A DNA stretch of 58,390 nucleotides, from NCBI GenBank assembly GCA_014799845.1, contig JAAVHF010000016.1, positions 1-58,390 on the forward strand, written 5' to 3'. Shown in pieces: positions 1-58,390 of this stretch. This DNA comes from Oscillibacter sp. GTDB taxonomy: Bacteria > Bacillota > Clostridia > Oscillospirales > Oscillospiraceae. How positions within the stretch are numbered: position 1 is the stretch's first letter; every line of letters starts with the position of its first letter. The notes beneath the pieces were generated by a model that was not told the DNA's origin, searched no databases, and saw only the letters and a program-made list of their open reading frames with translations. The translations under genes were made by a program, and so were the position numbers.

Positions 1-828
1 ACAAGAAGGCCCACACTCCCGCTAAGCCCGTACAGGAGAACTGGAACGACTCTACCTGCGCCAACGAAGGCAGCTATGACGAGGTCGTCTACTGCTCCGC
101 CTGCCATGTGGAGCTGAGCCGCGAGACCAAGGTCATCAACAAGAAGGCCCACACTCCCGGCCAGCCCGTGCAGGAGAACCGGAACGACTCTACCTGCGCC
201 AACGAGGGCAGCTATGACGAGGTCGTTTACTGCTCCAAGTGTGGTGATGAAATCAGCCGCGTGACCAAAGTCATCGACAAGAAGGCCCACACTCCCGCTA
301 AGCCCGTACAGGAGAACTGGAACGACTCTACCTGCGCCAACGAAGGCAGCTATGACGAGGTCGTCTACTGCTCCGAGTGTGATGCTGAGATCAGCCGCGT
401 GACCAAGGTCATCGGCAAGAAGGCCCACACTCCCGCTAAGCCCGTACAGGAGAACCGGAACGACTCTACCTGCGCCAACGAAGGCAGCTATGACGAGGTC
501 GTCTACTGCTCCGAGTGTGGTGATGAGATCAGCCGCGTGACCAAGTCCATCGACAAAAAGGCTCATACTCCCAGCCAGCCCGTGCAGGAGAACGTAACCG
601 CCCCCACCTGCATCAATGAAGGCAGCTATGACGAGGTCGTTTACTGCTCCGTCTGCCATGTGGAGCTGAGCCGCGTGACCAGGGAGATTGAGCGGACCTC
701 TCACACTGTGGGCGCCCCCGTTCGTGAGAACGTGACCGACTCCACCTGCATTGATGAAGGCAGCTATGACGAGGTCATCTACTGCTCCGTCTGCCATGTG
801 GAACTGAGCCGCGTGACCAAGGCCATCG
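1..828 (+). repeat. In-frame tandem repeat, 138-bp period, about 6 units
   Basis: Unit starts at 1, 139, 277, 415, 553 and 691 (degenerate 7th at 829). Units 1, 3 and 4 are nearly identical at nucleotide level. Confidence 0.93.
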
Positions 829-1868
829 ACAAGAAAGCCCACACCGAAGTTATTGATGCCGCTGTCCCCGCCGCCTGCGAAGACGCCGGCCTGACCGAAG
901 GCAGCCACTGCTCCGTCTGCGGCGAGATTCTCGTTGCTCAGGAAACTGTTGACGCTCTCGGCCACGACTACGAGGCTGTCGTAACCGATCCCACCTGCAC
1001 CGAGGAAGGCTGCACCACCCACATCTGCACCCGTTGCGGCGACAGCTACGTGGACGATGCGGTCGAGGCTCTCGGCCACGTCTGGGATGACGGCGTAGTG
1101 ACCCAGAGGCCCACGCCCACTGTGGACGGCATTATGACCTACACCTGTGAGCGCTGCGGCGAGACCCGCACCGAGCCCATCCCCTCCTCCAGCGTCTACC
1201 CCGGACTCCCCGCTCCTGATCCCGATGAGGGCGGCGGCCCCGGTACCGGCAATGACACCACGATCATCGATGAGGAAGATACGCCTCTGGCCGATCTTCC
1301 CTTCGAGGACGTCCTGCCCAGCGACTGGTTCTATGATGCAGTCATGTACGTCTATAACCGCGGCCTGATGAACGGCGTGTCCGACACGCTCTTTGATCCC
1401 TACGGCATCCTCAACCGTGCCATGGTCGTGACCATCCTCTACCGCGTAGAGGGCGAGCCCGAGACCGAGCCTTCCTCCTTCAAGGATGTGGAAGCCGGCA
1501 AGTGGTACACTGACGCCATCGGCTGGGGCGCTGCCAACGGCATCGTCAAGGGCTACGATGAGGATCGCTTTGGTCCTCTGGACCCCGTGACCCGCGAGCA
1601 GCTGGCCGCCATCCTGTACCGTTATGCCCAGTACAAGGGCTATGACGTGACGGACGCCACGGATCTGAGCATCTACACGGACGCTGCCGAAATTCATGAG
1701 TACGCTGTTGAGGCCATGCAGTGGGCCATCGCCATTGGCGCTCCCACCGCTCTGGACGGCCTGGTGCTGTCTCCCCGTGAGAACGCCACCCGCGCTCAGG
1801 TTGCCGAGGCTTTCATGAATTTCTGCGAGAAGTACATGCCCCTTGAGGCGGAAGGCGAAGCAGCCTGA
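1..1868 (+). CDS. Surface protein with tandem 46-aa Cys-containing repeats and C-terminal SLH domains (5' truncated by window edge)
   Basis: Frame is open from base 1; the ORF-track start at 108 is an internal GTG. Repeats 'KKAHTPAKPVQENWNDSTCANEGSYDEVVYCSECGDEISRVTKVID', then 'GHDY..PTCTEEGCTTHICTRCGDSY' repeats, then SLH-like 'LPSDWFYDAVMYVYNRGLMNGVSDTLFDP'. Confidence 0.9.
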   Translation, partial: KKAHTPAKPVQENWNDSTCANEGSYDEVVYCSACHVELSRETKVINKKAHTPGQPVQENRNDSTCANEGSYDEVVYCSKCGDEISRVTKVIDKKAHTPAKPVQENWNDSTCANEGSYDEVVYCSECDAEISRVTKVIGKKAHTPAKPVQENRNDSTCANEGSYDEVVYCSECGDEISRVTKSIDKKAHTPSQPVQENVTAPTCINEGSYDEVVYCSVCHVELSRVTREIERTSHTVGAPVRENVTDSTCIDEGSYDEVIYCSVCHVELSRVTKAIDKKAHTEVIDAAVPAACEDAGLTEGSHCSVCGEILVAQETVDALGHDYEAVVTDPTCTEEGCTTHICTRCGDSYVDDAVEALGHVWDDGVVTQRPTPTVDGIMTYTCERCGETRTEPIPSSSVYPGLPAPDPDEGGGPGTGNDTTIIDEEDTPLADLPFEDVLPSDWFYDAVMYVYNRGLMNGVSDTLFDPYGILNRAMVVTILYRVEGEPETEPSSFKDVEAGKWYTDAIGWGAANGIVKGYDEDRFGPLDPVTREQLAAILYRYAQYKGYDVTDATDLSIYTDAAEIHEYAVEAMQWAIAIGAPTALDGLVLSPRENATRAQVAEAFMNFCEKYMPLEAEGEAA

Positions 1869-1889
1869 TCCCCGCATTTCATAAGCAAA

Positions 1890-1921
1890 GCCCCGGAGGC
1901 ATCCGCCTCCGGGGCCTTTTT
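1890..1921 (+). terminator. Intrinsic terminator
   Basis: GCCCCGGAGGC-AT-CCGCCTCCGGGGC followed by TTTTT. Confidence 0.85.
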
Positions 1922-1924
1922 ACG

Positions 1925-2974
1925 CTATGCTCCCACCGTCCCTACTTCCGCGCCGGTGTAGTACCATTCCAGGATTTCCCGATAGGTCATCCCGTTTCCC
2001 GCCAGAACGTTCGCGCCGTACTGGCTCATGCCCACGCCGTGGCCGTAGCCGGTAACGGAGAAGATAACGGCGTCCCCGTCAAAAGAAATAGTAAAGCAGG
2101 CGCTGCGCAGGTCCAAAATAGTCCGCAGCCGGTTGCCGCCAATCTCCACGCCGCCCACGGATAAACTGTTCACCGTTCCCCCGGCCTGCTGCCGGATATT
2201 GGTAAACCAGTTGGAGGGACTGCCCTCCAGCTTCGCCTCCGGCAGCGCGTCCAGCAGTTTTTCCCGCAGCTCCGAGGCGGAAAAGCTAGCGGTGGAACGA
2301 TAGTCCGGCACCGTGTCCTCCCCCTCCGGGGTCTCCACGCTTTGCAGATAAGGCAGGCTGGCGCTCCATACGGCCTGTGCGTCCTGGGTAGTTCCCACCG
2401 AGGAGGAGTGAAACACCGCCAGCACCGGCGCGCCGTCATAGAGAACGCACTCGCCGTCCGTGTCAGTGACCGCCCGCTGGATTTTCTCCTCATATTCGCC
2501 AGCCTTCTCCCCCCACTCTCCGGCGGAGGTCTCCTGGCTTTTGAACGCCTGGCAGCAGGAGATGTCGTCGCAGGCGTCGGCCTGAGGGTGGTTGGCGCTG
2601 CCGCCGGAGGCAATTTTATGGAGTATGTACGTTCTGGCGGCAACGGCCTGGGCCTTCAGTGCCTCCGCCTCGAAAGAGGCGGGCATTTCCGCCCGCAGAA
2701 CGCCCGTCAGATAGGTCTTCATATCCATTTGCTGGAGTTTTCCTCCCACCTGCACGGTCAGGGACATCGCACCGTCCACGGAGGAATTTTCTTCTTCCCC
2801 GGGCGTTTCCGGCGGCTCATCCTGGGCCGCAGGCGGGTCCTCTTCCGGCAGCGGCTCTCCGGCGGGTGGATCATCCGTTGGAGGAAGCGAATCCTGTGCG
2901 GGTCCGCCCCACAGCCACGGGAGGAAAAATATAAGAAAAATCAATATAACAGAGAGGACAACATGTTTCCCCAT
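1925..2974 (-). CDS. spoIID: SpoIID/LytB-domain protein (stage II sporulation protein D-like)
   Basis: Signal/TM N-terminus; 'MKTYLTGVLRAEMPASFEAEALKAQAVAARTYIL' and 'GYGHGVGMSQYGANVLA' motifs. Confidence 0.9.
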   Translation of the reverse strand: MGKHVVLSVILIFLIFFLPWLWGGPAQDSLPPTDDPPAGEPLPEEDPPAAQDEPPETPGEEENSSVDGAMSLTVQVGGKLQQMDMKTYLTGVLRAEMPASFEAEALKAQAVAARTYILHKIASGGSANHPQADACDDISCCQAFKSQETSAGEWGEKAGEYEEKIQRAVTDTDGECVLYDGAPVLAVFHSSSVGTTQDAQAVWSASLPYLQSVETPEGEDTVPDYRSTASFSASELREKLLDALPEAKLEGSPSNWFTNIRQQAGGTVNSLSVGGVEIGGNRLRTILDLRSACFTISFDGDAVIFSVTGYGHGVGMSQYGANVLAGNGMTYREILEWYYTGAEVGTVGA

Positions 2975-3119
2975 AGCAGTATCGCCTTCCTTCTACCACA
3001 GGATATGATTTGCTTGTCCAAAAAATGAATGACAAATCCAAAATGATATGCTATACTATATTTTGCCGCGCTGGGCGCGGAAAACGGGAAATTCTTCCGC
3101 GGCCCTGCGGGCCGTCCCC

Positions 3120-3680
3120 GGCATCAATCTTGTTTTAGATTCGCCCTGCCGGGCCGTGAAGCGCCGCAAGGCGGCGCTTTTAGCGCTAAGACCGCCGCAG
3201 GCGGCCCCACGGGGGGCCTACTTTTCCCTTGCAGGAAAAGTAGCAAAAGTGCCCTCAAGGGGGCTTCGCCGCCCTTGAGAATCCCCTAATATGTCGTTTC
3301 GTTTTGCGCTTGTCCTGTAGTCTGTCCGGTCTGAATTAACCGGCTCCCGTGTATGAGGCGAAGCGCCGATCCAACGATGTTATCGGCGGACCCTACCGTA
3401 CCGCTTTGGGTACTCCCGGGGCAGTCGCGTCAGACGGTCCCCCTTGCAAGGCAGTCTCTCTTTAACAGGGCGGCAGCCGGAGTCCTTCAAGCGCCAGGCC
3501 ATCAGAAGGACAACCTCCAACTCAGGGGCACCCAATCCATCAAGTCACCGCCCAATGGTGACAAGCTCCCCCGTATAGGGAAGCGGCACGAACGTGCCGC
3601 CCCGTCACGATTGTGCACGGCCACTCGATGTGGCCGTTGCAGAATCAAGGGGCCGCGCAGGCCCCGGGCTATCGAATAGA
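3120..3680 (+). repeat. Dispersed structured intergenic element, copy A (long form)
   Basis: Stem I 3218-3243 CTACTTTTCC/GGAAAAGTAG; stem II 3254-3279; 'TTTTGCGCTTGTCCTGTAGTCTGTCCGG'; end module 'GGGGCCGCGCAGGCCCCGGGCT'. Shares several hundred bp with the reverse complement of 14.7-15.2 kb. Confidence 0.85.
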
Positions 3681-3799
3681 ACAATCTAAACTGACTGCCC
3701 GCAGGGACGTCATTCAGCCGCCTCCGGCGCCTGAATGACCGTCCCGGCACTCGGCCAAAGGCCGAGCGCCGGGGGCGGCCGGAGAAAGGAAGTCCCCCT

Positions 3800-4570
3800 A
3801 TGAAAAATTCCCCCTATATGAAAGGCCTCCGCCTCTGGGTGCAGGGCCTCCTGTTCCTCGCCCTCCGCTGGGCGGAGCTGAAAACCGGCTTTGATCCGGA
3901 CACCGGCCTCTCCCGGCACGGAGTACCGGGGATGATCCTGGCCGCCGCCATTCTCTTCTGCGCGGCGGCGGAGCTCTGGCTGTGTATCCGCCTCCCCGGC
4001 GGCAAGCGTACTTACCTCAACTGCCTGGAGCCCCTGGGACAAAGCAGCCTGCCCCTCCTGGCGGCGGGGAGCCTGCTGCTGTGCGCCGGAGCCGTGCTGC
4101 TGCCCGGCTGGAACACGTTGTCCATCGCCGCCGCTGCGGCGGCCGCCGCGACAGCGGCCGGTCTGATCCTTTTTGTCCGGCTGCTGCGAAACGGCGAAAC
4201 GCCGCGCGTTTTCTACCTCCTGCCCGCCATGGTATTTTCCGTCCTGTTCGTGCTGGTCATCTATCTGCCGGAGGAGGTCAACCCGGTCCTGGCCCGGTTC
4301 TATCTCATTGTGCTGGCCGCGGCCATGGTTTCCTGCGCCTTCTATCAGCTGGCGGGCCTTACCTGCCAGGAGGGCAGCCTGCGCTGGTTCGTCTTTTTCG
4401 GCGATCTGGCGGTGCCGCTCTGCCTGGCCTCCATGGCGGACTGCGCCGGCAATCTGGGCCGGATGCTGATTTACTTTGGTTTCGCCCTGGTACTGACGCT
4501 ATTCCTGCTGAGCCGGCGCGGCGAAGTCCTGCCGGAGCCCGAGCCGAAGCCGGAAGCGTCCCGTGAGTAA
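3800..4570 (+). CDS. Hypothetical multi-spanning membrane protein
   Basis: 256-aa ORF with several hydrophobic segments, followed by a terminator. Confidence 0.7.
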   Translation: MKNSPYMKGLRLWVQGLLFLALRWAELKTGFDPDTGLSRHGVPGMILAAAILFCAAAELWLCIRLPGGKRTYLNCLEPLGQSSLPLLAAGSLLLCAGAVLLPGWNTLSIAAAAAAAATAAGLILFVRLLRNGETPRVFYLLPAMVFSVLFVLVIYLPEEVNPVLARFYLIVLAAAMVSCAFYQLAGLTCQEGSLRWFVFFGDLAVPLCLASMADCAGNLGRMLIYFGFALVLTLFLLSRRGEVLPEPEPKPEASRE

Positions 4571-4600
4571 GGAGCGCGGGACATCCCTGTAAAACACCAC

Positions 4601-4638
4601 AAGGACGCCGCCGGGGCTGACCCGGCGGCGTCCTTTTC
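4601..4638 (+). terminator. Intrinsic terminator
   Basis: AAGGACGCCGCCGGG-GCTGA-CCCGGCGGCGTCCTTTTCC. Confidence 0.8.
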
Positions 4639-4644
4639 CTATGT

Positions 4645-4884
4645 TCACTGCCCCTGTCTTACAGCGATCTGCCTCGCGTCAGCGCGGCGCAGGGCGATGA
4701 CCGCGCCGCAGACGGCGTAGGCCACCGGGTCGCCCCAGGGGCTCTCCTGTACCGCCATGACCTGGCCTCCGGGGACAAACCCCAGTTCCAGCAGCCGCCG
4801 GCGCTGGTCCTCCGGGGCTTTCAGGCCGGTGACGGCGGCCTTCCGGCCTACCGGCAGGCAGTCCAGGGTGGTCACATCCTCCAT
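4645..4884 (-). CDS. feoA: FeoA-domain protein (stand-alone, 79 aa)
   Basis: 'LPVGRKAAVTGLKAPEDQRRRLLELGFVPGGQVMAVQESPWGDPVAYAVCGAVIALRRADARQI'; SD AGAGGACC upstream of ATG at 4884. The 213-aa ORF-track call is over-extended. Confidence 0.87.
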   Translation of the reverse strand: MEDVTTLDCLPVGRKAAVTGLKAPEDQRRRLLELGFVPGGQVMAVQESPWGDPVAYAVCGAVIALRRADARQIAVRQGQ

Positions 4885-4963
4885 AATAAGAGGACCTCCT
4901 TTATTGAATGCGGGACAACGGTCCCACGGATGCTCTACAAGCCAGTCTATGCCGCCTGGGCGG

Positions 4964-5779
4964 TCACTGTGCCAGATAGGCCAGAACGCCGTCAGCGATG
5001 CCCCGGGCCAGCTTGGCCTGATACTCCGGCTGGACCAGCAGCTCCAGTTCGGCGGGCGTGGACATAAACCCGCACTCCACCAGAGCGGCGGGCATAAGGG
5101 AGGTCCGCAGCACCGCCAGATTGGGCCGCTCCTCCATGCCGAAGTCGCCGGCCCCGGTGGCGCCGCGCATGGTCTGGTGGAGCAGCTGGGCCAGCCGCCA
5201 GCCGTTGGTGCCCTCGCCGTAGGCGCAGGTATAGATGCCGGCGGCGTCGTCATGGTCCACGTTGGCGTTGCAATGGACGCTGACAAACAGGTCCGCGTTC
5301 ATGTCGTTGGCCAGGCCGCTGCGGTCATAGAGGTCCACGTAGCTGTCATCGGTGCGGGTCATGACCACCGTAACGCCGGCCTCCTCCAGCAGCTTCGCGG
5401 CCTGCGCCGCGATGGCCAGATTAAGGTCCTTCTCCTGCACGCCGCCATAACTGGCTCCCTCGGCCTCTCCGCCGTGGCCGGGGTCCAGGACCACCAGGGC
5501 GGAATACTGCGGCTCCTCCTCCGGCTGCGCCGGCACGGAGGTGACGGCCGCCGTACGGGTCATGGGGTCCCAGGTCACCTCGCAGCCCAGCGCTTCGGCG
5601 ATGGTCCGGAGGGCCACCATGGCAGTCCCGCCCTGGGATATGTAGGCGGAGGAGTCATCCACTTCCTTTCCGTTCACCAGAATGCGGATGCCGCTCTGAC
5701 TGGCTCCGGACGCGGTCAGGGAGAGCATGAGCACGAGGCCCAGCGCCATCAAAAATGCATAGATCCGTTTCAGTTTCAT
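4964..5779 (-). CDS. N-acetylmuramoyl-L-alanine amidase with N-terminal copper-amine-oxidase-like (stalk) domain
   Basis: Signal peptide 'MKLKRIYAFLMALGLVLMLSLTASGA'; 'LDPGHGGEAEGASYGGVQEKDLNLAIA' and 'SVHCNAN' Amidase_3 motifs. The upstream ORF extension overlaps the feoB promoter. Confidence 0.9.
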   Translation of the reverse strand: MKLKRIYAFLMALGLVLMLSLTASGASQSGIRILVNGKEVDDSSAYISQGGTAMVALRTIAEALGCEVTWDPMTRTAAVTSVPAQPEEEPQYSALVVLDPGHGGEAEGASYGGVQEKDLNLAIAAQAAKLLEEAGVTVVMTRTDDSYVDLYDRSGLANDMNADLFVSVHCNANVDHDDAAGIYTCAYGEGTNGWRLAQLLHQTMRGATGAGDFGMEERPNLAVLRTSLMPAALVECGFMSTPAELELLVQPEYQAKLARGIADGVLAYLAQ

Positions 5780-5907
5780 TCGGTCAATTTCCTTTCCGGC
5801 GCCGCCGGCAGATTTCGACGGCGGTGTTTTCTCCATTATATCGGACAGCCCGCGGGGAACGCAAGGCACAATATCTGGATTTTTCAGAAAATATCCTATG
5901 AATCCCC

Positions 5908-5936
5908 TTGACAAAACCGCGCGGTACGCCTATAGT
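5908..5936 (+). promoter_or_regulatory. Sigma-A-type promoter for feoAB
   Basis: TTGACA-17 nt-TATAGT. Confidence 0.8.
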
Positions 5937-5974
5937 CAGTGGCGACAAATTTAGATGAAAAAGAGGTCTTCCGC

Positions 5975-8437
5975 ATGAAAGATCATAAGTCGGTCATGAC
6001 ATTGGACAAGCTGCCCGTCGGCGGCAGCTGCGTCATCGAGCAGGTAGGCAACCAGCGGGGCGCGGTCAAGCGCCGCCTCATTGACATGGGCCTGACCCCG
6101 GGCACCACCGTGGAGCTGATTAAGATGGCCCCCTTCGGGGACCCCATGGAGGTCCGCCTGCGGGGCTATGAGCTGAGCCTGCGGAAGGAGGACGCCGCGC
6201 AGATCCGGATCAGCACGGAAACCGTGAAGTCCGTGGAACGGGAATCGGTATCCGAGAGCGCCTACCACCTGGGCGCGGCCTGTCACGGCGACTGCGCCAG
6301 ATGCAGGATGGGCTGTTCCGACCCCAAAGATCTGGAGGCCATGCACCGGGCCCACCGCCACGAGCAGGAGCACCACCCCAGCACCTACGACCCCCGCGCC
6401 CACGACCAGCGTCCCGGTAAGGTGGCCCTGGTGGGCAACCCCAACTGCGGCAAGACCACCCTGTTCAACGCTCTGACCGGCTCCAACCAGTACGTGGGCA
6501 ACTGGCCGGGGGTGACGGTAGAAAAAAAAGAAGGGCAGGCGAAGCTGGGCGGCCTGGAATTCACGGTAGTGGACCTGCCGGGCATTTACTCCCTGTCCCC
6601 CTACTCCATGGAGGAGCTGGTAGCCCGGAAGTTCATCATCGGCGAACAGCCGGACGCCATCATCGACATTGTGGACGCCACCAATCTGGAGCGGAACCTG
6701 TACCTGACCATGCAGCTTTTGGAGCTGGAGCGGCCGGTGGTCCTGGCGGTCAACTTCATGGACGAGGTGGAGAAGAAGGGGGACGTCATCGACTGCGCCC
6801 GTCTCTCCGCCAGTCTGGGGGTGCCGGTGGTGCCCATCTCCGCCCGGGACAACGTAAACATCGACAAGCTGGTCCAGGAGGTACATAAGCAGATGCACAC
6901 CGGCCTCACCGTGGAGCCGGACGACCTCTATGACGACTTCACCCACGCCATCCACCACCGCATCAGCGCCCTGATCCACGACCGGGCCTACGAGAAGGGC
7001 ATCCCGGCCCACTGGGCCTCCATCAAGCTGCTGGGCGGCGACGAAGAGGTGGCAAAAGACCTGGCTCTGGACCAGGCGGCGCTGGACAAGATCGACGCCA
7101 TCGCCCGGGAATACGAGGCCGCCAGTCCTCTGGGCGACCGGGAGACCCTTCTGGCGGACAGCCGCTACCGTTTTGTGGAACGTGTGGTCCGTTCCGCGGT
7201 GAAAAAGAAAAACACCGGCGGCGGGCAGACCGTCACCGAGCGGATCGACGCGGTGGCCACCCACCGGATCTGGGCCATTCCCCTGTTTCTGGGGATGATG
7301 CTGCTGGTGTTTCTCATCACCTTCAGCGGACCGGGAGCATGGCTCTCGGACGGCATCGCTTGGTTTGTGGAGGATGTCCTGTGTCCCGGCGTATCCGGGT
7401 GGCTGACGGCGCTCCACGCGCCGGGGTGGCTGACCGGCCTGCTGGTGGACGGACTGATCTCCGGCGTAGGCGGGGTGCTGACCTTCCTGCCCATGATCGC
7501 GCTGCTGTTCCTGTTCCTCTCCATGCTGGAGGACAGCGGCTACATGGCCCGCGCCGCCTTCGTCATGGACCGGACGCTGCGGCACTTCGGCCTTTCCGGC
7601 AAGGCGTTCATCCCCATGCTCATGGGCTTTGGCTGCACGGTGCCCGCCGTCATGGGCGCCCGGACCATGGAGAATGAGAAGGACCGGCGCATGACCATAC
7701 TGCTGGTGCCCTTCATGTCCTGCGGGGCGCGGCTGCCCATTTACGGACTGATGACCTCCGCCTTTTTCCCCCAATACGCGGGACTGGTAGTCTTTGGCCT
7801 GTACCTGCTGGGTCCGGTGCTGGCGATCATCTCCGGCCTGATCTTAAAGCGCAGCGTCTTTCAGGGCGAACCGGCCCCCTTCCTGCTGGAGCTTCCCCCC
7901 TACCGGATGCCTACCCCCCAGAACATCTGGCTCCATGTCTGGGAGCGGGTGCGGGACTTCCTGACCCGGGCGGGGACCGTCATTGCCGCCATGAGCGTGG
8001 CGATCTGGTTTTTGCAGAGCTTCGGCCCCGACTTCCGCATGGTGGAGGACACCGCCGACAGTATCCTGGCCATGATAGGCGCATGGATCGCGCCCGTGTT
8101 CGCGCCCATGGGCTTTGGCGTATGGCAGGCGGCGGTGGCGCTGCTCACCGGGCTCATTGCCAAGGAGGCCGTGGTCAGCTCCATGAGTTTGTTTTACGGT
8201 TTTTCCCTCACGGATTACGCTGCCGCCGGGGCTGTTATGGCGGCGACGTTCTCCCCTGCCGCGGCGCTGGCGTTCCTGGCGTTCTGCGCGCTGTATACGC
8301 CCTGCGTGGCGGCGGTCGCCACCATCCGGCGGGAGATGGGGAGTCTCAGCTGGACGGCGCTTACGCTGGTCTGGCAGCTGGGGGTGGCCTGGCTGGCCTC
8401 CTTCGCCGTCTACCAGATTGCAGGAATCTTTATGTGA
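5975..8437 (+). CDS. feoB: Ferrous iron transporter, FeoA-FeoB fusion
   Basis: N-terminal FeoA domain, Cys/His-rich linker, then G1 'GNPNCGKTTLFNALTG', 'DLPGIYSL' and Gate/Nucleoside-recognition TM region. An alternative GTG start lies at 5939. Confidence 0.95.
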   Translation: MKDHKSVMTLDKLPVGGSCVIEQVGNQRGAVKRRLIDMGLTPGTTVELIKMAPFGDPMEVRLRGYELSLRKEDAAQIRISTETVKSVERESVSESAYHLGAACHGDCARCRMGCSDPKDLEAMHRAHRHEQEHHPSTYDPRAHDQRPGKVALVGNPNCGKTTLFNALTGSNQYVGNWPGVTVEKKEGQAKLGGLEFTVVDLPGIYSLSPYSMEELVARKFIIGEQPDAIIDIVDATNLERNLYLTMQLLELERPVVLAVNFMDEVEKKGDVIDCARLSASLGVPVVPISARDNVNIDKLVQEVHKQMHTGLTVEPDDLYDDFTHAIHHRISALIHDRAYEKGIPAHWASIKLLGGDEEVAKDLALDQAALDKIDAIAREYEAASPLGDRETLLADSRYRFVERVVRSAVKKKNTGGGQTVTERIDAVATHRIWAIPLFLGMMLLVFLITFSGPGAWLSDGIAWFVEDVLCPGVSGWLTALHAPGWLTGLLVDGLISGVGGVLTFLPMIALLFLFLSMLEDSGYMARAAFVMDRTLRHFGLSGKAFIPMLMGFGCTVPAVMGARTMENEKDRRMTILLVPFMSCGARLPIYGLMTSAFFPQYAGLVVFGLYLLGPVLAIISGLILKRSVFQGEPAPFLLELPPYRMPTPQNIWLHVWERVRDFLTRAGTVIAAMSVAIWFLQSFGPDFRMVEDTADSILAMIGAWIAPVFAPMGFGVWQAAVALLTGLIAKEAVVSSMSLFYGFSLTDYAAAGAVMAATFSPAAALAFLAFCALYTPCVAAVATIRREMGSLSWTALTLVWQLGVAWLASFAVYQIAGIFM

Positions 8438-8476
8438 AAAAATCGGGTGTGCTGACTGCACACCCGATTTTTTCAC
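8434..8476. terminator. Perfect 19-bp bidirectional terminator hairpin
   Basis: GTGAAAAAATCGGGTGTGC-TGACT-GCACACCCGATTTTTTCAC between convergent genes. Confidence 0.9.
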
Positions 8477-8970
8477 CGGAACCAGTAATACACATGCTCC
8501 TCCGTCTCCCGGCGGAGCTCCCCGCCGTTGGCCTCGGCTACCCGGCGGGAGGCGGTATTGTCCGGGTTGACCGTCACCAGGATCTCCTCGGTGATCCCCA
8601 TCCGCCTTGCCTCTGCCAGCATGAGCCGCAGCAGCTCCTTGCCGTAGCCCTTCCCCCGCTGGTCGGAGGCGATAGCGTAGCCAATATGACCGCCAACCAC
8701 CCGGAGCGCATCGGTGAGCCGATGGCGCAAGCTGCCCTGGCCCACGGGGACGCCGTCATCCATTAGCCAGAACAGGCTGTCCGGCACCTGCCAATCCTCC
8801 AGGCCGATGCCCTTGGTCCGGTTCACACGCTTTTCCAGCCAGGCGGGAAAATCGGCGTAATCCATACCGTTGACCCTGTTCGTATAACCGTTTTCATTGG
8901 CCCCGACGCGCTGGAGCATGTCGTAGAACTCCCTGCCGTCGGTCAGGGAAACGGGTTGTAAGTATAGCAT
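8473..8970 (-). CDS. GNAT-family N-acetyltransferase
   Basis: 'GGHIGYAIASDQRGKGYGKELLRLMLAEARRMG' acetyl-CoA motif; start chosen after GGGAGGA SD (alternative ATG at 8976). Confidence 0.85.
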   Translation of the reverse strand: MLYLQPVSLTDGREFYDMLQRVGANENGYTNRVNGMDYADFPAWLEKRVNRTKGIGLEDWQVPDSLFWLMDDGVPVGQGSLRHRLTDALRVVGGHIGYAIASDQRGKGYGKELLRLMLAEARRMGITEEILVTVNPDNTASRRVAEANGGELRRETEEHVYYWFR

Positions 8971-9029
8971 TTTCATTCCTCCCAAACAGAAACCGGGCAA
9001 GGCATTGACACCCTGCCCGGTTATAGATT

Positions 9030-9182
9030 TCACTTCTGGGACATTCCTGTGATATACGCCTTAATCAGCGCCTTGATTTCTTCCGGGGTGTAGGATTCTT
9101 TTCCGTCTGCGGATTCGATGATGTCAATCAAATCGTAGGCCATTGACTTTTTGATCTCGTTGGACTCTCTGTCTGTCGGCAT
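9030..9182 (-). CDS. Small hypothetical protein (50 aa)
   Basis: MPTDRESNEIKKSMAYDLIDIIESADGKESYTPEEIKALIKAYITGMSQK; SD GGAGGATT upstream. Below the ORF-track length cutoff. Confidence 0.7.
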   Translation of the reverse strand: MPTDRESNEIKKSMAYDLIDIIESADGKESYTPEEIKALIKAYITGMSQK

Positions 9183-9260
9183 AGTAATCCTCCTTTCATT
9201 CAAGCGGCACCATCACTTTTTCATAATCAAAATATACCATGGAGCAGCCGCGATGTCAAT

Positions 9261-9296
9261 AAAAAAGCGGGGCATCTTGAATGACACCCCGCTTTC
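9261..9296 (-). terminator. Intrinsic terminator of pnp
   Basis: Minus strand AAGCGGGG..CCCCGCTTTTTT. Confidence 0.75.
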
Positions 9297-9309
9297 CTGT
9301 TAATTTTGC

Positions 9310-11460
9310 TTACTTGATAACCTCGCCCCTGGCCTTCTTCTCCTCGATCTCGCGGAGAGCGTCCTTATGGCTGAGGTTGACACGGCCCTTCTCGTCGATC
9401 TCGGTGACCTTGACCCACATCATATCGCCGATCTTGCACACGTCCTCCACCTTCTCCACGCGGTGGTTGGCCAGCTTGGAGATATGCACCAGGCCGTCCT
9501 TGCCGGGAGCCAGCTCCACGAACGCGCCGAACTGCATCAGGCGCACCACGCGGCCATAGTACAGGCTGCCCACCTCGGGCACGAACACGATCTGATCGAT
9601 GGCGTGCTTGGCGGCTTCGGCGGACTCGGCGTTGGCGGAGGCGATGCGGATGGTGCCGTCGTCCTCGATGTCGATCTTCGCGCCGGTGTCGGCAACGATC
9701 TTCTGGATGACGCTGCCGCCCTTGCCGATGACGTCCCGGATATTGTCGGGATCGATCTTCATGGTGATCATCTTGGGGGCCCACTTGCTGACCTCAGCGC
9801 GAGGCTCGGCGATGCAGGGCAGCATGATCTGGTCCAGGATCTCGCACCGGGCGTCGTAGGTGATGTCCAGAGCGTTCCGGATGATCTCCATGGTCAGGCC
9901 GTCGTTCTTCAGGTCCATCTGAATGGCGGTGATGCCCTTCTTGGTGCCGCCCACCTTGAAGTCCATCTCGCCGTGGAAGTCCTCCACACCCTGGATGTCG
10001 ATGAAGGTGGTGAAGGAGCCGTCGTCGTCCTGGATGAGGCCGCAGGAGATGCCCGCCACAGGGGCCTTGATGGGCACGCCGGCGTCCATCAGGGCCAGGG
10101 TGCTGCCGCAGATGGAGCCCTGGGAGGTAGAGCCGTTGGAGGAGACGACCTCGCTGACCACGCGGATTGCGTAGGGGAACTCGTCCTCGCTGGGCAGCAC
10201 GGGCAGGAGGGCGCGCTCGGCCAGCGCGCCGTGGCCGATCTCGCGGCGTCCGGGGCTGCGGGAGGGCTTGGCCTCGCCCACGGAGTAGCCGGGGAAGTTG
10301 TAGTGGTGCATGTAGCGCTTGGACTCCTCGGGCCAGATGGTGTCCAGCTTCTGGCAGGCGGAGAGGGTGTCCAGGGTGCAGATGCTCAGCACCTGGGTCT
10401 GGCCGCGGGTAAAGAGGCCGGAACCGTGGACCCGGGGCAGCACGCCCACTTCCGCGCCCAGAGGACGGATCTCATTCTTCTGACGGCCGTCCACGCGGTG
10501 GCCCTGGAGCAGCCAGGCCTTGACGATCTTCTTCTGGAACTTGTAGGTGAACTCCTCCAGGTACTTGTCCATGTCGGGGTACTGCTCCAGATACTTCTCG
10601 TGCCAGTGCTCGATCATGGCGTTCCAGCGGGCCTCGCGGACGTTCTTGTCGTCGGTGTCCATGGCGGCCTTGGCCTCGTCCATGAAGTTGGCCACGATGT
10701 CGTCAAACAGCTCCTGGTTGAAGTCGGCGTGGGGATAGTCGAACTTCTCCTTGCCGATCTCGGAGACCATCTGGTTAATGAGGGCCACCTGCTTCTGGTT
10801 CTCCTCGTGGGCGGTCTTAATGGCCTCGAACATGACGTCATTGGGGACCTCGTTGGCGCCCGCCTCGATCATGACCACCTTCTTGCCGGTGGAGACCACG
10901 GTCACGTCCATGTCGGAGACCTCAGCCTGCTCGGCGTTGGGGTTGACCACCAGCTTGCCGTCCACCAGGCCCATCTTCACCGCGCCCACGGGGCCGTTCC
11001 AGGGAATGTCGGAGATGGCCAGGGCGGCGGAGGTGCCGATGAGGGCGGCAATCTCGGGGGAGCAGTCACGGTCCACGCTCATGACGGTAGCCATGATGGC
11101 CACGTCGTTGCGGAAATCGCCGGGGAACAGGGGGCGGATGGGGCGGTCGATGACGCGGCTGGTAAGGATGCCCTTCTCGCCGGGACGGCCCTCGCGGCGC
11201 ATGAAGCTGCCGGGGATGCGGCCCACGGCGTACATCTTCTCCTCGAAGTCCACGCTGAGGGGGAAGAAATCGATGCCGTCACGGGGACGGGCGGAGGCGG
11301 TAGCGGTGACCAGCACGGTGGTCTCGCCATAGGTGACCAGGACGGCGGCGTTGGCCAGCTCGGCCAGCTTGCCGGTCTCCAGGGTCAGGGGACGGCCTGC
11401 CAGGTCCATGGTGTACTTGCGGTAATTGGGGAACTGCTTTTTGGTGATGATGGTAGACAT
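9310..11460 (-). CDS. pnp: Polynucleotide phosphorylase
   Basis: RNase PH domains, KH ('DNIRDVIGKGGSVIQKI') and S1 ('YYGRVVRLMQFGAFVEL') domains. Confidence 0.97.
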   Translation of the reverse strand: MSTIITKKQFPNYRKYTMDLAGRPLTLETGKLAELANAAVLVTYGETTVLVTATASARPRDGIDFFPLSVDFEEKMYAVGRIPGSFMRREGRPGEKGILTSRVIDRPIRPLFPGDFRNDVAIMATVMSVDRDCSPEIAALIGTSAALAISDIPWNGPVGAVKMGLVDGKLVVNPNAEQAEVSDMDVTVVSTGKKVVMIEAGANEVPNDVMFEAIKTAHEENQKQVALINQMVSEIGKEKFDYPHADFNQELFDDIVANFMDEAKAAMDTDDKNVREARWNAMIEHWHEKYLEQYPDMDKYLEEFTYKFQKKIVKAWLLQGHRVDGRQKNEIRPLGAEVGVLPRVHGSGLFTRGQTQVLSICTLDTLSACQKLDTIWPEESKRYMHHYNFPGYSVGEAKPSRSPGRREIGHGALAERALLPVLPSEDEFPYAIRVVSEVVSSNGSTSQGSICGSTLALMDAGVPIKAPVAGISCGLIQDDDGSFTTFIDIQGVEDFHGEMDFKVGGTKKGITAIQMDLKNDGLTMEIIRNALDITYDARCEILDQIMLPCIAEPRAEVSKWAPKMITMKIDPDNIRDVIGKGGSVIQKIVADTGAKIDIEDDGTIRIASANAESAEAAKHAIDQIVFVPEVGSLYYGRVVRLMQFGAFVELAPGKDGLVHISKLANHRVEKVEDVCKIGDMMWVKVTEIDEKGRVNLSHKDALREIEEKKARGEVIK

Positions 11461-11638
11461 AGCGTACTCCTTTTTATTCTTTTGTTATGTCAGGGCCACC
11501 TTTTAGCACTTGATTTCAACGCCGGAAAACCGGCGGCAAAATCAACTGCTAAAAAATGCGGCCCTGGATCGAAATGGTTCCTGAGGGCCGGCAGCGCCGG
11601 CCTTTGGGGCAAATCCGCCTCCCGCGGGAACGGAAGGC

Positions 11639-11668
11639 GGGGAGAAAGGCCGCAAAGCCCTTCTCCCC
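11639..11668 (-). terminator. Hairpin in rpsO-pnp intergenic region
   Basis: GGGGAGAAGGGCTTTGCGGCCTTTCTCCCC on the minus strand. Confidence 0.6.
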
Positions 11669-11679
11669 GTAAGGTTTCA

Positions 11680-11946
11680 TTACTTGCGGATACCCAGCTT
11701 GGCGATGAGGGCACGATAACGCTCGATGTCCTTCTTGGCCAGATAGTCCAGCAGGCTGCGGCGCTTACCGATCATCTTGTACAGGCCGCGGCGGCTGTGG
11801 TTGTCATGGATGTGGACCTTCAGGTGCTCGGTGAGCTGGTTGATCCGCTCGGTGAGGATGGCGACCTGGACCTCGGGGGAGCCGGTGTCGGTCTCGTGGG
11901 TGCGGTTGGCCTCGATAATGGAGGTCTTCTGATCTTTCTGCATCAT
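11680..11946 (-). CDS. rpsO: 30S ribosomal protein S15
   Basis: '[49 protein letters not shown]'. Confidence 0.97.
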
Positions 11947-12297
11947 AGTGGTTTTATCACCTTTCCAATAAATTCTCCGCAGGCCGCGCCGGGGCAGGTG
12001 CCGCCGCCGCCGAAGCCAGGGAACGCTGGGGCGCTGGGCGCCGCATGCTTCCTTACTATATCACAGACATTTCCTATTGTAAAGAGAAAATTCGGGCTTT
12101 ATTCACGGAAATCCATTTTTTTCCACGCTGTGCCCGCCTCCCTTATCTGCAAATAGGGGCGCCCGCATTTCAGAAATGGATTTCTCCTCGTTCCCTGGCA
12201 AAATATGCTTCCTATTTTCTTCCGTTTATGTTATACTGATGGCAGGATTACATCATAACACCCCGGCAAAAACAAAAACGAAAGAAGGAAAAACGAT

Positions 12298-13014
12298 ATG
12301 CCTACTCCCCATAACTCCGCCAATCCCGGCGATTTCGCGAAAACCGTCCTGATGCCCGGCGACCCCCTGCGGGCCAAGTTCATTGCCGAAACCTTCCTGG
12401 AGGATGCCAAGCTGGTCAACAACGTCCGGGGCATCCACGGCTATACCGGCACTTATAAGGGCGTGCCCGTCTCCGTCATGGCCTCCGGCATGGGAATGCC
12501 CTCCATCGGCATCTACTCCTATGAGCTCTACGACCAGTACGGCGTGGAGAACATCATCCGCATCGGCTCCGCCGGGGCCATCAGCGCCAAGCTGAAGCTG
12601 CGGGACGTGGTCGCCGCCCAGGGCGCCTGCACCAACTCCAATTACGCTCATCAGTACGGCCTCCCCGGTCCCTTTGCGCCTATCGCGGACTACACGCTGC
12701 TGGAGACGGCCGTGGCCGCCGCCCGGGAGATCGGCGTGGAGATGCCCGTGGGCAACGTGCTCTCCTCCGACACCTTCTATGACGCCTCCAAATCCGCCAT
12801 GAAGTGGGCGGAGCTGGGCGTGCTGGCGGTGGAGATGGAAGCCGCGGCCCTCTACATGAACGCCGCCAAGCTGGGCAAGCGGGCGCTGGCCATCTGCTCC
12901 ATCTCCGACAGCTTTGTTACCGGCGAGGAGCTGGACGCTGCCGAGCGGCAGACCAGCTTCACCACCATGATGAAGATCGCCCTGGAGACCGCCGCGAAGA
13001 TGGCAGAGAAGTAA
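12298..13014 (+). CDS. deoD: Purine-nucleoside phosphorylase
   Basis: 'MPGDPLRAKFIAETFLEDAKLVNNVRGIHGYTGTYKG' and 'RIGSAGA' motifs. Confidence 0.95.
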   Translation: MPTPHNSANPGDFAKTVLMPGDPLRAKFIAETFLEDAKLVNNVRGIHGYTGTYKGVPVSVMASGMGMPSIGIYSYELYDQYGVENIIRIGSAGAISAKLKLRDVVAAQGACTNSNYAHQYGLPGPFAPIADYTLLETAVAAAREIGVEMPVGNVLSSDTFYDASKSAMKWAELGVLAVEMEAAALYMNAAKLGKRALAICSISDSFVTGEELDAAERQTSFTTMMKIALETAAKMAEK

Positions 13015-13053
13015 AAACTGTATTCCATTCTGAAACTGAGGAGGATTTCCGCT

Positions 13054-13668
13054 ATGACCATCACCTGGCTGGGCCACTCCTGCTTTATGCTGGAGAGCGG
13101 CGGCTTCCGGGTCCTGCTGGACCCCTACCACGAGGTTCAGGGTCTGCCCGATATCGAGACGGAGGCGGACGCCGTCTATTGCAGCCACGACCATTTTGAC
13201 CACGGCTATACTGAAAACGTCCGTCTGACTACCGGCAGGGAAAATCCTTTTGCCGTCCGGGAGGTCCAGACCTTCCATGACGACAAGGGCGGCACGCTGC
13301 GGGGAAAGAATATTATCCGCACCTTTACCGCTGAGGGCGTCACCGTGGCCCACCTGGGCGATCTGGGCCATCAGCTGAGCGAAGAGCAGCTGGCGGCGAT
13401 TGGGCGCTGCGACGCGGTCCTGATCCCCGTAGGCGGATTTTACACCATTGACGCCGCCGGCGCGAAGGCCGTGGCCGACGCCATCAGCGCGGCCGTGGTG
13501 ATCCCCATGCACTACCGCAAGGGCGCTGTGGGCTTCGACGTCCTGGGCGCCGTGGAGGACTTCACAGCGCTGTATCCCCAGGAGCAGGTGAAGCAGTACC
13601 CCTCCAACGCCCTGACCCTGACCAAGGACACGCCCCGCCAGGTGGCGGTGCTGTCACTGCCCCAGTAA
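13054..13668 (+). CDS. MBL-fold metal-dependent hydrolase
   Basis: 'TWLGHSCFML', 'SHDHFDH', 'AHLGDLGH', 'IPMHYR'. Confidence 0.88.
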   Translation: MTITWLGHSCFMLESGGFRVLLDPYHEVQGLPDIETEADAVYCSHDHFDHGYTENVRLTTGRENPFAVREVQTFHDDKGGTLRGKNIIRTFTAEGVTVAHLGDLGHQLSEEQLAAIGRCDAVLIPVGGFYTIDAAGAKAVADAISAAVVIPMHYRKGAVGFDVLGAVEDFTALYPQEQVKQYPSNALTLTKDTPRQVAVLSLPQ

Positions 13669-13670
13669 GC

Positions 13671-13708
13671 AAAAAGGAGGACCGGAACAGATCCGGCCCT
13701 CCTTTTTC
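13671..13708 (+). terminator. Intrinsic terminator
   Basis: AAAAAGGAGGACCGGA..TCCGGCCCTCCTTTTTC. Confidence 0.75.
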
Positions 13709-13751
13709 GACATCAATCTGTATTTTACGGCAAAAAATCAACATCCAGCAA

Positions 13752-14582
13752 TCACGTTATCCCCGGCAGCTCCTTCAGAGACTTGAAGGTATACCCCATT
13801 CCCTCCCACCTGGTCAGCAGATCATCCAGAATTTCCGCGTTTGTCCGGGAGGTGGAGTGGAGCAGGACGATGGCGCCGTCGTGAATGCGGGGCAGCAGCT
13901 TGGCGTAGGCCTGCTCCGCCGTAGGCTGGCTGTCGGTGTTCCAGTCCACGTAGGCCAGGCTCCAGAAGACGGTCTTATATCCCAGGGCCTGGGCCTGTTT
14001 CAGATTTTCCTCGCTGTATTTCCCCTGCGGCGGACGGTAGAAGTGGGAGAGGGGCTGGCCGGTGGTCTGCTGGTAGAGGTCCGCTAGGCTGTCCAACTCC
14101 ATCCGGAAATCCTCCTGCCTGGAGATGCTGGACATATCGGGATGGTGGAAGGTATGGTTGCCCACCACATGGCCCTCCGCCGCCATGCGGCGGACGATGT
14201 CCGGCGCGGATTCCACCATGTGGCCCACCACAAAGAAGGCGGCTGGCGCGTTGTGCTTTTTCAGCGCGTTCAGGATCTGTTCCGTATAGCCGTTTTCATA
14301 GCCGCAGTCGAAGGTCAGATAAATTACTTTTTGTGAAGTATCACCCAGATAATACGTGTCGTATTTTGCCAGATCCTCCGGCGAGGCGTTGCCCACCGGG
14401 GGCTGTCCTTCCGTAGGGAAGGATAATCCCCAGTCGCTGGCGGAGGCGGGGATAATGGCGGGAGCGGAGGCGGGGGCTGTCTCCGCCCCGCTGCCCCAGA
14501 GGGTAAGGATGACAGCGGCGGCCAGCAGCGCCGCCGTCAGGAGTGAGAATACAAGGAGTGATTTTTTATTGGCAGAAGACAT
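13752..14582 (-). CDS. pdaA: Polysaccharide deacetylase, PdaA-like (spore cortex muramic-delta-lactam type)
   Basis: 'KVIYLTFDCGYENGYTEQILNALKKHNAPAAFFVVGHM', 'GNHTFHHPDM', 'FYRPPQGKYSEENL'. Confidence 0.85.
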   Translation of the reverse strand: MSSANKKSLLVFSLLTAALLAAAVILTLWGSGAETAPASAPAIIPASASDWGLSFPTEGQPPVGNASPEDLAKYDTYYLGDTSQKVIYLTFDCGYENGYTEQILNALKKHNAPAAFFVVGHMVESAPDIVRRMAAEGHVVGNHTFHHPDMSSISRQEDFRMELDSLADLYQQTTGQPLSHFYRPPQGKYSEENLKQAQALGYKTVFWSLAYVDWNTDSQPTAEQAYAKLLPRIHDGAIVLLHSTSRTNAEILDDLLTRWEGMGYTFKSLKELPGIT

Positions 14583-14708
14583 ATTGTTTTTCTCCTTCCG
14601 GGCAGGATTTTTCTTATTCTGTCCGGGGGGAAATTATTTATGCGGGGTATTGGTTTTTCCATAAAAAGCTGTTGACGCGTTCACAACAAAATCATATAAT
14701 TGCAAGAG

Positions 14709-15243
14709 ACGCAGCCCCGGGGCCTGCGCGGCCCCGGAACCCCGCGCCTACTTTTTGTGTGAACAAAAAGTAGGCAAAAAGTCACTTGAACCTACGGTTC
14801 AAGACTCCCTTGACGGGGCGGCACGTTCGTACCGCTTCCCTATACGAGGGTGTTCGCGGACATTGGGCGGAAACTTGCCGGATTGAGTGCCCCTGAATTA
14901 GAGGTTGTCCTTCTAGGGGCCTGGTGCTTGAAGAACTCCGGCTGACGCCCTGTTAAAGGGGTACTGCCATGCAAGGGGGACGTTCTACCGCGACTGCCCC
15001 GGGAGAACCCAAAGCAATGCGGTAGGGTCTGCCGTCTGCATCGTCAGACAGACGCTTCGCCCGATACACGGGACCCGGTCAATTTAGCCCGGACAGACTA
15101 CAGGACAAGCGCAAAACAAAACGGCCCATTCGGGGATTCTCAAGGGGCTATGGCCCCTTGAGGGCACTTTTGGTTCTTTTCCTGCAAGGGAAAAGAACGC
15201 CCCGTCGCGGCAGCGACAAATCCAAAACAAGAAACAAGGAGCG
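14709..15243. repeat. Dispersed structured intergenic element, copy B (about 535-bp composite with inward-facing hairpin pairs at both ends)
   Basis: Left end: 14747-14774 (stem I) and 14785-14803 (stem II). Right end, inverted: 15139-15162 (stem II) and 15173-15198 (stem I). Interior matches copy A in reverse orientation. Confidence 0.88.
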
Positions 15244-15276
15244 TTCGCGCCCGCAGGGCGCGAAAAGAAGATTGTG

Positions 15277-16212
15277 ATGAACGAACGAAACCTGGCCTCC
15301 TCCGTGGTCACGGAGGTAAAAAAAGCCATCGTCGGCAAGGACCCCGTCCTTGTCAAGGCCCTGGCCGCCATCCTGGCCAGAGGCCACATCCTATTGGAGG
15401 ACATCCCCGGCGTGGGAAAAACAACCATGGCGCTGGCCTTCGCCAAGGCCCTGAACCTCCAGTTCTCCCGGGTGCAGTTCACCCCCGACGTGATGCCCTC
15501 CGACATCACGGGCTTTTCCATTCTGAACAAGGCCACCGGAAAAATGGAATATCAGCCCGGCGCGGTGATGTGCAACCTGTTCCTGGCCGATGAGCTCAAC
15601 CGCGCCACCAGCCGCACCCAGTCCGCCCTGCTGGAGGCCATGGAGGAGGGCCAGGTCACGGTGGACGGTATCAGCCACCCGGTCCCCCAGCCCTTTATGG
15701 TCATCGCCACCCAGAACCCGGTGGGGGCCTCCGGCACCCAGAAGCTGCCGGACAGCCAGCTGGACCGGTTCCTGCTGCGCCTGAGCATGGGCTACCCCTC
15801 CGAGGCGGAGGAGCTGGAGCTGCTGCGCCGCCGCCAATACGGCCATACCATGGGCGGCGTGGAGCAGGTGGTGGACCAGGCGTCCCTGGAGCAGATGCGC
15901 CAAGCCGCCGACAAGGTCCATGTCAGCGAGGAGATCATGCAGTACATCATCCGGCTGGTGAACGCCACCCGGAAACATCCCCAGCTTCTCCAGGGGGCCA
16001 GTCCCCGGGCCACCCTGGCCGTCACCGCCGTCAGCCGCGCGGTGGCCTTCCTCCGGGCCAGGGACTATGTGGTGCCCGAGGACGTGCAGACCATCTGGGT
16101 GGACGCCGTGGCCCACCGGCTGCTGCTGGTCCCCGGCGCGGAGCGCACCGTCAGCGCCCAGGAGATCGCCCACGCCGCCCTGCGCTCGGTGGACGCCCCC
16201 AGGATCCGCTGA
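15277..16212 (+). CDS. MoxR-family AAA+ ATPase
   Basis: 'GHILLEDIPGVGKTTMALAFAKAL', 'LLADELNRATSRTQSALLEAMEEGQVTVDG', 'ATQNPVG'. Confidence 0.93.
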   Translation: MNERNLASSVVTEVKKAIVGKDPVLVKALAAILARGHILLEDIPGVGKTTMALAFAKALNLQFSRVQFTPDVMPSDITGFSILNKATGKMEYQPGAVMCNLFLADELNRATSRTQSALLEAMEEGQVTVDGISHPVPQPFMVIATQNPVGASGTQKLPDSQLDRFLLRLSMGYPSEAEELELLRRRQYGHTMGGVEQVVDQASLEQMRQAADKVHVSEEIMQYIIRLVNATRKHPQLLQGASPRATLAVTAVSRAVAFLRARDYVVPEDVQTIWVDAVAHRLLLVPGAERTVSAQEIAHAALRSVDAPRIR

Positions 16213-16216
16213 CGCT

Positions 16217-17221
16217 ATGTGGAGGCGGCGGATTCTGTACCTCATCGTCCTGCTGCTGGCCCTGCTGGGCCAGATCCTGGACGTGGGGTATCTGTTTCAC
16301 TTTATTTTTTACGCGGCGCTGTCCATGCCCGTGCTGGGCCTGCTCATCAGCCTGCCGGCCATGCTGGGATGCCGGGCGGAGCTGGTATCCCCCTCCGCGC
16401 GGATTACCAGAGGTTCGGAGGCGTCCTGGTCCCTGCGGCTGACCAACCGCTTCCATCTGCCCGTGGCCCGGGCCTCCTACCGGATGCGGGTGGGCAACCG
16501 CTTTACCGGCGAGGTCCACCGGGCCCGTTCCGTCCTGCGGGGCGTCGCGCCGGAGGAGGACCGGAGCTGGAAGCTGGAGACGGACCACTGCGGCCTGGTG
16601 GAATGCCGGGTGGAGCGTCTGTGGCTGTGCGACTGTCTGGGGCTGTTCGCCCTGCCGGCACGGCTGCCGAAGCCGTCCACGCTGGTGGTGGCCCCGCTGC
16701 CGGAGCATCCGGGACCCATTGAGCTGCCGGAGGGGGCCGGCGCGGCCATCCCCCTGCCCAAGGGGAAGATGGCCTTCGGCGAGACCTACGAGCTGCGCCC
16801 CTACCGGGAGGGGGACAGCCTGCGCATGATCCACTGGAAGATGACCGCCAAGCGGGACGAGCTGGTCACCCGGGAGCCCTGGGAGGACACCCGGCCTCTG
16901 CCGGTGCTGACCTTCAACCACTTCGGCCCCCTGGCCCAGATGGACCGGCTGCTGGACCGGCTGGAGGGATACAGTCTGGCCCTGCTGGAGCAGGAGCGGG
17001 TCCACGAGGTCCGATGGGTCCACCCGGAGACCGGCGCGCCGCGCGTTTACCGGGTAGCCGGGGAGCGGGACTGGGAGGCCTGCCTGACCGCCATCCTGTC
17101 CGACCCCGCGCCTCTGCGGGGCCGCTCCATCCTGTCCGAGACTCTGGTCCAGGGCCCCGGCGCGCCCATCTACCAGATCCACATCCACGGGAAGGAGGAG
17201 CAGGACAATGGGACGGCTTGA
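16217..17221 (+). CDS. DUF58 domain protein
   Basis: 'FGETYELRPYREGDSLRMIHWKMTAKRDELVTREPWED' DUF58 signature; follows MoxR. Confidence 0.9.
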   Translation: MWRRRILYLIVLLLALLGQILDVGYLFHFIFYAALSMPVLGLLISLPAMLGCRAELVSPSARITRGSEASWSLRLTNRFHLPVARASYRMRVGNRFTGEVHRARSVLRGVAPEEDRSWKLETDHCGLVECRVERLWLCDCLGLFALPARLPKPSTLVVAPLPEHPGPIELPEGAGAAIPLPKGKMAFGETYELRPYREGDSLRMIHWKMTAKRDELVTREPWEDTRPLPVLTFNHFGPLAQMDRLLDRLEGYSLALLEQERVHEVRWVHPETGAPRVYRVAGERDWEACLTAILSDPAPLRGRSILSETLVQGPGAPIYQIHIHGKEEQDNGTA

Positions 17222-19661
17222 CGACCCCCATTTTGAGGGGAAGCTCCTTCTGGCGGTCTCCGACTTCCTGACGGTGATGCTGCTGACGGCGGGCTCCGCC
17301 CTGGCGGTGCTGTCCGGATACGGCGTCAAGACCGATACGGGAGCGGTCCTTGTTTTCTGCGCGGCGGCGTCGGCGGTGTCCGCCGCGGTACACGCCCTGT
17401 CCCGGCCCTGGTGGCGGATCGGGACGGCGGCGGGGCTGGCCGCTGTGTGCTGGCTGGCCCGGAAGCCGCTGGCCGTCGTTCTGGAATGGCTGGCGCTGAA
17501 AATGGGCGTTTTTTACTTCCTCCCCCTGGACTGGGAGAGAGGCACACCGGAGAAGGAGATCATCCTGCCCTGCCTGCTGCTGCTGACCGCCGTCCTGGCC
17601 TGGGTCATGGGCTGGATGGCGGCGCGGGCGCGGCGGTGGTATCTGGCGGCGATGCTGAGCTTTATCCTGGTGCTGCCCGCCATCCAGATGGGGGTGCTGC
17701 CCAGCTGGGGAGCCATGCTGGCGGCCTTCGCCGGGTGGGGGAGCATGCTGCTCACCGCCCTTTACGGCCGGGAGGAACCGGGCAGTCTGGGCCGGGCCCG
17801 TCTGCTGAGTCTGGCGGGCATGGCGGCGCTGCTTCTGATTCTGGTAATGGCCCTGCCCATGGAAGGCTATGACCGTCCCCAGTGGGCCACCGACGCCCGG
17901 ACAAACCTGATCCTGGGCGTGCGGCACCAGATGGAGCGGTATTTTGATATGGAAGCTCTGGATAACGGCATTCTGGCCGATCTGGGGCTCGACCTCAGCA
18001 TTCCGGAGGAGGGGAGCGGGCAGAGCACGGTCACCGTTTCCGCCCCGGAGGTCTCCGGCGGCGGCAGCGGACAGCGGGAGAATCTGCTGACCGCGGGTCC
18101 CCGGCGGTATATCGGGCGGCGGGTCCTGTCCGTTGCCACGGACCAGCCCGGCGGCGGACGGATCTATCTCCGGGGCGGCTCTCTGGGGACCTACACCGGC
18201 GACAGCTGGGAGATGGTGGAGGAGGGAGGTTCTCCCTTCTTCGCCGAAGGGGGCGGAGCGCCGGAGGCCCAGCCCAGCCTGTACCCGGCTCAGACGGCGG
18301 CGGAGGCCCCGGAATATACCATGAGCGTCCGGGATATCTACGGGGAGGGCGTCCGCTTCTATCCCTACCGTCTGACGGAGGCCGGCGGATGGACGGATGA
18401 GGCCGGCATACTGACCCCCTGGGGTGACCAGGGCTGGATGGACGGCTTTTTCCTGGCCGGTCCGGAGAACTACCAGTCGGACTACATCCCCGGCGGTCCG
18501 GAGGACGGCTTTGTCCCCCTGTCGGGACCTGCGGCAGCGGAAGAGGACCGGTACCGGACGGAGGTAGCCTACAGCTACCGCTATCTGGACGTCCCTGAGC
18601 GGGCGCGGATGGTGTTGGAACCACTGGTAAGCAATGACAGGTGGGAAATGATCATCGAGTCCCTCCAGTGGCAGATAGACGCGGCCGAAGGGGACGAGCG
18701 CGAACAGCTGGAAGCGATCCAGCAGTCGCTGCGCGAGTCGGCGGAAAGCGGTCTCACGCTGGAAGATTTCGACGCCGTGGTGGAACTGCCGGAGGGCGCG
18801 GAACAATTCCAGTGGCCGCTGATCGCGGCCTCCCGGACGGCGGCGCTGCTGGCGGAGCTGGCGGAGTATGACGCGGGAACGCCCGCCATGTCGCCGGGGG
18901 AGGACTTTGTAACCCACTTCCTGACAGAGGGCCGGGGCTACTGCATCCACTTCGCCACCGCCGGGGCACTGCTGCTGCGGATGCAGGGCATTCCCGCCCG
19001 GTACGTTACCGGGTACGTGGTGCAGCTGGACGGCCGGGGCCGGGGGCAGGCCCTGGACAGCGACGCCCACGCCTGGGTGGAGATCTATCTGGACGGCTAC
19101 GGCTGGTATCCGGTGGAGATGACGCCCGGCTACGCCGGCGGCGGAAACGGCATATCGCTGGCGGACGGGTCTGGGGAGGAGGACCCCGGCCTCCCCGATG
19201 AGCAGCTTCCCGAAGAGGAAGCGCCAGAGGAACGCCCGGAGGAGGAACCGGACCAGGCGCTTCGGCCGGAGGAGGTCCTTCCTGAAGAGGACGAGCCGGA
19301 GGAAAGCGCTTTTGCCGCCGCGCTTCTGCGGGTGTTGGCGGGAGCCGGACTGGTCCTGTGCGTCCTGGCCGCTGTGTACGCGCTGGCGCGGCTGCTGCGC
19401 CGGCAGGAGAAGACGGAGCCGGATACCAACCGTTCCGTGCTCCGCGCCTACCGCCGCTACCAGCGTGTCCTGCGCCTGGGCGGCGCGGAGGATGAAACGC
19501 TGGAGGAACTGGGCCGCAAGGCCAAATTCAGCCAGCACGCCCTGACGGAGGAAGAGCGGGAAACGGTCTGGCGCTGTCTGGATGAAGCGGCGGAAACGGC
19601 GGAGAAGAGGCGGAAAAAGAGCCTGCGCTGGCTGTTTTTCCTGCTGCGGCCCATTTTGTAG
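17208..19661 (+). CDS. Transglutaminase-like membrane protein
   Basis: N-terminal TM bundle; 'GRGYCIHFATAGALLLRMQGIPARYVTGYVV..DAHAWVEIYLDGYGWYPVEMTP'; C-terminal TM and DUF4129-like tail. Overlaps DUF58 ORF by 14 nt. Confidence 0.92.
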   Translation: MGRLDDPHFEGKLLLAVSDFLTVMLLTAGSALAVLSGYGVKTDTGAVLVFCAAASAVSAAVHALSRPWWRIGTAAGLAAVCWLARKPLAVVLEWLALKMGVFYFLPLDWERGTPEKEIILPCLLLLTAVLAWVMGWMAARARRWYLAAMLSFILVLPAIQMGVLPSWGAMLAAFAGWGSMLLTALYGREEPGSLGRARLLSLAGMAALLLILVMALPMEGYDRPQWATDARTNLILGVRHQMERYFDMEALDNGILADLGLDLSIPEEGSGQSTVTVSAPEVSGGGSGQRENLLTAGPRRYIGRRVLSVATDQPGGGRIYLRGGSLGTYTGDSWEMVEEGGSPFFAEGGGAPEAQPSLYPAQTAAEAPEYTMSVRDIYGEGVRFYPYRLTEAGGWTDEAGILTPWGDQGWMDGFFLAGPENYQSDYIPGGPEDGFVPLSGPAAAEEDRYRTEVAYSYRYLDVPERARMVLEPLVSNDRWEMIIESLQWQIDAAEGDEREQLEAIQQSLRESAESGLTLEDFDAVVELPEGAEQFQWPLIAASRTAALLAELAEYDAGTPAMSPGEDFVTHFLTEGRGYCIHFATAGALLLRMQGIPARYVTGYVVQLDGRGRGQALDSDAHAWVEIYLDGYGWYPVEMTPGYAGGGNGISLADGSGEEDPGLPDEQLPEEEAPEERPEEEPDQALRPEEVLPEEDEPEESAFAAALLRVLAGAGLVLCVLAAVYALARLLRRQEKTEPDTNRSVLRAYRRYQRVLRLGGAEDETLEELGRKAKFSQHALTEEERETVWRCLDEAAETAEKRRKKSLRWLFFLLRPIL

Positions 19662-19720
19662 CCGGGGCAGCCGGAAAGAAGCAGGATCATCTTTTTCACC
19701 TTGGCAAACTATACAACAGA

Positions 19721-19759
19721 AGCAGGCGGATGGGCGTAAGGCCCAGCCGCCTGCTTTTA
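19721..19759. terminator. Bidirectional terminator between convergent genes
   Basis: AAGCAGGCGG-(ATGGGCGTAAGGCCCAG)-CCGCCTGCTTTT. Confidence 0.75.
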
Positions 19760-19770
19760 TGATGCCCGTC

Positions 19771-20655
19771 TCACAGCAGAAACTCCAGCCGCCGGCGCAG
19801 ATTTTTGATTTCGATCCGCTCCGCGCCGGAGCCGAATTCCCCGTCCAGGGTCCAGGGGAATCCCTCCGGCGTCTCCACGGTCACCGCCGGGACGTGGCGG
19901 AAGATCACGCCGCTGCCGGTAAAATCCTGCATGATCAGGCAGCGGATCAGCTCCTGAAGCTGGGCGGCGCTGGCGGGATTAGGGATCAGCAGCAGTTCAA
20001 AGAGGCCGTCGTCCAGCACCACCTGCCCCTTGTTGAGCTTCATCAGTCCGCCCACGCTGGTGGCGTTGGTGACCGCGCCGAAGAGAAATTCTCCGTCGAA
20101 AATCTCATCCTCCGTGGTCACGACAGCCGGATAGGGCCGCAGGGTGGACAGGTCCCGGACGCCCTCCAGGATGTAGGCCAGATGGCCCAGATCGTTTTTG
20201 ATGGACTGCGGGGCGGAGTAGGAGGCCTTGGTAAACGCGCCGAAGGAGGCCACATACACGAAAGGCCGTCCGTTGTAGGAGCCCACGTCCAGCCGCGTCC
20301 CCTCGCTGGCCGTGATCCGCTCCGCCGCCTGCACGGGGTCGGAGGGCAGGGAGAGGCTGGCGGCAAAATCGTTGGTGCTGCCGCAGGGGATATAGCCCAG
20401 GGGCGGCGGCGAGGCGAGGGCCATCGCGCCCCGGACGGTCTCGTTGAGGGTGCCGTCCCCGCCGCAGCAGACGATGCAGTCGAACTGCCCGCCCTCTTCC
20501 TCCACGATTTCGGAGGCATGTCCAGGGTGGGTGGTGCGGCGCACAGAGACCAGATAGCCCGCCTCGCAGAAGTGGGCCACCGCGTCGAACATGGGGGATG
20601 TAGAGCGGGTGCGGCCCGCCCGGGGGTTTACGATAAGCAAAAGGGTCTTTGCCAT
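19771..20655 (-). CDS. YegS/BmrU-family lipid (diacylglycerol) kinase
   Basis: 'LIVNPRAGRTRS', 'CCGGDGTLNETVRGA', 'GYIPCGSTNDFA'. Confidence 0.92.
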   Translation of the reverse strand: MAKTLLLIVNPRAGRTRSTSPMFDAVAHFCEAGYLVSVRRTTHPGHASEIVEEEGGQFDCIVCCGGDGTLNETVRGAMALASPPPLGYIPCGSTNDFAASLSLPSDPVQAAERITASEGTRLDVGSYNGRPFVYVASFGAFTKASYSAPQSIKNDLGHLAYILEGVRDLSTLRPYPAVVTTEDEIFDGEFLFGAVTNATSVGGLMKLNKGQVVLDDGLFELLLIPNPASAAQLQELIRCLIMQDFTGSGVIFRHVPAVTVETPEGFPWTLDGEFGSGAERIEIKNLRRRLEFLL

Positions 20656-20850
20656 AGCGCTCTGTTACCTCGTATCCATTCAGAAGTGGGATGCCGGGCC
20701 CTATTATATACCTGACGGACGCATATGGCAAGTCGGTTTTTGTCCGGCCGCAGGGCATTTTGTGCCGTCCTTGACGGGCGGCATTTCAGAAATTGACAGG
20801 TTCTGACTGAAACGGGCAGCGAGTTTTTCGTTTAGAGGCCGGTTGTCCTG

Positions 20851-21408
20851 TCAGCCGTTTTTCATCCGCCAATACTCCATGCCATTTCTGCCCAAAAGCC
20901 GCTCGCTGACCAGGTCGCGGCGTATGGTACAGAAATCATCATGGAAATCGGCAATTATCACGTTTACTTCCCGCTCGGAATACGTCCTGTCAAACTCAAA
21001 TGCTTCTGCGATCACTTCCAGCACAATGCGCTCCTTTTTCAGCTGGGTGGGAATTGATTTCAATTTCCCATATTCAAAAAAAGCGTCTATTACCCTTTGC
21101 CGGTAATCTGCATCCCGCTGCGCCTGTTTTTGCGCCTCGTCAGATTCCTGCTGCAATATTTCCAATATGCTGGTCTGAAATATCTCTTTGTTCAGGGAAT
21201 ACATCATATAATACTGATTTTTGTACGCAGTCACGGCGCCGGCGTCCGACAGCTTTTTCAAGTGAAAGGAAATGGTAGGCGCGGTAAGGCCCAAACGCCC
21301 GGCCAATCTCTCAACATACATATCCTCAACCGCAAGGGATTTCAAAATCTGCAGCCTTGACTTATCCGCCAGACACTTGAACAGGCTGATTGCTTCTGCT
21401 TCGGTCAT
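20851..21408 (-). CDS. ArsR-family regulator with C-terminal DUF2087-like domain
   Basis: wHTH 'LFKCLADKSRLQILKSL..LGLTAPTISFHLKKLSDAGAV'; C-terminal 'RIVLEVIAEAFEFDRTYSEREVNVIIADFHDDFCTIRRDLVSERLLGR'. Confidence 0.88.
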   Translation of the reverse strand: MTEAEAISLFKCLADKSRLQILKSLAVEDMYVERLAGRLGLTAPTISFHLKKLSDAGAVTAYKNQYYMMYSLNKEIFQTSILEILQQESDEAQKQAQRDADYRQRVIDAFFEYGKLKSIPTQLKKERIVLEVIAEAFEFDRTYSEREVNVIIADFHDDFCTIRRDLVSERLLGRNGMEYWRMKNG

Positions 21409-21773
21409 GTGGTTTCCTCCCAAATCTGCATACACATACGCTTAATTTCCTGAATCGTATCGAGCTTGATGCTTTCAATGTGCATTTTCTCAACATCCCC
21501 ATTCTGTTTTGCCTTTTCATGAGAAGCCGCCCAGCTTGCGGGGATTTGCTCTGCTTTTTGCAGGAAAAAACCCCTCCTGGCTGAATCATCCTTTCCGCAG
21601 ACCCTTTCCGCAACAGAGAGAATTGTTTTGAAAATCTCATAGACGTTTGCGCGGATTTTTTCAAAATTTCCTTCATCCATGCGGTCATCCTCCGCGAGCA
21701 GCTTACCGCGCTGTTTGCAGGCCGCGATCTGTTCATCAAGATAGGCCTCAAATTTCCGTTGCTGTTCATTCAT
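21405..21773 (-). CDS. Hypothetical helical protein (122 aa) coupled to ArsR gene
   Basis: Stop overlaps ATG of the ArsR gene (ATGA). Confidence 0.75.
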   Translation of the reverse strand: MNEQQRKFEAYLDEQIAACKQRGKLLAEDDRMDEGNFEKIRANVYEIFKTILSVAERVCGKDDSARRGFFLQKAEQIPASWAASHEKAKQNGDVEKMHIESIKLDTIQEIKRMCMQIWEETT

Positions 21774-21788
21774 AACGTTTCCCTCCAA

Positions 21789-22775
21789 TTACAGGGCTAT
21801 TGTGCCATAACCGACAAAATCAATGTGATCCGAGGCCTCATTTGTACCGCCAAACATATGATTCGCGCCAACCGCAATGTGAAAAGTGCCGCACATTTTT
21901 TCATCCAGAACCGTATAGCCGCACAGATCCGTCACATTGGGGTTCATGCCGAAGCCAAGTTCACAAACAATTCTGTTTTCCTGCGGCTGCCTCTCGAAAA
22001 AGGCGTTAATTTCAGGTTGATTACTATTGATTACCTGTCCATCCCTGATATGCAGCCGAACATGCTCGTATCTGGCGCCGTCAAGGTAGAATATGTCAAA
22101 ATAAACCGTCCCCTGCGTTTTGTCCTCGACTGGGGCAATGTAAATCTCACCGCATGGAAGATCGCCATCCCCGGCGTCAATATGCCACACTCTACCGGTC
22201 AGCTCAAAAGTAAGCCCGCAATCTTCCCCCGTGCGGAGCAGCACTTTATTAACGCCCTCAAAACGGCTTTCCGCCTGCCTGCAAGCCTCATAAACCGCAG
22301 TGTAATCAACGTCATACGCTCTCTCCATGCGCTGAATATAATCCTGCGGATCAAGACCGGATTCTTCCGCGTTTGCCGCTGTGGGGATTCTGATTTGCGT
22401 AAAGCGTTTGCAGGTCATGAGCTTTGAGAAGAGCTGCGCCATATACCTGCGGTAAAGCTCAAATTTTTCCCTGTCAATTTCGTATCCAAGGATAACAGGG
22501 CGGTAAGCGAAAACATCCAGCACCGCGTCAAACTTAGTGAACAAGTCAAAATATTGCTCACTGAAGCAGCTTTCTTCTGCCACGAGGAAAATGTCCCGAT
22601 TTACAGAACGGGATTGCTGCAACAATACGGGCGTCGCCCCCACTTCCGCCACAGCCGCCAGGAAGCTGTTTGCAATCTCCTTGTCCGCGTCCTCTCCCCA
22701 AAAATGAACGAGGACCATCTCGCCAGCAGATATGCCGCTGGCCTTAACAATTTTGGATATAATTTTTCTGTCCAT
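21789..22775 (-). CDS. Leucyl aminopeptidase-like protein (M29-related)
   Basis: 'VCELGFGMNPNVTDLCGYTVLDEKMCGTFHIAVGANHMFGGTNEASDHIDFV' resembles the M29/thermophilic aminopeptidase C-terminus. Confidence 0.7.
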   Translation of the reverse strand: MDRKIISKIVKASGISAGEMVLVHFWGEDADKEIANSFLAAVAEVGATPVLLQQSRSVNRDIFLVAEESCFSEQYFDLFTKFDAVLDVFAYRPVILGYEIDREKFELYRRYMAQLFSKLMTCKRFTQIRIPTAANAEESGLDPQDYIQRMERAYDVDYTAVYEACRQAESRFEGVNKVLLRTGEDCGLTFELTGRVWHIDAGDGDLPCGEIYIAPVEDKTQGTVYFDIFYLDGARYEHVRLHIRDGQVINSNQPEINAFFERQPQENRIVCELGFGMNPNVTDLCGYTVLDEKMCGTFHIAVGANHMFGGTNEASDHIDFVGYGTIAL

Positions 22776-22803
22776 ATTGGTTCAAACCTCCTATCCTGTT
22801 TTG

Positions 22804-22832
22804 ATTATATATTTATCAAATTAAAATGTCAA
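22804..22832 (-). promoter_or_regulatory. Promoter of aminopeptidase-ArsR operon
   Basis: Minus strand TTGACA-17 nt-TATAAT (exact consensus). Confidence 0.85.
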
Positions 22833-22998
22833 GTCTAATTTTACAATTATGAAACAAGTCCCTATAAAACGCCCTAATCCCTTCACGCTTCTCCGATTGC
22901 CGCACGCTGTTATATCCTGTTATCTGTTTTTGATCCCCCTGTTATTGCCCTTATAAGGTGCAGGGGCAAGGATAAACGGAAAAATTTTCGTCGCCGCA

Positions 22999-23028
22999 TT
23001 GACAAATCTCTCCTGATTGTGATATGAT
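22999..23028 (+). promoter_or_regulatory. Promoter of IMP dehydrogenase gene
   Basis: TTGACA-18 nt-TATGAT. Confidence 0.7.
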
Positions 23029-23088
23029 TCAAGATTAATAACCCTGCCCGTATTCCGGCGAAAAACATAAAGAAGGAGCGTGTTTCCC

Positions 23089-24603
23089 ATGGCCTACTAT
23101 TACCCCGAGCCCTCCCATACCTTCAGCGAGTATTTGCTGGTGCCCGGCTACACCTCGCCCGAGTGTATTCCCGCCAACGTGTCCCTCCGGACGCCGCTGG
23201 TGAAGTTCCGGAAGGGGGAGGAGGAGTGTCCCCTGACCCTCTCCATCCCCATGGTGTCCGCCATCATGCAGTCCGTGTCCAACGACACCCTGGCGGTAGC
23301 CCTGGCCCGGGAGGGCGGGCTGAGCTTCATTTACGGCTCCCAGTCCGTTGCGGACGAGGCCGCCATGGTGGCCCGGGTGAAGAGCTACAAGGCGGGCTTC
23401 GTCCCCAGCGACTCCAACCTGCCTCCGGAGGCCACGCTCCAGGACGTGCTGGACCTGAAGGCCCGGAACGGCCACTCCACCGTGGCCATCACCGCCGATG
23501 GAACCAACCAGGGCAAGCTGCTGGGCATCGTCACCAGCCGGGACTACCGCGTCAGCCGCATGGACCCCGCCACCCCGGTTTCCCGGTTCATGACGCCCCG
23601 GGAGAAGCTGGTCACCGCCCCGGAGGGCACCAGCCTGAAGGAGGCCAACGACGTCATCTGGGACCACAAGCTCAACTCCCTGCCCATCGTCAGCGCGGAC
23701 GGGCGGCTGCTGTACTTCGTGTTCCGCAAGGACTACGAGCGGCATAAGGAGAACCCCGGCGAGCTTCTGGACGGCCAGAAGCGCTTCATGGTGGGCGCGG
23801 GCATCAACACCAAGGACTACGCCCAGCGGGTGCCCGCCCTGGTGGAGGCGGGCGCGGACGTGCTGTGCATCGACTCCTCCGAGGGCTACTCCTGCTGGCA
23901 GGCCCAGACGCTCTCGTTCATCCGGGAGCGCTACGGCGACAGGGTGAAGGTCGGCGCGGGCAACGTGGTGGACAAGGACGGCTTCCGCTTCCTGGCCGAG
24001 GCCGGGGCGGACTTCGTGAAGGTGGGCATCGGCGGCGGCTCCATCTGCATCACCCGGGAGACCAAGGGCATCGGACGGGGCCAGGCCACGGCGCTGATCG
24101 AGGTAGCGGCGGCCCAGGACGAGTACTTTAAGGAAACCGGCGTATACGTGCCCATCTGCTCTGACGGCGGCATCGTCCACGACTATCACATGACTCTGGC
24201 GCTGGCTATGGGGGCGGACTTCCTGATGCTGGGCCGGTATTTCGCCCGGTTTGACGAGAGCCCCACCAACCGGGTGCTGGTGAACGGGCAGTACATGAAG
24301 GAATACTGGGGCGAGGGCTCCAACCGGGCCAGGAACTGGCAGCGGTACGACCTGGGCGGAGGCCGAGGGCTGGCCTTCGAGGAGGGCGTTGACTCCTATG
24401 TTACTTACGCGGGACCGCTGAAGGACAACGTGGCGAAGAGCCTTTACAAGGTGAAGTCCACCATGTGCAACTGCGGCGTCACTTCCATTCCCGCGCTCCA
24501 GCGGAACGCGCGGCTGACGCTGGTCTCCTCCACGTCCATCGTCGAGGGCGGGTATCACGACGTGGTGCTCAAGGCCCACGGCGGACAGTCGAATAACGGT
24601 TAA
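23089..24603 (+). CDS. guaB: IMP dehydrogenase
   Basis: CBS pair; '[70 protein letters not shown]'. Confidence 0.93.
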
Positions 24604-24606
24604 AGC

Positions 24607-24646
24607 ACGGCAGTGCCGTCCTCCGGGGCGGCACTGCCGTTTTCTT
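24607..24646 (+). terminator. Intrinsic terminator of guaB
   Basis: ACGGCAGTGCCG-(TCCTCCGGGG)-CGGCACTGCCGTTTTCTT. Confidence 0.8.
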
Positions 24647-24716
24647 GTATACCGAAAACCACTCGCTGGGCGAGTGGTTCAAAAGAAGCCTTGTGGCGAT
24701 AATGTAGACAGAAAAA

Positions 24717-24774
24717 CTCCCTTTGCTTAGAATAAGAGTGCGGTCTGCCAACTGCACAATAAAAGCAAAGGGAG
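24717..24774 (+). promoter_or_regulatory. SD-sequestering stem-loop in tnpA leader
   Basis: CTCCCTTTGCTT (24717-24728) pairs perfectly with AAGCAAAGGGAG (24763-24774), which contains the GGAGG SD. Confidence 0.85.
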
Positions 24775-24783
24775 GTCATTACA

Positions 24784-25218
24784 ATGAATGACTTAAACAG
24801 TTTATCGCATACGAAGTGGAATTGCAAGTACCATATTGTATTTGCGCCGAAGTACCGGCGGAAAGTATTCTATGGAGAGAAACGGCGTGAAATTGGAGAA
24901 ATTCTGCGGACGCTGTGCAACTGGAAAAAGATCAAGATCATTGAGGCAGAAGTATGTCCGGACCATGTGCATATGTTGGTGGAAATTCCACCGAAAGTTG
25001 CGGTGTCGAGTTTTATGGGGTATCTGAAGGGGAAGAGCAGCCTGATGATCTACGAGAAGTACCCGGAACTGCGCTATAAGTATAGGAATCGGGAATTTTG
25101 GTGCCGTGGCTATTATGTGGATACAGCAGGAAAGAATGCAAAAAAGATTGAGGAATATATCCGGCACCAGTTGGATGAGGACAAGGCAGGAGAACAGTTG
25201 ACGATGGGGAATTTCTAA
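24784..25218 (+). CDS. tnpA: IS200-family transposase TnpA (HUH, Y1)
   Basis: 'KWNCKYHIVFAPKYRRKVFYG', 'CPDHVHMLVEIPPK' (HUH region), 'FWCRGYYVDTAGKNAKKIEEYIRHQ'. Confidence 0.96.
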   Translation: MNDLNSLSHTKWNCKYHIVFAPKYRRKVFYGEKRREIGEILRTLCNWKKIKIIEAEVCPDHVHMLVEIPPKVAVSSFMGYLKGKSSLMIYEKYPELRYKYRNREFWCRGYYVDTAGKNAKKIEEYIRHQLDEDKAGEQLTMGNF

Positions 25219-25411
25219 TAAACCCGTTTACGGGTAGCAAGTAGCACATCTCTCGCGGCTGGCAGACCGTATTTGCGCGGCAGGACGCGCACGCTAGTAA
25301 CATAGGGCTTCGCCCGCATATGAAATACCCCCGGCTTGGCCGGGGGATATTTATTTCCGGGCTGGTTCCTTCCAGTCCGCGTCAAAGGGAAGCCAAAAGA
25401 AGAAATTATGA

Positions 25412-25440
25412 TTGACAGGAAGAAATAAACCTCGTATTAT
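25412..25440 (+). promoter_or_regulatory. Promoter of galactosidase operon
   Basis: TTGACA-17 nt-TATTAT just downstream of IS200. Confidence 0.7.
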
Positions 25441-25502
25441 CGTAGCAGCGGCGGCGCGGCCGCCTGCGAATACAGTTCAAATTTTTACCGGAGGATCATC
25501 CT

Positions 25503-27689
25503 ATGGGCATTTCATATAGTGAACAAGAACGGACATTCCGGCTGAATACCCCCCATTCCACCTATCTCATCAGCATCGTGGACGAGGCCGGCTTTCTCTG
25601 CCACACCTACTATGGCCGGCGCGTCCCGGAAGACGACATGCGCAGCCTCCTGCGGATCAACGCGGGCAGACTGCCCTTCCGGACCAGCGGACAGCAGGCC
25701 GGTTTTCTGGACGAGCTGCCCGTGGAATACTCCTGCGGCGGCCTGGGCGATTTCCGGGAGAGCTGCCTGCGCCTGGAGACGGCGGAGGGCTGCCGGGTCT
25801 GCGGCCTGACCTACGTTTCCCACCGCATTTACGGCGGCAAGCCCGCCCTGCCGGGCCTGCCCGCCGCCTTCGGCGGGGAGGAGGACTGCGCGACTCTGGA
25901 AATTCTGTGCCGCGACCAGTATCTGGACCTGGAGGTCCGCCTGCTCTACACCGCCTTTGAAAACCTGGACGCCATCTGCCGCAGCGCGCGGATCGAGAAC
26001 CGGGGCGGGAGGGCCATCGAGCTCACCGCCGCCCTGTCCGCCTGCCTGGACATGGACAACAGGAACTTTGACCTCATCACCCTCCACGGCAGCTGGGGCT
26101 ATGAGCGGATGGTGAGCCGCCGCCCCCTCGCCTGGGGCAAACAGGGCGTTTCCTCCAAGCGGGGCATCTCCTCCCACCAGGAGCAGCCCTTCCTGGCGCT
26201 GGCGGAGCATAACGCCGACCAGACCCGGGGCCAGGTCTACGCCATGCACCTGGTTTACTCCGGCAACTTCCTGGCCCAGGCGGAGATGAGCCAGCAGGAG
26301 CAGGTCCGGGCGGTCATCGGCATCCACCCCGAGGGCTTCGGCTGGAAGCTGGACCCCGGCGGGAGCTTCCAGACCCCGGAGGCGGTGCTGGTCTATTCCC
26401 ACACGGGCCTGGGCGGCATGACCCACACCCTCCACGACCTGTACCGGAACCATCTGATCCGGGGCCCCTGGCGCGGCAGGCCCCGCCCCTCCCTGGTGAA
26501 CAACTGGGAGGCCACCTACTTCGATTTTGATGCGGAAAAGCTGCTGGACATTGCCCGCACCGCCGCCGCCCGGGGCGTGGAGATGCTGGTTTTGGACGAC
26601 GGCTGGTTTGGCTGCCGGAATAACGATGACAACAGCCTGGGCGACTGGTTCGTCAACGAGAAGAAGCTGCCCGGCGGGCTGAAATACCTGGCGGACGAGA
26701 TCAACAAACTTGGGATGAAGTTCGGGCTGTGGGTGGAGCCGGAGATGGTGTCCCCCGACTCCCAGCTGTACCGGGCCCACCCGGACTATGCCCTGCAGGT
26801 CCCCGGACGGCCTCCCATTCTGTCCCGGACCCAGCTGGTGCTGGATATCTCCCGGAAGGAGGTCCGGGACTGCGTCTATGACCAGCTCCACAAGGTGCTG
26901 TCCTCCGCCAACATCGAGTATGTCAAGTGGGACATGAACCGGGCGCTGACGGACGCGGCCAGCTTCTGTCTGGACGCGGACCGGCAGGGGGAGCTGTTCC
27001 ACCGGTACGTGCTGGGCGTGTACGAGCTCCAGGAGCGGCTGCTGCGGGACTTCCCCAACCTTCTGCTGGAGAACTGCTGCAGCGGCGGCGGGCGGTTCGA
27101 CCCGGGCATGCTGTACTACAGTCCCCAGATCTGGACCTCCGATAACACCGACGCCATCGACCGCCTGCTGATCCAGGAGGGCACGGCCCTGCTCTACCCC
27201 CTGTCCGCCATGGGGGCCCATGTGGCCGCCTGTCCCAGCCACACCAACGGCCGGGTGACGCCCTTTGCCACCAGAGGCCTGGTATCCCTGCCGGGGTGCT
27301 TCGGCTACGAGCTGGACCTGACCAGGCTGGCAGACGAGGAACTGGCCATGATCCCCGGCCAGCTGGAAAACTACCGGAAGTACGGCCCGGTGTTCCATGA
27401 CGGCGATTACTGCCGTCTGGCCTCCTACAGCGAAAACCACGAATACGACGCCCTGATGGCCGTCAGCAAGGACAAAAAAATCGCGGTCATTGACTATATC
27501 CACGTCATGAGCCGCCAGCAGCGGCGGGACGTGCTGCTGCCCCTGTGGGGCCTGGACGAGGAGACGCGTTACCGCTCCAGCGAGACGGGCGAGATCCGCT
27601 CCGGCGCGGGCTGGATGTACGGCGGCATGCTGCTGCCCAGGATGAAGGGCGACTTCTCAGGAAAACTGATTGTTTTGGAGGCTGTATGA
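25503..27689 (+). CDS. Alpha-galactosidase (GH36)
   Basis: 'LVLDDGWFGCRNNDDNSLGDWFVNEKKLPGGLKYLADEINKLGMKFGLWVEPEMVSPDS' and 'YVKWDMNR'. Confidence 0.95.
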   Translation: MGISYSEQERTFRLNTPHSTYLISIVDEAGFLCHTYYGRRVPEDDMRSLLRINAGRLPFRTSGQQAGFLDELPVEYSCGGLGDFRESCLRLETAEGCRVCGLTYVSHRIYGGKPALPGLPAAFGGEEDCATLEILCRDQYLDLEVRLLYTAFENLDAICRSARIENRGGRAIELTAALSACLDMDNRNFDLITLHGSWGYERMVSRRPLAWGKQGVSSKRGISSHQEQPFLALAEHNADQTRGQVYAMHLVYSGNFLAQAEMSQQEQVRAVIGIHPEGFGWKLDPGGSFQTPEAVLVYSHTGLGGMTHTLHDLYRNHLIRGPWRGRPRPSLVNNWEATYFDFDAEKLLDIARTAAARGVEMLVLDDGWFGCRNNDDNSLGDWFVNEKKLPGGLKYLADEINKLGMKFGLWVEPEMVSPDSQLYRAHPDYALQVPGRPPILSRTQLVLDISRKEVRDCVYDQLHKVLSSANIEYVKWDMNRALTDAASFCLDADRQGELFHRYVLGVYELQERLLRDFPNLLLENCCSGGGRFDPGMLYYSPQIWTSDNTDAIDRLLIQEGTALLYPLSAMGAHVAACPSHTNGRVTPFATRGLVSLPGCFGYELDLTRLADEELAMIPGQLENYRKYGPVFHDGDYCRLASYSENHEYDALMAVSKDKKIAVIDYIHVMSRQQRRDVLLPLWGLDEETRYRSSETGEIRSGAGWMYGGMLLPRMKGDFSGKLIVLEAV

Positions 27690-30600
27690 AAGAATTTGAC
27701 TATGAACTGACCAAATCCCCGGAGTTTTTCCAGGACCGCCGGGAGCCGCCCCACTCCGACCACCGCTATATGCTGGCGGGCGGCAAAGAGCCCCGGTTTT
27801 CCCTCAACGGGGACTGGTTTTTCCACTACGCGGAGAACTACCGGGGGACGATCCCCGACTTCTTCGCCCTGGAGAAGGACTGCCGGGGCTGGGACGCCAT
27901 CCCCGTGCCCTCCCATATCCAGCTGCAGGGCTACGGACATCCCCAGTACGTGAATACCCAGTATCCCTGGGACGGCTGCGAGGACGTGCGGCCGGGGGAA
28001 GTCCCCGCGGAGTTTAACCCGGTGGGAAGCTATGTAAAGTATTTCACCCTGCCGGAGCATTTTGCGGGGAAGCGGGTTTTCATCTCCTTCCAGGGCGCGG
28101 AGAGCGGCCTTGCCGTGTGGTGCAACGGGCAGTACGCGGGCTACGGCGAGGACGGGTTCACGCCCTCGGAGTTCGAGCTGACGGACTTCCTCCGGCCCGG
28201 GGAAAACAAGCTGGCGGCCCAGGTGTTCCGGTACACCAACGCCAGCTGGATGGAGGATCAGGACTTTTTCCGTTTCTCCGGCATCTTCCGGGACGTGTAC
28301 CTGTACGCCATCCCGGCGGTCCACATCCGGGATCTGAAGATCACCACGCCCCTCAGCGATGATTTCGCCTCCGGCGAGGTGCGCGTTTCCGTGGAAACCA
28401 TCGGCCAGGGCTGTGCTGTGTGCCGTCTGTACGACGGCCAGCGGCAGATTGCGGAATCCAGCATCCTCTTCCCGGCAGAGAGGGAAGCTGTCCTGCCCGT
28501 GGATGCTCCCAAGCTGTGGAGCGCGGAAAAACCGTTTTTGTACAGCCTGGTCATCGACGTTTTTGACGCTTCCGGCTCCTTGATGGAAAAAGCCGGGGAG
28601 AAAGTGGGCCTGCGCCGGTTTGAGATCAAAAACGGCGTCATGGAGCTCAACGGCAAACGCATCCTCTTCCGTGGCGTGAACCGCCACGAGTTCTCCTCCG
28701 CCACCGGACGCTGCGTCAGCGAGGAGGAGACCGAGCATGACATCCGCACCATGAAGCAAAACAACATCAACGCCATCCGTACCAGCCACTACCCCAATCA
28801 GAGCTTTTTCTACCGCCTCTGCGACCGGTACGGCATCTACGTCATCGACGAAATGAATCTGGAATCCCACGGCGCGTGGGAGATGGTCATGGCGGGCCGC
28901 CTGTCCCGGGAGGACCACATTCCCGGCAGCGCCCCCAAGTGGCGGGAGGCGGTGCTGTCCCGTGCCGGGGCCATGCTGCGCCGGGACCGGAACCATGCCA
29001 GCGTGCTGATCTGGTCCTGCGGCAACGAGTCCTACAGCGGGGAAAACCTCCGGGCGGCGGCGAACTACTTCCGCTCCATGGATGCCCGCCCCGTCCACTA
29101 TGAGAGCGTGATCCATGATCCCGCCTTTGCCGACACCAGCGATATTTTCAGCAACATGTACTGGTCTGCCGAGGGCATCCGGGCGGCATTGGAGAAGGAC
29201 GCCTCCCGCCCCGCCATTTCCTGCGAGTACGGCCACGCCATGGGCAGCTCCTTCGGCGGGCAGGACGCGTATATCCGGCTGGCGGACGAGGTGCCGTCCT
29301 ATCAGGGCGGATTTATCTGGGACTATATCGACCAGGCCATCACCAGAAAGGACCGCTACGGCCTGAAATTCCAGGGCTACGGCGGCGACTTTGACGACCG
29401 GCCCCATGACGGCGATTTCAGCGGCGACGGCATCGTGGACAGCCTGCGCCGCGCTCCGACGCCCAAGATGCAGGAGGTCAAATACCTCTATCAGAATCTG
29501 CAGATCCATGTCGCGGACGGCAAGGCGGAGATCGTCAACCGCAGCCTCTTCACCGGCAGCGGCGAATTTGCCTGCACGGTCCGGCTGTACCGGGAGGGCG
29601 TTCTTCTGGCGGAAGCGCCCATGGACACCGACGTGCCGCCGGGAGAGAGCCGGACCTACGATCTGCCCCTCTGGCCGGAGACGCTGGACACGGAGTACGG
29701 CGTGATCGTCTCCTTCTGTCTGCGGCGGGACGAGGAATGGGCCGGGGCGGGCCACGAGGCGGCCTTCGGCCAGTGGTCCGGCGGGAAGCTGCCGGAGCCG
29801 GTCCACCCTGACGGGCCGCCGGAGATCATCGAGGGCCACTGGAACCTGGGCGTCCGGGGGAAGGACTTCCATGTGCTGTTTTCCAAAACCCTGGGCGGGA
29901 TGGTCTCCTACCGTTACAGCGGCAGGGAGATGCTGCGGTCCATCCCCCTGCCCGGCTTCTGGCGTGCTCCCACCGCCAACGACCGGGGCTGCAAGGCTCC
30001 CCAGCGGTATGCCCAGTGGAAGCTGGCCAGCCTGTACCCCTTCGAGCAGAACCCGGACGGCCTGCGTCCCGGCGAGCAGACCTGGAAGATCGAAAAGGGG
30101 GAGAACTGGGTTGAGATGTCCTATATCTGCCACATGGCGACCACCCCCCGCACCGCCTGCGTCCTGGCCTACCGGGTGTTTGCCGACGGCACGGTGGAGA
30201 CCACCCTGTCCTCCGACGCCCCCAAGGTCCTTGGCCCCGCGCCGGAATTCGGCGTGACGCTGAAAATGGACGCGGACTTCCACCGTCTGCGCTGGTACGG
30301 TCCCGGCCCCGAGGCCACCTACTGTGACCGGAAAATGGGCGGCAAACTGGGCGTATGGGAGACCACCGCCGAGGAGAGCCTTTCCCCCAATCTGGTTCCC
30401 CAGGAGTGCGGGAACCACACGGACGTCCGCTGGGCCGCCGTCACCGACGAGGGCGGGCTGGGCCTGCTGTTCGAGGGGGACAAAATGGAGTTTTCCGCCC
30501 TGCCCTGGACCCCCCACGAGCTGGAGAGCGCCGCCCATCCCCACGAACTGCCCGCCGTCCACAGCACCGTGATCCGGGCCTCGGCCATGCAGATGGGCCT

Positions 30601-30706
30601 GGGCGGGGACGACAGCTGGGGCGCGAGGCCCCGTCCGGAGCATCTGCTCCCAGAGGAAGCCATGACCTTCCGTTTCCGCTTCCGGGGCGTGAAAACCGCG
30701 GACTGA
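27686..30706 (+). CDS. lacZ: Beta-galactosidase (GH2, LacZ-like)
   Basis: '[44 protein letters not shown]', '[11 protein letters not shown]', C-terminal Bgal small-chain domain. ATGA overlap with GH36 gene. Confidence 0.95.
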   Translation: [1006 protein letters not shown]

Positions 30707-30719
30707 TCCCCACACGCAG

Positions 30720-30757
30720 AACGGGCCTCCGGCGCAATGCCGGAGGCCCGTTCTTTC
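30720..30757. terminator. Bidirectional intrinsic terminator
   Basis: AACGGGCCTCCGGC-GCAAT-GCCGGAGGCCCGTTCTTTC. Confidence 0.8.
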
Positions 30758-31947
30758 TATGTTTCTTTTGCCGCGAGGCTGTCCACGAACTGCCGCGCCG
30801 CTCTGGGGGAGCGTCCGCCCCGTCCGAGGGCGAACCGTTCCGCCAGCGCGTCCAGCTCCGGACAATCAACCCCCTGCCGCTGCGCCAGGGCGCGGACGAT
30901 AGCGAGGTAATCGTCCTTCCCCGGCTTCTGGTAGGTGATGTGCAGCCCGAACCGGTCCGACAGGGACACGGTTTCCTGCATGGTGTCGTTGCGGTGGACG
31001 TCGTCGCCCTCCCGGTCAGAGAATTTCTCCTTGACGATGTGCCGCCGGTTGCTGGTGGCGCAGAGGATCACGTTGCCGCCGCGGGCGGAGACGGAGCCCT
31101 CCAGCACCGCCTTCAGGGCGCTGTAGTTGTCATCGTCCTTCTGGAAGGACAGATCGTCGATAAACAGGATAAATTTCAGCGGGTTTTCGCTGAGGCGGTC
31201 CAGCAGGGCGGGGATGTGCCGCAGCTGGTCCCTGCGGACCTCCACGATCCGCAGGCCCTCTTCCTTCAATGCGCTGCACGCCGCCTTGACGGTGGAGGAT
31301 TTGCCGGTGCCCGCGTCGCCGGTGAGGAGCATGTTGGCGGCGCTTCGTCCCGCCAGCAGCGCCCGGAGGTTGTCCAGCACCAGCCCCCGCTCCCGCTCGT
31401 AGCCCACCAGGTCCTCCAGAGAAACCGTATCCGGATGCCGTACCGGGGTGATGTCCCCGGCGCCGTCCAGGCAGAACATATGGTGGCCGGCATAGATGCC
31501 GTAGCCGCAGCGTCCGATCTCCGCGGCCCGGCGGCGGTATTCCTCCGCGAGGTCAACGGCGGTCGTGCCGAAGTCCGGCAGGTAGTCCACGCCCTCCAGC
31601 CCCGCCCGCAGGCGGTCCGGCGTGAGGGACGCGGCTTCCTGCAAGGTCTCCAGCTCCGCCTCCACGCTGCGGGCCATATATTCCGGCGGCGTCTCCCCCC
31701 GGCCAATGGCGCGGATGTAGACGTTCTTGCTCTCCGCCGTGACACGCAGGATGTGCTTTCCCAGATCGCCGTCCTCCGTCCGGTAGAGGCGGCTCACCAG
31801 CTCCGCGTAAGCGGAAATAATCCCCTGGGACCAGTCATTCTCCATGCAGTCCAGATAGGTGCACAGGGATTCCACCACCGGCTCCGACAGCAGGCCCCGG
31901 AACACCGTCAGCGCCCGCAGCCGCATACTTAGCTCCATCAAATCCAT
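30757..31947 (-). CDS. DUF815-family AAA ATPase
   Basis: 'ANMLLTGDAGTGKSSTVKAACSAL', 'FILFIDDLSFQKDDDNYSALKAVLEGSV', 'ILCATSNRRHIVKE'. Confidence 0.88.
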   Translation of the reverse strand: MDLMELSMRLRALTVFRGLLSEPVVESLCTYLDCMENDWSQGIISAYAELVSRLYRTEDGDLGKHILRVTAESKNVYIRAIGRGETPPEYMARSVEAELETLQEAASLTPDRLRAGLEGVDYLPDFGTTAVDLAEEYRRRAAEIGRCGYGIYAGHHMFCLDGAGDITPVRHPDTVSLEDLVGYERERGLVLDNLRALLAGRSAANMLLTGDAGTGKSSTVKAACSALKEEGLRIVEVRRDQLRHIPALLDRLSENPLKFILFIDDLSFQKDDDNYSALKAVLEGSVSARGGNVILCATSNRRHIVKEKFSDREGDDVHRNDTMQETVSLSDRFGLHITYQKPGKDDYLAIVRALAQRQGVDCPELDALAERFALGRGGRSPRAARQFVDSLAAKET

Positions 31948-31948
31948 A

Positions 31949-33604
31949 TCAGTTCAGAATCGCCCCCGACGCGCCGCTGGACACCAGGGCGGCATACCGC
32001 CTGAGGTAGCTGGTCAGTTCCTTTTTCTTCGGCACGAAGTCCTTCATCCGCGCCGCCAGCTCCGCATCATCGACCAGCAGCTCCAGCTTATTGCCGGGGA
32101 TGTCGATGCGGATGCGGTCGCCCTCCCGCACCACGCCGATGACGCCGCCGCTGGCGGCCTCCGGGGACACGTGGCCGATGCAGGCCCCCCGGGTAGCCCC
32201 GCTGAACCGTCCGTCGGTGATAAGGGCCACGCTGCCACCCAGCCCCATGCCCATGATGGCGGAGGTGGGACCCAGCATCTCCCGCATGCCGGGACCGCCC
32301 CTGGGGCCCTCGTAGCGGATGACCACCACGTCGCCGGGGTTAATCTTCCCGGCATTGATGGCCGCCTGAGCGTCCTCCTCGCACTCAAACACCCGGGCGG
32401 GGCCCTCGTGGACCAGCATCTCCGGCAGCACGGCGGAGCGCTTGACCACGCTGCCCTCCGGGGCCAGGTTGCCCCGCAGCACGGCGATGCCGCCGGTCTG
32501 GCTGTAGGGGTTCTCCACGGGCCGGATGACTTCGCTGTTCCGGTTTTCGCAGCCGGAAATATTCTCCCCCACCGTCTTTCCGGTAACGGTCAGGCAGTCC
32601 AGATCCAGCAGGTTCTTTTTGGACAGCTCGTGCATCACGGCGTACACGCCGCCGGCCTCGTCCAGCTCCTCCACATAGGTCCGTCCGGCGGGGGCCAGAT
32701 GGCAGAGGTTTGGGGTTTTCTCGCTGATGCCGTTGGCGATATCCAGATTGATTTCGATGCCGCACTCATGGGCGATGGCGGGCAGGTGCAGCATGCTGTT
32801 GGTGGAGCAGCCCAGGGCCATATCCACGGTCAGAGCGTTCCGGAAGGCGGCCTCGGTCATGATGTCCCGGGGACGGATGTCCTGCTCGACGAGCCGCATC
32901 ACCGCCATACCGGCGCGCTTGGCCAGCTCGATGCGGCTGGAGTACACGGCGGGGATGGTGCCGTTGCCCCTGAGCCCCATGCCCAGGGCCTCGGTGAGGC
33001 AGTTCATGGAGTTGGCGGTATACATGCCGGAGCAGGACCCGCAGGTGGGGCAGGTTTTGCACTCGTACTCCCGCAGCTTTTCCTCGGTGATCTTCCCGGC
33101 GTTGAACTGGCCCACCGCCTCGGAGATGGAGGAGAAGCTGGTTTTGCCGCCGTCCACATGGCCCGCCAGCATGGGGCCGCCGCTGACGAAGATGGCGGGG
33201 ATATTCAGCCGCGCCGCCGCCATAAGGAGGCCGGGGACGTTCTTGTCGCAGTTGGGGACCATCACCAGCGCGTCGAAGCCGTGGGCCAGGGCCATGGCCT
33301 CGGTGGAGTCGGCGATGAGATCCCGGGTGACCAGTGAGTATTTCATGCCTTGGTGGCCCATGGCGATGCCGTCGCAGACGGCGATAGCCGGGAACACGAT
33401 GGGCGTACCGCCGCCCATGGCCACGCCGATGCGCACCGCGTCCACGATTTTGTCGATATTCATGTGGCCGGGGACGATCTCGTTGTAGGAGCTGACGATG
33501 CCCACCAGGGGCCTTTTGATTTCTTCCTCGGTCAGGCCCAGCGCGTGATATAACGCCCTGTGGGGGGCGTTCTGGGGGCCCAGTTTCAGGGAATCACTTT
33601 TCAT
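31949..33604 (-). CDS. ilvD: Dihydroxy-acid dehydratase
   Basis: '[36 protein letters not shown]', '[28 protein letters not shown]'. Confidence 0.96.
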
Positions 33605-33657
33605 TTGCGTTCCTTCCTTCTTCGCGCCTCCGGCGCGAGGGGAATTTTTCTTGAATC

Positions 33658-33968
33658 AGCCCGGGGCTTACGCGGCCCCGGACCACGAGGACGTCATTCG
33701 CGCTGTGGGCGCGAACGACCGTCCTAGGTACTCGCCCTTCGGCCGAGCACCTACCTACTTTTTGTGCGAACAAAAAGTAGGCAAAAAATCGCTTAAACCT
33801 ACGGTTTAAGAATCCCTTATTATTACGGGGGAATTTGTTTTGCGCTCGTCCTGTAGTTTATACGGTCTAAACCGGACTTCTGGCGTAGTTTCTCCTGCTC
33901 TGCGTCTCTTTCAGGATGTTTCCGAGGGTCCCTACCGTCTTGCTTTGGGTTCTCCCGGCGCACCGCGT
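33658..33968 (+). repeat. Dispersed structured intergenic element, copy C
   Basis: End module AGCCCGGGGCTTACGCGGCCCCGG; stem I 33754-33781; stem II 33792-33810; GCGCTCGTCCTGTAG core; GGTCCCTACCGT..GGGTTCTCCCGG. Confidence 0.85.
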
Positions 33969-34189
33969 ATATGTCAATGCTTCCACAAATTCAAAAATTT
34001 TGCGAACGGTTGCCCTCTCCCCGGCAACTTTTCCTTCTTTTCAAATTAAATCTGAGGGAAGACAAACCTCCGAGTTTTGAGGCACTAAAGCAAGTCGAAC
34101 CCCGATCCAGGTACCGGATCGCACGCCGGGCTACACAAAAGGCTGTGCAGATCGAACCTTGAAAACCGAATAGCCAATAGGATTTTTAC

Positions 34190-34807
34190 TCAAACAAAGA
34201 TATACGGGTCCTGCGGGTCCCGGAGGGCATAGATTTCCTCCAGTTCCGCCAGCACGTCCTCTTTCCTGCGGATAAACGCGTCATTGTGGCTCAATAGAAA
34301 ATACTGTGCTTTCAGTGACCGCAGGACCTTCAGCTCATCGGCCAGAAGATTTGCGTTATAAGCCAGCCTGCCCTGGGTATATTTTGCCGTGCAGTATGTG
34401 GCGTCTCCCAGAAAGGCGTATTTTTCATCCACTTCCATTCCGATGCAGCCCTTGGCGTGGCTGGAAGGGATTTCGAAGAGCCGGATCAACGCGCCGTCCT
34501 CCATCGTCAGACAGCCCCGGACGATCTCTCCCACGCCGGTATACCGGAAGGTGTGCGCCCCCTGATAGAGCGTCTCAAATTCCACTTCCCGCCAGTTCCC
34601 GATATGGTCCTGGTGAAAATGGGACAGGGCCACCCGTTTCGTTCCGGGAATGCTCCGGATGCAGTCGGCCGCCTCCGGGCCGTTTCCCACGTCAAAAATC
34701 CAGGTGCAGTGGTCTCCTTCCAGAACGCCGATATCCGCCGACAGGGGTTCCTGGGAGGCTTTCCAATAGGAGAGCCGCTCGTCAATGAAAATTCGTTCCG
34801 GCAGCAT
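34190..34807 (-). CDS. MBL-fold metallohydrolase
   Basis: 'VALSHFHQDHIGNW', 'HAKGCIGMEVDEKYAFLGDATY', 'FLLSHND'; SD GGGAGGT before ATG. Confidence 0.85.
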   Translation of the reverse strand: MLPERIFIDERLSYWKASQEPLSADIGVLEGDHCTWIFDVGNGPEAADCIRSIPGTKRVALSHFHQDHIGNWREVEFETLYQGAHTFRYTGVGEIVRGCLTMEDGALIRLFEIPSSHAKGCIGMEVDEKYAFLGDATYCTAKYTQGRLAYNANLLADELKVLRSLKAQYFLLSHNDAFIRRKEDVLAELEEIYALRDPQDPYIFV

Positions 34808-34824
34808 GTCCGTACCTCCCGGCA

Positions 34825-35847
<1,023 letters not shown>

Positions 35848-35894
35848 TTACCTCTCTCAACTTAAATTTTTAGGAAATGCGCAGTGATTTTTGC

Positions 35895-36371
35895 TTAGTT
35901 TATCAAATATTTCATCGGCGTAAACCGAATTCCATGCTTTTCCTGCTCCTCCGACTGCGGGACAAATCCGGTATGAAGGTAGAACCCCTTTCCATAAGGG
36001 GAGGAATTCAGCGTGATCTCCTTCAGGTCCGGGTTATCACGAAGCAGGTCCTGTTTCAGATATTCAAACAGCGCTGTTGCGACGCCCTGGCGGTGATATT
36101 CTTTTTTTGTGAAAACAAGATTGATATGGGTTTTATTGGCGCGCATCCCCATGATGCCGATGATCTTACCGCCGTCAAACGCGGCATAGATCGGACAAAC
36201 GCCCTGCCGGCATTGGCTGATAAACAGCTCATTTTCGATGATATCCCGTTTGAAGGAATCTACACCCTTCGGCCCGTAGTCCGGCGCTTCAAACTCCATG
36301 AACACTTCCAGGGCCAGAGCCAACGCTTCGTCCACCTCGCCGCCGGTTATCTTTCGGATAGAATACATCAT
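35895..36371 (-). CDS. GNAT-family N-acetyltransferase
   Basis: 'INLVFTKKEYHRQGVATALFEYL'; start codon overlaps ilvN stop (ATGA). Confidence 0.85.
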   Translation of the reverse strand: MMYSIRKITGGEVDEALALALEVFMEFEAPDYGPKGVDSFKRDIIENELFISQCRQGVCPIYAAFDGGKIIGIMGMRANKTHINLVFTKKEYHRQGVATALFEYLKQDLLRDNPDLKEITLNSSPYGKGFYLHTGFVPQSEEQEKHGIRFTPMKYLIN

Positions 36372-36874
36372 AAATTCGTCACTTTCCGGATGGTATCCGC
36401 GCCCCGCTCCAGGGATACGACGCCTGTGCGGCAGATCTCCAGGATTTCGTAGTCCCGCATAAGATCGATGAAGTCGTCGATGCGCCTGCTGTCGGCGGTG
36501 ACCCGCAGGACGATGGAGTCCCGGGTGTAATCGACGGTTTTCGCCTCAAAGGCGTCCGCCGCCGCCCGGATGTCGCCCCGGCTGGCGGGGTCGTTTTTCA
36601 GCTTGATGAGCAGCAGCTCGAAGCTGACGGAATTTTCGTTGTCCAGTTCCCGGATGGAGCACACGTCCGGCAGCTTGTACAGCTGGTCCACCAGCTGCTG
36701 CTTGGTCACCCGTTCACCGGCGAACTGGACGGTAATGCGGGAGTAATCCGGGGATTCCGTCTCGCTGACGGTCAGGTTGTCGATGTTGAACTGCCGCCGC
36801 CGGAACATACTGGTGACCCGGTTCAACACGCCGAACTGGTTGCGCACCAGCACGGCCACGGTATATCTCTGCAT
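36368..36874 (-). CDS. ilvN: Acetolactate synthase small subunit
   Basis: ACT domain 'YTVAVLVRNQFGVLNRVTSMFRRRQFNIDNLTVSETE'. Start trimmed from the ORF track. Confidence 0.95.
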   Translation of the reverse strand: MQRYTVAVLVRNQFGVLNRVTSMFRRRQFNIDNLTVSETESPDYSRITVQFAGERVTKQQLVDQLYKLPDVCSIRELDNENSVSFELLLIKLKNDPASRGDIRAAADAFEAKTVDYTRDSIVLRVTADSRRIDDFIDLMRDYEILEICRTGVVSLERGADTIRKVTNL

Positions 36875-36876
36875 GC

Positions 36877-38544
36877 TCAGCCACCTGCCTTTACAATGAT
36901 ATCGTCCATGCTCCCGCCGGGGGGCAGCATGGGAAGAACGAACTCGTCCTCGCCAATGGCGCAGTCGATGAGATACGGTCCCTGGACCCGGAAAGCCCGT
37001 CCCAGCGCCGCGTCCAGGTCCTCCAGCGTCCCGACCCTCTCGCCCGCGGCGCCGAAAGCCTCCGCCAGCTTCACAAAGTCGGTCTGCCACCCCAGAATGG
37101 TATTGGAGTAGTGCTTGTCAAAGAACAGCGTCTGCCATTGGCGCACCATACCCAGCACGCCGTTGTTCAGCAGCAGGATCACCAGGGGGATCCGGTTGGA
37201 CACGGCGGTAGCCAGCTCGTTGAGATTCATGCCGAAGCTGCCGTCGCCGGTGACCAGCACGGCGTGCCGGCCCGTAGCCATCTGGGCCCCCATGGCGGCT
37301 CCCATGCCGAAGCCCATGGTGCCCAGTCCGCCGCTGGAGATGAATCGGCGGGGGCGGCTGAATTTCAAATGCTGCGCCGCCCACATCTGATGCTGGCCCA
37401 CATCGGTAGCTACCGGGGTATCCGGCGTCAGGTGCTTATTCAGGGCCAGCATGGCGTTCCGGGGGGTCAGGCCGGGGCGGCTGTCCCGGCTCTGGGCCTC
37501 CTCCTCCCGGAAGCCCGCGACGGTTCCGCTCCACTCCGGATGCCGCGCCGGCGTGACCAGCTCGATCAGCTTTTGCAGGGTCAGCTTCACATCGCCCCGC
37601 ATTCCGTGGGTCACGGCCACGTTTTTGCTCAGCTCCGAGCCGTCCACGTCGATATGGACGATCTTAGCCCCTTTGGCAAACTTGGCCCGGTCGCCGGTGA
37701 CCCGGTCGTTGAACCGCGCGCCCAGGGCGATGATGCAGTCCGCGCGGTGCATGGCGGTGGAGCAGGCGTAGTGTCCGTGCATTCCCTGCATCCCCAGGAA
37801 CCGGGGATGGTCCGTGGGAATCCCCGACACGCCCATGAGGGAACAGCCAACCGGCGCGTCGATCTTCTCCGCCAGCTCCAGCAGTTCCTTCTGCGCGCCG
37901 CTGGCGACCAGGCCGCCGCCGAAATAGATAAAGGGCCGGTGGGCGGCGTTGACGCATTCCGCCGCGTCCTGAATGCGCTGGTCCTTGGCGGCGTGGGGCG
38001 GGTCGGGGGCGGCTACGGGCTGAGGCTCGTAGTCGTATTGGGCAATCTGGATGTCCTTGGGGATGTCCACCAGCACCGGGCCGGGACGGCCCGAAACCGC
38101 CAGCCGGAATGCCTCCCGGATGGTGTCCGCCAGATCCTCGATTTCCCCCACAAAGTAATTGTGCTTCGTAATCGGCAGGGTAATACCGGTGATGTCGATC
38201 TCCTGGAAGGAGTCGGTGCCGATCTGGGAGTTCATGACGTTGCCGGTAATGGCGACCATGGGCACGGAGTCCAGAAACGCGGTGGCAATACCGGTGACCA
38301 GGTTGGTAGCCCCCGGGCCGGAGGTGGCGATCACCACGCCGGGCTGGCCGGTGGCCCGGGCCCAGCCGTCGGCGGCGTGGGCCGCGCCCTGCTCGTGGGC
38401 AGTCAGCACGTGGCTGAGCTCGTCCCGGTATTTATACAGAGAATCATAAATATGGATCACCTGTCCGCCGGGATAGCCGAAAACGGTCCTGACGCCCTGT
38501 TCGATCAATGTCCTGACAACGATGTCAGCGCCGGTCAGTTTCAA
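36877..38544 (-). CDS. ilvB: Acetolactate synthase large subunit
   Basis: ThDP enzyme: 'FGYPGGQVIHIYDSLY', 'HEQGAAHAADGWARATGQPGVVIATSGPGATNLVTGIATA', 'VLVTGDGSFGMNLNELATA'. Confidence 0.97.
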   Translation of the reverse strand: MKLTGADIVVRTLIEQGVRTVFGYPGGQVIHIYDSLYKYRDELSHVLTAHEQGAAHAADGWARATGQPGVVIATSGPGATNLVTGIATAFLDSVPMVAITGNVMNSQIGTDSFQEIDITGITLPITKHNYFVGEIEDLADTIREAFRLAVSGRPGPVLVDIPKDIQIAQYDYEPQPVAAPDPPHAAKDQRIQDAAECVNAAHRPFIYFGGGLVASGAQKELLELAEKIDAPVGCSLMGVSGIPTDHPRFLGMQGMHGHYACSTAMHRADCIIALGARFNDRVTGDRAKFAKGAKIVHIDVDGSELSKNVAVTHGMRGDVKLTLQKLIELVTPARHPEWSGTVAGFREEEAQSRDSRPGLTPRNAMLALNKHLTPDTPVATDVGQHQMWAAQHLKFSRPRRFISSGGLGTMGFGMGAAMGAQMATGRHAVLVTGDGSFGMNLNELATAVSNRIPLVILLLNNGVLGMVRQWQTLFFDKHYSNTILGWQTDFVKLAEAFGAAGERVGTLEDLDAALGRAFRVQGPYLIDCAIGEDEFVLPMLPPGGSMDDIIVKAGG

Positions 38545-38560
38545 GTTTCATCATCCTTTC

Positions 38561-38856
38561 ACGGGGTAAAAAATAAGACCCCGTCTCTTTTCCAACAAAG
38601 AGACAGGATCGTTTCATGCAACAATCTTGCGGTACCACTCTTTTTGCCGCCAGAGGCGGCCGCTCAGCGTGACTAACATCACTTCCCGACGTAACGGTCG
38701 GGTCCCGTCCGTCCTATTGGAGGTCTTTCCTCGTTCAGACCGGCCGCTCCGGGGCGACTTATACAGAACCTCCCTCCGCCGGCTCGCACCGCCCGCCGGC
38801 TCTCTGAAGCGGGAACTGATCTGCTTTTTCCCCATCACAGCGTTTCTTCTTGAATT
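38561..38856 (-). promoter_or_regulatory. T-box leader of ilv operon
   Basis: Minus strand: stem I start 'GAUGGGGAAAAAGCAG', 'GGCGGUGCGAGCC' apical region, T-box 'AAGAGUGGUACCGC' (38629-38640), terminator GATCCTGTCTCTTTGTTGGAAAAGAGACGGGGTC + TTATTTTTT. Confidence 0.93.
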
Positions 38857-38862
38857 GCTTGT

Positions 38863-38890
38863 ATTATATCATGGATTTACGATTTGTCAA
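38863..38890 (-). promoter_or_regulatory. Promoter of T-box/ilv operon
   Basis: Minus strand TTGACA-16 nt-TATAAT. Confidence 0.8.
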
Positions 38891-38953
38891 GGTGAATCGG
38901 GAAAGAAATTCTTTCCGAACATCGGCGGCCCGCTGGAAAGCGGGCCGCTGTTT

Positions 38954-39187
38954 TTATTGAAACGGAAACATGCCCATGACGCTCATGCCAATGACGCACC
39001 CCGCTGCCGCCAGCAGCGCCAGCCCCGGCGCCCGCAGCAGCCACTCATAGTGGCGCGGCGCGCTCCGCTGCCCGTTGGGCCCCCGCTTGTGGAGCATCCA
39101 CCACAGCGGGCGGCTGAAGCCTACCAGCAGCGTGCCTGCCATCAGGCACAGCATGGCGATCGTTAAGGCAGTATCTACACGGTCCAT
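38954..39187 (-). CDS. Small membrane protein (77 aa)
   Basis: Two hydrophobic segments; SD-like GGAGCGG upstream. Confidence 0.65.
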   Translation of the reverse strand: MDRVDTALTIAMLCLMAGTLLVGFSRPLWWMLHKRGPNGQRSAPRHYEWLLRAPGLALLAAAGCVIGMSVMGMFPFQ

Positions 39188-39237
39188 TCTCTACCGCTCC
39201 TTTCTTTCGTCAGTGGTTTCTTCCGTCAGCCCGGGGA

Positions 39238-39490
39238 CTCCTCGCCCCCGGACCCCCCGCCTGCTTTTCCCCCACGGGAAAAGCAGGCAAAAGCGTGCCA
39301 GAACCAACGGTTCTGGACTCCCTCGGGCGTCGCGTGAAGCGCGACGCCTTACTACGGGGGCGTTTGTTTTTGCGCTCGTCCTGTAGTCTGTCCGGCCTAA
39401 ACCGGACTTCTGGAGTGGGGGCTTCTGCTCTGCGGCTGTTTCAGGATGTCGATTTGGTCCCTACCGTATGGCACGAGGGGAACTCCCGGG
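39238..39490 (+). repeat. Dispersed structured intergenic element, copy D
   Basis: Stem I 39260-39287 CCTGCTTTTCCC/GGGAAAAGCAGG; stem II 39298-39316 CCAGAACC/GGTTCTGG; GCGCTCGTCCTGTAGTCTGTCCGG core. Confidence 0.85.
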
Positions 39491-39500
39491 ATTCTGGACA

Positions 39501-39587
39501 TTACATATCCGCTTCCCTATGAAGCCATTTCAGTAATACGCCCAGTCCCAGAGCGGTCAGAAGAAGGAATATGATACTCTTTTTCAT
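39501..39587 (-). CDS. Putative 28-aa membrane microprotein
   Basis: MKKSIIFLLLTALGLGVLLKWLHREADM, 5 nt downstream of the ABC permease stop, same strand. Confidence 0.5.
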   Translation of the reverse strand: MKKSIIFLLLTALGLGVLLKWLHREADM

Positions 39588-39592
39588 GTCGG

Positions 39593-41665
39593 TTACCTTT
39601 CCACAATTTTGTAATAGGTCCTTGCTGTCAGCAGGTACACGATGCCGTAGGCTGCGAAGAATACCAGCACCGTGCCTAGGGTACACAGGGCCGTCAGGGC
39701 GGTATTGTGAATATAGAACATAGTCAGCAGCTTCTCCACCATGTTGAAGTCAAAGACAATATGGATAGAGGCCACCACGATGGGCAGGAAAAACACCATC
39801 AAAATCTGGCTGTGGATGGAGCGCTTGACCTCGCCGCGGCTGAGGCCCACCTTCTGCATGATCTCAAACCGCTCCTTGTCCTCGTAGCCCTCGGAAATCT
39901 GCTTGTAGTAGATAATCAGCACCGTGGCCATCAGGAGGATGAAGCCCAGGAAGATGCCCAGGAACAAAAACCCGCCCGCAAGGCCGTAGGCGTCCTCCGC
40001 GCCGTCGCCGCGCGTCTCCCAGCGGCAGTACATCCAGGAGCCGGTGTCCGCATAGACCTCCTCATACAGTTCGGCCTCGTAATACCCCTGCTGTACCTTT
40101 TCCAGCGCCGCAAGTTCCTCCTCTGTGGCGTCCACGTCCAGATAGGCGTACCAGTTCATACTGGACCAGTCGTCCACATAGGCCTCCGCCTGTCTGGCCC
40201 AAAGTCCGTTGATGACCGCTTCGTCTGAGACTACCACCGTCACCAGACGGGTGATATCGGGGTTGAACTGGGGATTTTCCTTCAGCGTTTTCACAATGCG
40301 GAAGTTGGATTCTCCCAGTTCCGTGCCCTCGTCGGGCACCGTCCAGCGGATGGTCAGCTCGCTGCCCTTTACGTTGTAAACGGCTGCCTCGTCAGGACCA
40401 AGACCCAGTGTCTCACCGGTGGCGGCGGTATAGTTGCTCTCGGTGATGCAGGTGATCAGCACGATCTCCCGGGCGGCGGCGTTGAAACGGTCCGTGGTAT
40501 ACACCCCGTCGGAAATCATGCCCGCCCCGAAACTCAGGTCGTAGCTGGTCCGGACGTTCTCCACCGCCGCGCCCTGCTTCTCAATAAAACCGGTTATCCC
40601 CGCCAGCATGGCGTCAGGGTCGAAGGGAGACCAGTCCTCCTCCCCCTCCACCGGCTGGGGGAAGTAGCGGACTTCAACATTGATATCCCCAGGATACCTC
40701 TCCCGGATCACGTCCGCCGTGCCAAGGTACAGCGACAGCGTGCCGGAGAGCATGACCATCACCATGGTACACAGAATGCAGATATTGGCAAGGCCCACGG
40801 CGTTCTGCTTCATCCGGTAGAGCATGCCGGACACGCCGATAAAATGGCCGGTCTGGTAATAGAATTTCTTGTTCTTCCGCAGGGCCTTCAGCACAAAGAT
40901 GCTCACGGCGGTGAACAGGCAGTAGGTGCCAACGATCACCAGCGCCACCGCCACAAAGTACCACACCATGGCGTCCATGCCGGTTCTGGTAGTGACAGCG
41001 ATATAGTAGCCCCAGCCCAGCGTCACAATGCCCAGCAGGGTCATGAACCACTTGGTCTTTGGCTCCCGCTCACCCACGTTCCCACCGCGCAGCAGTTCAA
41101 TGGGCTTGGACACGCGGACCTTGTTCAGATTCAGCAGCAGCGTCACCGCCAGCAGGACGGCGAACAGCACCGCCGTCTGAGCCATGCCGTTCCAGCAGAT
41201 GTAGAACCCGAAGGGCACCGGCATTCCCATCAGCTTGTGGAGGACCAGGCTCACCAGCTTGTGAAGGGTGATCCCGGTGACGATCCCGCCGCCGATGCCG
41301 AGAACGCCGATGAGCAGCGTCTCAATCACCAGCACCACGGCGATGTGCTGCTTCCCCATGCCCAGGATGTTATACAGGCCCAGCTCCTTTTTCCGCTGCT
41401 TCATGAGAAAGCCGTTGATATACAGCACAAATATGGCGGAGAACATAAAGGCGATGAACATACCGATGGTCATGAACATCTCTACGTACTTGTAGCCGTT
41501 GCCCCGTCCCGGGGTCATATCGCTCACGCCGGGGTCGTTGACCAGAGCGTACATGATGTAGATGGCCGCCACGTCCCCCAGCAGGGCCAGGATATAGGGG
41601 AGATAGAACTTCCGGTTGTTCCGGATGCTCTGGAGAGCCAGCTTGAAATAGAGGGAACTACGCAT
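39593..41665 (-). CDS. ABC transporter permease, FtsX/BceB-like
   Basis: 697-aa ORF (start trimmed to MRSSLYFKLALQSIRNNRKFYLPYILALLGDVAAIYIMY); large extracellular domain between TM blocks. Confidence 0.88.
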   Translation of the reverse strand: MRSSLYFKLALQSIRNNRKFYLPYILALLGDVAAIYIMYALVNDPGVSDMTPGRGNGYKYVEMFMTIGMFIAFMFSAIFVLYINGFLMKQRKKELGLYNILGMGKQHIAVVLVIETLLIGVLGIGGGIVTGITLHKLVSLVLHKLMGMPVPFGFYICWNGMAQTAVLFAVLLAVTLLLNLNKVRVSKPIELLRGGNVGEREPKTKWFMTLLGIVTLGWGYYIAVTTRTGMDAMVWYFVAVALVIVGTYCLFTAVSIFVLKALRKNKKFYYQTGHFIGVSGMLYRMKQNAVGLANICILCTMVMVMLSGTLSLYLGTADVIRERYPGDINVEVRYFPQPVEGEEDWSPFDPDAMLAGITGFIEKQGAAVENVRTSYDLSFGAGMISDGVYTTDRFNAAAREIVLITCITESNYTAATGETLGLGPDEAAVYNVKGSELTIRWTVPDEGTELGESNFRIVKTLKENPQFNPDITRLVTVVVSDEAVINGLWARQAEAYVDDWSSMNWYAYLDVDATEEELAALEKVQQGYYEAELYEEVYADTGSWMYCRWETRGDGAEDAYGLAGGFLFLGIFLGFILLMATVLIIYYKQISEGYEDKERFEIMQKVGLSRGEVKRSIHSQILMVFFLPIVVASIHIVFDFNMVEKLLTMFYIHNTALTALCTLGTVLVFFAAYGIVYLLTARTYYKIVER

Positions 41666-42425
41666 CTTCCTCACCTCCGGCGGCAAGGAGGGTCAGGGTG
41701 TCGGAGATCTTCTGGTACATCTCCTCCGTGGAGCTGACGCCCTTGTAAATCTGGTGGAACACCTCGCCGTCCCGGATGAACATGACCCGCTTGGCGTGGC
41801 TGGCGGCCTTGGTGGAGTGGGTCACCATGAGGATGGTCTGGCCCTCGGCGTTCACCTGGTCGAAAAGGCTCAGGAGGCCGTCGGTGGCCTTGCTGTCCAG
41901 GGCCCCGGTGGGCTCGTCGGCCAGTACGATCCGGGGCTCGGTGATCAGCGCCCGGGCCACGGCCGCCCGCTGCTTCTGTCCGCCGGAGACCTCGTAGGGG
42001 TATTTTTTCAGCAGGGCCTCGATGCCCAGCCGCCGGGACAGGGGCAGAAGGCGCTTTTCCATTTCCATGTAGCTCTTCCCCGCCAGCACCAGGGGGAGGA
42101 GGATATTGTCCTTGATGGAAAAGGTGTCCAGCAGGTTGAAGTCCTGGAATACGAAGCCCAGGTGGTCCCGCCGGAAGGCCGCGATGTCCTTCTCCTTGAT
42201 GGTGACGATATTCTTCCCGTCCAGCAGCACCTGGCCGCTGGTGGGCTTATCCAGGGCGGCAAGGATATTCAGAAGGGTGGTCTTGCCGCTGCCGGACTCG
42301 CCCATGATGGCCACATATTCTCCCGGCTCCACGGCAAAGTTGACGCTGGTGAGCGCCTGCACCTGCTGTCCGCCGAAACGGGTGGTATAGATTTTTTTCA
42401 GATCGCTGACTTGAAGGATGGGCAT
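41658..42425 (-). CDS. ABC transporter ATP-binding protein, BceA/MacB-like
   Basis: 'YVAIMGESGSGKTTLLNILAALDKPTSGQVLLDG', 'VSGGQKQRAAVARALI', 'VLADEPTGALDS'. Confidence 0.93.
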   Translation of the reverse strand: MPILQVSDLKKIYTTRFGGQQVQALTSVNFAVEPGEYVAIMGESGSGKTTLLNILAALDKPTSGQVLLDGKNIVTIKEKDIAAFRRDHLGFVFQDFNLLDTFSIKDNILLPLVLAGKSYMEMEKRLLPLSRRLGIEALLKKYPYEVSGGQKQRAAVARALITEPRIVLADEPTGALDSKATDGLLSLFDQVNAEGQTILMVTHSTKAASHAKRVMFIRDGEVFHQIYKGVSSTEEMYQKISDTLTLLAAGGEEDA

Positions 42426-42512
42426 TTTCTTTTCCTCCTCGGGGTTTTGTTTGGTTACAGGCATATTATAGCGGATTTGTTCTCTCCATTCCATCGTTTT
42501 ACCTTACAAAAA

Positions 42513-42548
42513 AGGGAGGAACCTTACATCGGTGTAAGGTTCCTCCCT
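42513..42548 (-). repeat. Terminator-like palindromic repeat, copy 1
   Basis: AGGGAGGAACCTTACATCGGTGTAAGGTTCCTCCCT; U-tract on the minus strand. Confidence 0.85.
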
Positions 42549-42712
42549 TCAGACTGTCGAAAAGCGGCCTGTCCGGCAGTGAACGGTGCGCGGGATGGCA
42601 AATCCAAAAAATTCGAAAAGCAATGCAGCCAGCATATTGTTTTTGTATTTTGAATGCGGTAACATAATATTGAACAGCATTGCCGTTCCACCATAAAAAG
42701 GAGGTTCTTTCC

Positions 42713-44728
42713 ATGAGAAAACAACGGTTTCTGTCCGGCCTGCTGGCTCTCGTGCTGGCGTTGACCTTACTGCCCGCTGCCGCGCTGGCGGCGGAGCCCG
42801 GCCTGTCCAATTTCACGAAGGTCAATACCTACACCCCCGGCACCTTCACCGATGTGTCCAACGAGTGGTACGCACAGAACGTCCAGACCGCTTATGAGCT
42901 GGGCCTGGTCCTGGGTACCAGCGACACCACGTTCTCCCCGGATGAGAATATCTCCCTGGCGGCTGCCCTGACCCTGGCCTGCCGCCTGCACAGCATCTAT
43001 CACACCGGCTCCGCGGACTTCGTCCAGGGCGACCCCTGGTATCGGGTCTATGAGGACTACGCCGTCCTGAACGGCATCATCTCCGCCGGGAGCTTCGACA
43101 ACTACAACGCGCCCGCCACCCGCCGCCAGTTCGTCGGCATTCTGGCCAAGGCCCTGCCCGGAGAGGCCCTGGAGGAGATCAACACCGTGGCGGACGGCGC
43201 GATCCCCGACGTGGCCGCCGGCTCCGCCTATTATGACGACATTTACACCCTCTACCGCGCCGGCATTCTCAGCGGCAACGACAGCGCCGGAAACTTCACC
43301 CCCGACAGCAGCATCCAGCGCTCCGGCGTAGCCGCGATCGTTACCCGTATGGCCAACCCCTCCCTGCGCCAGAGCTTGTATCTGGTCCCCGCGGCGGGCA
43401 GCGTGACCCTCAGCGAGACCGCTCTGACCCTGGACATCGGTAACACCGCGGAGCTTACCGCCGCTGTCAGTCCCGAGGGCGCGGAAGCCGCCGTCACCTG
43501 GACCAGCTCCAACCCCGGCGTGGCCAGCGTCCTTGACGGCAAGGTGACCGCCGTCTCCGCCGGCAGCGCCGTCATCACCGCCTCTACCGCCAACGGCAAG
43601 ACCGCGGCCTGCTCCGTCACCGTCAGGCCGGCCCCCCTCGTCTTCAGCGGCAGCGGCGACAAGGTAATCACCGGCATCAATATCCCCGCCGGAGCCTACT
43701 ACTCCGAGTTCACCCACGACGGCAGCGGAAATGTGATAATGAAGCTGATCTACGGTGAACGGAGCTATGACTACTTTCTGGTGGCCAACGAGATCGGCGC
43801 CTCCGCCAACCGCTGCTGCATGAGTGAAAACGGCCACGCCGCCATCGTCAACGGAACGCTGGAGGTGGAGGCCGACGGCAACTGGACCATCGAGTTCAAG
43901 CCGGTTTCCGGAACCACAACCACCAATATCAAGGGCAGCGGCAATGCCGTCACGGGCATCTTTACCGCCTCCACGGCCCGGAACGTCATCTCCGGCACCC
44001 ACAACGGGAAATCCAACTTCATCGTCTATGCCATCAAGTACAACAGCAGAGTTACCTATGACCGGGAGCTGATCTTCAATGAGATCGGCGCCTATTCCGG
44101 TCAGTCGGCGGCCACCCTGGTGCCGGGCCAGCAGTACTACATCTCCGTAGTGGCGGACGGCGACTGGACCCTGGACTTCGGCCAGGGCGACTCCGTGACC
44201 ACCTATACGGCTCTGCCCGCTCCCGCTCCGGCCAAAAACGGCAATAACGACGGCAGCCGGCCCGGCGGCGGCTACGACGACGACCAGCCCGGCAGCGGCA
44301 GCAGCAGCGACAGCGACCTCTGGAGCTACAGCGAGGCCAAGGACCTGAAGCGCTACGCCGACAATTTCTACAACGGCTTCGACAACGTCTATCAGACGCT
44401 CAGCGGCAAGTCCACCGGCTTCGCCTCCGCGGATGTAAAGCTGGTCCAGCTGGCCCTGGACAGCATTGATCGCCTGGACCGCCATCTGAGCGACGCCGTC
44501 GCTCTGATGCAGCACAAGGCGGACCTGAAGCTGACCGGCGGCAACTACGACACCCTGGAGGACTACGTGGAGGCAATCCGCGGCCGCCTCCGCGACATGA
44601 AGGACACGGAAGTGACTGAGAGCAACGTCGCCAGGGTCAAGCTGGACCTGGCCATGGACGCGGCGGTCATCAACGCCATGGGCGCCGAGTTCCGGCTCCA
44701 CGCGGCGGAGCTGGTCGCGGCATTCTGA
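42713..44728 (+). CDS. Secreted SLH-domain protein with BIG2 (Ig-like) domain and helical C-terminus
   Basis: Signal peptide 'MRKQRFLSGLLALVLALTLLPAAALAA'; SLH 'FTDVSNEWYAQNVQTAYELGLVLGTSDTTFSPDENIS'; 'LDIGNTAELTAAVSPEGAEAAVTWTSSNPGVASVLDGKVTAVSAGSAVITA'. Confidence 0.9.
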   Translation: MRKQRFLSGLLALVLALTLLPAAALAAEPGLSNFTKVNTYTPGTFTDVSNEWYAQNVQTAYELGLVLGTSDTTFSPDENISLAAALTLACRLHSIYHTGSADFVQGDPWYRVYEDYAVLNGIISAGSFDNYNAPATRRQFVGILAKALPGEALEEINTVADGAIPDVAAGSAYYDDIYTLYRAGILSGNDSAGNFTPDSSIQRSGVAAIVTRMANPSLRQSLYLVPAAGSVTLSETALTLDIGNTAELTAAVSPEGAEAAVTWTSSNPGVASVLDGKVTAVSAGSAVITASTANGKTAACSVTVRPAPLVFSGSGDKVITGINIPAGAYYSEFTHDGSGNVIMKLIYGERSYDYFLVANEIGASANRCCMSENGHAAIVNGTLEVEADGNWTIEFKPVSGTTTTNIKGSGNAVTGIFTASTARNVISGTHNGKSNFIVYAIKYNSRVTYDRELIFNEIGAYSGQSAATLVPGQQYYISVVADGDWTLDFGQGDSVTTYTALPAPAPAKNGNNDGSRPGGGYDDDQPGSGSSSDSDLWSYSEAKDLKRYADNFYNGFDNVYQTLSGKSTGFASADVKLVQLALDSIDRLDRHLSDAVALMQHKADLKLTGGNYDTLEDYVEAIRGRLRDMKDTEVTESNVARVKLDLAMDAAVINAMGAEFRLHAAELVAAF

Positions 44729-44772
44729 GCCGGGCCGCCCCGCATACGGAATTCCTGTCCATGACTCAGAAA

Positions 44773-44803
44773 GCCCCCGGATACCGCACAGTATCCGGGG
44801 GTC
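44773..44803 (+). terminator. Hairpin/terminator downstream of SLH gene
   Basis: CCCCCGGATAC-CGCACA-GTATCCGGGGGTCT. Confidence 0.65.
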
Positions 44804-44847
44804 TCTGTCTGTCCCTCCATTCACGAAGCGGACTTCCGACAAGCTGA

Positions 44848-44883
44848 AGGGAGGAACCTTACATTGGTGTGAGGTTCCTCCCT
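44848..44883 (+). repeat. Terminator-like palindromic repeat, copy 2 (inverted relative to copy 1)
   Basis: AGGGAGGAACCTTACATTGGTGTGAGGTTCCTCCCTTTTTT. Confidence 0.85.
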
Positions 44884-44919
44884 TTTTTGCTTTTTCCGCG
44901 GCACGGCGCGTGAACGGGT

Positions 44920-45918
44920 TCAGCGGCCGATGGTCGCCACCAGCACGGCCTTGATGGAGTGCATCCGGTTCTCCGCCTCGTCGAAAACCACGGAGTGGGG
45001 GCCCCGGAATACTTCGTCGGTGACCTCCCGGATATCCACGCCCTTGTCCTTCCACTCCTTGGCAAGCTTGGTCTCAAAGTCGTGGAAGGAGGGCAGGCAG
45101 TGGAGATACAGCACGTCCCGGTTGCCGGTGCGCTCCAGGGTCTGCTCCGTGACCCGGTAGGGGGTCAGCAGCCTGGCCCGCTCGGGAATCAGCGACTCCT
45201 CACCCATGGAGGCCCAGATGTCGCCGTAGATCACATCCGCGCCGGTGAGGGTGCTCTCGTCACTGGTGATCTCAATAGTGGCCCCGGTCTGGTGAGCAGC
45301 CTCCTGAACCCTGCGCAGGACCGACTGGTCCACGCCGTCCACCAGTTCCTGGGGGCCCAGGCCCACGAAGTGCATCCCCATCCTGGCGCAGCCGTACATC
45401 CAGGCGTAGCACATGTTGTTGCGCACGTCGCCGGGGAACACCACCTTCACGTCCCGCAGGGGCTTGGAGCAGTGCTCCTCAATGGTCATCATGTCGGCCA
45501 GGATCTGGGTGGGGTGGTCCACGTCGGTCAGGCCGTTCCACACCGGCACGCCGGAGAATTTCGCCAGGTCCTCCACCACCTTCTGGTCGAAGCCCCGGTA
45601 CTCAATGCCGTCAAAAAACCGGCCCAGGACCCTGGCCGTGTCCTCCAGGCTCTCCTTTTTGCCCATCTGGCTGCTGCCCGCGTCCAGATAGGTGACGTGG
45701 GCCCCCTCCTGGGTGGCGGCTACCTCGAAGGAACAGCGGGTACGGGTGGAGGTCTTCTCAAAAAGCAGGACGATGTGCTTGCCCTTCAGCGCGGGCTCGC
45801 AGACGCCGGAGCGGCGCTTGGCCTTCAGGTCGTGGCCCAGGTCCAGCAGATAGCGGATCTCCGTGGGGGTGAGATCCATTAAGGTGAGGAAATTCTTGCC
45901 TTTCAGGTTTATTGCCAT
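44920..45918 (-). CDS. argF: Ornithine carbamoyltransferase (likely catabolic, next to ADI)
   Basis: 'LFEKTSTRTRCSFEVAATQEGAHVTYLD', 'FHDFETK.' (variant of HCLP region 'LHCLPSFHD'). Start trimmed. Confidence 0.93.
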   Translation of the reverse strand: MAINLKGKNFLTLMDLTPTEIRYLLDLGHDLKAKRRSGVCEPALKGKHIVLLFEKTSTRTRCSFEVAATQEGAHVTYLDAGSSQMGKKESLEDTARVLGRFFDGIEYRGFDQKVVEDLAKFSGVPVWNGLTDVDHPTQILADMMTIEEHCSKPLRDVKVVFPGDVRNNMCYAWMYGCARMGMHFVGLGPQELVDGVDQSVLRRVQEAAHQTGATIEITSDESTLTGADVIYGDIWASMGEESLIPERARLLTPYRVTEQTLERTGNRDVLYLHCLPSFHDFETKLAKEWKDKGVDIREVTDEVFRGPHSVVFDEAENRMHSIKAVLVATIGR

Positions 45919-45950
45919 GGGTGTTCTCCTTTTTGATTGGTTTGCAGAGG

Positions 45951-47192
45951 CTACACGTCCTCCCGGACAAAGGGCATACTCATACATCTGGGCCCGCCCC
46001 GGCCCCGGCTGAGCTCGCTGCACGGGATGGTGTGGACGGTGACGCCGTTCTCCTTCAGGATCTGGTTGGTGACATAGTTGCGCTCGTAGACGACCACCTC
46101 GCCGGGGGCGATGGCAAGGGTGTTGCTGCCGTCGCTCCACTGCTCCCGGGCCGCGTCAATGGGGCTGTCGGACCCGCATCTGATGAGCTGCACGTTGTCC
46201 AGCTCCAGATGCTCCTTCAGAATGTCCTCCAGACTGCCCTGCTCCTCCTGAATGCGGACCTTGCCGTCCACCAGCTCCATGACGTAGACGGTGATCTCAT
46301 GGAGGATATTGGGGTGAACGGTGAATTTGTTCTTATCCACCATGGTGAACACGGTGTCCAGGTGCATGAAGCTGCGGGTCTTGGGGATATTGAAGGCCAG
46401 GACCTTCTTGAAGGTCTGGCTGATGGACAGCACCGTGTGGGCGAATTTGTCGACGCTGTCCTCCTGGGTGCGCTGGGAAATGCCCACGGCGATAACCTCC
46501 GGGGACAGGATCAGAATGTCCCCGCCCTCCAGGGAGCTGTTCTCTCCCCGGTCATACCACTTGGGCGCGTCCTTGTAGACCGGGTGGTACTGGAAAATGA
46601 ATTTCCCGAACAGGGTCTCACGGTTCCGCGTCACCGTGTGCATCCGGTGGAGGGAAACGCCGGTGCCGATGGTGGCGAAGGGGTCCCGGGTGAAATACAG
46701 GTTGGGCATGGGGTCGATGAGAAAGGGATAGTCATCGGAACGGAAGCTGAGGTAGTCCGCCAGCTTCCCCGTCTCAAAGCCCCGCACATCGCTCTTCCGC
46801 ACACCCGCCATCATGGTCTCCACCAGCCGTCCACGCTCCATGGAGTTCAGATAGTCCCTCAAAATGTCCCGGATGCGGTGGTTCTCCAGCCCCGCCTCGT
46901 CCAGAAACTGTTCCGTCAGCTCCTGCCGGACGTCCGCCGCGGCAATGGTCTCCTCCACCAGGTCCGTGAGGTAGACCACCTCCGCCCCGTTCTCCCGCAG
47001 ACACTGGGCAAAGGCGTCGTGCTCCGCCTGCGCTACCTTCAAATAGGGAATGTCGTCAAAAAGAAGCCGTTCCAGATATTCCGGCATCAGGTTCTCCAGC
47101 TCCCGGCCCGGACGGTGGAGCATCACCTTTTTCAGCCGCCCGATCTCCGAAGTATTGTGCAGACCGGTTTTCAGCCGTGTTTCAATTGGCAT
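45951..47192 (-). CDS. arcA: Arginine deiminase
   Basis: '[36 protein letters not shown]', '[21 protein letters not shown]', '[17 protein letters not shown]'. Confidence 0.96.
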
Positions 47193-47402
47193 ACGCGCAT
47201 CACTCCTTTACTTCCCTTAGGATTGCCGGATTTGGATAAGGCATACATTCTTTTTCTTGAAAGAAAAAGGTCCTGGGCGGACGGCCAATCCCGCTCTTAT
47301 CTGCGCCGCTTTCCCTAATCTCCCGCACGGTAACAAAGCATACCTTTAATTCAAAGAAAAAGAATCAAAAAGAACTTTTGCGGCAAAGCGCTGCTTTGCC
47401 AG

Positions 47403-47434
47403 TTGTTAACCTTGTTTAATTTAACGGTTGACAA
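47403..47434 (+). promoter_or_regulatory. BirA operator overlapping bioY promoter
   Basis: TTGTTAACC-N14-GGTTGACAA; -35 TTGACA lies in the right half-site. Confidence 0.85.
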
Positions 47435-47489
47435 CAGATGGGCAGATATGGTACTGTTTTCCTACAAAACGCAAGAAGGAGATTGCACG

Positions 47490-48044
47490 ATGGAAATGAC
47501 TATGTCAAGATTTCGGGCAAAGGATATTGCCTATATTGCGGTTTTTACCGCGCTGATCGCCGTCGGCGCGTGGATCGCCATTCCTACGCCCGTCAGAATT
47601 GATTTCACCCTCCAGACGCTGGGCATCTTTCTGGCAACCGGCATCCTGGGCGGACGGCGGGGGACCCTGGCGGTAACGGCCTATCTGCTCCTGGGCGCGG
47701 TGGGCGCGCCGGTGTTCTCCGGATTTGCCGGAGGACTGAGCGCGCTGGTATCCCCCAGCGGCGGGTATCTGATCGGCTTTTTCTTCACCGCGCTGTTCAT
47801 GTGGAGCGTGGAGAAGATAACGGGGGACAAAACGTGGAAGCTGGGACTGGCTATGGTGATGGGCGCGATGATCTACTACGCCTTCGGCACCGCCTGGTTT
47901 ATGGTGGTCTACCCCATGGGCGGCGAAAGCGTGGGGCTGTGGACCGCCCTGAGCTGGTGCGTGATCCCCTATATCCCCTTTGATCTCATGAAAATTGCCC
48001 TGGCCCTGGGGCTGACCTCCCAGCTGCGCCGCCATGTCAAGTAA
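47490..48044 (+). CDS. bioY: Biotin ECF transporter S component BioY
   Basis: 'TLQTLGIFLATGILGGRRGTLAVTAYLLLGAVGAPVFSGFAGGLSALVSPSGGYLIGF'; BirA site upstream. Confidence 0.95.
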   Translation: MEMTMSRFRAKDIAYIAVFTALIAVGAWIAIPTPVRIDFTLQTLGIFLATGILGGRRGTLAVTAYLLLGAVGAPVFSGFAGGLSALVSPSGGYLIGFFFTALFMWSVEKITGDKTWKLGLAMVMGAMIYYAFGTAWFMVVYPMGGESVGLWTALSWCVIPYIPFDLMKIALALGLTSQLRRHVK

Positions 48045-48438
48045 GCCCCTCCCCCTCCGGCCCCACCACGGGATGTGCATGGCCTATTTCGTGGGCTATG
48101 GCTACAGCGATGGGTTTTCCGCCCACATGGCGCGGCTGCTGGAGGAGCTGGCCCCGGACAGCCCCGTCCGCCTCACGGTGGGGACCGACGCGGTGTGCGG
48201 GCCCTGCCCCAACAACGCGGGCGGGCTGTGCGACAAGCCGGAGCTGGTGGCAGGCTATGACAGAAGGGTGCTGGAACTGTGCGGACTGGAGGAAGGGGAC
48301 GTTCTCCCCTTCGGCGTATTCACCAGCCGGGTACAGGAGAATATCCTGACCCCCGGCCTGCGGTCCGGTATCTGCGGAAACTGCCAGTGGAACGGCATAT
48401 GCGCCTCCCACCCCAGCCGGTGGAGGAAAAACGCCTGA
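48034..48438 (+). CDS. DUF1284 domain protein (Cys-rich)
   Basis: 'LRPHHGMCMAYFVGYGYSDGFSAHM..CGPCPNNAGGLCDKP..CGNCQWNGIC'; overlaps bioY by 11 nt. Confidence 0.85.
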   Translation: MSSKPLPLRPHHGMCMAYFVGYGYSDGFSAHMARLLEELAPDSPVRLTVGTDAVCGPCPNNAGGLCDKPELVAGYDRRVLELCGLEEGDVLPFGVFTSRVQENILTPGLRSGICGNCQWNGICASHPSRWRKNA

Positions 48439-48448
48439 CGTTTTTCGC

Positions 48449-48564
48449 TTGACAAACGGCGGAAAAACTATTAGGATAAAGCAAGCGCAGACGGCGTCCG
48501 CGCGGCATAAACGGCATATGATATGGGCACACGCCCTCCCGATGGGGAGAGGCGTGGGCCTTTT
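48449..48564 (+). ncRNA. Candidate orphan small transcript (promoter plus terminator)
   Basis: TTGACA-17 nt-TAGGAT at 48449-48477, terminator CACGCCCTCCC-GATG-GGGAGAGGCGTG GGCC TTTT at 48530-48564, no credible ORF between. Confidence 0.4.
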
Positions 48565-48606
48565 CGTGCGTTTTTCTCCCGAGGTGGATCAGACCGCCGC
48601 AACGAA

Positions 48607-48871
48607 CCCCGGGAGATTCCGCGTGTATGACGGCAGGGTCTGCGCCAACATCCTGAAACAGACGCTTCGCAGCAGAAACCACACCCGCAGTTCGGTTTAG
48701 ACCGGACAGACTACAAGATAAGCGCAAAAAACAATATCCCCCGTAATGGAGCGTCACCCCTTGGGTGACGCCTTAAGGGATTCTTAAACCGTAGGTTTAA
48801 GTGACTTTTTGCCTACTTTTTGTTCACACAAAAAGTAGGCGCAGGGTTCGGGAGCGCGCAGCTCCCGGGCT
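48607..48871 (-). repeat. Dispersed structured intergenic element, copy E
   Basis: Reverse strand: AGCCCGGGAGCTGCGCGCTCCCGAACCC, stem I 48812-48839, stem II 48783-48801, GCGCTTATCTTGTAGTCTGTCCGG core. Confidence 0.85.
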
Positions 48872-48922
48872 ATCGATGAGAAACCATTTAGTGCGGTCTG
48901 AAAGACCGCAAAGGAGCACCCA

Positions 48923-51900
48923 ATGGAACGATTACTGCATTCCCTCCTGACGATACCAGAATCTGAGGCGCTGGCCTCCGCCGTGGAGAGCGGCGGGTGC
49001 CCCGCCGCCGTCACCGGCCTGGGGGCCGTCCACCGCGCCCAGATCGCCGCCGCCGTGTCCCGCCGGACAGGGCGGCCCTTAGTCATGCTCTGCGCCGACG
49101 AGACGGAGGCCGGCCGTCTGGCCGGCGACCTGGAAACCCTCCTGGGCGAGGCCGAAAAACCCGCCCGGGTTTTAAAGCTCTTCGCCAGGGAGCTTTTCGT
49201 CCGGGCGGGGACCGTCATCTCCCGCCAGTGGGAGCACAGCCGCATCGCCGCCCTCTACGAGCTGGCCAACAGCGAGAATATCGTGATAGTCGCCACCGCC
49301 GAGGCCCTGCTGCAAAAAACCAGCCCGCCCCAGCGGCTGCGGGAAGCCGCCATCACCCTGGAAAACGGGGGCCGCTGCGACCTGGAGGACCTGCCCCGCC
49401 GCCTGGTGGAGGCGGGCTACAGCCGCGCCGACCAGGTGGAGGGCGTGGGCCAGTTCGCCCTCCGGGGCGGCATCCTGGACGTGTTCTCCCCTCTCATGGA
49501 GGAGCCTGTCCGCTGCGAGTTCTTCGATGACGAGATCGATTCCCTGGGCTCCTTCGATATCCTCACCCAGCGGCGGACCAAAAATCTGGACTCCGCCCTG
49601 CTGCTGCCCGCCATGGAGCTGCTGCCGGGGGCGGAGAAAACCGCCGTCTTCGATTACTTCCCCGCCGACGCCCTGCTGTGCGTCAGCGAGACGGGCCGGG
49701 TGGGCGAGCGGGTGAAAAACGTCCTCTGGCAGGCCAGGGAGGACACCGAGTCCCTGCTGGCCGCCGGGGAAAAGGACGGAGACCTGACCGCCCTGCTGCT
49801 GGGCCAGAGCGAATGGCTGGAAAAGCTGGACGGCTTCGCCCTGTGCATGCTGGAGTCCCTGCCCACCTCCCGCTACCCCCTGCCCCCCAGGACGCTGCTG
49901 TCTATCAGCGCCAAGCAGCTGAGCGCCTATGGCGGCAGCATCGAGACCGCCGCCGCCGACCTGGAGCACTACCGGACGGCGGGCTATAAGGCCCTCCTGC
50001 TCTGCGGCAACGCCGCCCGGGCCAAAAGCCTCCAGCGGATGCTCTTTGACCGGGGCATCCCCGCGGCCCTGGATTTAAACTGCGGCGAGATGCCCGGTCC
50101 GGGGGAGATCCGTATCTCCGTGGGCGCCCTCTCAGCCGGGGCGGAGTATCCGCAAATCTCCCTGGCGGTGCTGACCGAGGGCCAGCTCACCGCCTCCACC
50201 GCCGGAAAGCAGCCCGCCCGCAAGGCGAAGAAAGACAACCGGCAGAAGATCCTCAGCTACGCCGACCTGTCCGTTGGCGACCTGGTGGTCCACTCCGCCC
50301 ACGGCGTGGGCCGGTTCGAGGGCATCCGGAAAATGCCCGTGGACGGCGTGGAGAAGGACTATATCAAGATCGTCTATGCCGGGGGGGACAGCCTCTACGT
50401 CCCCGCCACCGGACTGGACCAGGTCACCAAATATATCGGCGGCGGCGGACTGGGCTCCGACGGCGAGGTCCACGCCGCCAAGCTCAATAAATTGGGCGGC
50501 ACAGACTGGCACAAGCAGAAAACCAGGGCCAAGGCCGCCGCCAAGGACCTGGCCAAGGGCCTGATCGCCCTGTATGCCGAGCGGCAGCGCCGCCCCGGCT
50601 TCGCTTTCTCTCCCGATTCCCCCTGGCAGCTGGAATTCGAGGAGGCCTTCGACTACGTGGAGACCGAGGACCAGCTGCGGTGCATCGCGGACATCAAAAG
50701 GGATATGGAAAAGCCGATGCCCATGGATAGGCTCCTCTGCGGCGACGTGGGCTACGGCAAAACGGAGGTGGCCCTGCGGGCGGTGATGAAGTGCGTGCTG
50801 GACGGCAAGCAGGCCGCCATCCTGGCCCCTACCACCGTCCTGGCCCAGCAGCATTTCAACACAGCCTGCAACCGCTTCCGGTCCTTCCCGGTGGAGATCC
50901 GGGTGCTCAGCCGGTTCCAGACCCCGGGACAGTCCCGGCAGATCCTGGCCGACCTGCGCTCGGGAAAGATCGACCTGCTCATCGGCACCCACAAGCTGAT
51001 CCAGAAGGACGTTGCCGCCGCCTTCAAGGACCTGGGGCTGCTGGTGATAGACGAGGAACAGCGCTTCGGCGTTTCCCACAAGGAAAAGCTGAAGGAAATG
51101 AGCAAGCAGGTGGACGTGCTGACCCTCTCCGCCACGCCCATCCCCCGGACGCTGAACATGGCCCTCTCCGGCATCCGGGATATGTCCACCCTGGAGGAAC
51201 CCCCCCAGAACCGCCAGCCGGTACAGACCTACGTCATCGAGCACGACTGGGGCATCGTCGGCGACGCCATGCGCCGGGAAATTGACCGGGGCGGACAGGT
51301 GTACTACCTCCACAACCGGGTGGAATCCATCGACTCCACCGCCGCCCAGATCCGGCGGCTGGTGGGAGAGGACGTCCGGGTGGTGGTGGGCCACGGGAAG
51401 ATGGACGAGAAGCAGCTTTCCGCCGTCATGCAGCAGATGGTGGAGGGCGAGGCCCAGATCATGGTCTGCACCACCATCATCGAGACGGGCATCGACATCG
51501 CCAATGTGAACACCCTGATCATCGAGGACGCGGATAAAATGGGCCTGGCCCAGCTCCACCAGATCCGGGGCCGCATCGGACGCAGCGCCCGGAGGGCCTA
51601 CGCCTACATGACCTACCGCCCCGGCAAGGTGCTCTCGGAAATCGCCAACAAGCGCCTCACCGCCATCCGGGAGTACGTGGAGTTCGGCTCCGGCTTCAAG
51701 ATCGCCATGCGGGACCTGGAAATCCGGGGCGCGGGGAATCTTCTGGGACCGGAACAGTCCGGGTATATGATGACCGTGGGCTACGATATGTACCTCCAGC
51801 TGCTGGAGGACGCGGTGCTGGAGGAGAAGGGCGAGAAAAAGAAGCAGACCGTGGAGTGCTCCGCCGACCTGGCCGTCTCCGCCAACATCCCGGACCGCTA

Positions 51901-52318
51901 CGTGCCCTCCAATCAGCAGCGGATGGACCTCTACCGCCGCATCGCCGCCATCCGCACCCAGGAGGACGCCTCCGACCTGCTGGACGAGCTGATGGACCGC
52001 TACGGCGACCCGCCCAAATCCGTCTACGCCCTGCTGGACGTGGCCCTGCTCCGCGCCAGCGCCGCCAGGGCGGGAGTCAGCGACATCTCCCAGAAGGAGC
52101 GGCAGGTGAAGTTCGTCATCGCCGACTTCGACGCGGAGGCCATCGCCGGGCTGGTCACCAGCGCCAAGTACCGCCGCCGTCTGGTGGTCAACGCCGGGGA
52201 CGTGCCGTCCCTGACATTGACCCTCCAGCCCAAGGAACCTGTGCTGGAAACCGCCCTGGCCCTGACCGAAGACCTGCGGCTGGCCCGTGAGAGCGGAAGC
52301 GGCGAAAAAGCGCAATAA
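48923..52318 (+). CDS. mfd: Transcription-repair coupling factor
   Basis: CarD-like 'GDLVVHSAHGVGRFEGI'; 'DRLLCGDVGYGKTEVALRA'; 'LVIDEEQRFGVSHKEKLKEM'; 'LHQIRGRIGRSARRAYAY'. Confidence 0.97.
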   Translation: MERLLHSLLTIPESEALASAVESGGCPAAVTGLGAVHRAQIAAAVSRRTGRPLVMLCADETEAGRLAGDLETLLGEAEKPARVLKLFARELFVRAGTVISRQWEHSRIAALYELANSENIVIVATAEALLQKTSPPQRLREAAITLENGGRCDLEDLPRRLVEAGYSRADQVEGVGQFALRGGILDVFSPLMEEPVRCEFFDDEIDSLGSFDILTQRRTKNLDSALLLPAMELLPGAEKTAVFDYFPADALLCVSETGRVGERVKNVLWQAREDTESLLAAGEKDGDLTALLLGQSEWLEKLDGFALCMLESLPTSRYPLPPRTLLSISAKQLSAYGGSIETAAADLEHYRTAGYKALLLCGNAARAKSLQRMLFDRGIPAALDLNCGEMPGPGEIRISVGALSAGAEYPQISLAVLTEGQLTASTAGKQPARKAKKDNRQKILSYADLSVGDLVVHSAHGVGRFEGIRKMPVDGVEKDYIKIVYAGGDSLYVPATGLDQVTKYIGGGGLGSDGEVHAAKLNKLGGTDWHKQKTRAKAAAKDLAKGLIALYAERQRRPGFAFSPDSPWQLEFEEAFDYVETEDQLRCIADIKRDMEKPMPMDRLLCGDVGYGKTEVALRAVMKCVLDGKQAAILAPTTVLAQQHFNTACNRFRSFPVEIRVLSRFQTPGQSRQILADLRSGKIDLLIGTHKLIQKDVAAAFKDLGLLVIDEEQRFGVSHKEKLKEMSKQVDVLTLSATPIPRTLNMALSGIRDMSTLEEPPQNRQPVQTYVIEHDWGIVGDAMRREIDRGGQVYYLHNRVESIDSTAAQIRRLVGEDVRVVVGHGKMDEKQLSAVMQQMVEGEAQIMVCTTIIETGIDIANVNTLIIEDADKMGLAQLHQIRGRIGRSARRAYAYMTYRPGKVLSEIANKRLTAIREYVEFGSGFKIAMRDLEIRGAGNLLGPEQSGYMMTVGYDMYLQLLEDAVLEEKGEKKKQTVECSADLAVSANIPDRYVPSNQQRMDLYRRIAAIRTQEDASDLLDELMDRYGDPPKSVYALLDVALLRASAARAGVSDISQKERQVKFVIADFDAEAIAGLVTSAKYRRRLVVNAGDVPSLTLTLQPKEPVLETALALTEDLRLARESGSGEKAQ

Positions 52319-52365
52319 AAGGACCGGCCTCCATGGGGAAAATCTCCATGGAGGCCGGTCTTTCT
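52317..52365. terminator. Bidirectional terminator
   Basis: AAAAGGACCGGCCTCCATGG..CCATGGAGGCCGGTCTTTCT. Confidence 0.85.
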
Positions 52366-52371
52366 ATGCCG

Positions 52372-55032
52372 TTACCGGTTCTCGTTCACATACAGCGTCA
52401 CCCGCCGCTGAATCAGGTCCGCCGTCTCCTCCAGGGTCTTGTCCCCGGCGAAATAGGACTGTGCCTGCTCCACCACGATATTCGGCAGGGTAAAATCTTC
52501 GCCGTACACACTGTCAATGGCGTTGTAAAGATTCCAGAACCGCTCCATTTGCAGCTCGCTGGGCGTCAGTTTGAAAATCACCATCGTGATGTCCGTATCC
52601 GCGTCATATTCGGGCACGCCGATCACATCCTGGGGGCTCTCGATCCGGTTCCCGTCCCGGTCCAGTGCGTATTCCCCGTCCTCGCGCTGGAACCAGAGGG
52701 GTTCCAGCATGCGCTCAAAATCCTCCCGGCGGATGGGAAAGCCATTGCCGAAATATTCCGTGCCGTCGATCATGACCGAGTCGGAACAGCCGGGCAGCAG
52801 GCACTGGCGCATATAGGCCCAGGCCCCCTCCTTATTCCGGCACGAGGCGGACATACCCATCAGAAGGTCGGTATAGCTGAAGGCCTCAGGCAATACAAAG
52901 CTGCTGCCCGCACCGCCGTCCGTGGGCACGCCGGGGTAGGAGGCATACCCGCCCTCGTCCATCGCGCCGAAAACCACGTCCTGAGACAGCGTGTACCAGC
53001 CCTTAAGCTTTCCTTCGCTCCGGGCGTGCCTGATCTGGCTGAGCGCCGGACAGATCAGCGCGCTCTCATCCCGCCAGTTTCCGTTTTCATCGATTTTAGT
53101 AGCAAAAATATTGTTCTCGTTCAGATACGCCTCGTAGTCCGTCAGACACTGGGGACCGCCCATGACCGCGTCGTAATAGAGCAGATCGCCTATGCTCCAC
53201 AGCCTGACGTTCATCAGCAGCTGCCGCCCTTCCCGCAGGTCAATGCCGTTGGCCATCCGGCCCCATTTCTCCAGATCCGGTTCCCCGGCCTCGTCCTCCA
53301 TGCGGCCGCACAGGGCCAGCACGGCCTTGAATTCCTCCGAGTCAAAGCGGCACTCCCCGGTGGTCCAGTCGATCCAGCGGTTGATGCCCTGACGGACCAG
53401 CTGGGAGAGGGTGCCGGTCTTGCCGCTGCGGTACCCGTAGAGAGAGCTGCCCTCCGGCATGGCCTCATAATAGTCCAGCATCTCCTCCAGGGTCCAGCCG
53501 GTCCGGTCCCCGACTACGTCCGTCCGGGCGGCGGCGGTCTCGATGGTGAAGGAGTTGAACACCTGGTACAGCTTCCCATCCACAGACGCGCAGTCCAGCA
53601 CATGGCTCATGAGGTCCTCGCGGCTGATCTCCGGGTCGCTGTCGATCCAGGGCCACAGGTCCTCCATGACCCCCTTCCGGGCGTACAGGCTGATGGGCAG
53701 GCTGGCATCCCAGATGTCCGGGACCTGACCGGAGGCGATCTCCGCGCTGAGCAGCTTCGCGGCGGCCTCCCGTCCGGCGCGGTCCAGCTCAAAGAGCTCC
53801 ACACCCTCCCCCGCGTAGTTGCGCAGCTCGATGTAATACTGGTCGTTGGTCCTGTTGAACCGGTCGATCCGGCTGCGCAGGACGCTGTTGGTGCCGATGA
53901 CCCCATAAACCAGCCTGGTTTTCCCGTCCGCCGGAGTTTCGTCCGTGGGCGAGAGCATGGACAGACGGACGTCCGCTTTATACCAGTAGTCATCGTCGCT
54001 GAGGGAACCGTTCCGCGCGAGGGTCAGCACCGCCATTTCTCCCTTGTCCCGGGGCGCGAAGCACATAACCGATCCGCTCAACGCCGCCGCGGCCCAGCTG
54101 AGCAGCTGCCGGCCCTCTGACCCCTCCGGTTCCCAGGCCCAAAGCGAGCCGCCGCTGGTGTAATAAAACAGGAAGCCGTTGGTGCCGCCGTAGATCAGAT
54201 CCACGGTGGTGGGCAGCTCGTATCTCTCCGCGCCCCAGCCCCTGGCGGAAACATCAATGGGCCGCACCACCCGCTTTCCGCCGGGCTGGATGGTCAGCAC
54301 GGCCATGGTTCCGTCCGGCAGCAGGGCCAGCGGTCCGCCGGAGCTCCCGTCGAAGCCCGCCTGCGGCAGAGCCGCCTCCAGGGTAAAGAGATAGTCCCCC
54401 TTGCTGTTCATCACCGCCACGCCGCCGGTCCCGGCGAAGTAAATATTCCCTTTGCCGTCCACCGCGAATCCGGCTATGTCGAACAAATCTGAGACATCCA
54501 GCGTCCGTACCGCGTCGCTGAGGTCCACCAGCTTTTTCTGCCGCCCGGTGGCGGGGTCCAGCTGCCGCAGGTGGTGGAAGTCCTCCCGGCGGTCAAAATA
54601 TTTCCCCTTGGCCTCCACGGACTCGTCGAAGTCCTCCGGCAGATCGTAGTAGGAGATGCTCCACATCTCATACAGCCACAGCGTCCCGTCCGGAGCCAGG
54701 AAGGGCCCTATGGTGTTTTTGAAGCCGCCGTCCGGCACCACAGTGGCCTCAAATCCGTCCAGCTCCGCCGCCTCCCCGTCCGCCAGGGATGCGCGCAGGA
54801 GATGGCTCGTGACCTCCTCCCCCGTTTTCGTGTCCGCCAGGATGTACATATACGCCCCGTCCGTACAGCTGCCCAGCAGGTCCCCGGTCTCCACCGGCAG
54901 GGCCACGTCCTCCGCCAGGTAGGCGGGGGCCGTTACCCAGTTGACCCTGTGGACCTCTTTCCCTTTACCGTCGCAGGCCGTCATGCCAAGCAGCAGCATC
55001 GCCGCCAGCAGGGCGGCGGTCATTCGTTTCAT
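52372..55032 (-). CDS. Large lipoprotein: N-terminal propeller-like region plus C-terminal extracellular solute-binding-like domain
   Basis: Lipobox 'LLLGMTAC'; repeated beta-propeller-like segments ('VDGKGNIYFAGTGGVAVMNSKGDYLFT'); C-terminal SBP-like 'NRTNDQYYIELRNYAG..ADVVGD..EAMPEGSSLYGYRSG'. Confidence 0.75.
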   Translation of the reverse strand: MKRMTAALLAAMLLLGMTACDGKGKEVHRVNWVTAPAYLAEDVALPVETGDLLGSCTDGAYMYILADTKTGEEVTSHLLRASLADGEAAELDGFEATVVPDGGFKNTIGPFLAPDGTLWLYEMWSISYYDLPEDFDESVEAKGKYFDRREDFHHLRQLDPATGRQKKLVDLSDAVRTLDVSDLFDIAGFAVDGKGNIYFAGTGGVAVMNSKGDYLFTLEAALPQAGFDGSSGGPLALLPDGTMAVLTIQPGGKRVVRPIDVSARGWGAERYELPTTVDLIYGGTNGFLFYYTSGGSLWAWEPEGSEGRQLLSWAAAALSGSVMCFAPRDKGEMAVLTLARNGSLSDDDYWYKADVRLSMLSPTDETPADGKTRLVYGVIGTNSVLRSRIDRFNRTNDQYYIELRNYAGEGVELFELDRAGREAAAKLLSAEIASGQVPDIWDASLPISLYARKGVMEDLWPWIDSDPEISREDLMSHVLDCASVDGKLYQVFNSFTIETAAARTDVVGDRTGWTLEEMLDYYEAMPEGSSLYGYRSGKTGTLSQLVRQGINRWIDWTTGECRFDSEEFKAVLALCGRMEDEAGEPDLEKWGRMANGIDLREGRQLLMNVRLWSIGDLLYYDAVMGGPQCLTDYEAYLNENNIFATKIDENGNWRDESALICPALSQIRHARSEGKLKGWYTLSQDVVFGAMDEGGYASYPGVPTDGGAGSSFVLPEAFSYTDLLMGMSASCRNKEGAWAYMRQCLLPGCSDSVMIDGTEYFGNGFPIRREDFERMLEPLWFQREDGEYALDRDGNRIESPQDVIGVPEYDADTDITMVIFKLTPSELQMERFWNLYNAIDSVYGEDFTLPNIVVEQAQSYFAGDKTLEETADLIQRRVTLYVNENR

Positions 55033-55214
55033 GGCCGTTCTCATGGCAATACCTCCCTTGGAGGGGATAAAAATGGCATAATATCCCCAATTTCCGCCAT
55101 TATCGCAAAATTTTGTATCAGGTTTGTATCAAAGTATTATCCCTTTTGCAGCTTTTCTTAAAATCACGACAGGGCTCCCGCTGAAAATTGTTTTCAGGAA
55201 TGGACTCTTTTTGC

Positions 55215-55244
55215 TTGACAGAACACGGGTGAAGCGAGTATTAT
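55215..55244 (+). promoter_or_regulatory. Promoter upstream of rny
   Basis: TTGACA-18 nt-TATTAT. Confidence 0.65.
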
Positions 55245-55345
55245 TGAATAGGATTTTTGTCGGCGGATAAAAAGGGGTATCCGCCGATTATTTCCGCGTC
55301 CGGCGGACACGCCGGACAAGCCAAAACCCCCATGCCATAAAGCAA

Positions 55346-55507
55346 GGGAAGGTCTGATTAAATCAACGTGTACGGATTGGCAAGGAAATTTTTCGCCGCG
55401 CGAGGCAAAAAATCGCAGGAATACTTTGTGTATTTCAAGATTTTTTAACGAAGCGGGACGGAAAATTTTCCGCCAAGACGGGCGCGGGGATTTATTCAGA
55501 GCTTCCC
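55346..55507. mobile_element. 162-bp foldback MITE-like element
   Basis: Ends GGGAAGGTCTGATTAAATC / GATTTATTCAGAGCTTCCC; whole element is one imperfect palindrome centred on AATAC-TTTGT-GTATT (55420-55434). Confidence 0.8.
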
Positions 55508-55541
55508 AAGATCAAACAGAAGGAAGAGGAGGAAATTCGTC

Positions 55542-57092
55542 ATGCCATGGCAGTATATCGCGATCACGGCAGTGGTCGCAATTGCCGCAGCGGCCGTTTC
55601 CTTCTTTCTCGGCATCACCTATCGGAGAAAAGTAGCGGAAAAGGAAATCTCCAGCGCGGAGGAGGAAGCCCGCCGGATCATCAACGAGGCCATCAAGAGC
55701 TCCGAGAGCAAGAAGCGGGAAGCCCTGCTGGAGGCCAAGGAGGAGATCCTGCAAAGCCGTACCGAGTACGAGAAGGAAGAAAAAAGCCGCCGTGCGGATC
55801 TGCAGAAGCAGGAGCGCCGGTTACAGCAGAAGGAAGAAAATCTGGACCGCAAAACCGAAAACATTGAGAAGAAGGAAGAGGCGCTGGCAGCCAAGCACGC
55901 CGCCGCCGACAAGGCCCAGGAGGAAATCGACCTCATCAAGCGCAGCCAGACCGAGATGCTGGAGCGCATCTCCGGCCTCACCGTGGAAGAGGCCAAGCAG
56001 TACCTGATCTCCCAGGTGGAGGGAGAGGTCACCCATGAGACGGCGCTGAAGATCAAGGAAATCGAAGCCCGTGCCAAGGAGGAGGCCGACCAGAGAGCAA
56101 AAGAAATCGTGGCCACCGCCATCCAGCGCTGCGCCGCAGACCATGCGTCCGAGATCACCGTCAGTGTGGTACCCCTGCCCAATGACGAGATGAAGGGCCG
56201 CATCATCGGCCGCGAGGGCCGCAACATCCGCACCATCGAGACGCTGACCGGCGTGGATCTCATTATCGACGACACGCCGGAGGCCATTACGGTGTCCTGC
56301 TTCGAGCCCGTGCGGCGCGAGGTGGCCAGGGTCGCCCTGGAGAAGCTGATCGCCGACGGCCGCATCCACCCCACCCATATCGAGGAGATGGTGGAGAAGG
56401 CCAGACGGGAGGTAGACGCCGTCATCAAGAGCGAGGGCGAGCGCGCCGCCTTTGAGACGGGCGTGCGGGGCCTGCACCCGGAGGTCATCAAGATGCTGGG
56501 CCGCCTCCACTACCGCACCAGCTACGGACAGAACGTCTTGCAGCACTCTATCGAGGTCAGCCACATTGCGGGCCTGATGGCCTCGGAGCTGGGACTGGAC
56601 GTACACTCCGCCAAGCGGGCGGGCCTGCTCCACGACATCGGCAAGGCCCTGGACCACGAGTACGAGGGCACCCACGTCAACCTGGGCGTGGAGTTCTGCA
56701 AGAAGTACAAGGAGAGAGACGACATCCTCAACGCCATCCAGGCCCACCACGGCGACGTGGAGTGCAAGACGCTGATGGCCTGCCTGGTCCAGGCGGCGGA
56801 CGCGGTCAGCGCCGCCCGTCCCGGCGCACGGCGGGAAAACCTGGAGAACTATATCAAGCGCCTGGAGAAGCTGGAGGAGATCACCGGGACCTATCCCGGC
56901 GTGGAGAAGAGCTACGCCATCCAGGCCGGCCGCGAGGTCCGCGTGATGGTCCGTCCCGAGGCCGTCAGCGAGGACCAGATGGTGATCCTCGCCAGGGATC
57001 TGGCCAAAAAGATCGAAAACGAGCTGGAGTACCCCGGACAGATCAAAGTACATGTTATCCGGGAGACAAAGGTTGTCGAATACGCGAAGTAA
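55542..57092 (+). CDS. rny: Ribonuclease Y
   Basis: N-terminal TM and coiled coil, KH '[37 protein letters not shown]', HD '[39 protein letters not shown]'. Confidence 0.97.
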
Positions 57093-57097
57093 AAATA

Positions 57098-57131
57098 AGG
57101 ACGCCTTCCGCGGCTGCGGGAGGCGTCCTCG
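57098..57131 (+). terminator. Intrinsic terminator
   Basis: AGGACGCCTTCCGC-GGCT-GCGGGAGGCGTCCTCGCTT. Confidence 0.6.
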
Positions 57132-57164
57132 CTTATCCAGGATGCGCCTGAAGGCGCATTTTTC

Positions 57165-57785
57165 CTATCCGGAAATCAGGGAAATACTGCCGCCGTTCTG
57201 ATCGAAAAATTCCAGCTCGTAAGCAGAGTCTCCCAGCAGGAACCAATTGCCGCCCATCGAGACGCGCCCCTCCTCATCCGGTTCCGGGCGGGCGTAGAAG
57301 AGAAAGGCTTCCCCTTCCCGGATGCCCTCAACAACATAATTGCCGCCGTCTATGTGCAGCGTCAGCTCAGCAGCGGCGGCGCCCTCCGGAGGATGGACGG
57401 CAACATAGGCGGCGCAGCTCATCGGCTGTCCCTCCCCGTCCCGCAGTTCAACGGGCCGGGAGACGCTGAGCAGATAGACTCCCTCCTTCAGCGGCTGGGT
57501 AAACGCGTTCGCGTTGGTAAAAAACCTGCCCCGGGCGGGGTAGGACGTCACCGCCATATCGTCTGCCAGCTCGATTCGGTACTTCATGCCGCCGGAGATG
57601 CTGAACTCCACGACTGCCTCCGGCTCGGGAAACAGCATCTGCCGTTCCCTCCGGCGCAGGTCCTCCATATAGGAAAATCCCGGCTGATCCCATAAATCCC
57701 ACATCATGAATCCCAGCAAAACCGTCAGCAGCAGATTCCGCAGGACCTTCGCCCACCGGGGCCAGGGCGCGCGCTTCTTCTTCAT
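57165..57785 (-). CDS. Hypothetical single-TM protein
   Basis: MKKKRAPWPRWAKVLRNLLLTVLLGFMMWDLWDQPG...; ATGA overlap with the upstream ORF. Confidence 0.75.
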   Translation of the reverse strand: MKKKRAPWPRWAKVLRNLLLTVLLGFMMWDLWDQPGFSYMEDLRRRERQMLFPEPEAVVEFSISGGMKYRIELADDMAVTSYPARGRFFTNANAFTQPLKEGVYLLSVSRPVELRDGEGQPMSCAAYVAVHPPEGAAAAELTLHIDGGNYVVEGIREGEAFLFYARPEPDEEGRVSMGGNWFLLGDSAYELEFFDQNGGSISLISG

Positions 57786-58390
57786 GTCTCCGCCTCCTCT
57801 GTCAGGCCGATACGCAGCGTCCGCCGCAGCTGTCCGTGGCCGAGATCGACCTCCACCCACTCCGCGTCCTCCGGCAGGTCCTCGATCACCAGCCGGGCCT
57901 TCTGCCAGAACCCCCAGCTGGCGGACGTATCCCAGTAAGCTAAATGCTCGACAGTTCCCGTATTGAGCCGCCCGCCGGATACCGCGTACCACAGCTCCAG
58001 CGGTTCCTCCCACCGGCTCGATGTAATGTCCAGATCAATGTACAGATTCCTCCGGGGTTCTTCCTTGCTAATTTCTTCCAGGACCGCCCGTTCGGCGCGG
58101 ACCGTATAGCCGCCCGTCTCTATCGTCTCGGCGTATGGAACCTCACGCGCCGCCGGAAGGGACTGCGCCTTTACTGTGCAGTCCTCCCAAGTCAGATAGC
58201 GGTACAGCGCCCTCCCCGGCAGCAGCCAGTACCCATTGGGCCGCATCGCCAGCAGCACCAACAGCAGGCAGTACATTACCGCCGCTCCCGCCAGCGCGAA
58301 CCGGCTTATCCGCCACAAATACCCCAGCCAGGGCCGGTGCAGCCGCCCCAGCTCCTCCGCGATCTCGGCGGGGTCGCCCATGGCCCGCAG
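57782..58390 (-). CDS. Membrane protein, partial at window edge; N-terminal HAAS/DUF1700-like tail
   Basis: '(LRA)MGDPAEIAEELGRLHRPWLGYLWRISRFALAGAAVMYCLLLVLLAM'; frame stays open to 58390, so the annotated ATG is probably internal. Confidence 0.6.
   Translation of the reverse strand: MRAMGDPAEIAEELGRLHRPWLGYLWRISRFALAGAAVMYCLLLVLLAMRPNGYWLLPGRALYRYLTWEDCTVKAQSLPAAREVPYAETIETGGYTVRAERAVLEEISKEEPRRNLYIDLDITSSRWEEPLELWYAVSGGRLNTGTVEHLAYWDTSASWGFWQKARLVIEDLPEDAEWVEVDLGHGQLRRTLRIGLTEEAET

Follow-up and report, generated by a model that had tools for sequence, protein, structure and literature searches.

A hairpin-ended intergenic repeat upstream of moxR in Oscillibacter is probably a gene-less, MITE-like copy of an element carrying XRE repressor and DUF6809 genes

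Between pdaA and moxR in an Oscillibacter sp. genome lies a repeat, here called copy B, each end of which carries a pair of hairpins (stems I and II); the two pairs face inward and enclose an interior of about 330 bp (14709-15243). The repeat was studied within a stretch of 58,390 nucleotides (the window, to which all positions refer) from an Oscillospiraceae MAG of 2.39 Mb in 104 contigs (74% complete). A promoter-like box stands immediately to its left, and orthologous loci have a TTGAC..TATAAT box at the matching position. The features of the locus are the following:

14672 to 14700, plus strand: putative promoter of the moxR operon, TTGACG-17-TATAAT, immediately left of the element (from sequence only)
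14709 to 15264, plus strand: copy B, the full gene-less element with its right outer hairpin (aligned with 14-19 other copies)
14715 to 14737, plus strand: left GC hairpin, CCCCGGGG..CCCCGG (sequence; double changes in the copy alignment)
14746 to 14775, plus strand: left stem I, GCCTACTTTTTGT-GTGA-ACAAAAAGTAGGC, a perfect inverted repeat with 13-bp arms (double changes between copies)
14785 to 14803, plus strand: left stem II, CTTGAACC-TAC-GGTTCAAG (sequence; copy alignment)
14810 to 14984, plus strand: left arm, whose gene-bearing homologues (L287, L304, L308, L329, L330) end 3-12 bp from the XRE stop codon
14985 to 14987, minus strand: CTA, which aligns with the XRE stop codon of the gene-bearing relatives L287 and L329
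14994 to 14999, no strand: approximate junction of the gene-less form, at which the XRE-DUF6809 pair stands in relatives (about 545 bp; alignment)
14999 to 15025, plus strand: remnant resembling the last codons of DUF6809 with TAG at 15023-15025 (compare CCGGGAGAGTCCGAAGCGGTACGGTAG in L287 and CCGGGAGAACCCTAAGCGGTACGGTAG in L329)
15026 to 15131, plus strand: right arm, the DUF6809 side in gene-bearing copies (arm comparison)
15139 to 15162, minus strand: right stem II' (sequence; match to copy A; copy alignment)
15173 to 15198, minus strand: right stem I', GTTCTTTTCC..GGAAAAGAAC (sequence; copy alignment)
15204 to 15217, minus strand: right GC hairpin, GTCGC-GGCA-GCGAC (sequence; other copies)
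15244 to 15264, minus strand: right outer hairpin, TTCGCGCCC..GGGCGCGAA, directly before the moxR start (sequence; other copies)

An earlier sequence-only reading had placed the stem I/II pair at both ends in opposite orientation, which is borne out (14746-14775 and 14785-14803 against the inverted 15139-15162 and 15173-15198), and had set the boundaries at 14709 and 15243, which are too narrow: in other aligned copies each end is accompanied by a GC hairpin and an outer GC hairpin (TTGCCGCC..GGCGGCAA), so the unit is longer. Copy B has kept both extra hairpins on the right (15204-15217 and 15244-15264) and, on the left, has no outer one; in genome G138 a similar hairpin stands at the place of the right outer one without stem I/II ends. 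No ORF of its own was found within copy B, which is non-autonomous. As the promoter-like box lies to its left and its right outer hairpin lies near the moxR start, the copy would form most of the moxR leader.

BLAST with copy B gave 54 dispersed matches in its own genome, about 20 of them near full length and the next best with an E value of 1e-167, which excludes chance; copy counts here and below are drawn from searches and selected stretches of fragmented MAGs. The window holds further members, located by sequence matching:

3100 to 3790, minus strand: copy A, a reverse member of the family in which the far stem I/II is replaced by another hairpin family
33640 to 33962, plus strand: half-element C, whose GC hairpin and stem I are separated by the insertion of another repeat
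39226 to 39480, plus strand: half-element D
48620 to 48890, minus strand: half-element E

The interior of copy B is shared with copy A in reverse, as had been proposed (3607-3213, 84% over 395 bp, E 5e-120). Copy A had also been said to lack the far stem I/II pair and to have unrelated sequence there; the pair is missing, a hairpin from a different repeat family stands in its place, and the GC hairpin farther out is kept (3649-3668). C, D and E, read earlier as one-ended derivatives, are indeed half-elements, with arms of a type related to that of B. Of the adjacent ends at distinct loci with a distance below 600 bp, 38 pairs face inward, three are in tandem and none faces outward, and the inward pairs are uniformly spaced, mostly 352-400 bp apart. 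No near-identical pair was seen among the copies, hence no sign of recent transposition. Copy B is short and gene-less, with inverted ends and many dispersed copies, features that it has in common with MITEs.

Some inward end pairs enclose 0.9-1.1 kb containing divergent genes for an XRE repressor (73-85 aa) and a DUF6809 protein (~80 aa); the two longest pairs, L146 (own genome, contig C74) and L121 (genome G122), both do so. When DUF6809 (PF20648) was searched across the genus and 59 loci were taken from seven element-carrying genomes, a hairpin end was found near 32 of the 59 and on both sides in 19; the flanking ends faced inward without exception (51/51), and the spans between end centres were mostly 0.86-1.14 kb. 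Inward-facing ends were found at none of 17 control genes of the same genomes. Nearly every hairpin-flanked DUF6809 gene is accompanied by a divergent XRE-like ORF, and the other DUF6809 genes lie, at least in part, in different contexts. In G030, of another genus, CTTTT..AAAAG hairpins lie near XRE-DUF6809 pairs. Purifying selection acts on close homologues of the two genes (dN/dS about 0.05-0.2 in the closest homologous pairs, XRE and DUF6809 alike); the medians over all pairs (0.42 for XRE, 0.56 for DUF6809) mean little because poorly alignable pairs are included. We regard copy B and the XRE-DUF6809 copies as very probably one family. The earlier description of B as a complete non-autonomous element thus stands as far as a bounded, non-autonomous unit with inward ends is concerned and fails on completeness, the fuller unit being the one that carries XRE-DUF6809.

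The gene-bearing copies have a fixed orientation relative to the host genes. With DUF6809 set forward, the host neighbours on both sides run opposite to it in 19 of 21 copies, or 29 of 31 when one-sided cases are included (rough gene prediction), i.e. XRE is co-directional with host transcription and DUF6809 antisense; gene-less copies have no such bias (about 10 versus 6-7). The bias suggests either that DUF6809 is kept low by read-through from host genes or that the opposite orientation does harm. In G125, two loci (L334 and L335) have nearly the same DUF6809 with clearly different XRE repressors, a pairing that suggests exchange between gene-bearing copies.

Comparison of copy B with the gene-bearing form places the missing genes at one point. 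In the five gene-bearing loci listed above, homology to the left arm of B stops no more than about 12 bp from the XRE stop codon, and homology to its right arm starts at the DUF6809 stop codon in L329 and L293. The corresponding stretch of B reads GCAAGGGGGACGTT-CTA(14985-14987)-CCGCGACTG / CCCCGGGAGAACCCAAAGCAATGCGG-TAG(15023-15025), and the stretch leading up to the last TAG is similar to the 3' end of DUF6809 in L287 and L329. Fifteen aligned gene-less copies, each at a site of its own, have this junction region in common; L030 is the most diverged of them. Since these copies, at unrelated sites, have essentially one junction, the gene-less form spread after it had arisen. One internal deletion followed by dispersal would be the simplest reading of the junction, and we consider it likely that copy B arose by deletion.

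The converse, that a gene-less hairpin element was ancestral and XRE-DUF6809 was inserted into it as cargo, has several observations in its favour. Gene pair and ends can separate: upstream of fchA (L409-L428), where an upstream terminator (CCCGGCGGCG..CGCCGCCGGG) is common to the loci, the pair stands as a block in 12 of 20 genomes and is missing from the others, and it has at least one recognised hairpin end in eight genomes and no recognisable end in four. The pair likewise occurs without recognisable ends in other genera, the gene remnants in copy B are short, and the arms are exchangeable, swapping sides between copies. However, the gene-less copies retain sequence matching the 3' ends of the genes at the single common junction, and the genes of the gene-bearing copies are more diverse than the sequence of the gene-less type-1 copies. 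Gene capture is thus unlikely.

Among the 25 genomes of the genus, 19 contain the family of copy B, many of them with tens of matches; beyond the genus only short matches were found. The pdaA-moxR site is filled in the own genome and, with other module content, in G125; it is empty in G122 (whose flanks resemble those of G125), G029, G128, G127, G124 and others, and in G138 it holds about 250 bp of other sequence. Similarly, the nusB-xseA site (named by reading of the encoded proteins) is filled in the own genome and, in other forms, in G123 and G029, and empty in G138, G122 and G125. At glmS, the own genome and G122 have a left flank in common as far as TATTC; beyond it, about 610 bp of element take the place of some tens of bases. 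The pdaA-moxR comparison had been proposed with the sequence-only reading, for which gradual divergence of a copy held at a common site would have been the adverse outcome; the moxR, xseA and glmS regions differ block-wise instead, in a comparison between species of the genus with a single genome for the source species. No clean target-site duplication was readable at these three sites, where filled and empty forms are strongly diverged.

This pattern also bears on the idea that XRE-DUF6809 and the hairpins are old resident modules, inherited vertically, of which the gene-less copies are local decay products. Gene-bearing copies can be old residents, as the presence of the fchA copy in 12 of 20 genomes indicates, and their fixed orientation agrees with this. 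A single gene-less junction at about 15 unrelated sites and intergenic sites that are filled or empty block-wise speak against local decay, and we hold this explanation to be improbable.

The hairpin ends themselves behave as DNA palindromes. In 67 left and 53 right distinct end sequences, with pairs below 60% Watson-Crick left out, 97% of the stem pairs are Watson-Crick (1985 of 2054 cells with bases on both sides), 0.8% are G.T and 1.5% A.C; many double changes were found, several loops occur in both orientations, and there is no strand preference. In a functional RNA, G.U pairs on one strand are expected, and the near-complete Watson-Crick pairing with G.T below 1% argues for palindromes at the DNA level. 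The stems would fit palindromes kept perfect in DNA, e.g., by template switching, which one report (PMC8794818) describes as creating and maintaining hairpins. A structured regulatory RNA or leader of the downstream genes is accordingly very improbable: copy B is strongly structured and lies between promoter-like sequence and the moxR start, and other copies lie near the start codons of glmS, xseA and others, but the element has no Rfam match at gathering thresholds and almost no G.U, is missing from orthologous leaders, and stands in either orientation before unrelated genes. For lack of an Rfam match and of a wobble excess, RNA function was rejected as a candidate.

REP/BIME-type palindromes spread by a RAYT or IS200-type tyrosine transposase are comparably remote as an explanation: the many intergenic palindromes in opposite orientation and one IS200-type Y1_Tnp in the window (24814-25170) would suit it, but Y1_Tnp occurs in only six of the 25 genomes and in none of the element-rich G029 (97% complete), G125, G128 and G140, the GTAG of copy B lies within paired stem I rather than in an unpaired tag, and the gene-less copies lie between genes that run in the same direction or diverge and seldom between convergent genes (rough gene prediction; small baseline from the 58-kb window only), where REPs are common (PMC3733652). 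Mobilisation by RAYT or IS200 was rejected on the Y1_Tnp distribution.

We return to deletion from a gene-bearing parent and propose that copy B is probably a non-autonomous, MITE-like copy of a hairpin-ended, XRE-DUF6809-carrying element. The gene-bearing form is about 1.1-1.3 kb long and consists of a hairpin end, an arm, XRE, divergent DUF6809, a second arm and an inverted hairpin end. Both genes would have been lost by internal deletion, and the gene-less form would have multiplied and inserted at new intergenic sites via factors supplied in trans, the hairpin clusters acting as DNA in the role of recognised ends. XRE may act as a repressor of DUF6809 and of its own divergent promoter. Neither a RAYT nor any other recombinase was found for the element (the genus-wide survey being for Y1_Tnp); because none is encoded, DUF6809 might serve as a factor for mobility or recruitment, drawing on the recombination or replication machinery of the host or of a helper. 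It is the best candidate for such a factor, a role we assign to it only tentatively. At pdaA-moxR, transcripts of the moxR operon may begin with the copy as a long structured leader. Equally speculative is a class of selfish elements whose sole genes, for an XRE repressor and DUF6809, lie between hairpin-cluster ends and which move with no recombinase of their own; DUF6809 would then be a new mobility factor and would recruit the machinery of the host. If so, gene-bearing copies would settle between co-directional genes (XRE sense, DUF6809 antisense) and throw off gene-less copies such as B.

DUF6809 itself has no relative in PDB or PADLOC and no convincing one in NCBIfam, and no paper on it was found in the literature. 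Three distant homologues in IMG/VR, with no evident XRE-type divergent gene and no clustered hairpins, adjoin genes taken as of conjugative-element type; AlphaFold gave a low-confidence helical model for two distinct viral homologues (mean pLDDT 62.5). Carriage by plasmids or phages was rejected, there being no DNA match and no DUF6809 match.

Among known systems, bacterial MITEs are the closest. The Tn3-derived TIMEs (PMC4133298) and MITEAba12 (PMC6382973) are, like copy B, short and gene-less with inverted ends and many dispersed copies, and apparently derive by internal deletion from a gene-bearing parent; in the present family, by contrast, the putative parent, the XRE-DUF6809 form with which the ends are shared, has no recognisable transposase, the ends are diverse hairpin clusters rather than a fixed terminal inverted repeat, and no target-site duplication is readable. 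REP, BIME and REPIN sequences with their RAYT (PMC2817692, PMC3116915, PMC3733652) are alike in being dispersed intergenic palindromes in opposite orientation with variable stems, whereas the present element is about ten times longer, has no unpaired GTAG or CGTC tag (stem I of B), has an XRE-DUF6809 gene-bearing form, and is without a RAYT in most of the genomes that are rich in it; REPs lie mainly between unidirectional and convergent genes (PMC3733652). The BOX elements of Streptococcus pneumoniae (PMC3049150), compared by description, are likewise modular, mosaic and hairpin-rich, up to about 640 bp long and transcribable in leaders, but they have no such gene-bearing form, and they are over-represented between convergent genes (PMC3049150), where the family of B is rare. 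XRE two-gene modules such as type II toxin-antitoxin systems (PMC2701414) also combine a small XRE regulator with a small protein in many diverse copies per genome; here the genes are divergent rather than in one operon, dedicated hairpin ends flank the pair, and DUF6809 is without a PDB or PADLOC relative. No description of a hairpin-ended XRE-DUF6809 element was found in the literature, mostly open-access papers. The association links unexplained intergenic hairpin repeats of gut Oscillospiraceae to a specific gene pair. It also places the uncharacterised DUF6809 family in a genomic setting, offers a role for it that can be tested, and raises the possibility of a mobile element that has no recognisable recombinase.

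Other elements were observed in and around the copies. The IS200-type element of the window spans 24657-25170 and combines the Y1_Tnp ORF with a match to Rfam STnc490 (24657-24771); a T-box leader lies at 38596-38847 on the minus strand. A second hairpin family (GATTCTGCAACGGCCACATCGAGTGGCCGTGCAGAAT and GATTGTGCAATGACCGC..) interrupts the element or takes the place of parts of it at 3600-3650 of the window and in L008, L013, L014, L023 and L146, at an identical point in L014 and L146 where B is uninterrupted. A third family (GGACGTCATT..AATGACCGTCC, then CTCGGCC..GGCCGAG) lies beside or inside copies (window 3707-3790 and 33690-33753, L161, L172), and mutually similar sequence (CCCCGATCC..GGTACC), possibly another dispersed repeat, was found at 34098-34160 and in the G138 pdaA-moxR region (L160). 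Finally, the repeat CCGTGAAGCGCCGC..GGCGGCCCACGG lies within the loop of the hairpin family GACCGC-TCGA-GCGGTC, which it splits between TC and GA (inside the element in L146 of the own genome, G000, contig C74, and in L147; also window 3155-3213), and is a nested insertion into a hairpin loop.
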